Assembly (NCBI GenBank): GCA_012523135.1
Contig: JAAYJD010000296.1
Coordinates: 1-48,769, forward strand
DNA from: Clostridiaceae bacterium
GTDB lineage: Bacteria > Bacillota > Clostridia > Saccharofermentanales > UBA5734
DNA: 48,769 bases
Reading direction: 5' to 3'
Both the position numbers and the translations under genes were made by a program. Below are positions 1 through 48,769 of the stretch, one piece after another. The notes under the pieces were generated by a model, which saw only the letters and a program-made list of their open reading frames with translations, was not told the origin of the DNA and did no database searches. Numbering within the stretch: the stretch's first letter is position 1; every line of letters begins with the position of its first letter.

Positions 1-334
1 GGACAGCCGCGGGTGTCAGCCGAAAGGCGGCACATGAGGAAAGTCCGGGCTCCGCAGGGCAGGGTGCCGGGTAATTCCCGGTGAAGGCGACTTCAAGGCA
101 AGTGCAACAGAAACAGACCGCCGGCAGCTTGCTGCCGGCAAGGGTGGAACGGTGAGGTAAGAGCTCACCAGCGGGATGGCGACATTCCGGCTCTGTAAAC
201 CCCACCTGGAGCAACACCGCGGAGGGACATATTTGCGGCCCGCAAGTCCCATGGAGGTGGCTGGAGCCGGCTGGCAACAGCCGGCCTGGATAGATGGTTG
301 TCCAAGACAGGACCCGGCTTACAGGCTTGCTCGG
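1..334 (+). ncRNA. rnpB: RNase P RNA, bacterial type A (5' end truncated by window)
   Basis: Catalytic RNA of ribonuclease P, which matures tRNA 5' ends. The universally conserved blocks are visible in order: GAGGAAAGTCCGGGC at 36-50, the ACAGAAACAGACCG block near 107-120, GGTGGAACGGTGAGGTAAGAG around 143-164, the GATGGCGACATTCCGGC and CTCTGTAAACCCCACC blocks near 175-208, and AGACAGGACCCGGCTTAC at 305-322 forming the P4 3' strand. The 3' P1 strand AGGCTTGCTC (323-332) has no partner inside the window, so roughly ten 5' bases lie upstream. No intrinsic terminator separates it from purM, which starts about 35 bases later, so read-through or processing of a joint transcript is possible. Confidence 0.96.
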
Positions 335-370
335 AAAGCACCAAACAAGCACAAGGGAGCGCATCGCCAG

Positions 371-1573
371 ATGACAACAAACCAGCGCGAACAAGCGGAG
401 AACTACCTGGCCCGGGGCGTGTCGGCCACCAAGGACGACGTCCATCGCGCCGTGGCCGACCAGGCCCGGGGGCTTTACCCGGGCGCTTTTTGCAAGATCC
501 TGCCCGATCCGGCCGGCGACCCCGGCTGGTGTGCGGCTTTCCACGCGGACGGCGCCGGCACGAAGTCGTCGCTGGCCTACCTTATGGCCCGCGAGCACCG
601 CGATTCGTCCTGGTACGCCGGTCTGGCCCAGGACGCGCTGGTCATGAACACCGACGATCTGCTCTGCATCGGCGCGACTGACAACTTCTATCTCTCCAAC
701 ACGATCGGGCGCAACGCCCACCGCATCGACGGCGACGCCTTGGCGGCCCTGATCGGCGGCTATGACGCGGCGATCGGCCGGCTGGCCCGCGACGGCGTTC
801 ATGTCACGATGACCGGCGGGGAGACCGCCGACGTCGGCGATCTGGTCCGGACCGTGATCTGCGATTCGACCGTCTACGTGCGACTGCGCCGCGACCAGGT
901 GATCGACGCCGGTCAAATCGGGCCGGGCCTGGCGATCGTCGGCCTGGCGTCGTCCGGCCAGATGCGAGGGGAGGCGTGCGAGAACTCGGGCATCGGCTCC
1001 AACGGCCTGACGGCCGCGCGCCATTTGCTGCTGCATCCGGACTACCGCGAGCGCTACCCGGAATCCTATGCCGACACCTTGTCGCGCGACCTGGCCTACT
1101 GCGGCCGCTACCACCTCGACGATCCGCTGCCGGGATCCTCCCTGACCATCGGCGAGGCCTTGCTGTCGTCGACCCGCACCTACCTGCCGGTGGTGCGCGA
1201 TATCCTGGCCGCGCTGCCCGGCGAGATCCGCGGCATCATCCACTGCACCGGCGGCGGCCAGGCCAAGTGCCGCGATTTCGGCTGCGGTGTCCGGTATGTC
1301 AAGAACAACCTCTTTGACCTGCCGCCGATCTTCCAGGCCATCCGCGCCGGCGGCCAGATCAGCGACCGCGAGCTGCACCAGGTTTTCAATATGGGGCACC
1401 GCATGGAGCTGTACTGCTCGCAGCAGGCTGCCGCAGCCGTTCTGTCCGTCTGCCGGACTTGGTCCCTGGAGGCCAGGATCGTCGGCTACACGGAAGCGGT
1501 CCGGGCGGGCGGCCCGAATGAAGTCGTGATCGAGCGCGAAGGGAAGAGCTGGTCGTACCAGGGCCGCGTGTAA
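371..1573 (+). CDS. purM: Phosphoribosylformylglycinamidine cyclo-ligase, long Bacteroidota-type PurM
   Basis: AIR synthetase, making aminoimidazole ribonucleotide from FGAM and ATP in purine synthesis; cytosolic. The 400-residue protein has the AIRS N-terminal features: the GVSATKDDVHRAV start region, HADGAGTKSSLAY, QDALVMNTDDLLCIGATD, and TGGETADVGDLVRT. The C-terminal half has SSGQMRGEACENSGIGSNGLTAARH and HCTGGGQAK, with VFNMGHRMELY near the end. This wording matches, from memory, the longer PurM of Bacteroidota rather than the ~345-residue Bacillota/E. coli enzyme. I placed the start at ATG 371 because the frame upstream runs through rnpB; a GGGAG lies at 355-359. The gene stands alone, away from other pur genes; purB is about 40 kb downstream. 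An AIRS-fold paralogue with another substrate is the alternative. Confidence 0.83.
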   Translation: MTTNQREQAENYLARGVSATKDDVHRAVADQARGLYPGAFCKILPDPAGDPGWCAAFHADGAGTKSSLAYLMAREHRDSSWYAGLAQDALVMNTDDLLCIGATDNFYLSNTIGRNAHRIDGDALAALIGGYDAAIGRLARDGVHVTMTGGETADVGDLVRTVICDSTVYVRLRRDQVIDAGQIGPGLAIVGLASSGQMRGEACENSGIGSNGLTAARHLLLHPDYRERYPESYADTLSRDLAYCGRYHLDDPLPGSSLTIGEALLSSTRTYLPVVRDILAALPGEIRGIIHCTGGGQAKCRDFGCGVRYVKNNLFDLPPIFQAIRAGGQISDRELHQVFNMGHRMELYCSQQAAAAVLSVCRTWSLEARIVGYTEAVRAGGPNEVVIEREGKSWSYQGRV

Positions 1574-1582
1574 CGATTTTCC

Positions 1583-1611
1583 TTTACAAGTGACCGCCCG
1601 TGTGGTATTGT
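1583..1611 (+). promoter_or_regulatory. Promoter of rpsO
   Basis: TTTACA (1583-1588), 17-base spacer, TATTGT (1606-1611). It lies just after the purM stop and about 80 bases before the rpsO start. Sigma-A-like by sequence only. Confidence 0.55.
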
Positions 1612-1690
1612 TAAGCGTAGTCTGCCATGGTCAAGGTCTGCGGAATGTCCGACCGCTCACGTTGCCAGAGGCAAAAATATGGAGGTAACC

Positions 1691-1954
1691 ATGGACAAGG
1701 AACGCAAAGCAGAACTGATCGCCACCTACGGCTTGCACGAGGGCGACACGGGATCACCGGAAGTACAGATTGCCATCCTGACGGAACGTATCAATCACCT
1801 GACGGAGCATCTCAAGGCGCATAAGAACGACCACCATTCACGGCGCGGCCTGCTGATGATGGTCGGTCAGCGACGCGGCATGCTGGACTATCTGACCCAC
1901 ATCGATGTCGAACGTTACCGTGCGATCATCGCCAAACTGAACATCAGAAAGTAA
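1691..1954 (+). CDS. rpsO: 30S ribosomal protein S15
   Basis: Primary 16S rRNA binding protein of the small-subunit platform. The 87-residue product has the S15 signature: [17 protein letters not shown], then [26 protein letters not shown] and a basic tail ending IAKLNIRK. Length is typical of the family. The start is ATG 1691, preceded by GGAGGT at 1681-1686 with ideal spacing; an in-frame upstream ATG at 1679 overlaps this ribosome binding site and is rejected. It has its own promoter upstream and an intrinsic terminator downstream, then pnp follows, the common rpsO-pnp order. Confidence 0.98.
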
Positions 1955-1965
1955 ACGGCAGCAGA

Positions 1966-1994
1966 TTGGTGGGCGGTTTTCGCCCACCAATTTT
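1966..1994 (+). terminator. Intrinsic terminator after rpsO
   Basis: A 10-bp perfect stem, TTGGTGGGCG (1966-1975) with CGCCCACCAA (1981-1990), has a GTTTT loop and is followed by TTTT. The U-run is short, so part of the transcript may read into pnp. Confidence 0.8.
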
Positions 1995-2006
1995 AACAAA
2001 GAGACC

Positions 2007-2093
2007 AGCCTGCGGGCTGTAGAAGGTAGGTTGCGCGTCTGACCGCCGCCAGGCGAACAGGCCCGGAACCTACAGGCTACCGCTCCGCAGGTT
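2007..2093 (+). promoter_or_regulatory. Structured 5' leader of pnp (long-range inverted repeats)
   Basis: Nested complementary segments are visible: AGCCTGCGG (2007-2015) with CCGCAGGTT (2085-2093), and inside it GTAGGTT (2026-2032) with AACCTAC (2067-2073). Alternative pairings CTGTAG (2017-2022)/CTACAG (2070-2075) and GGTAG/CTACC share the same bases. In E. coli the pnp leader forms a long stem cut by RNase III, after which PNPase represses its own synthesis. A similar autoregulatory role here is inference. Confidence 0.45.
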
Positions 2094-2124
2094 GACGAAA
2101 ACAAAACCTTACGGAGGTAAAGAA

Positions 2125-4428
2125 ATGGAAAAGATCTTCAAAACAACATTGGCCGGAAGGCCTCTGGTTATCGAGACCGGAAAACTGGCGCAGTTTGCCA
2201 GCGGTTCCTGTCTTGTCCGCTACGGCGACACGGTGATCCTGTCAACGGTGACGGCTTCGGCTTCGCCCAGGCCCGGCGTCGACTATTTCCCGCTCAGCGT
2301 CGACTACGAGGAGAAGCAGTACAGCGTCGGTAAAATCCCGGGCGGCTTCATCAAGCGCGAAGGCCGGCCGACCGAAAAGGCCGTCCTGACCTCACGGGTC
2401 ATCGACCGCCCAATGCGTCCGCTGTTCCCCAAGGATCTGCGCAACGACGTCGCCGTCAACAACCTGGTCCTGTCCGTCGACCAGGACTGCTCGCCTGAAA
2501 TCGCCGCCATGCTGGGCACTTCGATCGCCACCAGCATCTCGGACATTCCCTTCAACGGCCCGATCGCCGGCGTCCATGTCGGCCTGGTCGACGGCAAGGC
2601 GGTCATCAACCCGGACGAAGCGCAGCGCAAAGTCAGCCAGATGGCGGTCACGCTGGCCGGAACCAAAGACAAAATCTGCATGATCGAGGCCGGTGCCAAC
2701 GAAGTTCCCGACGATGTCATGCTGCAGTCGATTATCGAAGGGCACCAGGTCATCCATGACTTGTGTGTCTTTATTGAGGGTATCGCCAGCGAAATCGGCA
2801 AGCCCAAATTCACCTACCAGGCCGTCGATGTGGCCGAGGATGTCTTCGCCGCCGTCAAGGCATTCGGCTACGAGACGATGCGTCAGGCCGTGCTGGCCGA
2901 GGACAAGAGCGACCGCGACATCGCGATCGCCGACCTGCAGGCCAAGACCGCCGAGCACCTGGTCGCCCTCAACCCCGAATGGGAAGGGCTGGCCGGCGAC
3001 GCCATCTACAAACTGGAAAAGAAAGTCGTGCGCGAATACCTGGCCAAGGAACACCGCCGCGTCGACAGCCGCGGCCTGGACGAGATCCGGCCGCTGTCCG
3101 CCGCCGTTGGCCTGCTGCCGCGCGTTCATGGCAGCGGTTTGTTCCAGCGCGGCCAGACCCAGGTGCTGACCACCTGCACCCTGGGTCCGCTATCCAAGTC
3201 CCAGACGCTGGACGGCCTCGACAACGAGGAAGAAAAGCGCTACATGCACCACTACAACATGCCGGGCTATTCCACCGGTGAAGCCAAGTTCGCCCGTTCG
3301 CCCGGCCGCCGCGAGATCGGCCACGGCGCGCTGGCCGAGCGCTCCCTGGTTCCGGTTCTGCCCGACGAAGAAGCGTTCCCGTATGCCATCCGCTGCGTCT
3401 CCGAAGTCACCATGAGCAATGGCTCGACCTCGCAAGGCTCTGTCTGTGCCAGCACCCTGGCCCTGATGGACGCCGGCGTCCCGATTCGCCGCCCGGTCGC
3501 CGGCATCTCGGCCGGCCTGATCGTCAACGAAGAGAATGCGTCGGACTACATGGTCTTCATGGACATCCAGGGCATCGAGGACTTCTTCGGTGACATGGAC
3601 TTCAAGGTGGCCGGCACCACTGAGGGCATCACCTCGATTCAGGTCGACATCAAGGTGGACGGCCTGACCTTCGACATCATCCGCGACGCCTTCGCCCTGA
3701 CCCGCAAAGGCCGGCTGCAGATCATCAACGATGTGCTGCTGCCCTGCCTGCCCGAGCCGCGCCCCGACCTGTCACCTTATGCGCCCAAGATCATCCAGAC
3801 CGTCATTCCGGTGGACAAGATCCGCGACGTCATCGGTTCCGGCGGCAAGATCATCAACCGCATCATCGACGAGACCGGTGTCGAGATCGATATCGAGGAT
3901 GCCGGCCGCGTGTTTGTGGCCTCACCCAACAGCGCGGCTGCCGAAAAGGCGCTGCAGATGATCCACGGCATCGTCAACGACCCCGAGCCGGGCACTGTGT
4001 TTGACGGCCATGTGACCCGCCTGATGAACTTCGGCGCTTTCGTCGAGTTCCTGCCGGGCAAAGAAGGCCTGGTGCACATCTCCAAACTGGCCTGGAAGCG
4101 CGTCGAAAAGGTCGAGGATGTCGTCAAGGAAGGCGATCCCGTCCGCGTCAAGGTCATGGAAATCGACAGCCAGGGACGCATCAACCTGTCCATCCGGGAC
4201 ACGCAGGAGAAACCGACGGACTTCAACGAGTATGACACGTCGGAATCCCGCGGCCCCCGCAACATCGACCGCCGGCGCGACGGCGGCCGTGATGGCGGAC
4301 GTGACGGCGGACGCAACGGTGGCCGCAGCGGCCCCAGCCGCGGTCCGCGCGAGCGCAATTTCCGCCACGACAGCGCGCCGGAAAGCAACCCGAACGAACC
4401 GCCGCGCGGCAATGTGCGTGACTTTTAA
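2125..4428 (+). CDS. pnp: Polyribonucleotide nucleotidyltransferase (PNPase)
   Basis: Phosphorolytic 3'-5' exoribonuclease of RNA turnover, a trimer in the cytosol. The 767-residue protein has two RNase PH domains (about 10-225 and 310-550) linked by the alpha-helical domain. Core motifs include the GRREIGHG substrate site and [17 protein letters not shown] domain ([20 protein letters not shown]) near 565-590 and an S1 domain ([28 protein letters not shown]) follow. The tail beyond the S1 domain is Arg/Gly-rich with four consecutive four-residue repeats (D/N-GGR), an RNA-binding-like extension. The start is ATG 2125 with GGAGGT at 2113-2118. The long structured leader suggests autoregulation. 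Confidence 0.98.
4279..4326 (+). repeat. 4 x 12-bp tandem repeat coding a D/N-GGR tail in PNPase
   Basis: Four in-frame 12-base units (4279-4290, 4291-4302, 4303-4314, 4315-4326) encode [16 protein letters not shown]. The units differ at synonymous positions, so this is an old expansion maintained at protein level rather than a recent slippage. Confidence 0.85.
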
Positions 4429-4451
4429 GCTAAAACCAAATTGATGTTTGG

Positions 4452-4481
4452 GCAGCCGGCCGCTTTGGGGCGGCCGGCTGC
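4452..4481 (+). terminator. Probable terminator after pnp
   Basis: An 11-bp perfect GC-rich stem, GCAGCCGGCCG (4452-4462) with CGGCCGGCTGC (4471-4481), sits 23 bases after the pnp stop. It lacks a real T-run (TTGAC follows), so it may stabilise the mRNA 3' end as much as terminate. Confidence 0.55.
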
Positions 4482-4523
4482 TTGACAGAATGGCCCCCTG
4501 CCTCTAAAATTGAAAAAGTTCGT

Positions 4524-4600
4524 CGGGGTGTAGCTCAGGTGGCTAGAGTGCTTGCTTGGGGTGCAAGAGGTCGCAAGTTCAAGTCTTGTCACTCCGACCA
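4524..4600 (+). tRNA. tRNA-Pro(GGG)
   Basis: A 77-base cloverleaf with acceptor arms CGGGGTG and CACTCCG, a discriminator A and an encoded CCA (4598-4600). The anticodon stem CTTGC/GCAAG closes a TTGGGGT loop with GGG at 4558-4560. The T loop reads TTCAAGT. Tightly followed by a hairpin and T-run. Confidence 0.95.
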
Positions 4601-4607
4601 TAGAGAA

Positions 4608-4639
4608 GGCTGGAAGCAATATGTTTCCGGTCTTTTTTT
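4608..4639 (+). terminator. Terminator of tRNA-Pro
   Basis: An 8-bp stem including two G-U pairs, GGCTGGAA (4608-4615) with TTCCGGTC (4625-4632), is followed by seven T residues. Confidence 0.75.
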
Positions 4640-4710
4640 GTACGACCCTGTCAGCATGGCTTCAGACATCCGCCATATGGCTCGCTACTGCTCCGGTGTG
4701 CGGGCCACTG

Positions 4711-4719
4711 TGGTAAAAT
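4711..4719 (+). promoter_or_regulatory. Extended -10 element upstream of the GH2-like gene
   Basis: TGGTAAAAT matches an extended -10 box (TGnTAnAAT) 31 bases before the start codon. No good -35 hexamer is seen, which is usual for extended -10 promoters. Confidence 0.4.
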
Positions 4720-4749
4720 AGGGGCGAATGACAAAAAAGGAGGCCGATC

Positions 4750-7614
4750 ATGCAGGTGCCGATTTATCCCGGCCGCGGAAGCTGGCCAGACTGGAACAAT
4801 CCGGAACTGCTGGAACGCAACCGGTTGCCGTCCCATGTCAGCCTGATTCCTTACCCCGACCAGACCAGCTGCCGTCACGCCCTGGAGAACCATCGCCGCT
4901 ATTTGTCGCCGTCCGTCATATCGCTGCGCGGGGAATGGGATTTCCGCTTCTATGCCAGCACGCTTCAGCTGCCGGAGAACATCCTGTCGTTTCGCTCCGG
5001 CTTCGAGAAGCGCCCCCTGCCGGAAATGGCGCCGGTTCAGCCGGTCCTGCTCGATCCGCCAGGGCTGCCGTTCACGCTCGATCCGCCCCATGTCCCGTCT
5101 GAACAGCCGGTTCTGGTCTATCGGCGCACCTGCCGCCTGCCCCTGGTCTGGAGCAGCCTGCGCAAACGCATCGTGCTGCATGGTGTCCGCTCGGCCTGCC
5201 ATGTCTTCGTCAATGGTAAGCTGGCCGGCTACACACAAGGCAGCGGCCTGATGGCGGACTTCGATATCACCATGCTCCTGCACGACGGCGACAACGAAGT
5301 TTTCCTGATCGTCTATCCCTACAGCTGCGGCAGCTACCTGGAGACGCAGCCCAACCGGCCCTGGTATGGCTGTGTCCACGAAATCACCCTTGAGGCGCTG
5401 CCGGCGATCACGGTCCACGACCTGCAGCTGCGCACGGTCTGGCTCGCCGAAGCACAAGCCTGGCGATTGGATATCACGGCCTTGCTGACCTCTTGCCGCA
5501 TCGCCGTGGAGCAGCCGGTCCTGCACGCCTCGCTGCGCCAGCAGGACGAAGCTCTCTATGACGCCAGCTGGACCGTGGCGATGCGGCCGGCGGATCCGGA
5601 TGTCTTTGCCGCGCCGGTCCAGACGACCGGCCTGCTGCAGGCCAGCCTGATGGTGCGCGATGTCAAGCCCTGGAACGACGAGGAACCGAACCTGTACGAT
5701 TTGTTTGTCAGTCTGGAAGACACGCGTGGCCGCGACATCCTCTGTGTCCACCAGGCGGTCGGCTTTCGCAGCCTCGATTGCCGTGACCGCCGCCTGTTTG
5801 TCAATGGCCGCGCCGTCAGCCTGAAAGGCGTCCGCTGGTCCGGTCTCGACCTGCCTGATCCGGCCCAGGACATCGCCGGCCTGGTCCGGACCTTGCGCAC
5901 GTACAAGAACAGCCATTTCAACACCATCTGGTTTCAGCACGAGCCGCCCGACCCGATCGTCCTGGATTTGTGCGACATTTACGGTTTCTACGCGGTGGTC
6001 GACGCTCCGCTTGCAGCAGCCGGACGCGACTGGATCCGGCCCATGCGCAAAATCCGCCCGGAGCTACCGGCGCGCTGGGCTGAGGACCGCCTGAAGCGTC
6101 TGGTCGCGCGCGACAAAAACCATCCCTGTGTCGTCCTCTGGTCGTGCGGCCTGTTCCTGCAGCCTGAGCAGCCGGACGGGTCACGCCAGCTGGCCGAACA
6201 CGTCCGCGCGTCAGACCCGACACGTTATCTGCACGGACTGGATATCCCGGACCTCGGGATCCGGCTCGACCGCTGGCTGAACAGCCAAGAACGCCTGGCC
6301 GACCTGGACTGGCTGGGATTACCCGATCCCGACGCAGCCGGCTGGTGTTATCTGGATCATGAGGAAAATCCGGATCTGCTGCCGGCCCTGAGCCAGCTGC
6401 TGTGTCCGTTCCGGATCAGTCCGGTCAACCCGATCGTCGGCACATTCAACCTGCATAACCACATGGTCTGGTCAGCGGCCGGACAAATCCGCCTCAGCTG
6501 GTCGTTGCTGCGGCAGGGAAGTGCCGTCCTCAGCGGCGAGCTGGACAACCTGCACGCCGCTCCCGGGCAAACGCAGGCTTTGTCCCTCTGGTACGGGGAC
6601 CAGGATTTCAGCGACGGAGCCGAATACCTGGTCCGCTTCGACCTGCGCCAGGCAGACGACCTGCTTTGGCGCCCGGCTGGCAAGTTGATCCGGAGCCAGG
6701 AGTTCATGCTGCAAAAATCCGACCAGCCTGTATCGGCCGGCACCGGTCACGGCGGGCGACTGCGCCTGGAATCGGAGCGCCATCACCTGATCGTGTCGGG
6801 CCCGCGCTTCTGGCTGGTCTTCAACCGGATCAACGCCAGCCTGGAGAGCTGGCGGACCGGTGACCGGGAGTTCTTCGCCGCGCGAACCAGCCAGGGAAGC
6901 CAGCTGTCGTTTTTGCAGCGTCCCGCGCTTGCCGGGCTGCGCTGCAGCCTGATGCGTCTGCCAGAGCCGACCGACGGACCGGACTGGCCGCAATGGCTCA
7001 ACGCCGGTTATGACCGCCTGACCACCGAGGTCGTCGCCCTGGAAGACGGCTGTGACGGCCGCAGCGCGGTCATCGAGCTGAACGCGCATCTGGGCGCGCC
7101 GGGACACACGCCCGCTTTCGCCCTGACGCAGCGCTATGAGATCGCGGCCCAGGGCGGCATCCGGTTGTTTGCCAGCCTGACGCCGCTGGACGGGCAAATC
7201 CTGCCGCCGCCGCTTTTCGGCTTCGCTTTCAATCCGGCCAGACCCTACCAGAACGTATCCTGGTATGGCTGCGGCCCGCAGCGCCAGCTGAGCCGGGTCG
7301 ACCTCAGAACCGGCAGCGGCCACCATGACCTGACGCTGAACCACTTGCTGCAGCCCGACCGCGAACCCGGCGTCTTCAAGGACATCCGGCGCCTCAGCCT
7401 GCGTGACGACAACGGCTTTGGCCTGGCCGTCAGCTCTGACCACCTGTGTGCTTTTGATGTCCTGCCGGTCGCGCTGCCCGGACCGTTTACCGCCAGGGAA
7501 GCGGCCAGCGACACATCCAGAGCGATCGTGCTGGTCTGCCACCAGGGCAGCCTGAACTGCCAGCCCCTGACCGAACCGCTCAAGCTGGTGCTGGATCTGA
7601 CGCCGGTCGTTTAG
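4750..7614 (+). CDS. LacZ-architecture GH2 protein lacking the catalytic glutamates (probable pseudoenzyme)
   Basis: A 954-residue protein with the beta-galactosidase domain order. The GH2 sugar-binding domain starts WNNPELLERNRLP and includes LRGEWDFRFY; the immunoglobulin domain follows. A TIM-barrel remnant spans about 340-540, then a domain-4 region, then a Bgal_small_N-like domain (HLIVSGPRFWLVFNRINASLESW to SWYGCGPQ). LacZ active-site motifs are replaced. NRHEHH reads RWSGLD (362-367). DEANIETHG reads VDAPLAAAG, with Ala422 at the Glu416 position. WSLGNE reads WSCGLF (464-469), so the acid/base Glu is Phe469. The segment holding the nucleophile Glu537 is missing: roughly 80 residues of late barrel are absent. 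His397 (LacZ His391) remains. No signal peptide. ATG 4750 has AGGAGG at 4738-4743. The frame is open throughout, so this is not simple decay. Confidence 0.85.
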   Translation: MQVPIYPGRGSWPDWNNPELLERNRLPSHVSLIPYPDQTSCRHALENHRRYLSPSVISLRGEWDFRFYASTLQLPENILSFRSGFEKRPLPEMAPVQPVLLDPPGLPFTLDPPHVPSEQPVLVYRRTCRLPLVWSSLRKRIVLHGVRSACHVFVNGKLAGYTQGSGLMADFDITMLLHDGDNEVFLIVYPYSCGSYLETQPNRPWYGCVHEITLEALPAITVHDLQLRTVWLAEAQAWRLDITALLTSCRIAVEQPVLHASLRQQDEALYDASWTVAMRPADPDVFAAPVQTTGLLQASLMVRDVKPWNDEEPNLYDLFVSLEDTRGRDILCVHQAVGFRSLDCRDRRLFVNGRAVSLKGVRWSGLDLPDPAQDIAGLVRTLRTYKNSHFNTIWFQHEPPDPIVLDLCDIYGFYAVVDAPLAAAGRDWIRPMRKIRPELPARWAEDRLKRLVARDKNHPCVVLWSCGLFLQPEQPDGSRQLAEHVRASDPTRYLHGLDIPDLGIRLDRWLNSQERLADLDWLGLPDPDAAGWCYLDHEENPDLLPALSQLLCPFRISPVNPIVGTFNLHNHMVWSAAGQIRLSWSLLRQGSAVLSGELDNLHAAPGQTQALSLWYGDQDFSDGAEYLVRFDLRQADDLLWRPAGKLIRSQEFMLQKSDQPVSAGTGHGGRLRLESERHHLIVSGPRFWLVFNRINASLESWRTGDREFFAARTSQGSQLSFLQRPALAGLRCSLMRLPEPTDGPDWPQWLNAGYDRLTTEVVALEDGCDGRSAVIELNAHLGAPGHTPAFALTQRYEIAAQGGIRLFASLTPLDGQILPPPLFGFAFNPARPYQNVSWYGCGPQRQLSRVDLRTGSGHHDLTLNHLLQPDREPGVFKDIRRLSLRDDNGFGLAVSSDHLCAFDVLPVALPGPFTAREAASDTSRAIVLVCHQGSLNCQPLTEPLKLVLDLTPVV

Positions 7615-7637
7615 TCCAAAAAAGGAAAAAAAAAGAT

Positions 7638-7661
7638 AAAAGCCAGGCATGCCTGGCTTTT
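7638..7661. terminator. Bidirectional terminator between the GH2-like gene and leftward units
   Basis: A perfect palindromic stem, AAAAGCCAGG (7638-7647) and CCTGGCTTTT (7652-7661) around CATG, gives U-runs on either strand. It ends the rightward GH2-like gene and would also serve the leftward tRNA-Trp remnant at 7670-7738. Confidence 0.8.
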
Positions 7662-7669
7662 CACGAATC

Positions 7670-7738
7670 TGGCAGGAGAGACGCGGTTATCAGCAACCGG
7701 CCGTTTGGGTGTGCGACTAACGCTCGTTCAGATCGACC
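7670..7738 (-). pseudogene. Decayed tRNA-Trp-like remnant
   Basis: Read leftward, the last 18 bases (CGCGTCTCTCCTGCCA plus two) match the 3' end of the intact tRNA-Trp at 12694 with one mismatch in the acceptor. CGGTTGC and the CCAAA of the anticodon region also align. The T loop has lost about three bases including the TTC core, and the 5' half no longer pairs, so it cannot fold as a tRNA. Clear similarity covers 7670-7711; the rest is weak. The likely origin is a duplicated tRNA 3' part left by an integration, or a decayed tandem tRNA. Confidence 0.5.
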
Positions 7739-7829
7739 ATGCATGACGCTGCGAATAAGCTGACCTCCGGGCACTTTCAGCAGACCATATTAAGGACAAC
7801 GGGGTCAATGGTTTGGTGACGTGGCCGGT

Positions 7830-10800
7830 TTAGGCAGGCCTTTGTTTCCTGCGCTTCATCAGCAGCACGATGCCGACCATCAGCAACAGCAACAGTCCTC
7901 CACCGACATAATAGGGCCAGCGAGCTGGCCCGGGCGGGCTGTCGGCAGAAAGATTGACCGCTAAGGCATCCGAACCGATCGTGTTGTTGAGCTTGGCTGT
8001 TGTGATTAAATATTCAGACATCATGTTGTTCTGATACGATACGACGCCGCCCGCAGCCACCGTGACATTTTCGGCGATCGCCGTGAATTGCTGGCTGGCC
8101 GCATCGTATTTGTAAACCTGGACGCTCGTACCGGCCGCCAGATCCGTAACGATGTCAAACCGGGCGAATCCGGGCAGACTGTTGTTATGCGCAAACATGA
8201 AGGTAAAGGACGCAGCTTCTCGGCCGGCCGCTTCCTTCATGGCCGTTTCACTGACTGCCTGGTTGGAAAACGCGAAGTCATATCGCTGGCCGGTTGGCGG
8301 AGATTCGGTCGATCCACTCATAAACGTCATGGTCGCGCCTTCCTGTCCGAATGATAGGCTAACGTTCGCCGCTGACCGGTCTTTCAGCGCGCTGAAGACG
8401 CTGCCCGGCACAATCGTGCCGATTTCGCCGCCCAGTCCGATCTCCAGGGTGCCCGACTTCATTCCGGCCACAGCACTCATGACGCTTCCATAATCAAAAA
8501 CGGACCAATCAAGAAAGTCATCCGCCAGGTTGACATCCAGTCGTGCATCAAGATCCGGTCCGAATCCCACTCGTTCGTACTCGATAAATAGGCCGCGATT
8601 TTTGAAATAGTCCTCAATGGCTTTGCGCTCCTCGTCGCTCATGGCCGTCAGATGGTGGTCGTTGCAGGGACTGTTGTCAAATTCGCGGATCTGGTATTTT
8701 TCACCGTCTGCCATGAATTCGATCAGCAAGTCATACTTGACATATTCGGCTCCCGATACATAGAGCATGTCCTGGGAATACAGGTCTTTGGGGTCATCGT
8801 TGCGCAGGACGTATTCAGGCGTGCCGACGATTTGATCCGTCCAGCTGCCGGCGCCAGGCGCGATGGTCGCAGGCATCGTTGAACCCGGCTGCACGGAAAC
8901 CGGGGAATAACTGAGCTGGGAATACCCGGATTGCGAATCCTGGCTGGACTGAATTATAGGACTGAACAGGTTTTTAACCTCCAGTATGAAGCGCTGCTGA
9001 TCCGAGCCATAGGGATTGACCGCGTTGATGTAGAAATAATATGTACCTGCCGGCACCGAACGCGCAACAGTCAGATGGGCCAAGTCCGTCCGATCCGGAT
9101 CTTTTTCTAGTGTCACCCCAGCTGGAATCGGCCAGTCCGGCAGTTCGGACAACGTAAACGCAATCGGTAGCGTACCGGTCGCGGTTACTGTGAACTCTCC
9201 ACCACGAAGCCTGTAAATCGTGGTCGTTTGGGCGCTCGTGATGGTCGGCGGTTCGGGGACAAGCGTTGGCGTTGGTGTCGACGTTGGCTTCGGTGTGACC
9301 GTCGGTGTTGGTGTCGACGTTGGCTTCGGTGTGGCCGTCGGCGTTGGTTTCGACGTTGGTTTCGGCGTGACCGTCGGCGTGGTCGTCGGCGTCGGTTTCG
9401 CCGTCGGTTTCGGCGTGACCGTCGGTGTTGGTGTTGACTTCGGTGCTGGCGATAGCGTCGGGGCAGGTGTCGGCGTCGCCTCGGGCGCTTCCAGGACGGT
9501 CAGCGTAAAGTCTTGATAAACCGGCGGGTATGAATCCTCCGCATAAACCTGTTTGATCCCAGGCAGTAGGCTACCCGGATCGACGATGAGCGCGTTCTCT
9601 TTGCCCGCCGCAGCTTCGATTGTGAACGAATACACGCCGGGCACCAGATTTGGATCGATGGTCATCGGGCCTTCCTCGGCCAGCGTCACCCCTGGGATGG
9701 CCGGCAAAGCGCTGAAGCGGATCGGTTCATCTCCGGTTGCCGTGACCAGGAAAGAACCGCCTTCCGTCGTGCATTCATAATGATCGGCGCTGGTGATGAC
9801 CGTGGGATTGCTGTGCGCCGGCCAGACCCATTCCTTGACCAGCATCAGGTCGACATAAGAGGTTCCATTCGTCTGGTCATTGACCAGACCGACGTTGGCG
9901 CTGTTCTCGATCGCGATAGAAGAGGAGGATTGAATCACGAGGTTCTGGGTCGCGTTGTTGACGGTTTTACCGTCACCGGTTCCGTAATACTGCATCTCGC
10001 CATGGATGTTACCGGCCCAATAGCCATTCGTCGAGCGGTCCTGGGTGGACAGTCCGTGCAACGTGACTGTCGCCGGTATGTTGGTCAGCTGTCGGCTGCC
10101 GCCCATGTTGATGACATAGATTCTGGTTCTTGACTTGACCTGGTCGACCGTGTCCGCACCCTCCATGAAGCGGGTGGAGGTTCCCGGAACGGTTTCCGTC
10201 ACCGTCTTCAAGGCGAATTGGGTATGTGGCGATACATAGGATGTAAGCGAGCATAGCGCGTTGTCCTGGTCGATGGACGCGGTGAACCGGTGTTCGTTTC
10301 GTACATCGAGTGGCGGATCCCATGCCTTCAGTCCGCCGTTATAGGCTCTGAATGTGCCGTCAGGCCCGGCGGTCACATGTACCGTGTACAAGGTCGTACG
10401 CATATTATTCTTGCTGTTTTCGAGCTGGACATCAATTTCAACATCACCCTGGAAAAACAAGGTCTCATGATCTTCCTCGCCGGGCTGCTTGTCCCAGTTG
10501 CGGACACGCGCCGGCTCGACCTGGCCTTCGATCCAGTCATTGAACGCGTCAGCGGCGGTAATCCGAATGTATCGGAACGGATACGTGGCAGCGATCGGCT
10601 TGCTGGGTCCGTAGATGTCATACATCTGCTTGCCCTGCTGCACGTACTCCACATATACCTTGATCGCGACGAGATCGCTGACCTTGAGATCCAGGTCGGG
10701 GTCATGCACCAGAAAACGGCCCGCCTGATCTGTGCTGTAGAAACCGTAGTTGCCAGGATATGTGGTTTCCTGGTTGGTCAGCGGGTTGGTTACGACAATT

Positions 10801-12314
10801 CTAAAGCGGGCGTCCGCTGCGTTGACGAGGGCAACTTCGCCTCCCTGGGTTACGCTCTTTTGCAGGAAACCGACGACAATGTCCTGGTAGGCACAGCTCT
10901 CCTCGAGCGTCACCCGATACCCGCCCATGTCCTTTTGTTGCTTGCGCAGAAGCGTCGGTTTGAGATGAACCAAATAATATGTGTCCCCGATGAAGGTGAT
11001 GTATACCTGGACCAGCCCATACAACTCGATGTCCAGAAGCCCATCCGCGCTGGTGATATTGACCCCCGAACCGATGAACACGCCGGCTCCGACCAGGTCC
11101 CAGCCAAAGATCTCCAAGGACAAAAGCGCACCGGCTTTGACAAACCCGTTGATCATGCCGTCCACCTGGACATCGCCGGAGAAATAGCGCTCGGGTATGC
11201 TCACGAACGGTTTACAGGACACGGGCGCGTAAAAGAACGTGTCGCCCTTCACGCCCGCTTTGCCCTGCATGTATTCGCGCGCTTCCATCTGGATCGTCAC
11301 CTTGCCGTCCAGGCCGACGACCACGAACAGCCCGCCGCTGACCCGGCCAACGCCGAAAGGTACGTCGATGCCCAGGATCGGGATGCGAATCTCTTTGGTG
11401 ACATTGATGCCGACATCGACGTTGAGGTAAGCCTCCTGGGCGACTTTCAACGCGAAATAATAGCCGCTGAAACCGGAATACTTGGCCTCCAGTCCGAGAT
11501 CACCCACACCTATGCCGCCCGTTACACGCACGGTTATGTTCTGGTCACCCGACTTGGCCTGCAACTCGGTACCCTCCGGAAAATCGAACTGGATCAAGGG
11601 GTCCTCGAGGTTTCGGAAAGCGGCCTCGGACGCCCTCGCTGCCGTCTGCATCACCGGATTGGACGTGACGATGTATTGCTCGACCGACCCGCTAGGACCG
11701 GCCGGCAGCCCGGCAAAACTCGTGATGTTGGCTTTGTTCAGCGCCACATCGGACATGGGTATTTTCAAGTCGTCGACGACTTCGTGAATCTGGGGCCGTG
11801 TGACGGCATAGTGGTCCTGAAGGTTTTCAAAACCCTCCGTGTCATCCATCGCCACAACCACTTTGAAAGCCGTACCTGTCGCCGGGTTGACAAAAACGGT
11901 GTCCGGCTGGATCGTCTGATTGGTGCCGACCGCCTGCTCCAGAACAGAGCGCTTAATAAAAGCGCCATTTGACACGACGCGCATGGTGGGGGTAAAAGCC
12001 TTGGAAGCGTTCAGTGTCAGCTCGCTGGCCGACCTGATGTTCTGGTCAAAATCGGGGCCGACCTGGATCACGTTCTCTTTGAGGGTATAGGTCGCGTTCA
12101 GCTTTGCCGGCTGCTGCCCGCCGCTAATCTCCTTCCAGGCTGCGCTGGCCGGTGTGAAATTGAAGTGAAATCCGGCTGTTTTCGAAAAATTCGTAAAATT
12201 CAGCAACGAAAAATCCGGGACGGACGGCTGGATGTTGGTTTGTTCAGCGAGAAGCGGATGGGAAAGTGACAGGATCAACAAAATAACCAAGAAGACCGAG
12301 ATGACCTTTTTCAT
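7830..12314 (-). CDS. Large membrane-anchored surface protein with Ig-like domains and Pro/Thr linker
   Basis: A 1494-residue exported protein of unknown function. It has a classical signal peptide ([18 protein letters not shown], cleavage near LLAEQ) and a long beta-rich N-terminal region (to about 830) without a family I recognise. Two Ig-like modules (about 838-925 and 1020-1105) share the GGxFxVTATGxxPIxF pattern. The TPTPT/KP-rich linker at about 943-1018 separates them. A C-terminal domain is followed by one transmembrane helix and a basic tail (KRRKQRPA); there is no LPxTG motif. The minus-strand ribosome site GAGGGG precedes ATG 12314. Base composition is visibly less GC-rich than its neighbours, and orientation is opposite to nearly all other genes, suggesting acquisition. 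An adhesin or cell-surface binding role is inference. Confidence 0.85.
9265..9450 (-). repeat. Degenerate 36-bp tandem repeat coding the Pro/Thr linker
   Basis: Units at 9265-9300, 9301-9336 and 9337-9372 are 36 bases, 9373-9420 is an expanded 48-base unit, and 9421-9450 is a partial one. On the coding (minus) strand they encode [11 protein letters not shown]-type repeats. Variation in unit length indicates recombination or slippage within the coding sequence. There are no spacers, so it is not a CRISPR array. Confidence 0.85.
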
Positions 12315-12658
12315 AGTAATCCCCTCATCAAATGATTAAATTAAGCGCGCCTGCTGTTATGTTTCTGAAAATGAGTCATTCGGATAAATTTGTTATCATT
12401 TTATCATGATTCCAGCAACCTGTCATCAATCGGGATGCTCTGGCTTAGTCGTCACATGGCGCTCAAAGTCAGCTTATCCCCGTCTCAAGTGACCATCGGT
12501 GCGAGCCGATGTGAAACAGAACATCGGAGTTTCATGGGCTCATGATATCGGCTGGGAGGAAACGGAAACTGGTCGCCAGCGCGGTTGCGCGGCAGACAGC
12601 GCTGTGGTTTCCAGCTTTCTGAGCCCGCGCTTTGTGATTATGGATGTAGGCAAATGCG
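12315..12658. other. AT-richer intergenic region with overlapping hairpins
   Basis: No gene is seen in this 344-base stretch. It holds the presumed leftward promoter and, at 12494-12534, competing inverted repeats. CATCGG (12494-12499) can pair with CCGATG (12506-12511), or CCGATGT (12506-12512) with ACATCGG (12521-12527). TGAAAC (12512-12517) and GTTTCA (12529-12534) also match. The segment lies downstream of the tRNA-Trp terminator and upstream of the surface gene. Confidence 0.5.
12398..12406 (-). promoter_or_regulatory. Candidate extended -10 for the surface-protein gene
   Basis: On the minus strand TGATAAAAT (12406 to 12398) fits TGnTAnAAT, leaving a leader of about 80 bases before ATG 12314. 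The -35 is not evident at normal spacing. Confidence 0.35.
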
Positions 12659-12690
12659 AAAACCCGCAAGCCATATGGCCCGCGGGTTTT
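12659..12690 (-). terminator. Terminator of tRNA-Trp
   Basis: A 9-bp stem, AAAACCCGC (12659-12667) with GCGGGTTTT (12682-12690), lies immediately past the tRNA 3' end. Read leftward, the stem ends in TTTT. Confidence 0.75.
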
Positions 12691-12693
12691 GTC

Positions 12694-12768
12694 TGGCAGG
12701 GGAGACGCGATTCGAACACGCAACCGACGGTTTTGGAGACCGTTGCTCTACCGTTGAGCCACTCCCCT
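12694..12768 (-). tRNA. tRNA-Trp(CCA)
   Basis: Read leftward, a 75-base cloverleaf has acceptor arms AGGGGAG and CTCCCCT, discriminator G73 (typical of tRNA-Trp) and an encoded CCA. The anticodon stem ACGGT/ACCGT closes a CTCCAAA loop; the anticodon CCA corresponds to plus-strand 12734-12736. The T loop reads TTCGAAT. It is one of the few leftward units and borders the accessory region. Confidence 0.95.
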
Positions 12769-12942
12769 AAGACCGAATCAAATCATAACATTGCCGTTCC
12801 GGACTGTCAACAGCCCATGCCGGTGCTGTCGCCTTTTGACGCGGCTGTTCTGTTTGCATGTCCCGGCCTGGAATGATATCATTTGACTGAACTGCCATGC
12901 CGGAATTTTTCATCTGGCTCAGGCAAAACGGAGGTGCATGAC

Positions 12943-13755
12943 ATGGTTCTGGCCGTGATCGGAACCGGCAATATGGGGCGTGCCCTGACCGAGGGGATGG
13001 TGCGGACGCAAACGCTTGATCCGCTTCAGATCCGTCTCTTTGACGCGGACTCCGCCAAGGCCAAGGCGCTGGCGCTGTCATTGGGCGCGTCGGCTTGCCT
13101 GAGCCTGGAAGACGCCGTATCAGGTGCCGATGTGCTCCTGATCGCCGTCAAGCCTCCGGTTGTCCCGGACGTGCTGGGGCACATCCGACCGCTGCTTGCG
13201 CGCCAACTGGTCGTGTCCATCGCCGCCGGCGTGACGCTGGCTTCTTTGCGCGCCCTGGCCGGACCGGAAGTCGCCCTGGCCCGCGTCATGCCCAACACGC
13301 CCGCCCTGGTTGGCGCCGGGGTCAGCGCCGTTTGCTTCGACCAGGCCAGCGACGAGCAGCAGACACTTGTCCGCTCGCTGCTTTTGGCCTGCGGACGCGT
13401 CTACGACGTTCCGGAATCCGCTCTGGATGCCGTCACAGGCCTCTCCGGAAGCGGCCCGGCCTACATCATGCTGGTGATCGAGGCCCTGGCGGACGGCGGT
13501 GTACGCAACGGCCTGGCACGGGATATGGCCCTGGAAATGGCCGCCATGACCGTCTACGGTGCCGCGTCTTTGGTCCTGGAAACCAAAACCCACCCCGCCG
13601 TACTCAAAGACCAGGTCTGCTCGCCGGGCGGAACCACGATCGCCGCCGTGGCCAGCCTGGAGGCGGACGGCCTGCGTTCGGCCCTGATCCGGGCCGTCGA
13701 CGCAGCGACCCGACGCGCCGCCGAGCTGCGGCAGAAGGCGGGCCCGGATGCCTGA
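12943..13755 (+). CDS. proC: Pyrroline-5-carboxylate reductase
   Basis: Last step of proline synthesis, reducing pyrroline-5-carboxylate with NAD(P)H; cytosolic. The 270-residue protein begins with the Rossmann motif VIGTGNMGRALTEGM. It has AVKPPVV, the RVMPNTPALVGAG segment, and the C-terminal P5CR signature GLSGSGPAYIMLVIEALADGGVRNGL with DQVCSPGGTTI. The start chosen is ATG 12943, because GGAGGT lies at 12930-12935 and the Rossmann strand begins at once; an in-frame ATG at 12883 would add a non-homologous leader. It overlaps rnhA by eight bases (ATGCCTGA), starting a translationally coupled series. Confidence 0.96.
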   Translation: MVLAVIGTGNMGRALTEGMVRTQTLDPLQIRLFDADSAKAKALALSLGASACLSLEDAVSGADVLLIAVKPPVVPDVLGHIRPLLARQLVVSIAAGVTLASLRALAGPEVALARVMPNTPALVGAGVSAVCFDQASDEQQTLVRSLLLACGRVYDVPESALDAVTGLSGSGPAYIMLVIEALADGGVRNGLARDMALEMAAMTVYGAASLVLETKTHPAVLKDQVCSPGGTTIAAVASLEADGLRSALIRAVDAATRRAAELRQKAGPDA

Positions 13756-14266
13756 CACGGTCGACATCTACACCGACGGCGCCTGTTCGGGCAACCCCGG
13801 ACCGGGCGGCTGGGCAGCCCTCCTGATGACCCGGGGCATCGAGAAAGAAATCAGCGGCCATGCCGTATCGACAACCAACAACCGCATGGAGATGACCGCG
13901 GCCATCGAAGCCCTGCGTAAGCTGAAGCGTCCCTGCCAGGTCCGGCTCTACAGCGATAGCGCCTATCTCGTCTCTGCCTTCACGCAGGGATGGATTCAAA
14001 ACTGGCAGCGCAACGGCTGGCGAAACGCCGCCGGGGATCCGGTCAGCAACATGGACCTCTGGCAGGACCTGATCAAGTCTTCGGCCCGCCACCAGATCGA
14101 ATGGATCAAGGTCAAAGGACATGCCGACAACCCGAATAACAACCGCTGCGACAAGCTGGCGGTGGCGGAAATCCGCAAACTGCGCTTGCAGAACAATCCA
14201 GACGTACAGCCGCAGACAGCAGGAAAGGATGACGTGATTGTACCAGGAACCCAGTCAACATGTTGA
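13748..14266 (+). CDS. rnhA: Ribonuclease HI
   Basis: Degrades the RNA of RNA-DNA hybrids (R-loops, primers) in the cytosol. The 172 residues contain the RNase H fold with all four acidic catalytic positions. These are Asp in IYTDGACSGNPGPGGW, Glu in NNRMEMTAAIEAL, Asp in LYSDSAYL, and Asp in NNRCDKLA after the KGHADNPNNN loop. A basic loop, QNWQRNGWRNAAG, corresponds to the substrate-binding handle of the E. coli enzyme. About 20 extra C-terminal residues overlap the next gene. An RNase HII gene is also present at 38800. Confidence 0.96.
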   Translation: MPDTVDIYTDGACSGNPGPGGWAALLMTRGIEKEISGHAVSTTNNRMEMTAAIEALRKLKRPCQVRLYSDSAYLVSAFTQGWIQNWQRNGWRNAAGDPVSNMDLWQDLIKSSARHQIEWIKVKGHADNPNNNRCDKLAVAEIRKLRLQNNPDVQPQTAGKDDVIVPGTQSTC

Positions 14267-14780
14267 ACAGCCCTTTACCGGCCGCGTCTTTTCTGTCGAA
14301 GTCCACGCCGTAACCGTGGCTGACGGAAAGACCGCCCGCCGCGAGATCGTGCGCCACAACGGCGGCGCCTGCGTGCTGGCCCTCGACGAGGCCGGCCGCG
14401 TCTTCATGGTGACCCAGTACCGCAAAGCCTTCGACCGCGTCATGCTGGAAATCCCGGCCGGCAAGCTGGAACCGGATGAAGACCCGCTGGACTGCGCCCG
14501 GCGCGAACTGGCCGAGGAGACCGGCTTCAGCGCCAGGCAGATCCGTCTCCTGGCGACCATATACCCCTCGCCGGGCTATTGCAGCGAGACGTTGTCCATC
14601 TACCTGGCCACCGGTCTCACGGCAGGTCCTGCACACCCCGACGACGGCGAGTTCCTTCAGGTCCAGGCGTTTCCGCTGGCAGACCTGCTGGCCATGGCCG
14701 ACCGGGGCGAAATCCATGACGCCAAAACACTGGTCGCCCTGCTGATGGCAGATCGCCAGTTAGCCCGGGAGGGGCGATAA
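14238..14780 (+). CDS. Nudix hydrolase, ADP-ribose pyrophosphatase type
   Basis: Probably hydrolyses ADP-ribose and related nucleotide sugars. The 180-residue protein carries a full Nudix box: GKLEPDEDPLDCARRELAEE plus TGF, about residues 75-97. The preceding VTQYRKAFDRVMLEIPAG is typical of the NudF/YqkG ADP-ribose branch. The start is TTG 14238, since the in-frame ATG at 14229 hits a stop after two codons. AGGAAAGG lies at 14221-14228. It overlaps rnhA by 29 bases and ends two bases before ftsK. Confidence 0.88.
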   Translation: MYQEPSQHVEQPFTGRVFSVEVHAVTVADGKTARREIVRHNGGACVLALDEAGRVFMVTQYRKAFDRVMLEIPAGKLEPDEDPLDCARRELAEETGFSARQIRLLATIYPSPGYCSETLSIYLATGLTAGPAHPDDGEFLQVQAFPLADLLAMADRGEIHDAKTLVALLMADRQLAREGR

Positions 14781-14782
14781 CG

Positions 14783-17509
14783 ATGGCGGCGCGCACCGTC
14801 AACACCAAACGCGAAATCAACGGCGTCTTTTACCTGGCGGCGGCTGTTATCCTGGGTGTCGCGTTTTACCTGCCGGCCGGACGCAGCGGCTGGATGGGCC
14901 AGGTTCTGCTCTCCGGCGGGCGCGGCCTGTTTGGGGTGACCGCACTGGCCCTGCCGGTCCTGTTTGCCTACATGGCGATCGACTACCTGCTGGAAAAGGA
15001 CATGGCAATAACCCGGCGCCGCTTCACGTATGTCCTGATCCTGATGATCGGGGCCGCCGCCATGCTGCACTTGCTGACCACCGACCTCCAGGCCGTGCGC
15101 CTTTACAGCCTGGCCGCGGAGGAACGCCACCAGGCCTGGCGCGCGGTGCAGCGGCTGTGGCAAAGCGGCATCGAACCGACCCTGGTCCAGGAAGGCGCGC
15201 GAACCGCGCTGAGCGGCGGCCTGCTGGGCGGCGGCCTGGCTCTGGGCCTGTTCGCCATCGCCGGCTCGATCGGTTCGATCGTGCTTTTGGCGGCCCTGCT
15301 GCTCTCCCTGGTGATCCTTCTGTTTAACGTCTCCTTGTCCGGCATGTTCGGGCACACCGCCAGCGCGCTTTCGGCGACCCGCCAGAAGCTGGACCAGGCC
15401 GTCCGGGACCGCGCCGACCAGGTGCGTGAGGAGCGGGACACGGCCGCCGCGACGCCGCCGACAGACCGAAAAAGCTTCGATGTCCTGCTGCCGGAACGCG
15501 GCAAGGATGGGGCGGGAACTGCCCAGGTCAGACCGGCTAATGTGACCGTCGGCCCAGGGGCGGAGCCGGCCGGCAAGAAGCCCACGCTGCTGGAAAGCTT
15601 GAAAAAACTGTTCAAACCTGATGACATCGAAGACGGTGTGCCATCCCTGAGGGCCGAGGACCTGCCGGTGCCCGATTTTCTGCGCGATCCCGCAAACGGC
15701 GCGCCTGGCGCGCCAGGCGAACGTGCACCCGCGACCACGCTGAAATCCCAGTCCCCCTTCGACCTTGAGGTGACCGAAGCGGAACCGCCGGCTGTCGAAC
15801 CAGTGGTCCTGCCGGCCGGCATCCACCGGGTTGTCACCGGCGCTGCAGCCAATATCAGTTCGGAAGCGAAAGACATGCCGTCGGCCGACGCCGATGCGCA
15901 AAGGTCCATCCAGGATGAGCTGGTGGGCAGCCGCGAACACTGGGCAGACCGGACCGAAGCCGCCGCGCCGACCGTCACCATACCCGGCAAGGGAAAACGC
16001 ATCCCGTCCGGCACCCAGCTGGGCATTGAGCTGCCCTACCAGGCACCGCCCCTACGATTGCTGCGCCGCGAGGAGCAGGCGATCAGCATGGTCAGCACCC
16101 AGGCGGTGCAGGCCCTGGGCCGCAAGCTGGAAGAGACCCTGGCCAGCTTTGGCATTGAGGCATCCGTCGTCCACGTCACCACCGGTCCGACGATCACGCG
16201 CTTCGAGCTCAGCCCGGGACCGGGCGTCAAGGTCAGCCGCATCGTCAGTCTGGCGGACGACATCGCCCTCAACCTGGCGGCCCTGGGGGTGCGCATCGAG
16301 GCGCCGATTCCCGGCAAATCCGCCATCGGGATCGAGATCCCCAACAAGGAGACCCAGCCCGTTTTGCTGCGCGGCCTGCTTGAGTCCGCGGAATTCCAGA
16401 ACACCCGTTCGCCGCTGACGGCCGCCCTCGGGCGCGACATCCAGGGCAGCCCGATCCTGTGCGACCTGGCCAAGATGCCCCACCTGCTGATCGCTGGCGC
16501 GACCGGCTCAGGTAAATCCGTCTGCATCAACGCCATCCTGATGAGCATTTTGTTCCGGTTCCCGCCGGAAGAAGTCCGCATGCTGATGATCGACCCCAAG
16601 GTCGTCGAACTCAGCGTCTACAACGGCATCCCGCACTTGCTGGCGCCGGTGGTGACGGATCCCAAGAAAGCGGCCAACACCCTGACCTGGGCCGTCAGCG
16701 AAATGGTGCGCCGCTACGGCCTTTTCGCGGAAAAGTCGGTGCGCGACATCAACTCCTACCGCGCTTCAGCCGCCGCCAACGCCGCGGCGGTCAGCGCCGA
16801 CAACGACGAAGCCGAATACGAGCATCTGCCCCTGATCCTTTTGGTCATCGACGAGCTGTCTGACCTGATGGCCACGACGCCGACGGAAGTCGAAGATGCC
16901 ATCGCCCGCCTGACCGCGATGGCCCGCGCCGCCGGCATTCACCTGATTATCGCAACCCAGCGCCCCTCTGTCGATGTCATCACCGGCGTCATCAAGGCCA
17001 ACATCCCGTCCCGCATCGCCTTCGCGGTTGCCTCGCAAGTCGATTCGCGCACAATCCTGGACATGGGCGGCGCCGAAAAGTTGCTGGGCAAAGGCGATAT
17101 GCTCTATTACCCGCAAAGCATCGCCAAGCCGGTGCGCGGCCAGGGCGCCTTTGTCACCGATTCGGAAGTTGAGCAAGTGCTCAACTACATCAAGGCCCAG
17201 CATGCCGCCGACTATGACGATGCGGTCTCCAACGCGATCATGACGGCGTCGGCCAACGCCAGCAAAGAGAAGCTCAACGAAGAGACCGACGAGCTGCTGC
17301 CCCAGGCCCTGGACATCGTCGTCGAGACCGGCTACGGCTCCGTTTCGCTGCTGCAGCGGCGCATGAATGTCGGATATCCCCGCGCCGCCCGCCTGATCGA
17401 CACGCTGCACGACAAGGGCTACATCGGCCCGTTCGACGGATCCAAGCCGCGCAAGCTCCTGATCACCCAGGGCCAGTACGAAGAACTGAAAGCCAAGGAG
17501 AAGCAGTAA
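14783..17509 (+). CDS. ftsK: DNA translocase FtsK/SpoIIIE
   Basis: Membrane-anchored hexameric motor that pumps chromosomal DNA through the division septum. The 908 residues comprise four or so N-terminal membrane segments (about 13-190) and an acidic, Pro/Ala-rich linker (about 200-400). The alpha/beta motor follows, with Walker A GATGSGKS at about 572-579, Walker B LLVIDELSDLM and IATQRPSVDVITG. The C-terminal winged-helix gamma domain (GYGSVSLLQRRMNVGYPRAARLID) reads orienting sequences. The start is ATG 14783 with GGGAGGGG at 14767-14774. It sits two bases from genes on both sides. Whether it acts in vegetative division or sporulation cannot be told from sequence. Confidence 0.96.
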   Translation: MAARTVNTKREINGVFYLAAAVILGVAFYLPAGRSGWMGQVLLSGGRGLFGVTALALPVLFAYMAIDYLLEKDMAITRRRFTYVLILMIGAAAMLHLLTTDLQAVRLYSLAAEERHQAWRAVQRLWQSGIEPTLVQEGARTALSGGLLGGGLALGLFAIAGSIGSIVLLAALLLSLVILLFNVSLSGMFGHTASALSATRQKLDQAVRDRADQVREERDTAAATPPTDRKSFDVLLPERGKDGAGTAQVRPANVTVGPGAEPAGKKPTLLESLKKLFKPDDIEDGVPSLRAEDLPVPDFLRDPANGAPGAPGERAPATTLKSQSPFDLEVTEAEPPAVEPVVLPAGIHRVVTGAAANISSEAKDMPSADADAQRSIQDELVGSREHWADRTEAAAPTVTIPGKGKRIPSGTQLGIELPYQAPPLRLLRREEQAISMVSTQAVQALGRKLEETLASFGIEASVVHVTTGPTITRFELSPGPGVKVSRIVSLADDIALNLAALGVRIEAPIPGKSAIGIEIPNKETQPVLLRGLLESAEFQNTRSPLTAALGRDIQGSPILCDLAKMPHLLIAGATGSGKSVCINAILMSILFRFPPEEVRMLMIDPKVVELSVYNGIPHLLAPVVTDPKKAANTLTWAVSEMVRRYGLFAEKSVRDINSYRASAAANAAAVSADNDEAEYEHLPLILLVIDELSDLMATTPTEVEDAIARLTAMARAAGIHLIIATQRPSVDVITGVIKANIPSRIAFAVASQVDSRTILDMGGAEKLLGKGDMLYYPQSIAKPVRGQGAFVTDSEVEQVLNYIKAQHAADYDDAVSNAIMTASANASKEKLNEETDELLPQALDIVVETGYGSVSLLQRRMNVGYPRAARLIDTLHDKGYIGPFDGSKPRKLLITQGQYEELKAKEKQ

Positions 17510-17511
17510 GC

Positions 17512-19497
17512 ATGGCGCATCTGCCGATGACCCGGCGCGAGATGGACCAGGTTGGCTGGGATGAACTCGATTTCCTGTTTGTCAGCGGGGACGCCTATGT
17601 CGATCACCCCGCGTTTGGCTGCGCCATCCTCACGCGCGTGCTGGCTGACGCCGGCTACCGGGTGGGCATCATCGCCCAGCCGGACGTGACCCGTCCGGAC
17701 TGCCTGACCGCGATGGGCCGGCCCCGCCTGGGCGTGCTGGTTTCGACCGGTGTCGTCGACTCGATGGTCAACCACTATACGGCGGCCGGACGCAAGCGCA
17801 GCCAGGATGTGTACAGCCCCGGCGGCAAAGCAAGCTGCCGGCCCGACCGGGCCCTGCTCCGCTACGGGCAGCTGGTCCGCAGCCAGCTGGGCGGTTTGCC
17901 GCTGATCGTCGGCGGCATCGAGGCCAGCCTGCGCCGCTTTGCCCATTACGACACCTGGAGCCAGACGGTGCGCGGTTCCGTCCTGCCGGACTGTGCGGCC
18001 GATATCCTGGTCTTTGGTGAAGGGGAGCAGACCCTGCTGGAGTTGGCCGGCTTCCTGGCCCGCGGCGTGCCGGTCGCCCGCCTGAACGCCATTCGCGGCA
18101 CCGCGGTCTGGCTGAAAGCCGAACAACTGCCTAAAAAAACGCGCCTTTTCCTGGAACAGCAGGGAGGACGAACCCCTGATTTTTCCAGCCGGCCGACCGA
18201 AGCCTGGCAAGGACGCTGCCTGATCGAGGATGCCGCGCACATCCTGCTGCCGTCAGCCGAACAGGTGATGCGGGACAAGACCGCCTACGCGGTCGCCGCG
18301 CGCTACCAGGAGATGGAACAGGATCCGTCCGCCGGAAAAATCCTGATCCAGCCCCAGGAGGACCGCTTCCTGGTGCAGAACCCGCTGGCCAGGCCGATGG
18401 ATACGGCCGCGCTGGACCGCGTCTACGCGCTGCCCTACACGCGCACGTGGCATCCGGCCTACACCGCACAGGGCGGTGTGCCTGCCCTGCAGGAGGTCCG
18501 CTTCAGCGTCACGGCGCACCGGGGCTGCTACGGCGGCTGCCGGTTTTGCGCGATCACCCACCACATGGGGCGCATCGTGCGGTCGCGCAGCGACGCGTCC
18601 ATTCTGGCTGAAATCGACCGGCTGGCCGAACTGCCCGATTTTAAAGGCTACATCCATGATATCGGCGGCCCGACCGCCAATTTCCATCTGCCCGCCTGTG
18701 CCAAACAGCGCCGCGGCCAGGTCTGCCGCCACCGGCATTGCCTGGATCCGGAGCCGTGTCCCCAGCTGGAAACAGGCCACAGCGCCTATTTGGCGCTGCT
18801 GCGCCAGGCCCGGCAGCGTCCGGGCGTCAAAAAAGTGTTTGTGCGCTCGGGCATCCGCTTCGACGCGGTCATGGCCGACCCCGACCCATCCTTCATGCTC
18901 GAGCTGTGCCAGCACCACATCAGCGGCCAGCTCAAAATCGCCCCGGAACACATCAGCCCCGCCGTGCTGCGCCTGATGGGCAAGCCGTCAGCGGCGGTCT
19001 ACACGGCTTTCAGCGAGCGCTATGCGGCGATCAACCGCCAGTTGGGGCTGCGCCAGTACCTGGTCCCGTACCTGATCTCAGGCCATCCCGGCGCCACATT
19101 GGCGCATGCCATCGAGCTGGCCTTGTTTCTGCGCCGCGCCCGGCGCATGCCGGAACAGGTTCAGGATTTCTACCCGACACCGGGATCTCTGGCGACAGCC
19201 ATGCACCACACCGGCCTGGATCCGCTTTCGATGCGGCCGGTCCATGTCCCTGACGCGCGGGAAAAACGCTGGCAGCGGGCCCTGCTCCAGCCCTCCGCGC
19301 CCCGCAACCGCCGGCTGGTCGCCGAGGCCCTGACCGCCGCCGGGCGGACCGATTTGCTGCAGTATCCGGACGGCGCGTTCGCCGGACCGGCAAAGCCCGC
19401 CCAACAGGCACCCAAAGGAGGAACTGACCATGAGCATTCTGATCAGCGGCAAGGAACTGTCCGTCAAACTGCGCGCCCGCACCGGCGCGGACGTTGA
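17512..19497 (+). CDS. YgiQ-family radical SAM protein
   Basis: A radical SAM enzyme of unknown substrate, 661 residues. The N-terminal region (LFVSGDAYVDHPAFGCAILTRVL to GGIEASLRRFAHYD) is the characteristic YgiQ domain. The cluster motif GCYGGCRFCAITHHMGR gives Cys339, Cys343 and Cys346 in the CX3CX2C spacing usual for radical SAM. KIAPEHISPAVLRLMGKP and the VQDFYPTPGSLATAMHHTG end region are also family-typical. The last 23 residues are read inside folD in another frame (a 68-base overlap) and look like unconserved low-complexity sequence. Confidence 0.92.
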   Translation: MAHLPMTRREMDQVGWDELDFLFVSGDAYVDHPAFGCAILTRVLADAGYRVGIIAQPDVTRPDCLTAMGRPRLGVLVSTGVVDSMVNHYTAAGRKRSQDVYSPGGKASCRPDRALLRYGQLVRSQLGGLPLIVGGIEASLRRFAHYDTWSQTVRGSVLPDCAADILVFGEGEQTLLELAGFLARGVPVARLNAIRGTAVWLKAEQLPKKTRLFLEQQGGRTPDFSSRPTEAWQGRCLIEDAAHILLPSAEQVMRDKTAYAVAARYQEMEQDPSAGKILIQPQEDRFLVQNPLARPMDTAALDRVYALPYTRTWHPAYTAQGGVPALQEVRFSVTAHRGCYGGCRFCAITHHMGRIVRSRSDASILAEIDRLAELPDFKGYIHDIGGPTANFHLPACAKQRRGQVCRHRHCLDPEPCPQLETGHSAYLALLRQARQRPGVKKVFVRSGIRFDAVMADPDPSFMLELCQHHISGQLKIAPEHISPAVLRLMGKPSAAVYTAFSERYAAINRQLGLRQYLVPYLISGHPGATLAHAIELALFLRRARRMPEQVQDFYPTPGSLATAMHHTGLDPLSMRPVHVPDAREKRWQRALLQPSAPRNRRLVAEALTAAGRTDLLQYPDGAFAGPAKPAQQAPKGGTDHEHSDQRQGTVRQTARPHRRGR

Positions 19498-20290
19498 CAA
19501 ACTGAGCCGGCAGGCGGGCCGCCGCCCCGGACTGGCCGTCATCCAGGTCGGGGAGGACGCCGGTTCGACCATCTACGTCAACAACAAGAAGAAGGCTTGT
19601 GAAGAAGCGGGCATCCGCTCCTACAGCTACCACCTGCCCGCGTCCGTCTCCCAGCTCGAACTGCTGGCCCTGATCGACGAGCTCAACCAGGACAGCAAGA
19701 TCCACGGCATCCTCTGCCAGCTGCCCCTGCCGGACCACATCGACGAGTTCACGATCATCTGCGCGATCAAGCCGGACAAGGATGTCGACGGTTTCCATCC
19801 CGTCAACGTTGGCCTGCTCTCGCTGGGCCGCGACTGCCCCGTACCCTGCACGCCGTCCGGGATCATCGCCATGCTCAAGGCCTATGAGCTGCCGATCAAG
19901 GGCAAGCGCTGCGTCATCGTGGGCCGCAGCAACATCGTCGGCAAGCCGATCGCCCAGCTGATGCTGCGCGAACATGCGACCGTCACGGTGGCCCATTCGC
20001 GCACCGTCGATCTGCCGGCGGTCTGCCGCGAGGCCGACATCCTGATCGTGGCCATCGGCAAGCCGAAGATGATCACTGCCGATTACATCAAGCCCGGCGC
20101 GGTCGTCATCGACGTCGGCATCAACCGCAACGAAGCCGGCAAGGTGGTCGGCGACGTCGATTTTGCCGCCGCGGAACCCCTGGCAGCTGCGATCACGCCG
20201 GTGCCGGGCGGGGTCGGCCTGATGACCGTCGCCATGCTGCTGCAAAACACGCTGGACGCGTTTTGCCGGATCGAGGGCATCCGCCCGTGA
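19430..20290 (+). CDS. folD: Methylenetetrahydrofolate dehydrogenase/cyclohydrolase
   Basis: Bifunctional enzyme interconverting methylene-THF, methenyl-THF and formyl-THF for one-carbon metabolism. It supplies formyl groups for purine synthesis. The 286-residue protein has the catalytic YVNNKKKACEEAG (Tyr/Lys pair), GILCQLPLP, PDKDVDGFHP and the NAD(P) site VIVGRSNIVGKPIAQLM. It ends with the family PVPGGVGLMT motif (Leu where Pro is common). The start is ATG 19430 with AAAGGAGG at 19414-19421. It overlaps the ygiQ end by 68 bases and shares GTGA with rmuC. Confidence 0.97.
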   Translation: MSILISGKELSVKLRARTGADVDKLSRQAGRRPGLAVIQVGEDAGSTIYVNNKKKACEEAGIRSYSYHLPASVSQLELLALIDELNQDSKIHGILCQLPLPDHIDEFTIICAIKPDKDVDGFHPVNVGLLSLGRDCPVPCTPSGIIAMLKAYELPIKGKRCVIVGRSNIVGKPIAQLMLREHATVTVAHSRTVDLPAVCREADILIVAIGKPKMITADYIKPGAVVIDVGINRNEAGKVVGDVDFAAAEPLAAAITPVPGGVGLMTVAMLLQNTLDAFCRIEGIRP

Positions 20291-21447
20291 TCCTGGCCGC
20301 GATCAGCCTGGACAGCGGCCTGGCCATCCTGATACTGGCCGGCCTCCTGTTCGTCACGCTCATCGTCCTGATCGTCCAGAACATCCGATTGGGCCGCCAG
20401 TTGAACGAGCGGCGGCGCGAACAGGAAGCGGCCGGCCAGGCGATCGAGCTGTTACGGCGCGACTTTGCCCGCCAGACCGACTTGCTCCAGCAGACGGTGA
20501 CGGCCAGGGTCCAGGACGCCAGCCGCGACCAGCGGGAAATCAACGCCCTGTTCATCACCCAGCTGCAGCAGTCCAATCAGGGCAGCGGCCAGATGCTGGA
20601 AACCATCCGCCAGGCGATCCAGGAGCAGATGACCCGCATCGCCGCCAACCTGCGCGATATGCAGGCCGTGGCCGGCGACGTGCGTTCCCTGCGCCAGGCG
20701 CTGGGATCGGTGCGCGGCCGCGGTGTCATCGGCGAGCTACAGCTCGAGCAGCTGCTGGCGGATATCCTGTCCCCCAGCCAGTACCGGACCCAGGTCCGCG
20801 TCAGGGCCGGCCGCCAGGAGGCCGTTGATGCCGCCGTCCTGCTCGCGGCGGACCAGGGGGAAGAGGCCGTCCTGCTGCCGATCGACGCCAAGTTCCCGCT
20901 CGACTATCTGCACCGGCTCCTGGCGGCCCGCGAAGCCGACGACATGGAAGCGGCTGCCGAGTTCGGCCGCGAACTGACCGCCAGGCTGCGCCAGGAAGCC
21001 AAAAAAATCGCCGAGCTCTACATCCAGCCCCCGGTGACCACCGATTTCGCCATCTGCTATCTGCCGGGCGAGACTTTGTTTGCCGAGGCGATGCGCGACG
21101 GCGCCCTGGCCGCCGACTTGTACCGCCAGCACCGCATCCTGCTGGCGGGACCGACCTCGATGGCCGCAATCCTGGCCGGGCTCCAGGCGATTTTCCGGCT
21201 CCAGGCCATGGAGCGGCAGTCCCTGGAAATTGCCCGGACGCTGACCGGGCTGCAGCACGATGTGCAAAAATACGAAGAGAGCCTGTCCCGGCTGCACGCC
21301 CGCCTGGTGCGCGCGGTGTCGGAAAGCGAAGGGTGCCTGCGCTACGCTGCCCAAGTGCGCAGCCGCCTTGAGGGGCTGGAACAGAACGACGCGCAAGCGA
21401 GCGAAAGAGAGGAACCATCTGAGCATGGCAACGAACCGGAAAGCTGA
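20287..21447 (+). CDS. rmuC: DNA recombination protein RmuC
   Basis: Family implicated in limiting recombination at inverted repeats, with a PD-(D/E)XK-like nuclease fold; function in this organism is not known. The 386-residue protein has one N-terminal membrane helix (LAILILAGLLFVTLIVLIV) and a coiled coil (about 35-130). The core is RGVIGELQLEQLLADILSPSQY, then DAAVLLAADQGEEAVLLPIDAKFPLDYL and VTTDFAICYLPGETLFAEA. I chose GTG 20287, which overlaps the folD stop as GTGA. TTG 20263 is a longer in-frame alternative. Its end overlaps cinA by 23 bases. Confidence 0.9.
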   Translation: MILAAISLDSGLAILILAGLLFVTLIVLIVQNIRLGRQLNERRREQEAAGQAIELLRRDFARQTDLLQQTVTARVQDASRDQREINALFITQLQQSNQGSGQMLETIRQAIQEQMTRIAANLRDMQAVAGDVRSLRQALGSVRGRGVIGELQLEQLLADILSPSQYRTQVRVRAGRQEAVDAAVLLAADQGEEAVLLPIDAKFPLDYLHRLLAAREADDMEAAAEFGRELTARLRQEAKKIAELYIQPPVTTDFAICYLPGETLFAEAMRDGALAADLYRQHRILLAGPTSMAAILAGLQAIFRLQAMERQSLEIARTLTGLQHDVQKYEESLSRLHARLVRAVSESEGCLRYAAQVRSRLEGLEQNDAQASEREEPSEHGNEPES

Positions 21448-22678
21448 AATCATCTGCGTCGGAACCGAACTGCTGCTGGGGCAGATCGTCAACACCAACG
21501 CGGCCTGGCTGGCCCGCGAACTGAGCCTTCTAGGCGTCCACTCCTATTACCAGACGGTGGTCGGCGACAACCCGGGACGCCTGGCCGGCTGCATTCGCCA
21601 GGCGATCGGGCGGTCGGACATCGTCCTGCTGACCGGTGGCCTGGGCCCGACCCAGGACGACATCACGATGGCGGTCGCCGCCTCGGTTGCCGGCCTGCCG
21701 CTCAAGCTGCACGAGCCCAGCCGGGCGGCCATCGCGGACTATTTCCAGCGCCTGGGGCGCAGCCAGGTCACCAGCAACAACTGGAAACAGGCGGAGATGC
21801 CTGACCCCTGCATCGTGATGCCCAACAGCAACGGCACCGCCCCCGGCGCCATCCTGGAAACGCGCCAGGATGACCGGACGGTGCATTTGGTGCTGCTGCC
21901 CGGGCCGCCGTCTGAAATGACCGTCATGTTTCGCGAGCAAGCGGCCCCCTGGCTGCAAGACCAGACATCCGCCCGGCTGCGCCATGTTTTCGTACGCATG
22001 ATCGGCATCGGCGAATCCGCCGCGGAGACGGCCTTGTCCGACCTGATCGAGCGCCAGAACCCGACGCTGGCACCCTATGCCTCCGAGGGCGAGGTGGTTT
22101 TCCGCATCACCCAGGCGGTCGCGTCCGATGAGGAGCCGGACACCACGCAAGCGATGCTCGACGAAGTCAAGCGACGGGTCGGCCAGCACATTTATGAAAT
22201 CGGTCTGCGCACCATGCCGGAAGTGGTGCGCGATCTGCTGATCCAAAACAACCAGACGGTCAGCTATGCCGAATCCTGCACCGGCGGCCTGGCGACTGAG
22301 CAGCTGACCGATTTTCCGGGCGCTTCCCGGGTGCTGCGCGGCAGCCTGGTCGCCTACGCCAACGCGGTCAAACAGGAGCTGCTCGGCGTGCCGGCGGACC
22401 TGATCGAGCGGGAAGGGGCGGTCAGCGAAGCCTGTGCGGCCCGCATGGCCGAAGGCTGCCGGCACCTGTTCGCCACCGACTGGGCCGTCGCCATCACCGG
22501 CGTTGCCGGTCCCGACGGCGGGAGCGACGACAAGCCGGTCGGCACGGTCTGGCTGGCCGTATCCGGTCCGGACGGCACCGTCACGCAACAGCTGCGCCAG
22601 GGCGGCAACCGGGCCCGGATCCGCAGAGTTTCGGCCCTGCGCGCCCACGACTTGCTGCGCCAGCAGCTGACGCGGTGA
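21425..22678 (+). CDS. cinA: CinA-like protein (nicotinamide-nucleotide amidase)
   Basis: The 417 residues combine an N-terminal MoCF-like domain (ICVGTELLLGQIVNTNAAWLA, LTGGLGPTQDD, LLPGPPSEM) with a C-terminal deamidase domain (SYAESCTGGL, GVAGPDGG). The C-terminal type recycles NMN to nicotinate mononucleotide. In Gram-positives cinA is commonly linked to recA and competence. The start is ATG 21425 with AGAGAGGA at 21407-21413; the frame extends upstream without homology. Here murJ lies between cinA and recA. Confidence 0.95.
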   Translation: MATNRKAEIICVGTELLLGQIVNTNAAWLARELSLLGVHSYYQTVVGDNPGRLAGCIRQAIGRSDIVLLTGGLGPTQDDITMAVAASVAGLPLKLHEPSRAAIADYFQRLGRSQVTSNNWKQAEMPDPCIVMPNSNGTAPGAILETRQDDRTVHLVLLPGPPSEMTVMFREQAAPWLQDQTSARLRHVFVRMIGIGESAAETALSDLIERQNPTLAPYASEGEVVFRITQAVASDEEPDTTQAMLDEVKRRVGQHIYEIGLRTMPEVVRDLLIQNNQTVSYAESCTGGLATEQLTDFPGASRVLRGSLVAYANAVKQELLGVPADLIEREGAVSEACAARMAEGCRHLFATDWAVAITGVAGPDGGSDDKPVGTVWLAVSGPDGTVTQQLRQGGNRARIRRVSALRAHDLLRQQLTR

Positions 22679-22685
22679 TGGGGCG

Positions 22686-24290
22686 ATGAAACCGGCGGAA
22701 CCGGCAGCAGGACGCGGGCAGCTGAGCCGTTCGACGGCGACGCTGCTGATGATGATCGGGCTTTTACTCAGCAAAATCACCGGCCAGCTGCGTGAAATCC
22801 TGATTGTCCCCGTGTTTGGCGGCGTCGGTATCGAGACGGACGCCTTCAACATCGGCTTCCAGATTCCCGACCTGTTCTACCAGCTGCTGGTCGGCGGCGC
22901 CATCCAGGCGGCGATCACGCCGACCCTGGCCGCCGCCCTCGAGAAGCACCAGGAGAAACGCGGCTGGCGCAGTGTCAGCATCCTGATCAACTTCGCCGCC
23001 CTGGTGATGATCGCGGCCGTCCTGATCGGGGTCGCAACGGCGCCCTGGCTGGTCGGCGCCTACAACCAGGGCAAAGACCCCGCGGTCGTCGACCTGGCCG
23101 TCCGGGTGACCCGGGCGCTGTTCCCCCAGGTCTTTTTCATGATGCTGGCCGCGCTGTGCATCGGCATCCTCAACGCCTACAAGCGGTTTGCCGCGACCTC
23201 GTTCGGCCCATCGATCTACAACACCTGCGTCGTCCTGGTGATGGTTCTGCTGGGGCAGGCGTCGCCCAGCGGGGTCGTGCGCGTGGCGACCGGCGTCATG
23301 GGATCTGCCTGCATCTTTTTCCTGCTCCAGTTCTATTTGGCCCGGCGCACCTTCCGCCATTATGTCTTTTCTTTCGACTGGCGCGATCCGGGCTTTCGCC
23401 GCCTGCTCTACCTCGCCGTGCCGACATTGCTGTCCGGTTCCATCGTCCAGGTCAACACGATCATCCTGACCAGCTTCGCCAACCAGTTTGTCGGCGCGGT
23501 CACGGCCCTGCGCCAGGCGACCACGACCTGGCAGCTGCCCTACGGCGTTTTCGTCGTCGCCATTGGCAATGTCATGCTGCCTTCGCTGGCCGGCAGCCAC
23601 GCCGGCGGCGACATCCGGGGCGGCCGGTTGCTCTACACGCGCAGCCTGCGCTCGGCCTTGTTTCTCGTCATGCCCATGGCGGCGCTGTTTCTGGCCATGC
23701 CCCAGGACACCATCCGGGCCATCTTCCAGTGGAGCCGCCATTATTCCAACGACGCCGTGCAGGTGACAGCCTCCATTTTGCGCTGGTATTGCCTGGCCAT
23801 GGTCGCCCAGACCTTTGTCTTCATCACCAACCAGGCCTTCTACGCCCGCAAGGTGACCCGTATCGCGCTGCTCAACGGCATCCTCTCCCTGATCCTTAAC
23901 ACCGTGTTCTGCCTGATCCTGACGCGCTGGTCCCGCCTGGGCGTCAGCAGTTTGTCGCTGGCCTACGCCCTGACCAGCACGGTCAGCGCCATCCTGCTGT
24001 ACACGCTGTACGGCAAGCGCTTCAAGCGGTCCGCGCCCCGCAGGATCTGGCCGTTTATCATCCGCTGCTGCCTGTGCACCGCCTGCTTGCTGGCCGCCGT
24101 CCTGCTGCTCGACAAGCTGCCCTGGCAGCCTCAAGCCAAGCTCTGGCAGCTGGGCTGGTACGGCCTGCGCGCCCTGGCCGGTCTGGGCGCCTACCTGGCG
24201 ATCGCCTGGTGGCTGCGCATGCCCGAAGCCCGCTCGACCCTGGACAAGGTGAGGCAGCTGGCGGCCCGTCTCTTCAGACGGCCGGCCTGA
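22686..24290 (+). CDS. murJ: Lipid II flippase MurJ
   Basis: Flips the peptidoglycan precursor lipid II across the membrane; MOP-superfamily transporter. The 534-residue protein has the MurJ opening (LLSKITGQLREILIVPVFG-GIETDAFNIGFQIPDLFYQLLVGGAI). About 14 hydrophobic segments follow, together with ALFPQVFFMMLAALCIGILNA and NQAFYARKVTR. It begins seven bases after cinA and is followed by a promoter-bearing gap, so it probably ends the proC-murJ transcription series. The C-terminal segment ends in a basic cytosolic tail. Confidence 0.93.
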   Translation: MKPAEPAAGRGQLSRSTATLLMMIGLLLSKITGQLREILIVPVFGGVGIETDAFNIGFQIPDLFYQLLVGGAIQAAITPTLAAALEKHQEKRGWRSVSILINFAALVMIAAVLIGVATAPWLVGAYNQGKDPAVVDLAVRVTRALFPQVFFMMLAALCIGILNAYKRFAATSFGPSIYNTCVVLVMVLLGQASPSGVVRVATGVMGSACIFFLLQFYLARRTFRHYVFSFDWRDPGFRRLLYLAVPTLLSGSIVQVNTIILTSFANQFVGAVTALRQATTTWQLPYGVFVVAIGNVMLPSLAGSHAGGDIRGGRLLYTRSLRSALFLVMPMAALFLAMPQDTIRAIFQWSRHYSNDAVQVTASILRWYCLAMVAQTFVFITNQAFYARKVTRIALLNGILSLILNTVFCLILTRWSRLGVSSLSLAYALTSTVSAILLYTLYGKRFKRSAPRRIWPFIIRCCLCTACLLAAVLLLDKLPWQPQAKLWQLGWYGLRALAGLGAYLAIAWWLRMPEARSTLDKVRQLAARLFRRPA

Positions 24291-24325
24291 CGCACCCTTT
24301 GTCGCGATTTGGCGGCACGTTCGCC

Positions 24326-24354
24326 TTGACGGGGACTGCCGCGACAGCTATAAT
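24326..24354 (+). promoter_or_regulatory. recA promoter
   Basis: TTGACG (24326-24331), a 17-base spacer and a perfect TATAAT (24349-24354). Strong vegetative-type promoter by sequence. Confidence 0.85.
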
Positions 24355-24363
24355 AGGCATAAA

Positions 24364-24377
24364 GGAACGATTGTTCT
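24364..24377 (+). promoter_or_regulatory. SOS box (LexA/DinR operator) of recA
   Basis: GGAACGATTGTTCT contains GAAC-N4-GTTC, the core of the Gram-positive LexA (DinR) site. It lies about ten bases past the -10, covering the expected transcription start, so bound LexA would block recA and recX. Confidence 0.8.
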
Positions 24378-24392
24378 ATTCTGGAGGTAACT

Positions 24393-25505
24393 ATGGCACG
24401 ATCAGATCGAGTATCGGGAAAATCCACCCAGGATGTCAGCCAAAAAAGCGCATCCGACCGCGAGCGGGCACTGGACGCCGCGCTGAGCCAGATCGAAAAG
24501 CAGTTTGGCAAAGGTGCGGTCATGAAGATGGGGGAGCGGGCGCACGTCCAGGTCGAGGTCATCCCGACCGGTGCCTTGTCGCTTGACCTGGCCCTGGGGG
24601 TTGGCGGCATACCGCGCGGCCGGATCGTGGAGATCTTTGGTCCCGAATCGTCAGGCAAGACGACCGTCGCCCTGCACATGATTGCCGAAGCGCAGCGGCT
24701 CGGGGGTACGGCGGCCTTTATCGACGCCGAGCACGCGCTTGACCCGCGTTATGCCGGCAAACTGGGCGTCGACATCGATAACCTGATCGTCTCCCAGCCG
24801 GACACCGGCGAACAAGCCCTGGAGATCACGGAAGCGCTGGTGCGCAGCGGCGCGGTCGATATCATCGTCATCGACTCGGTAGCCGCCCTGGTGCCGAAGG
24901 CTGAAATCGACGGGGAGATGGGCGATGCCCATGTCGGTCTCCAGGCCCGCCTGATGTCCCAGGCACTGCGCAAACTGGCCGGCGTGATCAGCAAGTCCAG
25001 CACGGTCGCGGTGTTCATCAACCAGCTGCGCGAAAAAGTCGGCATCATGTTCGGCAACCCGGAGACCACACCGGGCGGGCGTGCGCTCAAATTCTACTCA
25101 TCGGTCCGGCTCGATGTACGCCGAATCGAGACGCTGCGCAATGGTTCGGACATCGTCGGTTCCCGGACCCGCGTCAAAGTGGTCAAGAACAAGATCGCAC
25201 CGCCTTTCCGCGAGGCGGAATTCGACATCATTTACGGCGAAGGCATCTCCCAGGAGGGCTGCATCCTGGATATGGCGGTCGCCCAGGACATCGTCGACAA
25301 GAGCGGCTCCTGGTTCTCCTACAAGGGCCAGCGCATCGGCCAGGGCCGTGACAACGCCCGCTTGTTCCTGAAAGCCAATGGTGACATCCGGGCGGATATC
25401 GAACAGCAAGTGCGCGCCACGTTTGCTCCTGAACCGGTCACATCGGAGACCATGGAAACGGAAACGGAAGAGCATGAAGAAGATATCCTCGGACTTGAAA
25501 ATTGA
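24393..25505 (+). CDS. recA: Recombinase RecA
   Basis: ATP-dependent strand-exchange protein and LexA co-protease. The 370 residues show the leading [18 protein letters not shown], Walker A GPESSGKT at 83-90, [11 protein letters not shown] and [20 protein letters not shown]. The L2 region reads [28 protein letters not shown]. An acidic tail ([15 protein letters not shown]) ends the protein. The start is ATG 24393 with GGAGGT at 24382-24387. It overlaps recX by 32 bases and is under the SOS box described above. Confidence 0.99.
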
Positions 25506-26007
25506 GGGCCTGAGCGACGAAGAACGGGCCTTGCGGCGCCGGCTGCAAGATGCCCGTTCTGAAGCCATCTCCTTTTTGGGGCTGGCCAAAAAGCCGTCGG
25601 GGCGCGTGGCCCAGCGCCTGCGCGACGAAGGCTATGATGACGACATCGTCCGCGAAGTGGTGCGTGAACTCACCGAAGAGGGCTATCTGGACGATCTGGC
25701 CATCGCCTGCCGCATGACGCGCCAGCGGCGCGGGCGTCAGGCGGAATCGCGTTTTGCCCTGCGCCAGCGCCTGCTGCAATCTGGCCTCGAGCGCTCCGCC
25801 GTCGATGCAGCGCTCGATGAAACCCTGACCGACCGCGAACTGGCCCGTGATTTGCTCGACGCGCGTTTTGCGCCGGAGCTTAAGCACCTGCGATCTGACG
25901 AAACACCGCCGGGGGAAAAACGCCGCCTGTTCATGCGTGTCGCCCGCCTGCTGAGCAGCCGGGGCTTTGACAGCGAACTGATCAACGAGTTGATCCGCCG
26001 CCATTGA
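25474..26007 (+). CDS. recX: Regulatory protein RecX
   Basis: Modulates RecA filament length, usually as an inhibitor. The 177-residue protein has the three-helix repeats typical of Rec[51 protein letters not shown] and [18 protein letters not shown] 25474 follows a weak GGAAG and lies inside the recA end, so expression probably depends on translational coupling to recA and rises with it under SOS. Confidence 0.9.
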
Positions 26008-26080
26008 CAAGCAGCCGTCGCATCAGGCATGATGGACAGCAGGCATCTGCCTGAATCCAACATGCGAAAGGTGCGGTTGT

Positions 26081-27451
26081 TTGATTCCTTCATCCCCACA
26101 GCCTGATCCGGTTTCCCGGCAGTTTTACCTGCTGTCGCTCGGCTGCGCCAAAAACATGGTCGATGCCGAATGCATGAGCCAGATCCTGAAGGACAGCGGC
26201 TGGACCGCCGTGCCCGAACCCGGCCAGGCCGATGCCCTGATCGTCAACACCTGCGGCTTTATTGCCAGCGCCAAGCAAGAGGCGATCGAGGCGATCCTGC
26301 GCCTGGCAGATCACAAGCAGCCGGCCGGCCAGGCGCGCCGCCTGGTGGTCACCGGCTGCCTGTCCCAGCGTTACGCCGACGAGATTCACCAGGCCCTGCC
26401 CGAAGTGGACGCGGTGCTGGGAACCGCCGACTACGGCCGCATTGCGGACTTGCTGGAGCGCCTGGATGCGGGCTGCTCCGACTGGGTCAAGCCGGGTCCG
26501 CCCGGCAGCCTGGAACACCTGAACATCAAACGCCAGCCGGCGACACCTGCCAGTTATGCCTACATCAAGATTGCCGAGGGCTGCTCCAACCACTGCGCCT
26601 ACTGCGCGATTCCCGGTATCCGCGGCCCGTTTTGCTCCCGCACGTTCGAAGCAATCCTGGCTGAAGCCGAGCAGCTGACGGCCGCGGGTTACGCTGAGCT
26701 GATCCTGATCGCCCAGGACTGCGGCCGCTACGGGCTCGACCGCTACGGCCGACGCCGCCTGCCGGAACTGGCCCGCGCCATCTGCCGCATCCCTGGCCTG
26801 CGGCTGCTGCGCATCCTCTACACGTATTCCGACGGGGTCAGCGACGAGCTGATCGACGCGATGGCCAGCGAACCCAAAATCGCCCATTACCTCGACATGC
26901 CGATCCAGCATGGTTCCGACGCGGTGCTGGCCCGGATGAACCGCCACGACCGGGCAGAGGAGATCCGTGCCGTCGTCGCCCGGCTGCGCCGCGCGATTCC
27001 GGACATCATTTTACGCACAACCGTCATGGTCGGATTTCCCGGCGAAACCGAAAAGGAATTCCAGGAGCTGCTGGCCCTGCTCGAAGCGCTGCGTTTCGAG
27101 CGTCTGGGCTGTTTTATCTTTTCACCCGAAGAGGGGACCGCCGCCTATGCGCTGCGGCCGCGCGTCCATCACCAAACAGCCAAAAGGCGCTACCGCCATG
27201 TGATGGAACTGCAGGAACAGGTTGCGTCCCGGGCGGCCGGCAGCCGGCTCGGCCGGCAGGTTGACGTGGTGCTTGAATCTGTCGACGATCGTGGTATATT
27301 TTACATAGGCCGCAGCTATGGCGAAGCACCCGAAGTCGATCCCGTCATCTATGTCGCCGCATCCGACGAGGATGTCCGGTTGGGCCAGATCTGCCGCGTC
27401 AGGCTGGTCGATGCCAACGCTTATGAGATGACAGGGGTGACGGTCGCGTGA
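26081..27451 (+). CDS. rimO: Ribosomal protein S12 methylthiotransferase RimO
   Basis: Radical SAM enzyme that adds a methylthio group to an aspartate of S12. The 456 residues hold an N-terminal UPF0004 domain (LLSLGCAKNMVDAECM, VNTCGFI, VTGCLSQRY). The radical SAM core has Cys168, Cys172 and Cys175 (CSNHCAYC) followed by AIPGIRGPFCSR. A TRAM domain covers about 385-456. SLGCAKNMVD and IPGIRGP favour RimO over MiaB. TTG 26081 follows GAAAGGTG at 26066-26073; no in-frame ATG lies before the conserved start. Confidence 0.93.
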   Translation: MIPSSPQPDPVSRQFYLLSLGCAKNMVDAECMSQILKDSGWTAVPEPGQADALIVNTCGFIASAKQEAIEAILRLADHKQPAGQARRLVVTGCLSQRYADEIHQALPEVDAVLGTADYGRIADLLERLDAGCSDWVKPGPPGSLEHLNIKRQPATPASYAYIKIAEGCSNHCAYCAIPGIRGPFCSRTFEAILAEAEQLTAAGYAELILIAQDCGRYGLDRYGRRRLPELARAICRIPGLRLLRILYTYSDGVSDELIDAMASEPKIAHYLDMPIQHGSDAVLARMNRHDRAEEIRAVVARLRRAIPDIILRTTVMVGFPGETEKEFQELLALLEALRFERLGCFIFSPEEGTAAYALRPRVHHQTAKRRYRHVMELQEQVASRAAGSRLGRQVDVVLESVDDRGIFYIGRSYGEAPEVDPVIYVAASDEDVRLGQICRVRLVDANAYEMTGVTVA

Positions 27452-28032
27452 ATCTGCCCAACCGATTAACCGTCCTGCGGATTATCCTGATTCCGCTGAT
27501 TCTCGTTTTTCTGCTGCCGATGCCCGACCAGCCGTTCTGGCAGGCATGGAACCTGTTCTTGCTCGGCCCCGGGCGCCTGGCCGCCTTTTTGCTGTTCGCC
27601 GTCGCCTCGATCACCGATCTGGCCGACGGCCACATCGCCCGCAAACGCAATCTGGTCACGACCCTGGGTAAGTTTCTCGATCCGATCGCCGACAAGATGC
27701 TGGTCGTCTCGGTCCTGATCGCCCTGGTCCAGCTGGGTCGGATCCATGCCCTGGTGACGATCATCGTGATCATCCGCGAATTCATCATCACGGGGGTGCG
27801 CCTGATCGCGGCCGAACACGGCAAAGTCATTCCGGCCGGCAATCTCGGCAAAGCCAAGACGGTCTCCCAGATCGTCGCCATCCTGGTCATCCTGATCGAA
27901 CCGTTCATGATGAAGCTCACCGGCAGTTGGTTTGCTTCTGTCGGTGACACCCTGCTGATCATCTCGCTGATCCTGACCGTGCTGAGCGGCCTGCAGTACC
28001 TGCTGGCCAACCGGTCGATGCTGCACGGCTGA
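27448..28032 (+). CDS. pgsA: CDP-diacylglycerol-glycerol-3-phosphate 3-phosphatidyltransferase
   Basis: Makes phosphatidylglycerol phosphate from CDP-diacylglycerol and glycerol-3-phosphate at the membrane. The 194-residue protein has about six hydrophobic segments and the CDP-alcohol phosphotransferase motif DLADGHIAR-(8)-GKFLDPIADK with all Asp and Gly positions. MNLPNRLTVLRI is the family start. GTG 27448 overlaps the rimO stop as GTGA, so translation is coupled. rimO-pgsA pairing is frequent in Bacillota. Confidence 0.94.
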   Translation: MNLPNRLTVLRIILIPLILVFLLPMPDQPFWQAWNLFLLGPGRLAAFLLFAVASITDLADGHIARKRNLVTTLGKFLDPIADKMLVVSVLIALVQLGRIHALVTIIVIIREFIITGVRLIAAEHGKVIPAGNLGKAKTVSQIVAILVILIEPFMMKLTGSWFASVGDTLLIISLILTVLSGLQYLLANRSMLHG

Positions 28033-28089
28033 TGCCCCGGGCCGGCTGGTTACAGAAAATGAAGAAAAAATGAATTTATTTCCCGATAC

Positions 28090-28129
28090 TTGACAATTCC
28101 TTGATAATCAAATAAAACTATGATATGCT
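28090..28129 (+). promoter_or_regulatory. acpP promoter region (two overlapping options)
   Basis: Option one is TTGATA (28101-28106), 17 bases, then extended -10 TGaTATGCT with TATGCT at 28124-28129. Option two is TTGACA (28090-28095), 17 bases, then TAAAAC. The region is AT-rich against a GC-rich background. Start codon is about 55 bases downstream. Confidence 0.6.
28101..28111. promoter_or_regulatory. FabT-like palindromic operator candidate at acpP
   Basis: TTGATAATCAA is a perfect odd palindrome (TTGA-TAA-TCAA) overlapping the -35. It closely resembles the streptococcal FabT box centred on TTTGAnnnTCAAA, recognised by a MarR-family regulator of fatty acid synthesis. No fabT gene is in this window. 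Confidence 0.45.
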
Positions 28130-28184
28130 CAACGCCGCTGGGATGAAAATCGCTCAGAAGGCCAATATACAGGAGGGTAATTGC

Positions 28185-28424
28185 ATGTCAACAGATAGCA
28201 TTTTTGAAAGTGTCCGCAACATTCTGGTTGATCAACTGGGTGTCGACGCCGACGCCGTTAGCATGGATTCCAATTTCATCGATGACCTCAACGCCGATTC
28301 TCTGGACATCGTCGAACTGGTCATGGCCATGGAACAGGAATTCGGCATATCGATCCCGGATGAAGAAGCCGAACGGATTAAAACGGTCGGGGACGCTGTG
28401 GACTTCATCAAGAACAATGCATGA
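28185..28424 (+). CDS. acpP: Acyl carrier protein
   Basis: Carries growing acyl chains on 4'-phosphopantetheine during fatty acid and phospholipid synthesis. The 79-residue acidic protein has the attachment motif [18 protein letters not shown] with Ser39 and the closing [22 protein letters not shown] 28185 follows AGGAGGG at 28171-28177. It has its own promoter and a strong downstream terminator. The plsX-fabD-fabG genes that often precede it in Bacillota are absent here; pgsA is upstream. Confidence 0.98.
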
Positions 28425-28427
28425 TCC

Positions 28428-28451
28428 AAAGCCCCTCCGGGGGCTTTTTTT
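28428..28451 (+). terminator. Terminator/attenuator between acpP and rnc
   Basis: A stem AAAGCCCC (28428-28435) with GGGGCTTT (28440-28447) and a TCCG loop runs into seven T residues. It begins four bases after the acpP stop and lies before or within the start of the rnc frame, so it should set the ratio of acpP to rnc-smc-ftsY transcripts. Confidence 0.85.
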
Positions 28452-28470
28452 CTCGCCGGCTGGCCGCGCC

Positions 28471-29238
28471 GTGTCCGCGCCAAGGCAACCGGCGCGGCAA
28501 GATTCCCTCCTGGACCGGCTTGAGCAGGCCATCGGGCACCGATTCAACAACCGCCAGCTGCTGCTGGAGGCCCTGACGCATTCTACCTATGCCTATGAGC
28601 ATCGCGGTGAGAACATCAAGGACAACGAGCGCCTCGAATTTCTCGGTGACGCGGTGCTTGACCTGGCGATCAGCGATGTGCTGTTCCGCCACGCCGGCCA
28701 GCGCGACGAGGGCTATATGACCAAAACCCGGGCCCTGGTGGTCCGGGAGACGACCCTGGCTTTATTGGCCGACGAAATCAGGCTCGGCGACCTGCTGCTG
28801 CTGGGCCGGGGAGAGGAAGCGACCGGCGGGCGCGCCAAGCCGTCCAACCTGTCCAACGCGGCCGAAGCGATTTTCGGCGCGCTGTACCTGGATGCCGGCT
28901 ACGACCTGGCCCGCGCCCGCATCCTCGATCTGCTCGACGAGCCGCTGCAACTGGCGTTGGCCGGTGATCTGGTGTATGATTACAAGAGCCGCCTGCTCGA
29001 ACTGGTGCAGGCGACGCGGGGTAACAGCACCTTGCGTTTCCAGATTCTGGACGAATCAGGGCCTGTGCACGAGCGCTTGTTCACAGCAGGGGTTCTGGTC
29101 GACAGCCAGCTCATTTCCACCGGAACGGGCTGCAGCAAAAAGGAAGCCGAGCAGCAGGCCGCCCGGGAGGCGCTTGACAAGCTTGACTGCAATCGCGAGG
29201 GCTGTTCACCGAAACCGACAGACGGCGCCGGGGGATAG
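28471..29238 (+). CDS. rnc: Ribonuclease III
   Basis: Dimeric endonuclease cutting double-stranded RNA in rRNA and mRNA processing. The signature NERLEFLGDAVLDLAIS is present with its acidic metal ligands, along with LVVRETTLALLADEI and the second acidic site NAAEAIFGALYLDAG. A C-terminal dsRNA-binding domain (YKSRLLELVQATRG to GCSKKEAEQQAAREAL) completes it. GTG 28471 gives 255 residues, close to the family norm, but lacks an obvious ribosome site. ATG 28417, overlapping the acpP end, is in frame and would place the terminator inside the coding region. Confidence 0.93.
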   Translation: MSAPRQPARQDSLLDRLEQAIGHRFNNRQLLLEALTHSTYAYEHRGENIKDNERLEFLGDAVLDLAISDVLFRHAGQRDEGYMTKTRALVVRETTLALLADEIRLGDLLLLGRGEEATGGRAKPSNLSNAAEAIFGALYLDAGYDLARARILDLLDEPLQLALAGDLVYDYKSRLLELVQATRGNSTLRFQILDESGPVHERLFTAGVLVDSQLISTGTGCSKKEAEQQAAREALDKLDCNREGCSPKPTDGAGG

Positions 29239-29241
29239 AAC

Positions 29242-32200
29242 ATGCACCTGAAAGCTCTGGAAATACAAGGCTTCAAGTCTTTTCCGGAACGAACAACCAT
29301 TACTTTTCACGAAGGCGTAACCGCCATCATAGGACCCAACGGAAGCGGCAAATCCAATGTAACCGACGCCATCCGCTGGGTTCTTGGCGAGCAAAGCGTC
29401 AAAACGCTGCGCGGCTCGCGCATGGAAGACGTCATCTTCACCGGCACCCAGTCGCGCCGGGCAATGAGCTTTGCCGAAGTCACCATGGTCATCGACAACA
29501 GCGACAACCAGCTGCCGCTGGACTACACCGAGGTCCAGATCACGCGCCGGCTCTACCGCTCCGGCGAAAGCGAATACCTGCTGAATAAAACGGTCTGCCG
29601 CCTGCGCGACATCACGCGATTGTTTATGGATACCGGACTGGGGCGTGACGGTTACTCGATCGTCGGGCAGGGCCGTGTCGACGAGATTTTAAGCCACCGG
29701 TCTGAGGACCGCAGGCGCATCTTCGAAGAAGCCTCCGGCATCGTGAAGTACAAGACCCGCAAAGAAGAAGCCGAGCGCAAGCTCGAGGGAACCGAGCAGA
29801 ATCTGCTGCGCATCAACGACTTGATCCTGGAGCTGGAAAGCCGCCTGGAGCCGCTGGCCGGCCAGGCCGAATCTGCGCAGCGCTTCCTGCGCCTGAGCGA
29901 CGAGCTCAAGCGCAGCGAGACCGCCCTGATCCTGGACAGCCTCGACCAGCAAAACGATAAGCTGCTCGAAGCCGAGCAGGAAAAACAGCTGGTCATGGAT
30001 GATCTCGCCGAAGCCAACCGGGCCCTGGCCGCCCTGCGCGAAAAAAACCAGCAGGCCGCCCGCCGTCTGCATGACCTTGAGGCGTCTGCTGCCGATAAGC
30101 AAAACGAACTGGGCGCGCTCAGCCAGCAGGTCACCCAGCTGCAAGGCGAGCTGGCGCTGCACGACGCGCGCATCCGCCACCTGCGCGAGCAGGGCGAAAC
30201 CGCCGCACACGAAGAAGCCGAGCTGACCGGCAGCCTGCAGGATCTCGGCAGCGAACTGGAAGGCCGGCGCGCCAGGGCCGTCAAGCTCGAACAGCAGCAG
30301 AGCCTGTATCGCGGCCGCCTCACGGACGCGGAGACGCGCATGCAAGACCTGATGGCCTCGCTCGACGCCGCCGAAAAGCGGATCGAACAGGACAAGGTCC
30401 GCCTGGACCAGCTGCTCGAATCGGTTTACAGCCAGCGCGCCATGCTCAGCCAGACCCAAGGCCAGAAAGACCTGGTCGAGAACCGGCGCAAGGCGGTCCG
30501 GCAAGACCAGCAGGAGATCCGCAGCGACGTCGACCGGCTGATGCTGCTGCAAGAGGAAACCCATGCTGGTCTGGACCGCTTGCAAAACGAGACGACGACC
30601 TTGCAGGAGACGCACCGGCAGCAAACCGCGCAGCTGGAGCAGGCGCGCCAGACCTGCAACGAGCTGTCGCGCCGCCTGGAGGAAAACCGCCAGACGCTGC
30701 GCAACCAGCTCTACCGCCACAAGACGCTCCAGGACCTGGAACGCAGCTACGAAGGCTACGCCGAAGCCGTCAAGCGCCTGCTCGGACAGGCGGACCAGGA
30801 CCCGGATTTTGCCCGCGGCATCCGGGGCAGCGTCGGCAGCCTGCTGCGCGCGGACAAGCGCTGCGAGCTGGCGATCGAGACCGCCCTGGGCGGAGCCGTG
30901 CAGAACATCGTGACCGACAGCGAAGAAACGGCATCCCGCCTGATCGCCTATCTCAAGCAGAACCGGGCCGGCCGGGCAACGTTCCTGCCGCTCCAGGCGA
31001 TCCAGGGACGGCGGCTGGAAAGCCATTTGCTGGCCCAGGTCAGCAAGATGCCGGGCTTTATCGGGCTGGGCGCCACCCTGGTCGAGGCTGAGGCCGATCT
31101 CGGGCCGGTCGTCGACTTTTTGCTCGGCCGGGTGGTGGTCGCGGACCAGCTGGACCAGGCCGTCGACATGGCCAGGCGCATCCGGTACGCCTGCCGGATC
31201 GTGACCCTCGAAGGTGATGTCCTCAATCCCGGCGGATCGATGACCGGCGGCTTCCAGCGCCACCGCCAGGGCGGTTTGCTGGGCCGTCAGCGCGAAATCG
31301 ACGAACTGGAAAATGCCAACCGGCAGCTCGCCGGGGTGATCCGGCAAAACGAAGACCAGCTGAGCGAGCGGGAAGCCCTCATGCAGGACCTGGCCCGTCA
31401 GGTTCAGGAATCCGACCGCCAGCTGCTTGACCTGTCCCACCTGCGGGTCCGTGAGGATTCCCGCCTGGCCTCGCTGCACGACGAGTCTGAAAAGGCATCG
31501 TCCCGTCTGCAGCTGCTCCAGGACGAGGACAGCCAGCTGGCCGCCCAGGCCAAACGCATCGAGGCCGACAGCCAGACCTCCGACCAGATCATCCGCCAGA
31601 TGGAAACGGAGATGGAGAACATCCGGGAGCGGATCGCCCGCCAGGAAGGCGACAGCCGCGCCGAGCGGGAGATGCGCGACGATCTGCGTGAAGAGATCAC
31701 CCAGTGGCGCGTTTCGCTGCAGTCGGTCGAAGAATCCCTGCAGGCCGCCGCCGAGCTGATCCAGCGTATCGAGCAGGACCGCACCGGCCAGCAAAGCCGG
31801 CTCGAACGCCGTCGCCGCGAACAGGCGGAAGGCCTGGCTGAAATCGAGCGCCTGCAGCAGGAAAAGGAAACACTCGGCGGGCAGATCGAGACGCTGCAGC
31901 GCAGCGGATCGCAGCTGGCCGACGAGGTTCGGGCGATCAGCGACGAGAAGAACCGCCTGGAATCCCAGCAGGAGGATTTCTACGATAGCCTGGAAGCGGC
32001 CACCAGCCGGATTTCGGCGCTGCAAGGCGAGATCAGCCGCATCGACGCGCGCAAGGAACGCCTCGAGGGCCTGGTCGACGACGCCAAGAACCGGCTCTGG
32101 GAAGCCTACGAGCTGACCGCCGACCAGGCCGCGGCCTGGCGCCAGGACGCGGTCAACCGCAACGAGCTCACCCGGCGCGTCAACAGCCAGAAAAATGAGA

Positions 32201-32805
32201 TCAAGGCGCTGGGGGCGGTCAATCTGGCCGCCATCGACGAATACACCGCCGTCCGGGAGCGCTGCAGCTTTCTTGGCGGCCAGCGCGACGACATCGAGCA
32301 GGCGCGCCACCAGCTGACCCACGTGATCGACGAGCTGACCGAAGCCATGAAGCAGCAGTTTGTCAGTCACTTTTACCGCATCAACGAGAATTTCAGCCAG
32401 GTCTTCAGCGAGCTGTTCGGCGGCGGGACGGCCGAAGTCAATCTCGAAGACGAGCAGGATGTGCTGGCCTGCGGCATCGAGATCAAGGCCCAGCCGCCGG
32501 GCAAGAAGCTGCAAAACCTGCTGCTGCTGTCGGGCGGCGAGCGCTGCCTGACGGCGATCGCCTTGCTGTTTGCCATCCTCAAGCTGCGTCCGACGCCGTT
32601 TTGCGTTCTGGACGAGGTGGAGGCGGCGCTCGACGACGCCAACGTGATGCGCTTCACGACCTATATCCGCCGCTACGCCGAAGCGTCGCAATTTATCCTC
32701 GTGACCCATCGCAAGGGTACGATGGAGGCCGCGGACCGCCTGTACGGCGTGACCATGCAGGAACGGGGCATTTCCCGCATCCTGTCCATGCAGCTGACAG
32801 ACTGA
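29242..32805 (+). CDS. smc: Chromosome partition protein SMC
   Basis: Condensin ATPase that extrudes DNA loops with ScpA and ScpB. The 1187 residues are full length. They hold the N-terminal ATPase half with Walker A GPNGSGKS (31-38), a long coiled coil, and a hinge near 520-660 ([32 protein letters not shown]). The returning coil and C-terminal half follow, with signature [21 protein letters not shown] and Walker [17 protein letters not shown]. The signature has Cys where Ala is usual (GERA). It starts three bases after rnc and is followed by ftsY, the standard Gram-positive order. Confidence 0.98.
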
Positions 32806-32823
32806 CCTGAGGAGGACATTCGC

Positions 32824-33741
32824 ATGGGTTTACTGGACACCTTCCGCCGCGGGCTGAAAAAGACCCGCGATTTCGTTTCAAGCGGGCTCAACCGGATCGC
32901 CGCCTCGATGGGCCATTTCGACGATGCGATGCTGGACGAGCTGGAAATGCTGCTCGTCCAGGCCGATGTCGGCATGGCGGCCGCCGAAGACATCCTGGCG
33001 CGGCTGAAGAGCCGCATCAGGGAGGACGGCGACAGCTCGCGCACGGCCGTGCTGACCGCGCTGCGCACCATCCTGCGCGAGATCCTGGGCCGCCCGCATC
33101 TGCTCCGGCCGCAGAAAGGCGCCCTGACCATCTTGCTGATGGTCGGCGTCAACGGGACCGGCAAGACGACAACGGCCGGCAAGCTGTGCCATCGCTTCAG
33201 CCAGGACGGCCTGAAGGTGCTGCTGGCCGCCGCCGACACCTTCCGGGCCGCGGCGATCGAGCAGCTGAGCCATTGGGGCGACCGGACCGGAACCCCGGTC
33301 ATCGCCCACCAGGTCGGCGCCGACCCGGCCGCGGTCGTCTTCGATGCGATCAGCGGCGCCCGGGCGCGCCACGCCGACGTGCTGATCATTGACACCGCCG
33401 GCCGGCTGCACAACAAGCAGAACCTGATGGACGAACTGGGCAAGATCCGGCGTGTGATCGCCCGCGAGGCTCCGGACGCCGTCTGCGAGACCTTGCTGGT
33501 GATCGACGCCACCACCGGGCAGAACGCGGTTCAGCAGGCCAAGGTGTTCCGCGAGGTGGCCGCCGTCACCGGCCTGGCGATCACCAAGCTGGACGGGAAC
33601 GCGAAGGGGGGCGTCGCCATCGCGGTCGCCCACCAGACCCAGACACCGCTCATGCTGGCCGGGCTCGGCGAAGGGCTCGAGGACCTGATCGATTTTGACC
33701 CGGACGCTTTTGTCGACGCCCTGCTGCCCGCAGAAAGCTGA
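32824..33741 (+). CDS. ftsY: Signal recognition particle receptor FtsY
   Basis: Membrane-associated SRP GTPase that docks ribosome-Ffh complexes at the translocon. The 305-residue protein has the N domain (about 1-90) and the G domain with GVNGTGKT at 108-115, [30 protein letters not shown] and GLGEGLEDL. It lacks the long acidic A domain of the E. coli protein, as is usual in Gram-positives. AGGAGG lies ahead of ATG 32824. Confidence 0.97.
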
Positions 33742-33770
33742 ACCGGTTTTTTGCTTTTTTTGCTTTTTTT

Positions 33771-33802
33771 TGCTCTGTCAAGCTAATATACTTGACAGAG
33801 CA
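33771..33802. repeat. Perfect 12-bp inverted repeat in the ftsY-ylxM gap
   Basis: TGCTCTGTCAAG (33771-33782) and CTTGACAGAGCA (33791-33802) flank CTAATATA. The right arm contains the -35 of the ylxM-ffh promoter. Three T-tracts separated by GC (33747-33771) precede it on the plus strand, so it is not a standard rightward terminator. It could be an operator or mRNA 3' end structure. Confidence 0.7.
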
Positions 33803-33821
33803 GCTTGCTGTCTGCTATGAT
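33792..33821 (+). promoter_or_regulatory. ylxM-ffh promoter
   Basis: A perfect TTGACA (33792-33797), 18-base spacer and TATGAT (33816-33821). The predicted start of transcription falls almost on ATG 33829, implying a leaderless or near-leaderless message. Confidence 0.7.
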
Positions 33822-33828
33822 GGGCGGC

Positions 33829-34173
33829 ATGAGCGATTTGACCGAACCCGAACGCATCAGGATCGACACGGGGCTGCTGCTGGATTTCTACGGGCAGCTG
33901 CTGCCGGATCGCGCCCGCGACATGCTCGAGCGCTACTACCTGGACGACTTCTCGCTGGCCGAAATTGCCGGTCAGCTCGGGGTCAGCCGCCAGGCGGTCC
34001 ACGACCGGCTGCACCAGGGACTGGAAAGCCTGACCCAGTATGAGGCCAAGCTTCATCTGCTGGAACGCTTCCGTCAGCAGCGCGCTGCGCTTGTGGCCGC
34101 GCTCGGGGCACTCGACGATGGACAAATCCCTAAGGCCCGGGAGATCCTGGCCCAGTTGCAGGAATTACTTTAG
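33829..34173 (+). CDS. ylxM: YlxM-family DNA-binding protein (SRP-associated)
   Basis: A small sigma-70 region-4-like helix-turn-helix protein, 114 residues, encoded before ffh across Bacillota. Its homologue is described as linked to the SRP. The HTH reads YYLDDFSLAEIAGQLGVSRQAVHDRL, about 43-68, followed by a helical coiled tail. ATG 33829 is preferred because the -10 box covers the other in-frame ATGs at 33817 and 33820; no ribosome binding site precedes any of them. It ends nine bases before ffh. Confidence 0.87.
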   Translation: MSDLTEPERIRIDTGLLLDFYGQLLPDRARDMLERYYLDDFSLAEIAGQLGVSRQAVHDRLHQGLESLTQYEAKLHLLERFRQQRAALVAALGALDDGQIPKAREILAQLQELL

Positions 34174-34182
34174 GAGGCAGGC

Positions 34183-35541
34183 ATGGCTGTATTGGACGGA
34201 CTAACCGGAAAACTCTCGGCGATCGTCGGCCGCATGCGCGGCAAGACGCGCATCAGCGAACAGGATCTGAGCGCCATGATGCGCGAGATCCGCCTGGCGC
34301 TGCTCGAAGCCGACGTGCATCTGCAGGTTGTCAAGGACCTGATCGAGGAAATCTCTGAAAAAGCCAAGGGCAGCGCCGTGATGAGTTCGCTGACCCCCGG
34401 CCAGCAGATCGTCAAGATCGTGCATGAGTCGCTGATCGATATCCTGGGTGAAAAGGTGAGCCGCCTTGGCGTTTCGCCGACCGGTTTTACGGTGATCATG
34501 CTCTACGGCCTGCAGGGCGCCGGCAAGACGACAACCGCCGCCAAGCTGGCCCTGATGCTGAAGAAAAAGGGCAAGAAGCCCCTGCTGACCTCCGTCGACG
34601 TACACCGGCCGGCGGCGGCCCGCCAGCTCGACATCCTGGCCCGCCAGATCAACGTGCCCTGCTTTATCCAGCCCGACGAGCCCGACGCCGTCACCATCGC
34701 CGAAGCGGCCGTCGCCCGGGCCCGCTACCTGCTCTGCGACACCCTGATCGTCGACACGGCCGGCCGCATGGCGATCGACCGCGCCATGATGGTCGAGCTC
34801 AAGGCAATCGCCCGCGCGGTGAATCCGACGGAAAAGCTCCTGATCGTCGATGCCATGATCGGTCAGGAAGCGGTCGCCATCGCCGCCAGCTTCGAGCAGG
34901 ATATCGGCCTCGACGGGTTTATCATGACCAAGCTCGACGGCGACGCCAGGGGCGGTGCGGCGCTCTCGATCCGGCGTATGACCGGCAAGCCGATCAAGCT
35001 GATCTGTGTCGGTGAAAAAGTCGAGGACATCGAGGAGTTCCATCCGGATCGGCTGGCTTCGCGTATCCTGGGCATGGGCGACGTGCTTTCCCTGATCGAG
35101 AAGGCGTCGTCCACCATGGACGAGAAGAAGGCTGCCGACGCGGCTGAACGCATGCTCAAGAACCAGTTTACGCTCGAAGACATGCTGTCCCAGCTGACCG
35201 AGGTCCGCAAGATGGGCTCGATCAAGGATCTGCTGGGCATGCTGCCCGGCGCCAACCGCCAGCTGGCCAACGCCCAGGTCGATGAAAAGGCGCTCGACCG
35301 CCAGGTCGCCATTTTGCGTTCGATGACCACCCGGGAGCGGCTCAACCCCAACCTGCTCAACGCCAGCCGGCGCAAGCGCATCGCGTCCGGCTCCGGCACG
35401 ACGGTCCAGGATGTCAACCGGGTGGTGCGCCAGTTCGAGGACATGCAGCGCATGATGAAGCAGTTCGGCAACATGAGCCGGGGCAAAGGCAAAGGGCGGG
35501 CGCGCATGCCGGGCTTCGGACCCGGGGGCTTTCCCTTTTAA
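34183..35541 (+). CDS. ffh: Signal recognition particle protein Ffh
   Basis: SRP54 GTPase that binds signal peptides and 4.5S/6S-type SRP RNA. The 452 residues comprise the N domain, then the G domain with GLQGAGKT at 109-116, DVHRPAAARQL, DTAGRMAIDRAMM and TKLDGDARGG. The methionine-rich M domain (about 300-452) includes SASRRKRIASGSG-like NASRRKRIASGSGTTVQDVN. The tail RGKGKGRARMPGFGPGGFPF is basic and Gly-rich. AGGAGG at 34172-34177 overlaps the ylxM stop. Confidence 0.98.
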   Translation: MAVLDGLTGKLSAIVGRMRGKTRISEQDLSAMMREIRLALLEADVHLQVVKDLIEEISEKAKGSAVMSSLTPGQQIVKIVHESLIDILGEKVSRLGVSPTGFTVIMLYGLQGAGKTTTAAKLALMLKKKGKKPLLTSVDVHRPAAARQLDILARQINVPCFIQPDEPDAVTIAEAAVARARYLLCDTLIVDTAGRMAIDRAMMVELKAIARAVNPTEKLLIVDAMIGQEAVAIAASFEQDIGLDGFIMTKLDGDARGGAALSIRRMTGKPIKLICVGEKVEDIEEFHPDRLASRILGMGDVLSLIEKASSTMDEKKAADAAERMLKNQFTLEDMLSQLTEVRKMGSIKDLLGMLPGANRQLANAQVDEKALDRQVAILRSMTTRERLNPNLLNASRRKRIASGSGTTVQDVNRVVRQFEDMQRMMKQFGNMSRGKGKGRARMPGFGPGGFPF

Positions 35542-35618
35542 GCCACACGAAACCAGCACGTGACGGGAGCGATCCCGCGTGAATAGAGACACACAACAAG
35601 CATGGGAGGAACAACAAC

Positions 35619-35864
35619 ATGGCAGTAAAAATCAGGCTCAAGAGAATGGGGGCCAAAAAATCGCCCACCTACCGCATCGTCGTGGCCGATGGCCGCTCCC
35701 CGCGTGACGGCCGCTTTATCCAGGAAATCGGCACCTACAACCCGCAGTCCGAACCGTCTGACTTCAAGGTGGATGTCGAAGCGGCCCGCAAGTGGCTCGC
35801 CAGCGGCGCCCAGCCGACCGACACGGTACGCGCGCTGCTCAAGAAAGCCGGAGCGATCGAATGA
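35619..35864 (+). CDS. rpsP: 30S ribosomal protein S16
   Basis: Small-subunit assembly protein. The 81 residues show [42 protein letters not shown] and the conserved [27 protein letters not shown] precedes ATG 35619. A short hairpin (CGGGA, 35564-35568, with TCCCG, 35573-35577) lies in the ffh-rpsP gap but without a T-run. The stop overlaps khpA as ATGA. Confidence 0.98.
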
Positions 35865-36112
35865 GCCGGGAAGACCAGGCGATGAAGGAGCTCTTGCTGA
35901 CCATCGTCAAGCCCCTGGTCAGCAACCCCCAGGCCATAGTCATCAACCAGATCAACCAAGGTCACGCGGTCGTCCTCGAGCTGCACGTCGACCCGTCTGA
36001 CATGGGCAAGGTGATCGGCAAGCAGGGGCGCCGGGCCCAGGCCATCCGCTCGATCATGAAGGCGCGCGCCACCTTGCAGGGCAAGCGCATCATCGTCGAT
36101 ATCGTCGGATGA
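35861..36112 (+). CDS. khpA: RNA-binding KH-domain protein KhpA
   Basis: Small KH-domain RNA chaperone, partner of KhpB/Jag in several Bacillota and linked to control of cell elongation. The 83 residues carry the single KH motif [25 protein letters not shown] 35861 overlaps the rpsP stop (ATGA), implying coupling; ATG 35882 (MKELLLTIV) is a plausible shorter start more like many family members. Its stop in turn overlaps rimM. Confidence 0.93.
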
Positions 36113-36660
36113 GCGCGACGCAGCGCCAGCACCTGATCGTAGGCCGGATCACGGCCGCGCACGGGATCGGCGGCGCGGTACGCGTCCAGTCCCTGACCGA
36201 TGACCCGGACCGCTTCGCCGCGCTCAGAACCTGCTGGCTGCTGGACGAAAAGGAGCAGCCGGAGCGGTCGCTTCACATCCTGTCGGCCCGCACGCAAAAA
36301 GCCAATCTGGTGCTGCTCCAGTTCGACGGCGTGTCGGACCGCGACGCGGCGCTGGCGCTGCGCGGCCGCCTGCTGGCGGTCGATCGCGCTGACGCCGTCA
36401 AGCTGCCGGCCGATCACTGGTTTATCTGCGACCTGCTCGGCTGCGAGGTCTTTGACGCGGCAGCCGGGCCGATCGGGACCGTGCACGAGGTTTTGCAGCA
36501 TACGGCCCAGGATGTTTTCGTGGTCCGGCAGCCCGGTCAGCCGGACCTGCTGTTTCCGGCCATCAAAACGATCCTGCGCCAGGTCGACCTGGCAGCCCGG
36601 CGGATCGACGTCTGCCTGCCTGACGGGCTGCATGCCCTGTACCGCAAAGAGAAGGCCTGA
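36109..36660 (+). CDS. rimM: Ribosome maturation factor RimM
   Basis: Assists assembly of the 30S head near S19. The 183-residue protein has the N-terminal RimM domain (VGRITAAHGIGGAVRVQSLTDDPDRF) and the C-terminal PRC-barrel (DHWFICDLLGCEVFD to LLFPAIKTILRQVDLAARRIDV). Length is normal. It begins in an ATGA overlap with khpA and ends one base before trmD. Confidence 0.95.
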   Translation: MSATQRQHLIVGRITAAHGIGGAVRVQSLTDDPDRFAALRTCWLLDEKEQPERSLHILSARTQKANLVLLQFDGVSDRDAALALRGRLLAVDRADAVKLPADHWFICDLLGCEVFDAAAGPIGTVHEVLQHTAQDVFVVRQPGQPDLLFPAIKTILRQVDLAARRIDVCLPDGLHALYRKEKA

Positions 36661-36661
36661 T

Positions 36662-37423
36662 ATGCAACTGACCGTCCTGAGCTTGTTTCCGGACCTGATC
36701 GAGCAGGTGATCGACGCCAGCATCACCGGGCGGGCGCGCGCGGCCGGCCTTTTCCGCCTCAAGACAATCCAGATCCGCGACTTTGCTGTCAACCGCTACG
36801 GCAAGGTGGACGACGCCTGTTACGGCGGCGGTACCGGGATGCTGATGATGGCCGAACCGGTCTACCAGGCCTGGCTGGCCGCCCGGGCCGAAACGCCTGA
36901 CCAGCCGGTCCGCACCATCTTCCTGTCGCCGCGCGGCCAGCTGTTCAGCCAGGAAAAGGCGCAAGAGCTGGCGGCTTCGACCCGGCCACTGGTTTTCTTG
37001 TGCGGCCATTACGAGGGCATCGACCAGCGCGTTCTTGACGAAATCGTCGATGAGGAGCTATCGATCGGCGACTATGTGCTGACCGGCGGCGAACTGGCGG
37101 CCTGCGTGGTGATCGACGCCTTGCTGCGGCTGGTTCCCGGCGTGCTGCCGGACGAGGACGCCTACACGCGCGAGTCGCACATGGACGGGCTGCTCGAGTA
37201 TCCCCAGTACACACGCCCCGCCGTCTGGCACGACCGGCATGTTCCCGATGTCCTGTTGTCAGGACATCAGGCCAAAATAGAACGCTGGCAGGCCAGCCAG
37301 GCCGCCTTGGAAACGCTGCGGCGGCGGCCGGATCTGGCCCGTAAAAGACCGCTCAGCGAAGCAGAATGGGCCGACTTGCTGACGATTCGGCGCGAGGAGC
37401 AAAAGCAGGGCGAAAAACCCTGA
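36662..37423 (+). CDS. trmD: tRNA (guanine37-N1)-methyltransferase TrmD
   Basis: SPOUT-fold methyltransferase modifying G37 next to the anticodon, preventing +1 frameshifting. The 253 residues show FPDLIEQVIDASITGRARAAGLF, DDACYGGGTGMLMM, FLCGHYEGIDQRV and the trefoil-knot segment EELSIGDYVLTGGELAA. The start is ATG 36662; the longer upstream frame overlaps rimM without homology. The rpsP-khpA-rimM-trmD-rplS order is the usual one. Confidence 0.97.
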   Translation: MQLTVLSLFPDLIEQVIDASITGRARAAGLFRLKTIQIRDFAVNRYGKVDDACYGGGTGMLMMAEPVYQAWLAARAETPDQPVRTIFLSPRGQLFSQEKAQELAASTRPLVFLCGHYEGIDQRVLDEIVDEELSIGDYVLTGGELAACVVIDALLRLVPGVLPDEDAYTRESHMDGLLEYPQYTRPAVWHDRHVPDVLLSGHQAKIERWQASQAALETLRRRPDLARKRPLSEAEWADLLTIRREEQKQGEKP

Positions 37424-37431
37424 AAAAAGCC

Positions 37432-37460
37432 TTGCCACGGCCTTTGGGGTCTGCTATAAT
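37432..37460 (+). promoter_or_regulatory. rplS promoter
   Basis: TTGCCA (37432-37437), 17 bases, then a perfect TATAAT (37455-37460) with an extended TG. It gives rplS a leader of about 65 bases that could hold an L19-type leader, but I cannot identify the fold. Confidence 0.8.
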
Positions 37461-37532
37461 CAACTGGCTTATTACGGATGGTCCGCTGCCGGTTGCGTGC
37501 ATGAACATCTATGTTGAAGGGAGGAACGCAAT

Positions 37533-37889
37533 ATGAACTTGATCCAGGCTATTGAAAGCGAACAGCTCAAGAATGCCTATCCTGACGTGTCGATCGGCGA
37601 CTTCGTCAAGGTGCACCTCAAGATCAAGGAAGGGAACCGCGAGCGGATCCAGATTTTCGAAGGCACCGTCATCGCCCGCAAGGGCGGCGGCTTGTCTGAA
37701 ACACTGACCGTCCGGCGCCTGTCCTACGGCGTCGGTGTCGAACGGATTCTGCCGATTCATTCACCCAAAATCGAACGAATCGAAGTCGTCCGCAAAGGCC
37801 GCGTCCGCCGGGCCAAGCTGTACTACCTGCGCGACCGCGTGGGCAAAGCTGCCAAAATCCGCGAAAAACTTACAACTCGAGCACGCTAA
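37533..37889 (+). CDS. rplS: 50S ribosomal protein L19
   Basis: Large-subunit protein at the 30S-50S interface. The 118 residues include [75 protein letters not shown], all strongly conserved in the family. GGGAGGA precedes ATG 37533. It has a separate promoter after trmD and an intrinsic terminator before rbgA. Confidence 0.98.
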
Positions 37890-37894
37890 CAGTC

Positions 37895-37918
37895 AAGGGA
37901 CCTGCAAGGGTCCCTTTT
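37895..37918 (+). terminator. Terminator after rplS
   Basis: An 8-bp stem, AAGGGACC (37895-37902) with GGTCCCTT (37909-37916), runs into TTTT. Short U-run, so partial read-through to rbgA is likely. Confidence 0.75.
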
Positions 37919-37954
37919 CTCAAGGCAAGAAAAGAGGATAGAAGGGAGTCCGGC

Positions 37955-38803
37955 ATGGCGACCAACTGGTTCCCGGGGCATATGGCCAAGGCCCTGCGTG
38001 AAATGAAAGAGATGCTGAAACAAGTCGACCTGGTGATCGAAACGTGCGATGCCCGGATCCCGGCGGCCAGCCGCAATCCCGAGCTGGTCCGCCTGATCCA
38101 GAACAAGCCCAGCTTGCTTGTCCTGAACAAAGAGGACCTGGCCGATCCGGCCGTCACCCGGCTGTGGCTTGAGCAGTTTGCATCCCAGGGGCTGGAAGCG
38201 CTGCCCTGCAGCAGCATCCGGCGCCTCGGCTGCAAGCAGATCGTTTTGGCAGCCAAGCGCCTGACCCAGGATAAAACAGATCGGGCCCTGGCCAAGGGAC
38301 GTATTTTCCGCCCCGTCCGTATCCTGGTGGCCGGCATTCCCAACACCGGCAAGTCGACCCTGATCAACGCGCTCAGCTCACGCAAGGCCGCCCAGACCGC
38401 GGACAAGCCGGGGGTGACCCGGCAGCTGAGCTGGATCAAGGCCGGCCCGCTGGAGCTGCTCGATTCACCCGGCGTGCTTTGGCCCCGCATCGACAGCCAG
38501 CTGCAGCAGCGCCACCTGGCTGCGACCGGCGCGATCAAGGACAACCTGCTTTCGGGCGAGGACATCGCCCGCCAGACGCTGGAGGAGCTGTGCCGGCTCT
38601 ACCCGGACCTGATCCGCCAGCGGTTCAGGATCGATCCGCTGGCGGCTGACCTGGACCGGCTGGAACAGGCGGCGGTCAGCCGCGGCTGCCTGATGAGCGG
38701 CGGCCGCGCCGACATCGAGCGCTTTGCCGCGCTGTTCCTCGACGAGCTGCGCGGCGGCCGGATCGGCCGCATCAGCCTGGAGAAGCCCGGAGCTGCCGGA
38801 TGA
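37955..38803 (+). CDS. rbgA: Ribosome biogenesis GTPase RbgA/YlqF
   Basis: Circularly permuted GTPase needed for a late step of 50S assembly in Bacillota. The 282 residues start with WFPGHMAKALREM, typical of YlqF. The G4 motif VLNKEDL (about 59-65) precedes G1 GIPNTGKST (about 127-135), then DKPGVTRQLSWI and LLDSPGVLWP. This order defines the permutation. It shares ATGA with rnhB. Confidence 0.96.
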   Translation: MATNWFPGHMAKALREMKEMLKQVDLVIETCDARIPAASRNPELVRLIQNKPSLLVLNKEDLADPAVTRLWLEQFASQGLEALPCSSIRRLGCKQIVLAAKRLTQDKTDRALAKGRIFRPVRILVAGIPNTGKSTLINALSSRKAAQTADKPGVTRQLSWIKAGPLELLDSPGVLWPRIDSQLQQRHLAATGAIKDNLLSGEDIARQTLEELCRLYPDLIRQRFRIDPLAADLDRLEQAAVSRGCLMSGGRADIERFAALFLDELRGGRIGRISLEKPGAAG

Positions 38804-39462
38804 GCAGCCGCGCAGAGAAACAGCGCGCCCTTTACGAACGCATGCTGCTGTTCGAACGCCAGGCCTGGCTGGAAGGCTTTGTTTGCCTGGCCGGCCTGGA
38901 TGAAGTCGGCCGCGGACCCCTGGCGGGGCCGGTCGCCGCCGCGGCCTGCATCCTCGATCCCGACCGGCCGGTCTACGGCCTGAACGATTCGAAAAAGCTG
39001 TCGGCCGCCGTGCGCGACACGCTCTACGACCAGATCAGGACGCATGCGCTCGACTGGTCGGTCAGCCTGGTCGATGCGGCCACCATCGACCGGATCAACA
39101 TTCTCGAAGCGACTTGCCAGGCCATGCGCCAGGCGGTCGCCGGCCTCAAGCGGCAGCCCGACCTGCTGCTGGTGGATGCCGTCAAGCTCGGCGGATTGCC
39201 CATGGCGGTCCGGCCGATCGTGCGCGGCGACGCCCAGTCGGTCTCGATCGCCGCGGCCTCGATCCTGGCCAAGGTGACGCGGGACCGCCTGATGCTCGCA
39301 TACGACCGCCAGTATCCGGCCTACGGTTTTGCCAGTCACAAAGGCTATGGCACCCGGGCCCATTACGATGCGCTGCTCAGCCACGGTCCGTGTCCCCTGC
39401 ATCGGCTGTCCTTTTTGAAAAACCTGGACACGCATCGTCGGCCGGACGATCCAAATGCATGA
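38800..39462 (+). CDS. rnhB: Ribonuclease HII
   Basis: Removes single ribonucleotides and RNA from RNA-DNA hybrids. The 220-residue protein has the catalytic GLDEVGRGPLAGPV, NDSKKLS, the LLVDAVKL Asp, and SIAAASILAKVTRDRLM, with the late SHKGYGTRAH motif. It is coupled to rbgA, a frequent pairing in Gram-positives, and marks the end of the conserved block; a 170-base gap follows. Confidence 0.96.
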   Translation: MSSRAEKQRALYERMLLFERQAWLEGFVCLAGLDEVGRGPLAGPVAAAACILDPDRPVYGLNDSKKLSAAVRDTLYDQIRTHALDWSVSLVDAATIDRINILEATCQAMRQAVAGLKRQPDLLLVDAVKLGGLPMAVRPIVRGDAQSVSIAAASILAKVTRDRLMLAYDRQYPAYGFASHKGYGTRAHYDALLSHGPCPLHRLSFLKNLDTHRRPDDPNA

Positions 39463-39556
39463 TGGATTGACTTTTCTTGCAGTCCTGATTTAACCCGATC
39501 CCATATTTTTATGCCAAAATACCCGTCCGGTCGCATGTTTCGTGGCAGTCAGGGTC

Positions 39557-39585
39557 TTGTTCCGCTTGGCACACTCGTTTATAAT
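39557..39585 (+). promoter_or_regulatory. Candidate promoter of the aminotransferase gene
   Basis: TTGTTC (39557-39562), 17 bases and a perfect TATAAT (39580-39585), leaving a leader of about 40 bases. Confidence 0.6.
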
Positions 39586-39632
39586 AGCGCTATATTTATC
39601 CGAACGGCATTCATTTGCAAGGGGGAACACAA

Positions 39633-40922
39633 ATGCTTTCATATCAGGACTGGTCTCAAGCCATGCTGAAAGCCGAGGCAGATCGCCTCGAGGATCAGGT
39701 GTCGGCCTGGAAGCGGCGCGGCCTGAAGCTGAACATGACCCGCGGCAAGCCCTGCGCCGAGCAATTGGACCTGTCGAACGGTCTGCTCACGTGCCTCGAT
39801 GAAAATGACTATCGCTCAGAAGACAAAACCGACTGCCGCAATTACGGCGGCCTGGACGGTCTGCCCGAAGCACGCCGCCTGTTTGCCGGCCTGCTGGGCA
39901 TTCAATCCGAACAAGTCATGGTCCTGGGTAACTCCAGCTTGAACCTGATGTATGACATGATGACCCGCTGCCTGCTGTTCGCCCTGCCGTGCGCCAAGCG
40001 TCCCTGGGGTCGGGAAGAGAAGGTGCGCTTCATCTGCCCCGTCCCCGGCTACGACCGGCATTTCACGGTCTGCCAGGCGTTGGGTATCGAGATGATCCCC
40101 GTCCCGATGACCCCCCAGGGGCCCGATATGGACCAGATTGAAGATCTGGCCGCCTCCGATCCGTCGATCAAGGGCATGTGGGCCGTGCCGGTCTACAGCA
40201 ACCCGGACGGCATCACCTACAGCGCCGAAACCTGCCGCCGCCTGGCCGCCATGCGGACGGCCGCGGCCGATTTCCGCATCTTCTGGGACAACGCCTATTG
40301 CATCCACCATCTCGACCCGGACAAGCCGGAAGTGGTCCCGGAGATCCTGGCCTTGTGTGCCGAACACGGCCACGCGGACCGCGTGTTCGTGTTCGCGTCA
40401 ACCTCCAAGATCACCTGGTCCGGCGCCGGTCTTGCCTGCCTGGCTGCCAGCACAGCCAACCTGGCTTTTGTCAGGCGCCAGATGACGGCCCAGACAATCG
40501 GGCCGGACAAGATCAGCCAGCTGCGTCACATCCGCTTCCTCAAGGACCAGGCGCAGGTCCTCGATCTGATGCGGCGCCATGCGGCGATCCTGGCCCCCAA
40601 GTTCGACCTGGTCGACTGCCACCTCACCCGGGAACTGGCCGGGCGCGGCATCTGCCGCTGGCATAAGCCCCGCGGCGGCTACTTTTTCAGCCTGTACCTG
40701 CTGCCGGGGACGGCCGCGGAAACCGTACGCCTGGCCAAAGACTGCGGCGTCGAGCTGACGCCCGCCGGCAGCACCTGGCCGGGCGGCCGAGATCCCGAAG
40801 ACAGCAACATCCGCCTGGCGCCCTCGTTTCCGCCGCTGGCCGAACTCGAGATGGCCCTGGAAGTGCTCTGCCTGTGCATCCGCCTGGCCTGCGTCAAACG
40901 GCTCCTCGCGTCGCTTTCGTGA
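39633..40922 (+). CDS. PLP-dependent aspartate-type aminotransferase (Asp_aminotransf family)
   Basis: A fold-type I aminotransferase, 429 residues, of the branch with TRGKPCAEQLDLSNGLL, YRNYGGLDGLPEARRLF and GNSSLNLMYDMM. This branch includes bacterial aspartate aminotransferases distinct from the E. coli AspC group. The PLP lysine is Lys259 in FASTSKITWSGAG, with FWDNAYCIHHL earlier (PLP-contacting Asn/Asp) and an Arg near SNIRLAPSF. ATG 39633 follows AAGGGGGAA at 39619-39626. It is followed after 30 bases by purB, whose pathway step consumes an aspartate-derived adduct. Exact substrate is inferred. Confidence 0.88.
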   Translation: MLSYQDWSQAMLKAEADRLEDQVSAWKRRGLKLNMTRGKPCAEQLDLSNGLLTCLDENDYRSEDKTDCRNYGGLDGLPEARRLFAGLLGIQSEQVMVLGNSSLNLMYDMMTRCLLFALPCAKRPWGREEKVRFICPVPGYDRHFTVCQALGIEMIPVPMTPQGPDMDQIEDLAASDPSIKGMWAVPVYSNPDGITYSAETCRRLAAMRTAAADFRIFWDNAYCIHHLDPDKPEVVPEILALCAEHGHADRVFVFASTSKITWSGAGLACLAASTANLAFVRRQMTAQTIGPDKISQLRHIRFLKDQAQVLDLMRRHAAILAPKFDLVDCHLTRELAGRGICRWHKPRGGYFFSLYLLPGTAAETVRLAKDCGVELTPAGSTWPGGRDPEDSNIRLAPSFPPLAELEMALEVLCLCIRLACVKRLLASLS

Positions 40923-40928
40923 TACAAT
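40920..40928 (+). promoter_or_regulatory. Extended -10 element before purB
   Basis: TGATACAAT (TGnTAnAAT) overlaps the aminotransferase stop, 25 bases before the purB ATG. No clear -35, so purB may also be read from the upstream promoter. Confidence 0.4.
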
Positions 40929-40952
40929 AGTTTTCGACAGGAGGAGCCGACC

Positions 40953-42380
40953 ATGCACGACCGTTACGAGAATCCGCTCTGCAGCCGCTACGCCAGCGAT
41001 GTCATGCAGGAGCTTTTTTCTCCAGACCGGAAATTCAAAACCTGGCGCCAGCTCTGGATCGCCCTGGCCGAAACCGAGCGCGAACTCGGCCTTCCGGTCA
41101 GCGCCGAGCAGATCGCCGAGCTGAAGGCGCACGCGGACACGATCAACTACGAAGCCGCCGAGCGGCATGAAGCCCGGGTCCGCCACGATGTCATGGCCCA
41201 TGTCCACGCCTACGGCGACCAGTGCCCGTCGGCCAGGGGCATCATCCACCTGGGAGCGACATCCTGCTATGTCGGCGACAACACCGATTTGATCCTGATG
41301 GCCGAAGGCCTCAAACTGCTGCGCAGCCGGATCCTGGCCGTCATCCGCAGCCTGTCTGCCTTCGCGGCCCGCACCCGCGACCTGCCGACGCTGGGCTTTA
41401 CCCATTTCCAGCCGGCCCAGCCGGTGACGGTCGGCAAACGCGCCACACTCTGGATCCAGGACCTGATGCTGGACCTGGACGACCTGGATCATGTCCTGGG
41501 CAGCTTTCGCCTGCTGGGCAGCAAGGGCACGACTGGCACGCAAGCCAGTTTCCTGGCCTTGTTTGGCGGCGACCACGAAAAAGTCAAGGAACTGGACCGA
41601 CGGGTGGCCGCCCGCCTGGGCTTCGCCGCCGTCTTTGCGGTGACCGGCCAGACCTACCCGCGCAAGATGGACAGCCGCGTGCTGGGCGTGCTGTCCGGCA
41701 TCGCCCAGAGCGCGCACAAGTTCAGCAACGACCTGCGTTTGCTGCAGCATCTCAAGGAGGTCGAGGAACCGTTCGGCAAAGACCAGATCGGCTCTTCGGC
41801 GATGGCCTACAAGCGCAACCCGATGCGCAGCGAACGCGTGGCGGCCCTGGCCCGGCATGTGATCGCCAACAGCCTCAACCCGGCGATCACGGCGGCCGGC
41901 CAGTGGTTTGAGCGCACCCTGGACGATTCGGCCAACAAGCGGATCGCCATTCCTGAAGCCTTCCTGGCCGTCGACGCCGTCTTGCTGCTTTACCGCAGCA
42001 TCGCCGAAGGGCTGGTCGTCTACCCGACGGTCATCTTGCGTCACCTGCGCGACGAACTGCCCTTCATGGCGACCGAAAACATCCTGATGGAGGCGGTCAA
42101 GCGGGGCGGCGACCGCCAGGCTCTGCACGAAAAAATCCGCCAGTACAGCATGGAAGCGGGCCGCCGGATCAAGGAAGACGGCCAGCCCAACGATCTGCTT
42201 GAGCGCATCGGGGCCGATCCAGCCTTCGCCCTGAGCGCGCAGGATCTGGATCGTCTGCTCGATCCGACTGACTATATCGGCCGCGCGCCCGAGCAGGTCG
42301 ACGAATTCCTGACCGGACAGGTCGAACCGCTGCTGGCGTTCAACCCCGAATCCGTTGTCATGGAAGAGCCGCGCGTCTGA
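40953..42380 (+). CDS. purB: Adenylosuccinate lyase
   Basis: Cleaves SAICAR and adenylosuccinate, releasing fumarate, in purine synthesis. The 475-residue protein shows the superfamily features: [53 protein letters not shown] and the signature [15 protein letters not shown] with the catalytic serine loop. Length and pattern fit the eukaryote-like long PurB class. AGGAGG precedes ATG 40953. A terminator overlaps its last codons. Confidence 0.95.
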
Positions 42381-42397
42381 CGCGGCTTTTCCTTTTT
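42367..42397 (+). terminator. Terminator overlapping the purB 3' end
   Basis: AGCCGCG (42367-42373) pairs with CGCGGCT (42381-42387), followed by TTTTCCTTTTT. The stop codon lies in the loop. Confidence 0.75.
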
Positions 42398-42503
42398 CCA
42401 GCAGGATCCTCCACGAACAACGCGGAACATATCTTCGGCCTACGTGTCTAAACAGGTGTCATAAACCGATCCTTTTTTCGCATGAGCAGACTGGAGGCCT
42501 TGT

Positions 42504-44654
42504 ATGAAATGGTTGATTCGTTCACCTTTATTGGTTCTGTTCCTCACGCTGATCCTGGTATTGACCGCCTGCTCGACCGGTGGCTTGCCGTCTCCGTCTG
42601 TTAGCAGCCAGCCGACGGGCACCCAGCCGGCCATCCGGGCGGAAGACTACGCCGGCCTGCTGGAACTGGTTGCCAAAGCCAGCCAGAATCCGTCCCCGTA
42701 TGCCCGCCGTTACTATATGGCCGGCGCGGACAGCGACGGCCGGCAGAATGCGGAGGGATCGGCCAGCCAGGCCGGCGACAACAAGGACTATTCCCAGACC
42801 AACATCCAGGTTGAGGGCGTCGACGAGGCCGACATCATCAAGACCGACGGGCGCTACCTCTACCTGATCGCCAATAACCGCCTCGTCGTGGTCGATGCGG
42901 CGGATCCCGCCCAGCTTATAGTCGTTTTCGAACAGAAGATCAACCCCTACACCGAAAAAGAGAAGACGATCGTGATCGAGACGCCATCCGAACTGTTCCT
43001 CGACATCGCGGCGCAGCGCCTGGTCCTGATCGTGACCGGCAGCGTCCAGGAACGCTATTTCCCGGAGCCGGAAGAGACCAAGCCTTCCGAAACCAAGCCA
43101 GAAGAGCCTGCCCCGACGGAAGGAACCGGCAGCGAGGGCACCGCGCCCGATGAGCGCCCGGCCGAAAGCACTGGGGCCGCCGCCGACCGTTCGATCTGGT
43201 ACCCCTACTATAACGCGCGCAGCTACACCTCGGTGCGCATCTATGACATCGGCAACCCGGAAGCGCCGGAACTGGTGCGCCAGTTCACGCAGGACGGCGG
43301 CTACACCTCCAGCCGCAAGGTCGATACGTCGCTCTATGTCGTGTCCACCCGCTACCAGTACCGCATCTACGAAGCCCGGGCCGAAGACCTCAAGCCTGAG
43401 GAGGTCTTTCCCTCGACCTGCACCGACCCGTCCGCCGACACCTGGACGGCGCTGCCGCCGGACCGGATCACCATCCTGCCGGACGGCGACCTGAGCAACC
43501 AGACGATTTTGTCGGCGCTGGACATCACGGCGGACTCGGCTGAACCGGACCTCCAGTCCCTGCTTGGCTCCTCCGGCCAGGTCTACGCGTCAGCCGGGTA
43601 TCTCTACATCGCTGCCTGGCAGGTCACCTGGAGCGGCAAGGAGAACAGCTATCCGACCTACAACACCGAAATCTACCGGTTCAAGCTGGCCGGCGCCAAG
43701 GTAAGCGAAGCCGGCAAAGGCTCCGTGCCGGGCTGGATCATCAACCAATTCAGCATGGACGAGCATCAGGGCTATTTCCGCATCGCCACCACCACGGGCG
43801 ATACCTGGAGCGGCTCGCAAAACCAGGCGAAGAACAATCTCTATGTCCTCGACGGCAGCCTGAACGTGGTCGGCAAGGTGACCGGGCTGGCTCCCGGCGT
43901 GACAATCAAGTCGGTCCGCTTCATGGGCAGCCAGGCCTTCGTGGTGACCTTCCGGACGGTCGACCCGCTGTTCGTGATCGATCTGGCCGACCCGAAAGCG
44001 CCCAAGGTCCTGGGCGAGCTGAAAATCCCCGGCTACAGCACGTACCTGCACCCCTACGCCGAAAACCTGCTGCTCGGTTTCGGCTACGACGTGCTGACAG
44101 AAAAAGAGGACCGCGTGTTTAACCTGGGCCTGAAGGTCTCCCTGTTCGACATCAGCGACTTCAATCAGCCGCGCGAAGTCTCGACCATCCTGCTGGGCGG
44201 CATCGGTTCATACGCCGATGTCCTCTACAACCACAAGAACCTGCTCTTTTCCCGGGAAAAGAACCTGATCGCGTTCCCGGCGACCCTGACGGCACGCGAT
44301 GCGGACGATCCGAAAACCTACCGCCAGCCCAGTTACCAGGGGCTGCTGGTTCTCGGCCTTAGTGCCGACAGGCAGTTGGTGCTGCGCGGCCATGTCACGC
44401 ACTTCGACAAACTGGGCGACCCGTTCGGGCCGGAGCAGCCGCTGAGCGAGAAGGAGATGCAGGCCTTTTTCGGCCACGATGCCGTCTACCGCGCCGCCTG
44501 GATCGGCGACACGCTGCTGACGCTCTCCGGACGCCAGGTGCGCAGCGCCAGCCTGGACGGCTTCACAGCCCTCGGCAAGGTTGAACTGCCCGGCTACGAC
44601 GATGTCAACCAAGGGTATCCGTACCCGTACTACCGCGGGATCATGGTCGATTAA
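42504..44654 (+). CDS. Beta-propeller domain lipoprotein
   Basis: Exported lipoprotein, 716 residues, of the secreted beta-propeller family typified by the motif VEGVDEADIIKTDGRYLYLI (about 109-128). The signal peptide ends in the lipobox LTAC, placing the lipidated Cys at about 23. A Ser/Pro/Thr-rich linker follows. Propeller blades include DAADPAQL, IYDIGNPEAPELVRQF and VIDLADPKAPKVLGEL. An acidic Pro/Glu/Thr-rich insert (about 193-230) interrupts the first blades. The C-terminal half has LFDISDFNQPREVS and HDAVYRAAWIGDTLLTLS. GGAGG precedes ATG 42504. Molecular function of the family is not established; surface binding or scaffold is inference. Confidence 0.9.
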   Translation: MKWLIRSPLLVLFLTLILVLTACSTGGLPSPSVSSQPTGTQPAIRAEDYAGLLELVAKASQNPSPYARRYYMAGADSDGRQNAEGSASQAGDNKDYSQTNIQVEGVDEADIIKTDGRYLYLIANNRLVVVDAADPAQLIVVFEQKINPYTEKEKTIVIETPSELFLDIAAQRLVLIVTGSVQERYFPEPEETKPSETKPEEPAPTEGTGSEGTAPDERPAESTGAAADRSIWYPYYNARSYTSVRIYDIGNPEAPELVRQFTQDGGYTSSRKVDTSLYVVSTRYQYRIYEARAEDLKPEEVFPSTCTDPSADTWTALPPDRITILPDGDLSNQTILSALDITADSAEPDLQSLLGSSGQVYASAGYLYIAAWQVTWSGKENSYPTYNTEIYRFKLAGAKVSEAGKGSVPGWIINQFSMDEHQGYFRIATTTGDTWSGSQNQAKNNLYVLDGSLNVVGKVTGLAPGVTIKSVRFMGSQAFVVTFRTVDPLFVIDLADPKAPKVLGELKIPGYSTYLHPYAENLLLGFGYDVLTEKEDRVFNLGLKVSLFDISDFNQPREVSTILLGGIGSYADVLYNHKNLLFSREKNLIAFPATLTARDADDPKTYRQPSYQGLLVLGLSADRQLVLRGHVTHFDKLGDPFGPEQPLSEKEMQAFFGHDAVYRAAWIGDTLLTLSGRQVRSASLDGFTALGKVELPGYDDVNQGYPYPYYRGIMVD

Positions 44655-44677
44655 GACCGGCTCTGCCGACCGAAACG

Positions 44678-44711
44678 GCCGGATGGGCGCGCGCGCCGAT
44701 CCGGCTTTTTT
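44678..44711 (+). terminator. Terminator after the beta-propeller lipoprotein gene
   Basis: GCCGGAT (44678-44684) pairs with ATCCGGC (44699-44705) around a further GC-rich inner stem, followed by six T residues. Confidence 0.85.
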
Positions 44712-44752
44712 GCGTGTTGCCCGCGCGGTATCTTAAAAAAAATGCCTCTTCA

Positions 44753-44761
44753 TGATATGAT
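44753..44761 (+). promoter_or_regulatory. Candidate extended -10 promoter of the gntR-iscS-thiI operon
   Basis: TGATATGAT fits an extended -10 box within an AT-rich stretch, about 67 bases before the regulator's ATG. No operator could be assigned with confidence. Confidence 0.45.
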
Positions 44762-44828
44762 GTAATGACGGCAAAGCCTCCCGCCAGACGAAAGGCAGCC
44801 CGATGATACATGAAAGGTGGCCGAAACC

Positions 44829-45569
44829 ATGAAAATCGACAGGCGCAGCACCCAGCCGCTCTACGCACAGCTCAAGGAACTGCTGATCGACCGAATCCGG
44901 CAGCAGACCTATGAACCAGGCCAGCAGATCCCTTCGGAGATGGCGTTGTGCCAGGAACTTTCCCTGAGCCGGCCAACGGTCCGGCAGGCGATCGCCGAAC
45001 TGGTCAGCGAGGGGATACTCATCATCATCAAAGGGCGGGGCACGTTTGTAGCCGATGAGCCGGAGCGGATCGAGGTCAAGAACCTGATCGCCGGCCAGTT
45101 TTCATTGTTAATGGCACGTTCCCTGGAGCTTCAGATGCATGTCGAGATCGAGAAGGTGGCCGGCGACGCCGAGCTGGACCGGCTGTTCGGCACTGCGGAT
45201 GGACCTGTGCATCCCGGTTACTGGTCGATCGCCTGGCAGCAGGCGGAAAACGGCCAGACCTACGCCTTTTGCCGGACACTGGTGCCGGTCAGCATGTTCC
45301 CGGAACTGGGTCCGGACCTGCAGCAGGGCAAGCGCATGATCGACATCACGGCCAACAAGTACGCGTACCTGCCCCAGAAGACGGCAGGCCGCTTGTTTGT
45401 TCGCCAGGCCAGGACCGAAGAATCACAGATCCTGGATATTTCGCGCAACGCGCCGGTCCTCGTGCTTTCCAGCCGCTCGACCTCCCGCAGCGGCAACGTC
45501 TGCGAAGTCAGCACGGCAGCTTTGCGCGCCGACCTGGTCGCCCTCAACCTGGACAGCGGAAGGAGTTGA
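44829..45569 (+). CDS. GntR/HutC-family transcriptional regulator
   Basis: A 246-residue ligand-responsive DNA-binding protein. The N-terminal winged helix-turn-helix (PLYAQLKELLIDRI, PGQQIPSEMALCQELSLSRPTVRQAIAELVSEG, RGRGTFV-like KGRGTFVADE) occupies about 10-78. A UTRA effector domain fills the rest (about 95-240), with the typical SRSTSRSGNVCEVSTAALRAD end. AAAGGTGG at 44813-44820 precedes ATG 44829. It lies eight bases before a cysteine desulfurase, so it is likely the first gene of that operon and may control it. The effector is unknown. Confidence 0.92.
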   Translation: MKIDRRSTQPLYAQLKELLIDRIRQQTYEPGQQIPSEMALCQELSLSRPTVRQAIAELVSEGILIIIKGRGTFVADEPERIEVKNLIAGQFSLLMARSLELQMHVEIEKVAGDAELDRLFGTADGPVHPGYWSIAWQQAENGQTYAFCRTLVPVSMFPELGPDLQQGKRMIDITANKYAYLPQKTAGRLFVRQARTEESQILDISRNAPVLVLSSRSTSRSGNVCEVSTAALRADLVALNLDSGRS

Positions 45570-45577
45570 CATCCTGA

Positions 45578-46720
45578 TTGTCCATCTATCTTGATCACAC
45601 GGCCTCGGCCCGCCCGACGCCGGCCGTCCTTGCGACGTACGGCCGCCAGCTGGCTGAGGTTTACGCCAACCCGTCCTCACCGCACCAGGCGGGACGGGCG
45701 GCGGAGAAAGCGCTGCTGGATGCCCGCGGTCGCATCGCCAAGAGCCTGGGTTGTGTTCCAGCCGCCCTGATCCTGACCTCCGGCGGCAGTGAATCGATCA
45801 ACATGGCGCTCAAGGGCTGCCTGTTGCGCCCGGCGCGTTTGCCGCGCCGGCTGCTGATCAGCCAGGGCGAGCACGCAGCCGCCTGGGAAACGGCGGCCTG
45901 GCTGGAGACACAGGGCTGTGCGGTGGAACGGCTGCCCCTGACCCGATCCGGCGTGGTCGACCCGGACGCGTTCGCCGCGGCCCTCAGCGAACCTGCGGGC
46001 CTGATCAGCCTGATCCTGGTCAACAACGAGACCGGCGCGATCAACGATGTCGCCGGCATGGTCGCCTTGCGCGACAAGCTCAGTCCGCGGACGCCGATCC
46101 ACCTGGATGCCGTCCAGGCCTGGGGCAAGATCCCGCTCGGCTTTGACGCCAGCGGGGTGGATCTGATGTCCGGCAGCGGCCACAAACTGGGCGCGCCCAA
46201 AGGCATCGGCTGGCTGCTCAGGCAGCCGCGCTGCCGCCTGGACCCGCTGGTGCACGGCGGCGGCCAGCAGAACGGCTGGCGGGCCGGAACAGAAAACCCG
46301 CCTCTGGCGGCCGCTTTGGCGCTGGCCCTGGAAGAGGCCTGCGTCGGCCTGGAACCCCTGGCCCGTACGGCCCGCGAACTCAGCGAACGACTGCTGGCCG
46401 AGCTGGACGCGGCAGGCACCCGCTACACCATCCTGTCGCCCCCTGTGCGCGCCTGGCCTATCCTGGCCATTGCGTTCGCCGGCTTGCGCGGCGAGACCCT
46501 GGTCAGCGCCTTGTCCGCTGAATCGATCTATATCGCCAGCGGATCGGCCTGCTCGTCCAGGCGGAGCAAGGGGAACCGCGTCCTGGCCGCGATGGGCTAC
46601 GATGCCGAAACGGTGCTGGGCGCCGTTCGCATCAGCTTCGCCTTGTCAAACACAACGGACGAGATCAGGGAGGCAGCCCGGGCGATCAACACTGCCTGGC
46701 ACCGCCTGGCCCGTCCGTAA
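45578..46720 (+). CDS. Cysteine desulfurase (NifS/IscS family)
   Basis: PLP enzyme taking sulfur from cysteine as a protein persulfide; here probably the donor to ThiI. The 380 residues begin IYLDHTASARPTPAVL and include LTSGGSESINMALKG, VNNETGAIND, LDAVQAWGKIPL, the PLP lysine Lys203 in SGSGHKLGAPKG, and the active cysteine Cys325 in ASGSACSSRR. The short RRSKGNRVLAAMG after the cysteine lacks a SufS-type extension. TTG 45578 follows GGAAGGAG at 45559-45566; no in-frame ATG precedes the conserved start. ThiI follows after 20 bases, as in the NifZ-ThiI pair of Bacillus. Confidence 0.94.
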   Translation: MSIYLDHTASARPTPAVLATYGRQLAEVYANPSSPHQAGRAAEKALLDARGRIAKSLGCVPAALILTSGGSESINMALKGCLLRPARLPRRLLISQGEHAAAWETAAWLETQGCAVERLPLTRSGVVDPDAFAAALSEPAGLISLILVNNETGAINDVAGMVALRDKLSPRTPIHLDAVQAWGKIPLGFDASGVDLMSGSGHKLGAPKGIGWLLRQPRCRLDPLVHGGGQQNGWRAGTENPPLAAALALALEEACVGLEPLARTARELSERLLAELDAAGTRYTILSPPVRAWPILAIAFAGLRGETLVSALSAESIYIASGSACSSRRSKGNRVLAAMGYDAETVLGAVRISFALSNTTDEIREAARAINTAWHRLARP

Positions 46721-46740
46721 CCATAACGTGGAGGAACACC

Positions 46741-47928
46741 ATGCCTGATCTGCAGCACGATACCGTCATTCTCGCCCGCCTGGGCGAAATCACCCTGAAA
46801 GGCCTCAACCGGGGCAAATTCGAACGCCGCCTGATCGAGAACATCAGCCGCCGCCTGCGCAGGATCGGCTCGTTCAGCGTCGTGCAGGCGCAGTCCCGGG
46901 TCTGGATCGAAGCGCGCGACAACCAGCAGGACCTGGAAGCCGCGCTGGGGCATGTCGTATCCGTCTTCGGCGTCGTATCGGCCAGTCCGGTCTGGCGTTT
47001 CCGGGGCGACCTCGACATGCTGCTGGCCCAGGCTGTCGCCTTTGCCCGCACCCAGGTTGATCCGGCCCGCGTCCAGAGCTTCAAAGTGGAGAGCCGGCGC
47101 GGCAACAAGCAGTTCCCGCTGACCTCGCCTGAGATCAGCAGCCGGGTCGGCGAAGCGATCATGGTGGCGCTGTCGGACCGGCTGCGCGTCGATGTGCACC
47201 AGCCGGACTTCACCGTCTATGTCGAGGTGCGCGACACCATCTGCCTGTATGCGCGCGTCGTGCAGGGCCCGCGCGGCCTGCCGGTCGGAACCGGCGGGCA
47301 CGGCCTGCTGCTGCTGTCGGGCGGCATCGACAGCCCGGTGGCCGGCTACATGATGGCCTCGCGCGGCATGGAACTGGACGCCGTCTATTTCCACGCCTTT
47401 CCCTATACCAGCGACCGGGCGCGCGAAAAGGTGCTCGCCCTGGCCGATATCCTGACCGCCTACACCGGGCGGCTGACCGTCCACATCGTCAACTTCACCG
47501 ATATCCAGATCATCCTGCGCGACCATTGCCCGCCTGACATGCTGACCATCGTCACCCGGCGCATGATGATGCGCATCGCCGCCAGGCTGGCTGAAAAGGT
47601 GCGCGCCAAGGTGCTGGTCACCGGCGAGAGCCTGGGCCAGGTCGCCAGCCAGACGCTGGAGGCGCTGCTCACGACCGACACTGTCGTCGCGATGCCGGTC
47701 TTCCGGCCCCTGATCGGGCTGGATAAAAACGACACGGTTGACCTGGCCCGGCGGATCGGTACGTTTGAAACCTCGATCCTGCCCTACGAAGACTGCTGCA
47801 CAGTCTTTGTCGCCAAGCACCCCAAGACTCATCCGTCCCTGGCCGACGCCGTTCAGGCCGAGGAGGGCCTGGATATCGAAGGCCTGGTCGGCCAGGCCAT
47901 GACGCTCATCGAGGAGGTCGCATTATGA
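46741..47928 (+). CDS. thiI: tRNA 4-thiouridine synthase ThiI (no rhodanese domain)
   Basis: Adenylates and thiolates U8 of tRNA, and may serve thiamine synthesis. The 395-residue protein has the NFLD and THUMP domains (LARLGEITLKGLNRGKFERRL; RGNKQFPLTSPEISSRVGEAI) and the PP-loop SGGIDSP at 193-199. GESLGQVASQTLEAL and PYEDCCTVFVAKHPKT follow. It ends without the C-terminal rhodanese domain seen in E. coli, as in other Gram-positives, so sulfur must come by another route, presumably the upstream desulfurase. GGAGG precedes ATG 46741. Its stop overlaps the next ATG as ATGA. Confidence 0.96.
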   Translation: MPDLQHDTVILARLGEITLKGLNRGKFERRLIENISRRLRRIGSFSVVQAQSRVWIEARDNQQDLEAALGHVVSVFGVVSASPVWRFRGDLDMLLAQAVAFARTQVDPARVQSFKVESRRGNKQFPLTSPEISSRVGEAIMVALSDRLRVDVHQPDFTVYVEVRDTICLYARVVQGPRGLPVGTGGHGLLLLSGGIDSPVAGYMMASRGMELDAVYFHAFPYTSDRAREKVLALADILTAYTGRLTVHIVNFTDIQIILRDHCPPDMLTIVTRRMMMRIAARLAEKVRAKVLVTGESLGQVASQTLEALLTTDTVVAMPVFRPLIGLDKNDTVDLARRIGTFETSILPYEDCCTVFVAKHPKTHPSLADAVQAEEGLDIEGLVGQAMTLIEEVAL

Positions 47929-48769
47929 AAATCGGTAAACTCAGCCACACCGAGCTGGAGCAGCTGGTGCTCAGCCGCCTGCCCCAGGCGGCCGGAACCG
48001 TGCTCAGCGGGCCGGGCATCGGCCTGGACTGCGCCGCCGTCCGCTTCAACGACGGCCAGGTCATTTTGACCTCCGACCCGATCACCGGCGCGGCGGCCGA
48101 TATCGGCCGCCTGGCCGTGCACATCTCCTGCAACGACATCGCCGCCTGCGGCATCCGGCCCAGCGTCCTGATGATGGTCATCCTCGCGCCGCCAGACGCC
48201 CAGCCTGACGACATCCGCCAGATTGTCGACCAGGCCGCCGCCGCGGCGCGCCAGCTCAACGTCAGCATCGCCGGCGGCCATACGGAGATCTCCGATGCGG
48301 TCAGCCGTTTCGTGGTCATCACGACGGCGATCGGCTTCACCTATGGCGACCGTGTCATCCAGGCCAGCGGCGGACGGGCAGGGGACACGCTGCTGATGAC
48401 CAAGACAGCCGGCCTCGAAGGCACGGCCATCCTTGCGGCCGACCAGGCGGACAAGCTGGCCGGCTGGCTCGATCCGGACGAACTGGCCCGGGCCCGGGCC
48501 CTGATCAGCAAGATCAGCGTGGTCGAGGAGGGAACCTGCGGCCGGAGCTTCAACGTGCACGCCATGCATGACGCAACCGAAGGCGGCATCCTCGGCGCCT
48601 GCTGGGAAATGGCGCAGGCCTGCGGCCTGGGCTGTGTCGTCGAAGCCGGCAAGATCCCGGTCGACCCCCTGACCGAACGCATCTGCCAGGCCCTGGGCCT
48701 CGACCCCCTGCGCCTGGTGTCCAGCGGCAGCCTGATCCTGGCGACAGCCCAGCCTGACGAGCTGATCCA
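47925..48769 (+). CDS. AIR synthase-fold protein, HypE-like (3' end outside window)
   Basis: The first 281 residues of a PurM/HypE/SelD-superfamily protein of unknown substrate; the frame is still open at the window end. Visible are GPGIGLDCAAVRFNDGQVI, the ATP-binding LTSDPITGAAADIGRLAVH, SCNDIAACGIRPSVLMMVI, IAGGHTEISDAVSRFVV and the C-domain KTAGLEGTAILAAD, MHDATEGGILGACWEMA. It resembles the stand-alone HypE-like branch rather than SelD: the SelD N-terminal Cys/Sec-Gly-x-Lys is absent. ATGA overlap with thiI and GAGGAGG at 47911-47917 imply coupled translation. A role in the same sulfur pathway is inference. Confidence 0.82.
   Translation, partial: MKIGKLSHTELEQLVLSRLPQAAGTVLSGPGIGLDCAAVRFNDGQVILTSDPITGAAADIGRLAVHISCNDIAACGIRPSVLMMVILAPPDAQPDDIRQIVDQAAAAARQLNVSIAGGHTEISDAVSRFVVITTAIGFTYGDRVIQASGGRAGDTLLMTKTAGLEGTAILAADQADKLAGWLDPDELARARALISKISVVEEGTCGRSFNVHAMHDATEGGILGACWEMAQACGLGCVVEAGKIPVDPLTERICQALGLDPLRLVSSGSLILATAQPDELI

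Follow-up and report, generated by a model that had tools for sequence, protein, structure and literature searches.

The window, that is, the whole stretch of 48,769 nucleotides analysed here, is one contig of a 3.4-Mb assembly in 366 contigs. It carries a gene for a GH2 protein of the LacZ type (Table 1) at a locus where most genera keep the order pnp, tRNA-Pro (GGG), GH2, tRNA-Trp (CCA), proC. The preliminary description had pointed to an uninterrupted frame of 954 codons with a ribosome-binding site, and both were found: the frame opens with ATG, contains no interruption and is preceded by AGGAGG 6 nt upstream. A terminator-like hairpin lies between tRNA-Pro and the GH2 gene, which suggests that the latter has a promoter of its own. 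Apart from the landmarks the neighbours vary, and comparison of the family loci gave no operon partner; the variable neighbours and the hairpin together thus leave nothing in an operon to point to a pathway.

The locus is not uniform in the family. In one genus (g3), an intact LacZ (L053) occupies the same place, on a stretch that ends before proC. In another (g8), about 130-140 bases separate the two tRNA genes, and the GH2 gene is absent from between them. Genus g4 has the GH2 gene in inverted orientation to pnp, with tRNA-Pro adjoining it in one genome of two (L055). Outside the domain-5 motif described below, the two g4 copies (L055 and L054) have diverged more than any others. The interval between the tRNA genes (L044-L058) gathers lineage-specific genes, such as those for membrane proteins or large surface proteins and a lipoprotein-like gene; pnp and proC, by contrast, are mostly fixed. 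The 1494-aa protein encoded there in the window has an 81% identical copy adjoining the GH2 gene in another genome (G004, L059), in the same interval. Two of the proC matches (G010:C82:5593-6402 and G017:C272:68586-69392) contain one in-frame TGA each, which could be an assembly error or alignment beyond the true start.

Table 1. Features of the locus, in positions of the window
Feature	Position	Strand	Remarks
pnp (PNPase)	2092..4428	+	upstream landmark
TTGACA-17-TAAAAT promoter-like site	4482..4510	+	probably for tRNA-Pro
tRNA-Pro (GGG)	4524..4600	+	conserved upstream landmark
Interval between tRNA-Pro and tRNA-Trp	4600-12694		lineage-specific genes
Hairpin and T-run after tRNA-Pro	4602..4640	+	terminator-like, -20.2 kcal/mol, z -6.7
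Ribosome-binding site	4734..4749	+	aaaaaaggaggccgatc immediately 5' of ATG; sequence
Putative pseudo-beta-galactosidase gene	4750..7614	+	954 aa, LacZ-type GH2 fold without catalytic site; ORF, domains, site table, dN/dS, tree
Domain 1	4921..5394	+	GH2_N jelly roll, residues 58-215; Pro at N102 and D201
Domain 2	5395..5778	+	Ig-like GH2, residues 216-343; Pfam PF00703
Domain 3, truncated TIM barrel	5779..6354	+	residues 344-535; PF02836 only 3-159/302
Domain 4	6355..6729	+	LacZ_4, residues 536-660; Pfam
Domain 5	6730..7611	+	Bgal_small_N fold, residues 661-954; Pfam, AF2, Foldseek
Domain-5 hotspot	6754..6873	+	residues 669-708, GRLRLESERHHLIVSGPRFWLVFNRINASLESWRTGDREF; near-immutable in the clade without the catalytic site
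1494-aa protein	7830-12314	-	N-terminal signal-like stretch, Pro/Thr-rich repeats, C-terminal membrane anchor; no Pfam match
tRNA-Trp (CCA)	12694..12768	-	downstream landmark
proC	12883..13755	+	downstream landmark

The five Pfam domains of LacZ (GH2_N, GH2, GH2_C, LacZ_4 and Bgal_small_N) were all found in order and above cut-off, GH2_C at profile positions 3-159 of 302 only, and with the Foldseek result they place the protein in GH2 as a sequence and fold family. The best matches in a sequence search of the PDB were LacZ enzymes (E 1.6e-56). In domain order, Pfam domains and overall fold the protein is like the LacZ-type beta-galactosidases of E. coli, Paenibacillus barengoltzii (9m0e) and Thermotoga (6sd0). 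No signal peptide was seen by eye on the window protein, which is presumably cytoplasmic.

To map the catalytic site, the protein was aligned with 21 intact relatives of the LacZ type, all of the same bacterial order; positions are named after E. coli LacZ. The window protein has Pro for N102 and P201 for D201, and in the barrel S364 replaces H357, A422 E416, A424 H418, L468 N460 and F469 E461; E537, H540, Y503 and D598 fall inside a deletion. Between fixed flanking columns there are 62 residues, compared with 135 in each of the two nearest relatives that are active and 150 in the active LacZ of the host genome itself. The deletion of 73 or 88 residues, respectively, includes the E537 region and agrees with the "about 80 residues" noted earlier, although the loss of W568, counted among them, depends on the alignment (a gap in one, W in another). 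Of the sugar and metal contacts N102, D201, H357, H391, E416 and H418, only the His at the H391 column is present in this copy, and it is lost in most orthologues.

The same gene occurs in 15 other assemblies and is thus not an artefact. It was found in all five genomes of the window's own genus and, within the same uncultured clostridial family, in four more genera, 16 genomes in total, recorded as metagenome-assembled Clostridia under the labels Clostridiaceae, Oscillospiraceae, Eubacteriales or Mageeibacillus sp. All 16 copies have lost the catalytic residues that the 21 intact relatives retain, as expected from the earlier reading of a LacZ-like GH2 protein with its active site erased. At the position of the acid/base Glu461, none of the 16 has Asn-Glu. 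The nucleophile Glu537 is deleted in the window's genus and is D, A, P, Q, S or a gap in the other genera, and most of the nucleophile segment is gone in several copies, those of the own genus among them. The replacement residues vary by genus, and the expectation of identical substitutions among orthologues holds within a genus and fails between genera. Displaced but present glutamates had been named as evidence against erasure, and every site-less copy was inspected for them. One member of genus g2 (L047/L019) has a Glu one residue before the nucleophile column, but this residue is Ala in its close relatives L045 and L046 and is therefore not a migrated nucleophile; no migrated glutamate pair common to the clade was found in the barrel. 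The window protein probably does not hydrolyse glycosides.

In the IQ-TREE phylogeny the site-less copies form one clade (support 100/100), joined by an intact enzyme of genus g5 (L052; 99.5/100) and then by the intact enzyme of g3 (L053; 100/100). The FastTree phylogenies agree. This fits a single loss of catalysis in the ancestor of the five genera. In the PNPase tree g3, g5, g7 and g8 group together (99), apart from the sampled genera that carry site-less copies. The g5 copy, closer to the site-less clade in the GH2 tree, thus has a different placing in the two trees, and it is not adjacent to pnp. The host genome of the window also carries intact LacZ copies, and in G001, G013 and G014 (92-96% complete) the site-less copy is the only GH2 match. 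No relative was found in viral contigs.

The loss of the site has not been followed by decay. Nei-Gojobori dN/dS between site-less copies was 0.127 in the own genus, 0.164 in g9 and 0.14-0.19 in g2, compared with 0.06-0.135 for pairs of active LacZ. In simulations of neutral drift along one lineage since the nearest split, 19 stop codons arose on average (minimum 8 in 500 runs), and none is observed; every one of the 16 frames is intact over whatever stretch its contig holds. Catalytic motifs are thus lost while purifying selection continues across lineages, and the comparisons strongly support the view that the gene encodes a conserved pseudoenzyme. The earlier suggestion that it is selected as a non-hydrolytic protein and not merely decayed gains much from one ancient loss followed by full-length frames in five genera and dN/dS below 1 in the three genera measured (0.13-0.19). 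An intact orthologue combined with a neutrally evolving copy would have spoken for decay; one related genus does have an intact copy at this locus, yet the site-less copies are not evolving neutrally. The full-size protein very probably has a different job.

Where selection acts has changed. The barrel has become the most relaxed domain, with dN/dS 0.24 between site-less copies versus 0.05 between active pairs, whereas at residues 669-708 the values are reversed, 0.012 versus 0.17. Synonymous sites in this motif change as often as those elsewhere (pS 0.45). It is thus the protein that is constrained and not the DNA, and an overlapping element can be ruled out. Mean identity across genera shows the same exchange: 0.65 in site-less versus 0.21 in active copies for the motif, and 0.22 versus 0.48 for the barrel. 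Overall, the genera with site-less copies are only 25-40% identical. The motif is a 40-residue beta-meander with the consensus LRLExDRHHLIVSGxRFWxVFNRIxxxLESWR, and its invariant positions include R672, R677, H678, S683, G684, R686, F687, W688, F691, N692, S700, W701 and R702. Other positions conserved specifically in the clade are C41, K139, H151 and H178, the last three lying, with the likewise conserved R138, in domain 1.

Among the 188 genomes of the order, a profile of the motif matched 17, which belong to a single family and have exactly one copy each, and none of the others. In the rest of the class there were weak matches only; three in family f42, when checked, had a fully intact site, and two more were in f7. 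A sample of the phylum gave no match. L118, L119 and L120 of family f42 are intact LacZ-type enzymes with a weak domain-5 motif, and they adjoin two conserved small genes. Within the own family, the intact g5 enzyme reads RFWIVFNRFSGTFESWR at the motif, with the core present, which suggests that the new site predates the loss of catalysis; the intact g3 enzyme has little of the motif. The order of motif first and loss second is less secure than the single loss, because the placing of the g5 copy differs between the trees and the copy lies off the pnp locus.

Structure prediction and comparison with LacZ, proposed as a check in the preliminary description, gave a LacZ-like fold. An AF2 model of the whole protein, built from a 14-sequence alignment of the named records of these loci, reached pLDDT 76.5 and pTM 0.63. 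Its barrel is partial, comprising strands 1-5 and a single late one, and Foldseek matched the model to LacZ over the full length (E 1e-65), though with TM 0.53; the arrangement of the domains is therefore uncertain. Domain 5 alone was modelled better (pLDDT 82.9, pTM 0.83) and matched LacZ domain 5 (E 6e-18, TM 0.73), with the hotspot forming its first four strands. The top 50 Foldseek matches of domain 5 were only LacZ-type GH2 proteins and included no epimerase or other enzyme, and a mutarotase or epimerase identity of this domain was rejected on that account.

We consider that the protein is probably a vertically inherited, neofunctionalised pseudo-beta-galactosidase that acts inside the cell as a binding or scaffold protein through domain 5. 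An ancestor of the clostridial family would have carried a LacZ between tRNA-Pro and tRNA-Trp. A relative of that LacZ would have gained the beta-meander rich in Arg, His and Trp, with which domain 5 begins, while catalysis was still intact, as in the g5 enzyme. A single loss of catalysis would then have followed in the common ancestor of the five genera, leaving the barrel free to diverge and shrink. The LacZ-like multidomain fold may have been retained as a scaffold presenting the domain-5 site, helped by the conserved domain 1 and N-terminal patches. Judging from the pattern of conservation, a partner or ligand would be bound via the domain-5 patch, whose Arg, His and Trp residues would suit an anionic ligand or the surface of a protein or nucleic acid. 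Some of the conservation of the motif could, however, have structural reasons. The 'binding scaffold' of the first description is thus possible and is the part of its proposal that we prefer. A more specific course of events is conceivable, if tentative: the patch, having arisen in a working enzyme, may have recruited the LacZ scaffold for a non-sugar role (e.g., RNA, nucleotide or protein binding) or for new domain-5 chemistry, after which the active site was discarded, and the g5 enzyme would then be a possible bifunctional intermediate in a living relative.

Alternatively, the protein could still be an enzyme, with a new or migrated site in domain 5 (R672, R677, H678, S683, R686, N692, R702) or one rebuilt elsewhere. 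The motif is polar, invariant and as constrained as a catalytic site would be, and LacZ domain 5 is a beta-sandwich of the mutarotase-like kind, a fold that is used by enzymes. We nevertheless regard this as unlikely, as the top 50 structural matches of domain 5 are to LacZ-type GH2 only, the motif contains no recognisable catalytic acid pair other than E699 and E707, and the barrel holds no migrated glutamate pair common to the clade. A carbohydrate sensor that uses the ancestral galactoside pocket without hydrolysis, as the preliminary description had suggested, would have precedents in the glycan-binding pseudoglycosidases of other families (GH18 YKL-39 and others; PMC7828330). Here, however, the ancestral sugar pocket is not retained: nearly all sugar-contact positions are replaced, and differently by genus, the nucleophile segment is mostly deleted in several copies, the barrel is the fastest-evolving domain, and constraint now lies in the domain-5 motif. 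Selection does not keep the old pocket, and this sensor is therefore very unlikely.

A regulatory or structural subunit of active LacZ, or titration of the enzyme via mixed oligomers, would be in keeping with the intact LacZ that some carriers, such as the genome of the window, also have, and inactive GH28 proteins do act in the pathway of the active ones in beetles (PMC6549527). Co-occurrence with active LacZ is not found in every carrier, as the site-less copy is the only GH2 protein detected in three fairly complete genomes, and as a general role this is hardly probable. The chance that we are looking at a decaying pseudogene, open by accident, is close to negligible: an erased active site and a variable, partly deleted barrel are what decay would produce, but dN/dS stays well below 1 after the loss, and the expected stops are missing from a gene carried open in 16 genomes.

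Proteins that have kept a glycosidase fold beyond catalysis are known from other families, namely YKL-39 in GH18, klotho in GH1 and CyRPA near GH33 (PMC7828330). They come from eukaryotes, and in some of them the old site still binds glycans, whereas the protein described here is bacterial and its old site is unconstrained. Closer to our preferred reading of a binding protein acting through domain 5 is MKIP1, an inactive homologue of starch-branching enzyme that serves as a chloroplast splicing partner of MatK (PMC13172542). In both, a carbohydrate enzyme would have become inactive and taken on a binding role away from its old site, the binding being putative in our case; the plant protein gained a 150-residue insertion, in contrast to the re-used domain-5 beta-meander. 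In GH2 itself, a survey of subfamilies describes the nucleophile as an invariant Glu (PMC12243196), and the present clade belongs to the same family without that Glu. No described GH2 pseudoenzyme was found in the literature searched, which mostly did not cover subscription papers, and the precedents were in other families only.

Compared with LacZ-type enzymes, including the intact LacZ at the same locus in g3, this clade is without catalytic residues and its constraint lies in domain 5; the barrel of the window protein is shorter by 73-88 residues. It is, as judged from comparative sequence data, a conserved GH2 pseudoenzyme in which constraint has measurably left the active site for another domain. 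Few enzymes have been studied as thoroughly as LacZ, and a whole clade with an erased site under strong selection is unusual. The annotation 'beta-galactosidase', when given from domain matches alone, is wrong for these copies. Intact, motif-bearing and site-less forms occur side by side in a single bacterial family, which makes the sequence of steps from enzyme to pseudoenzyme directly testable there.
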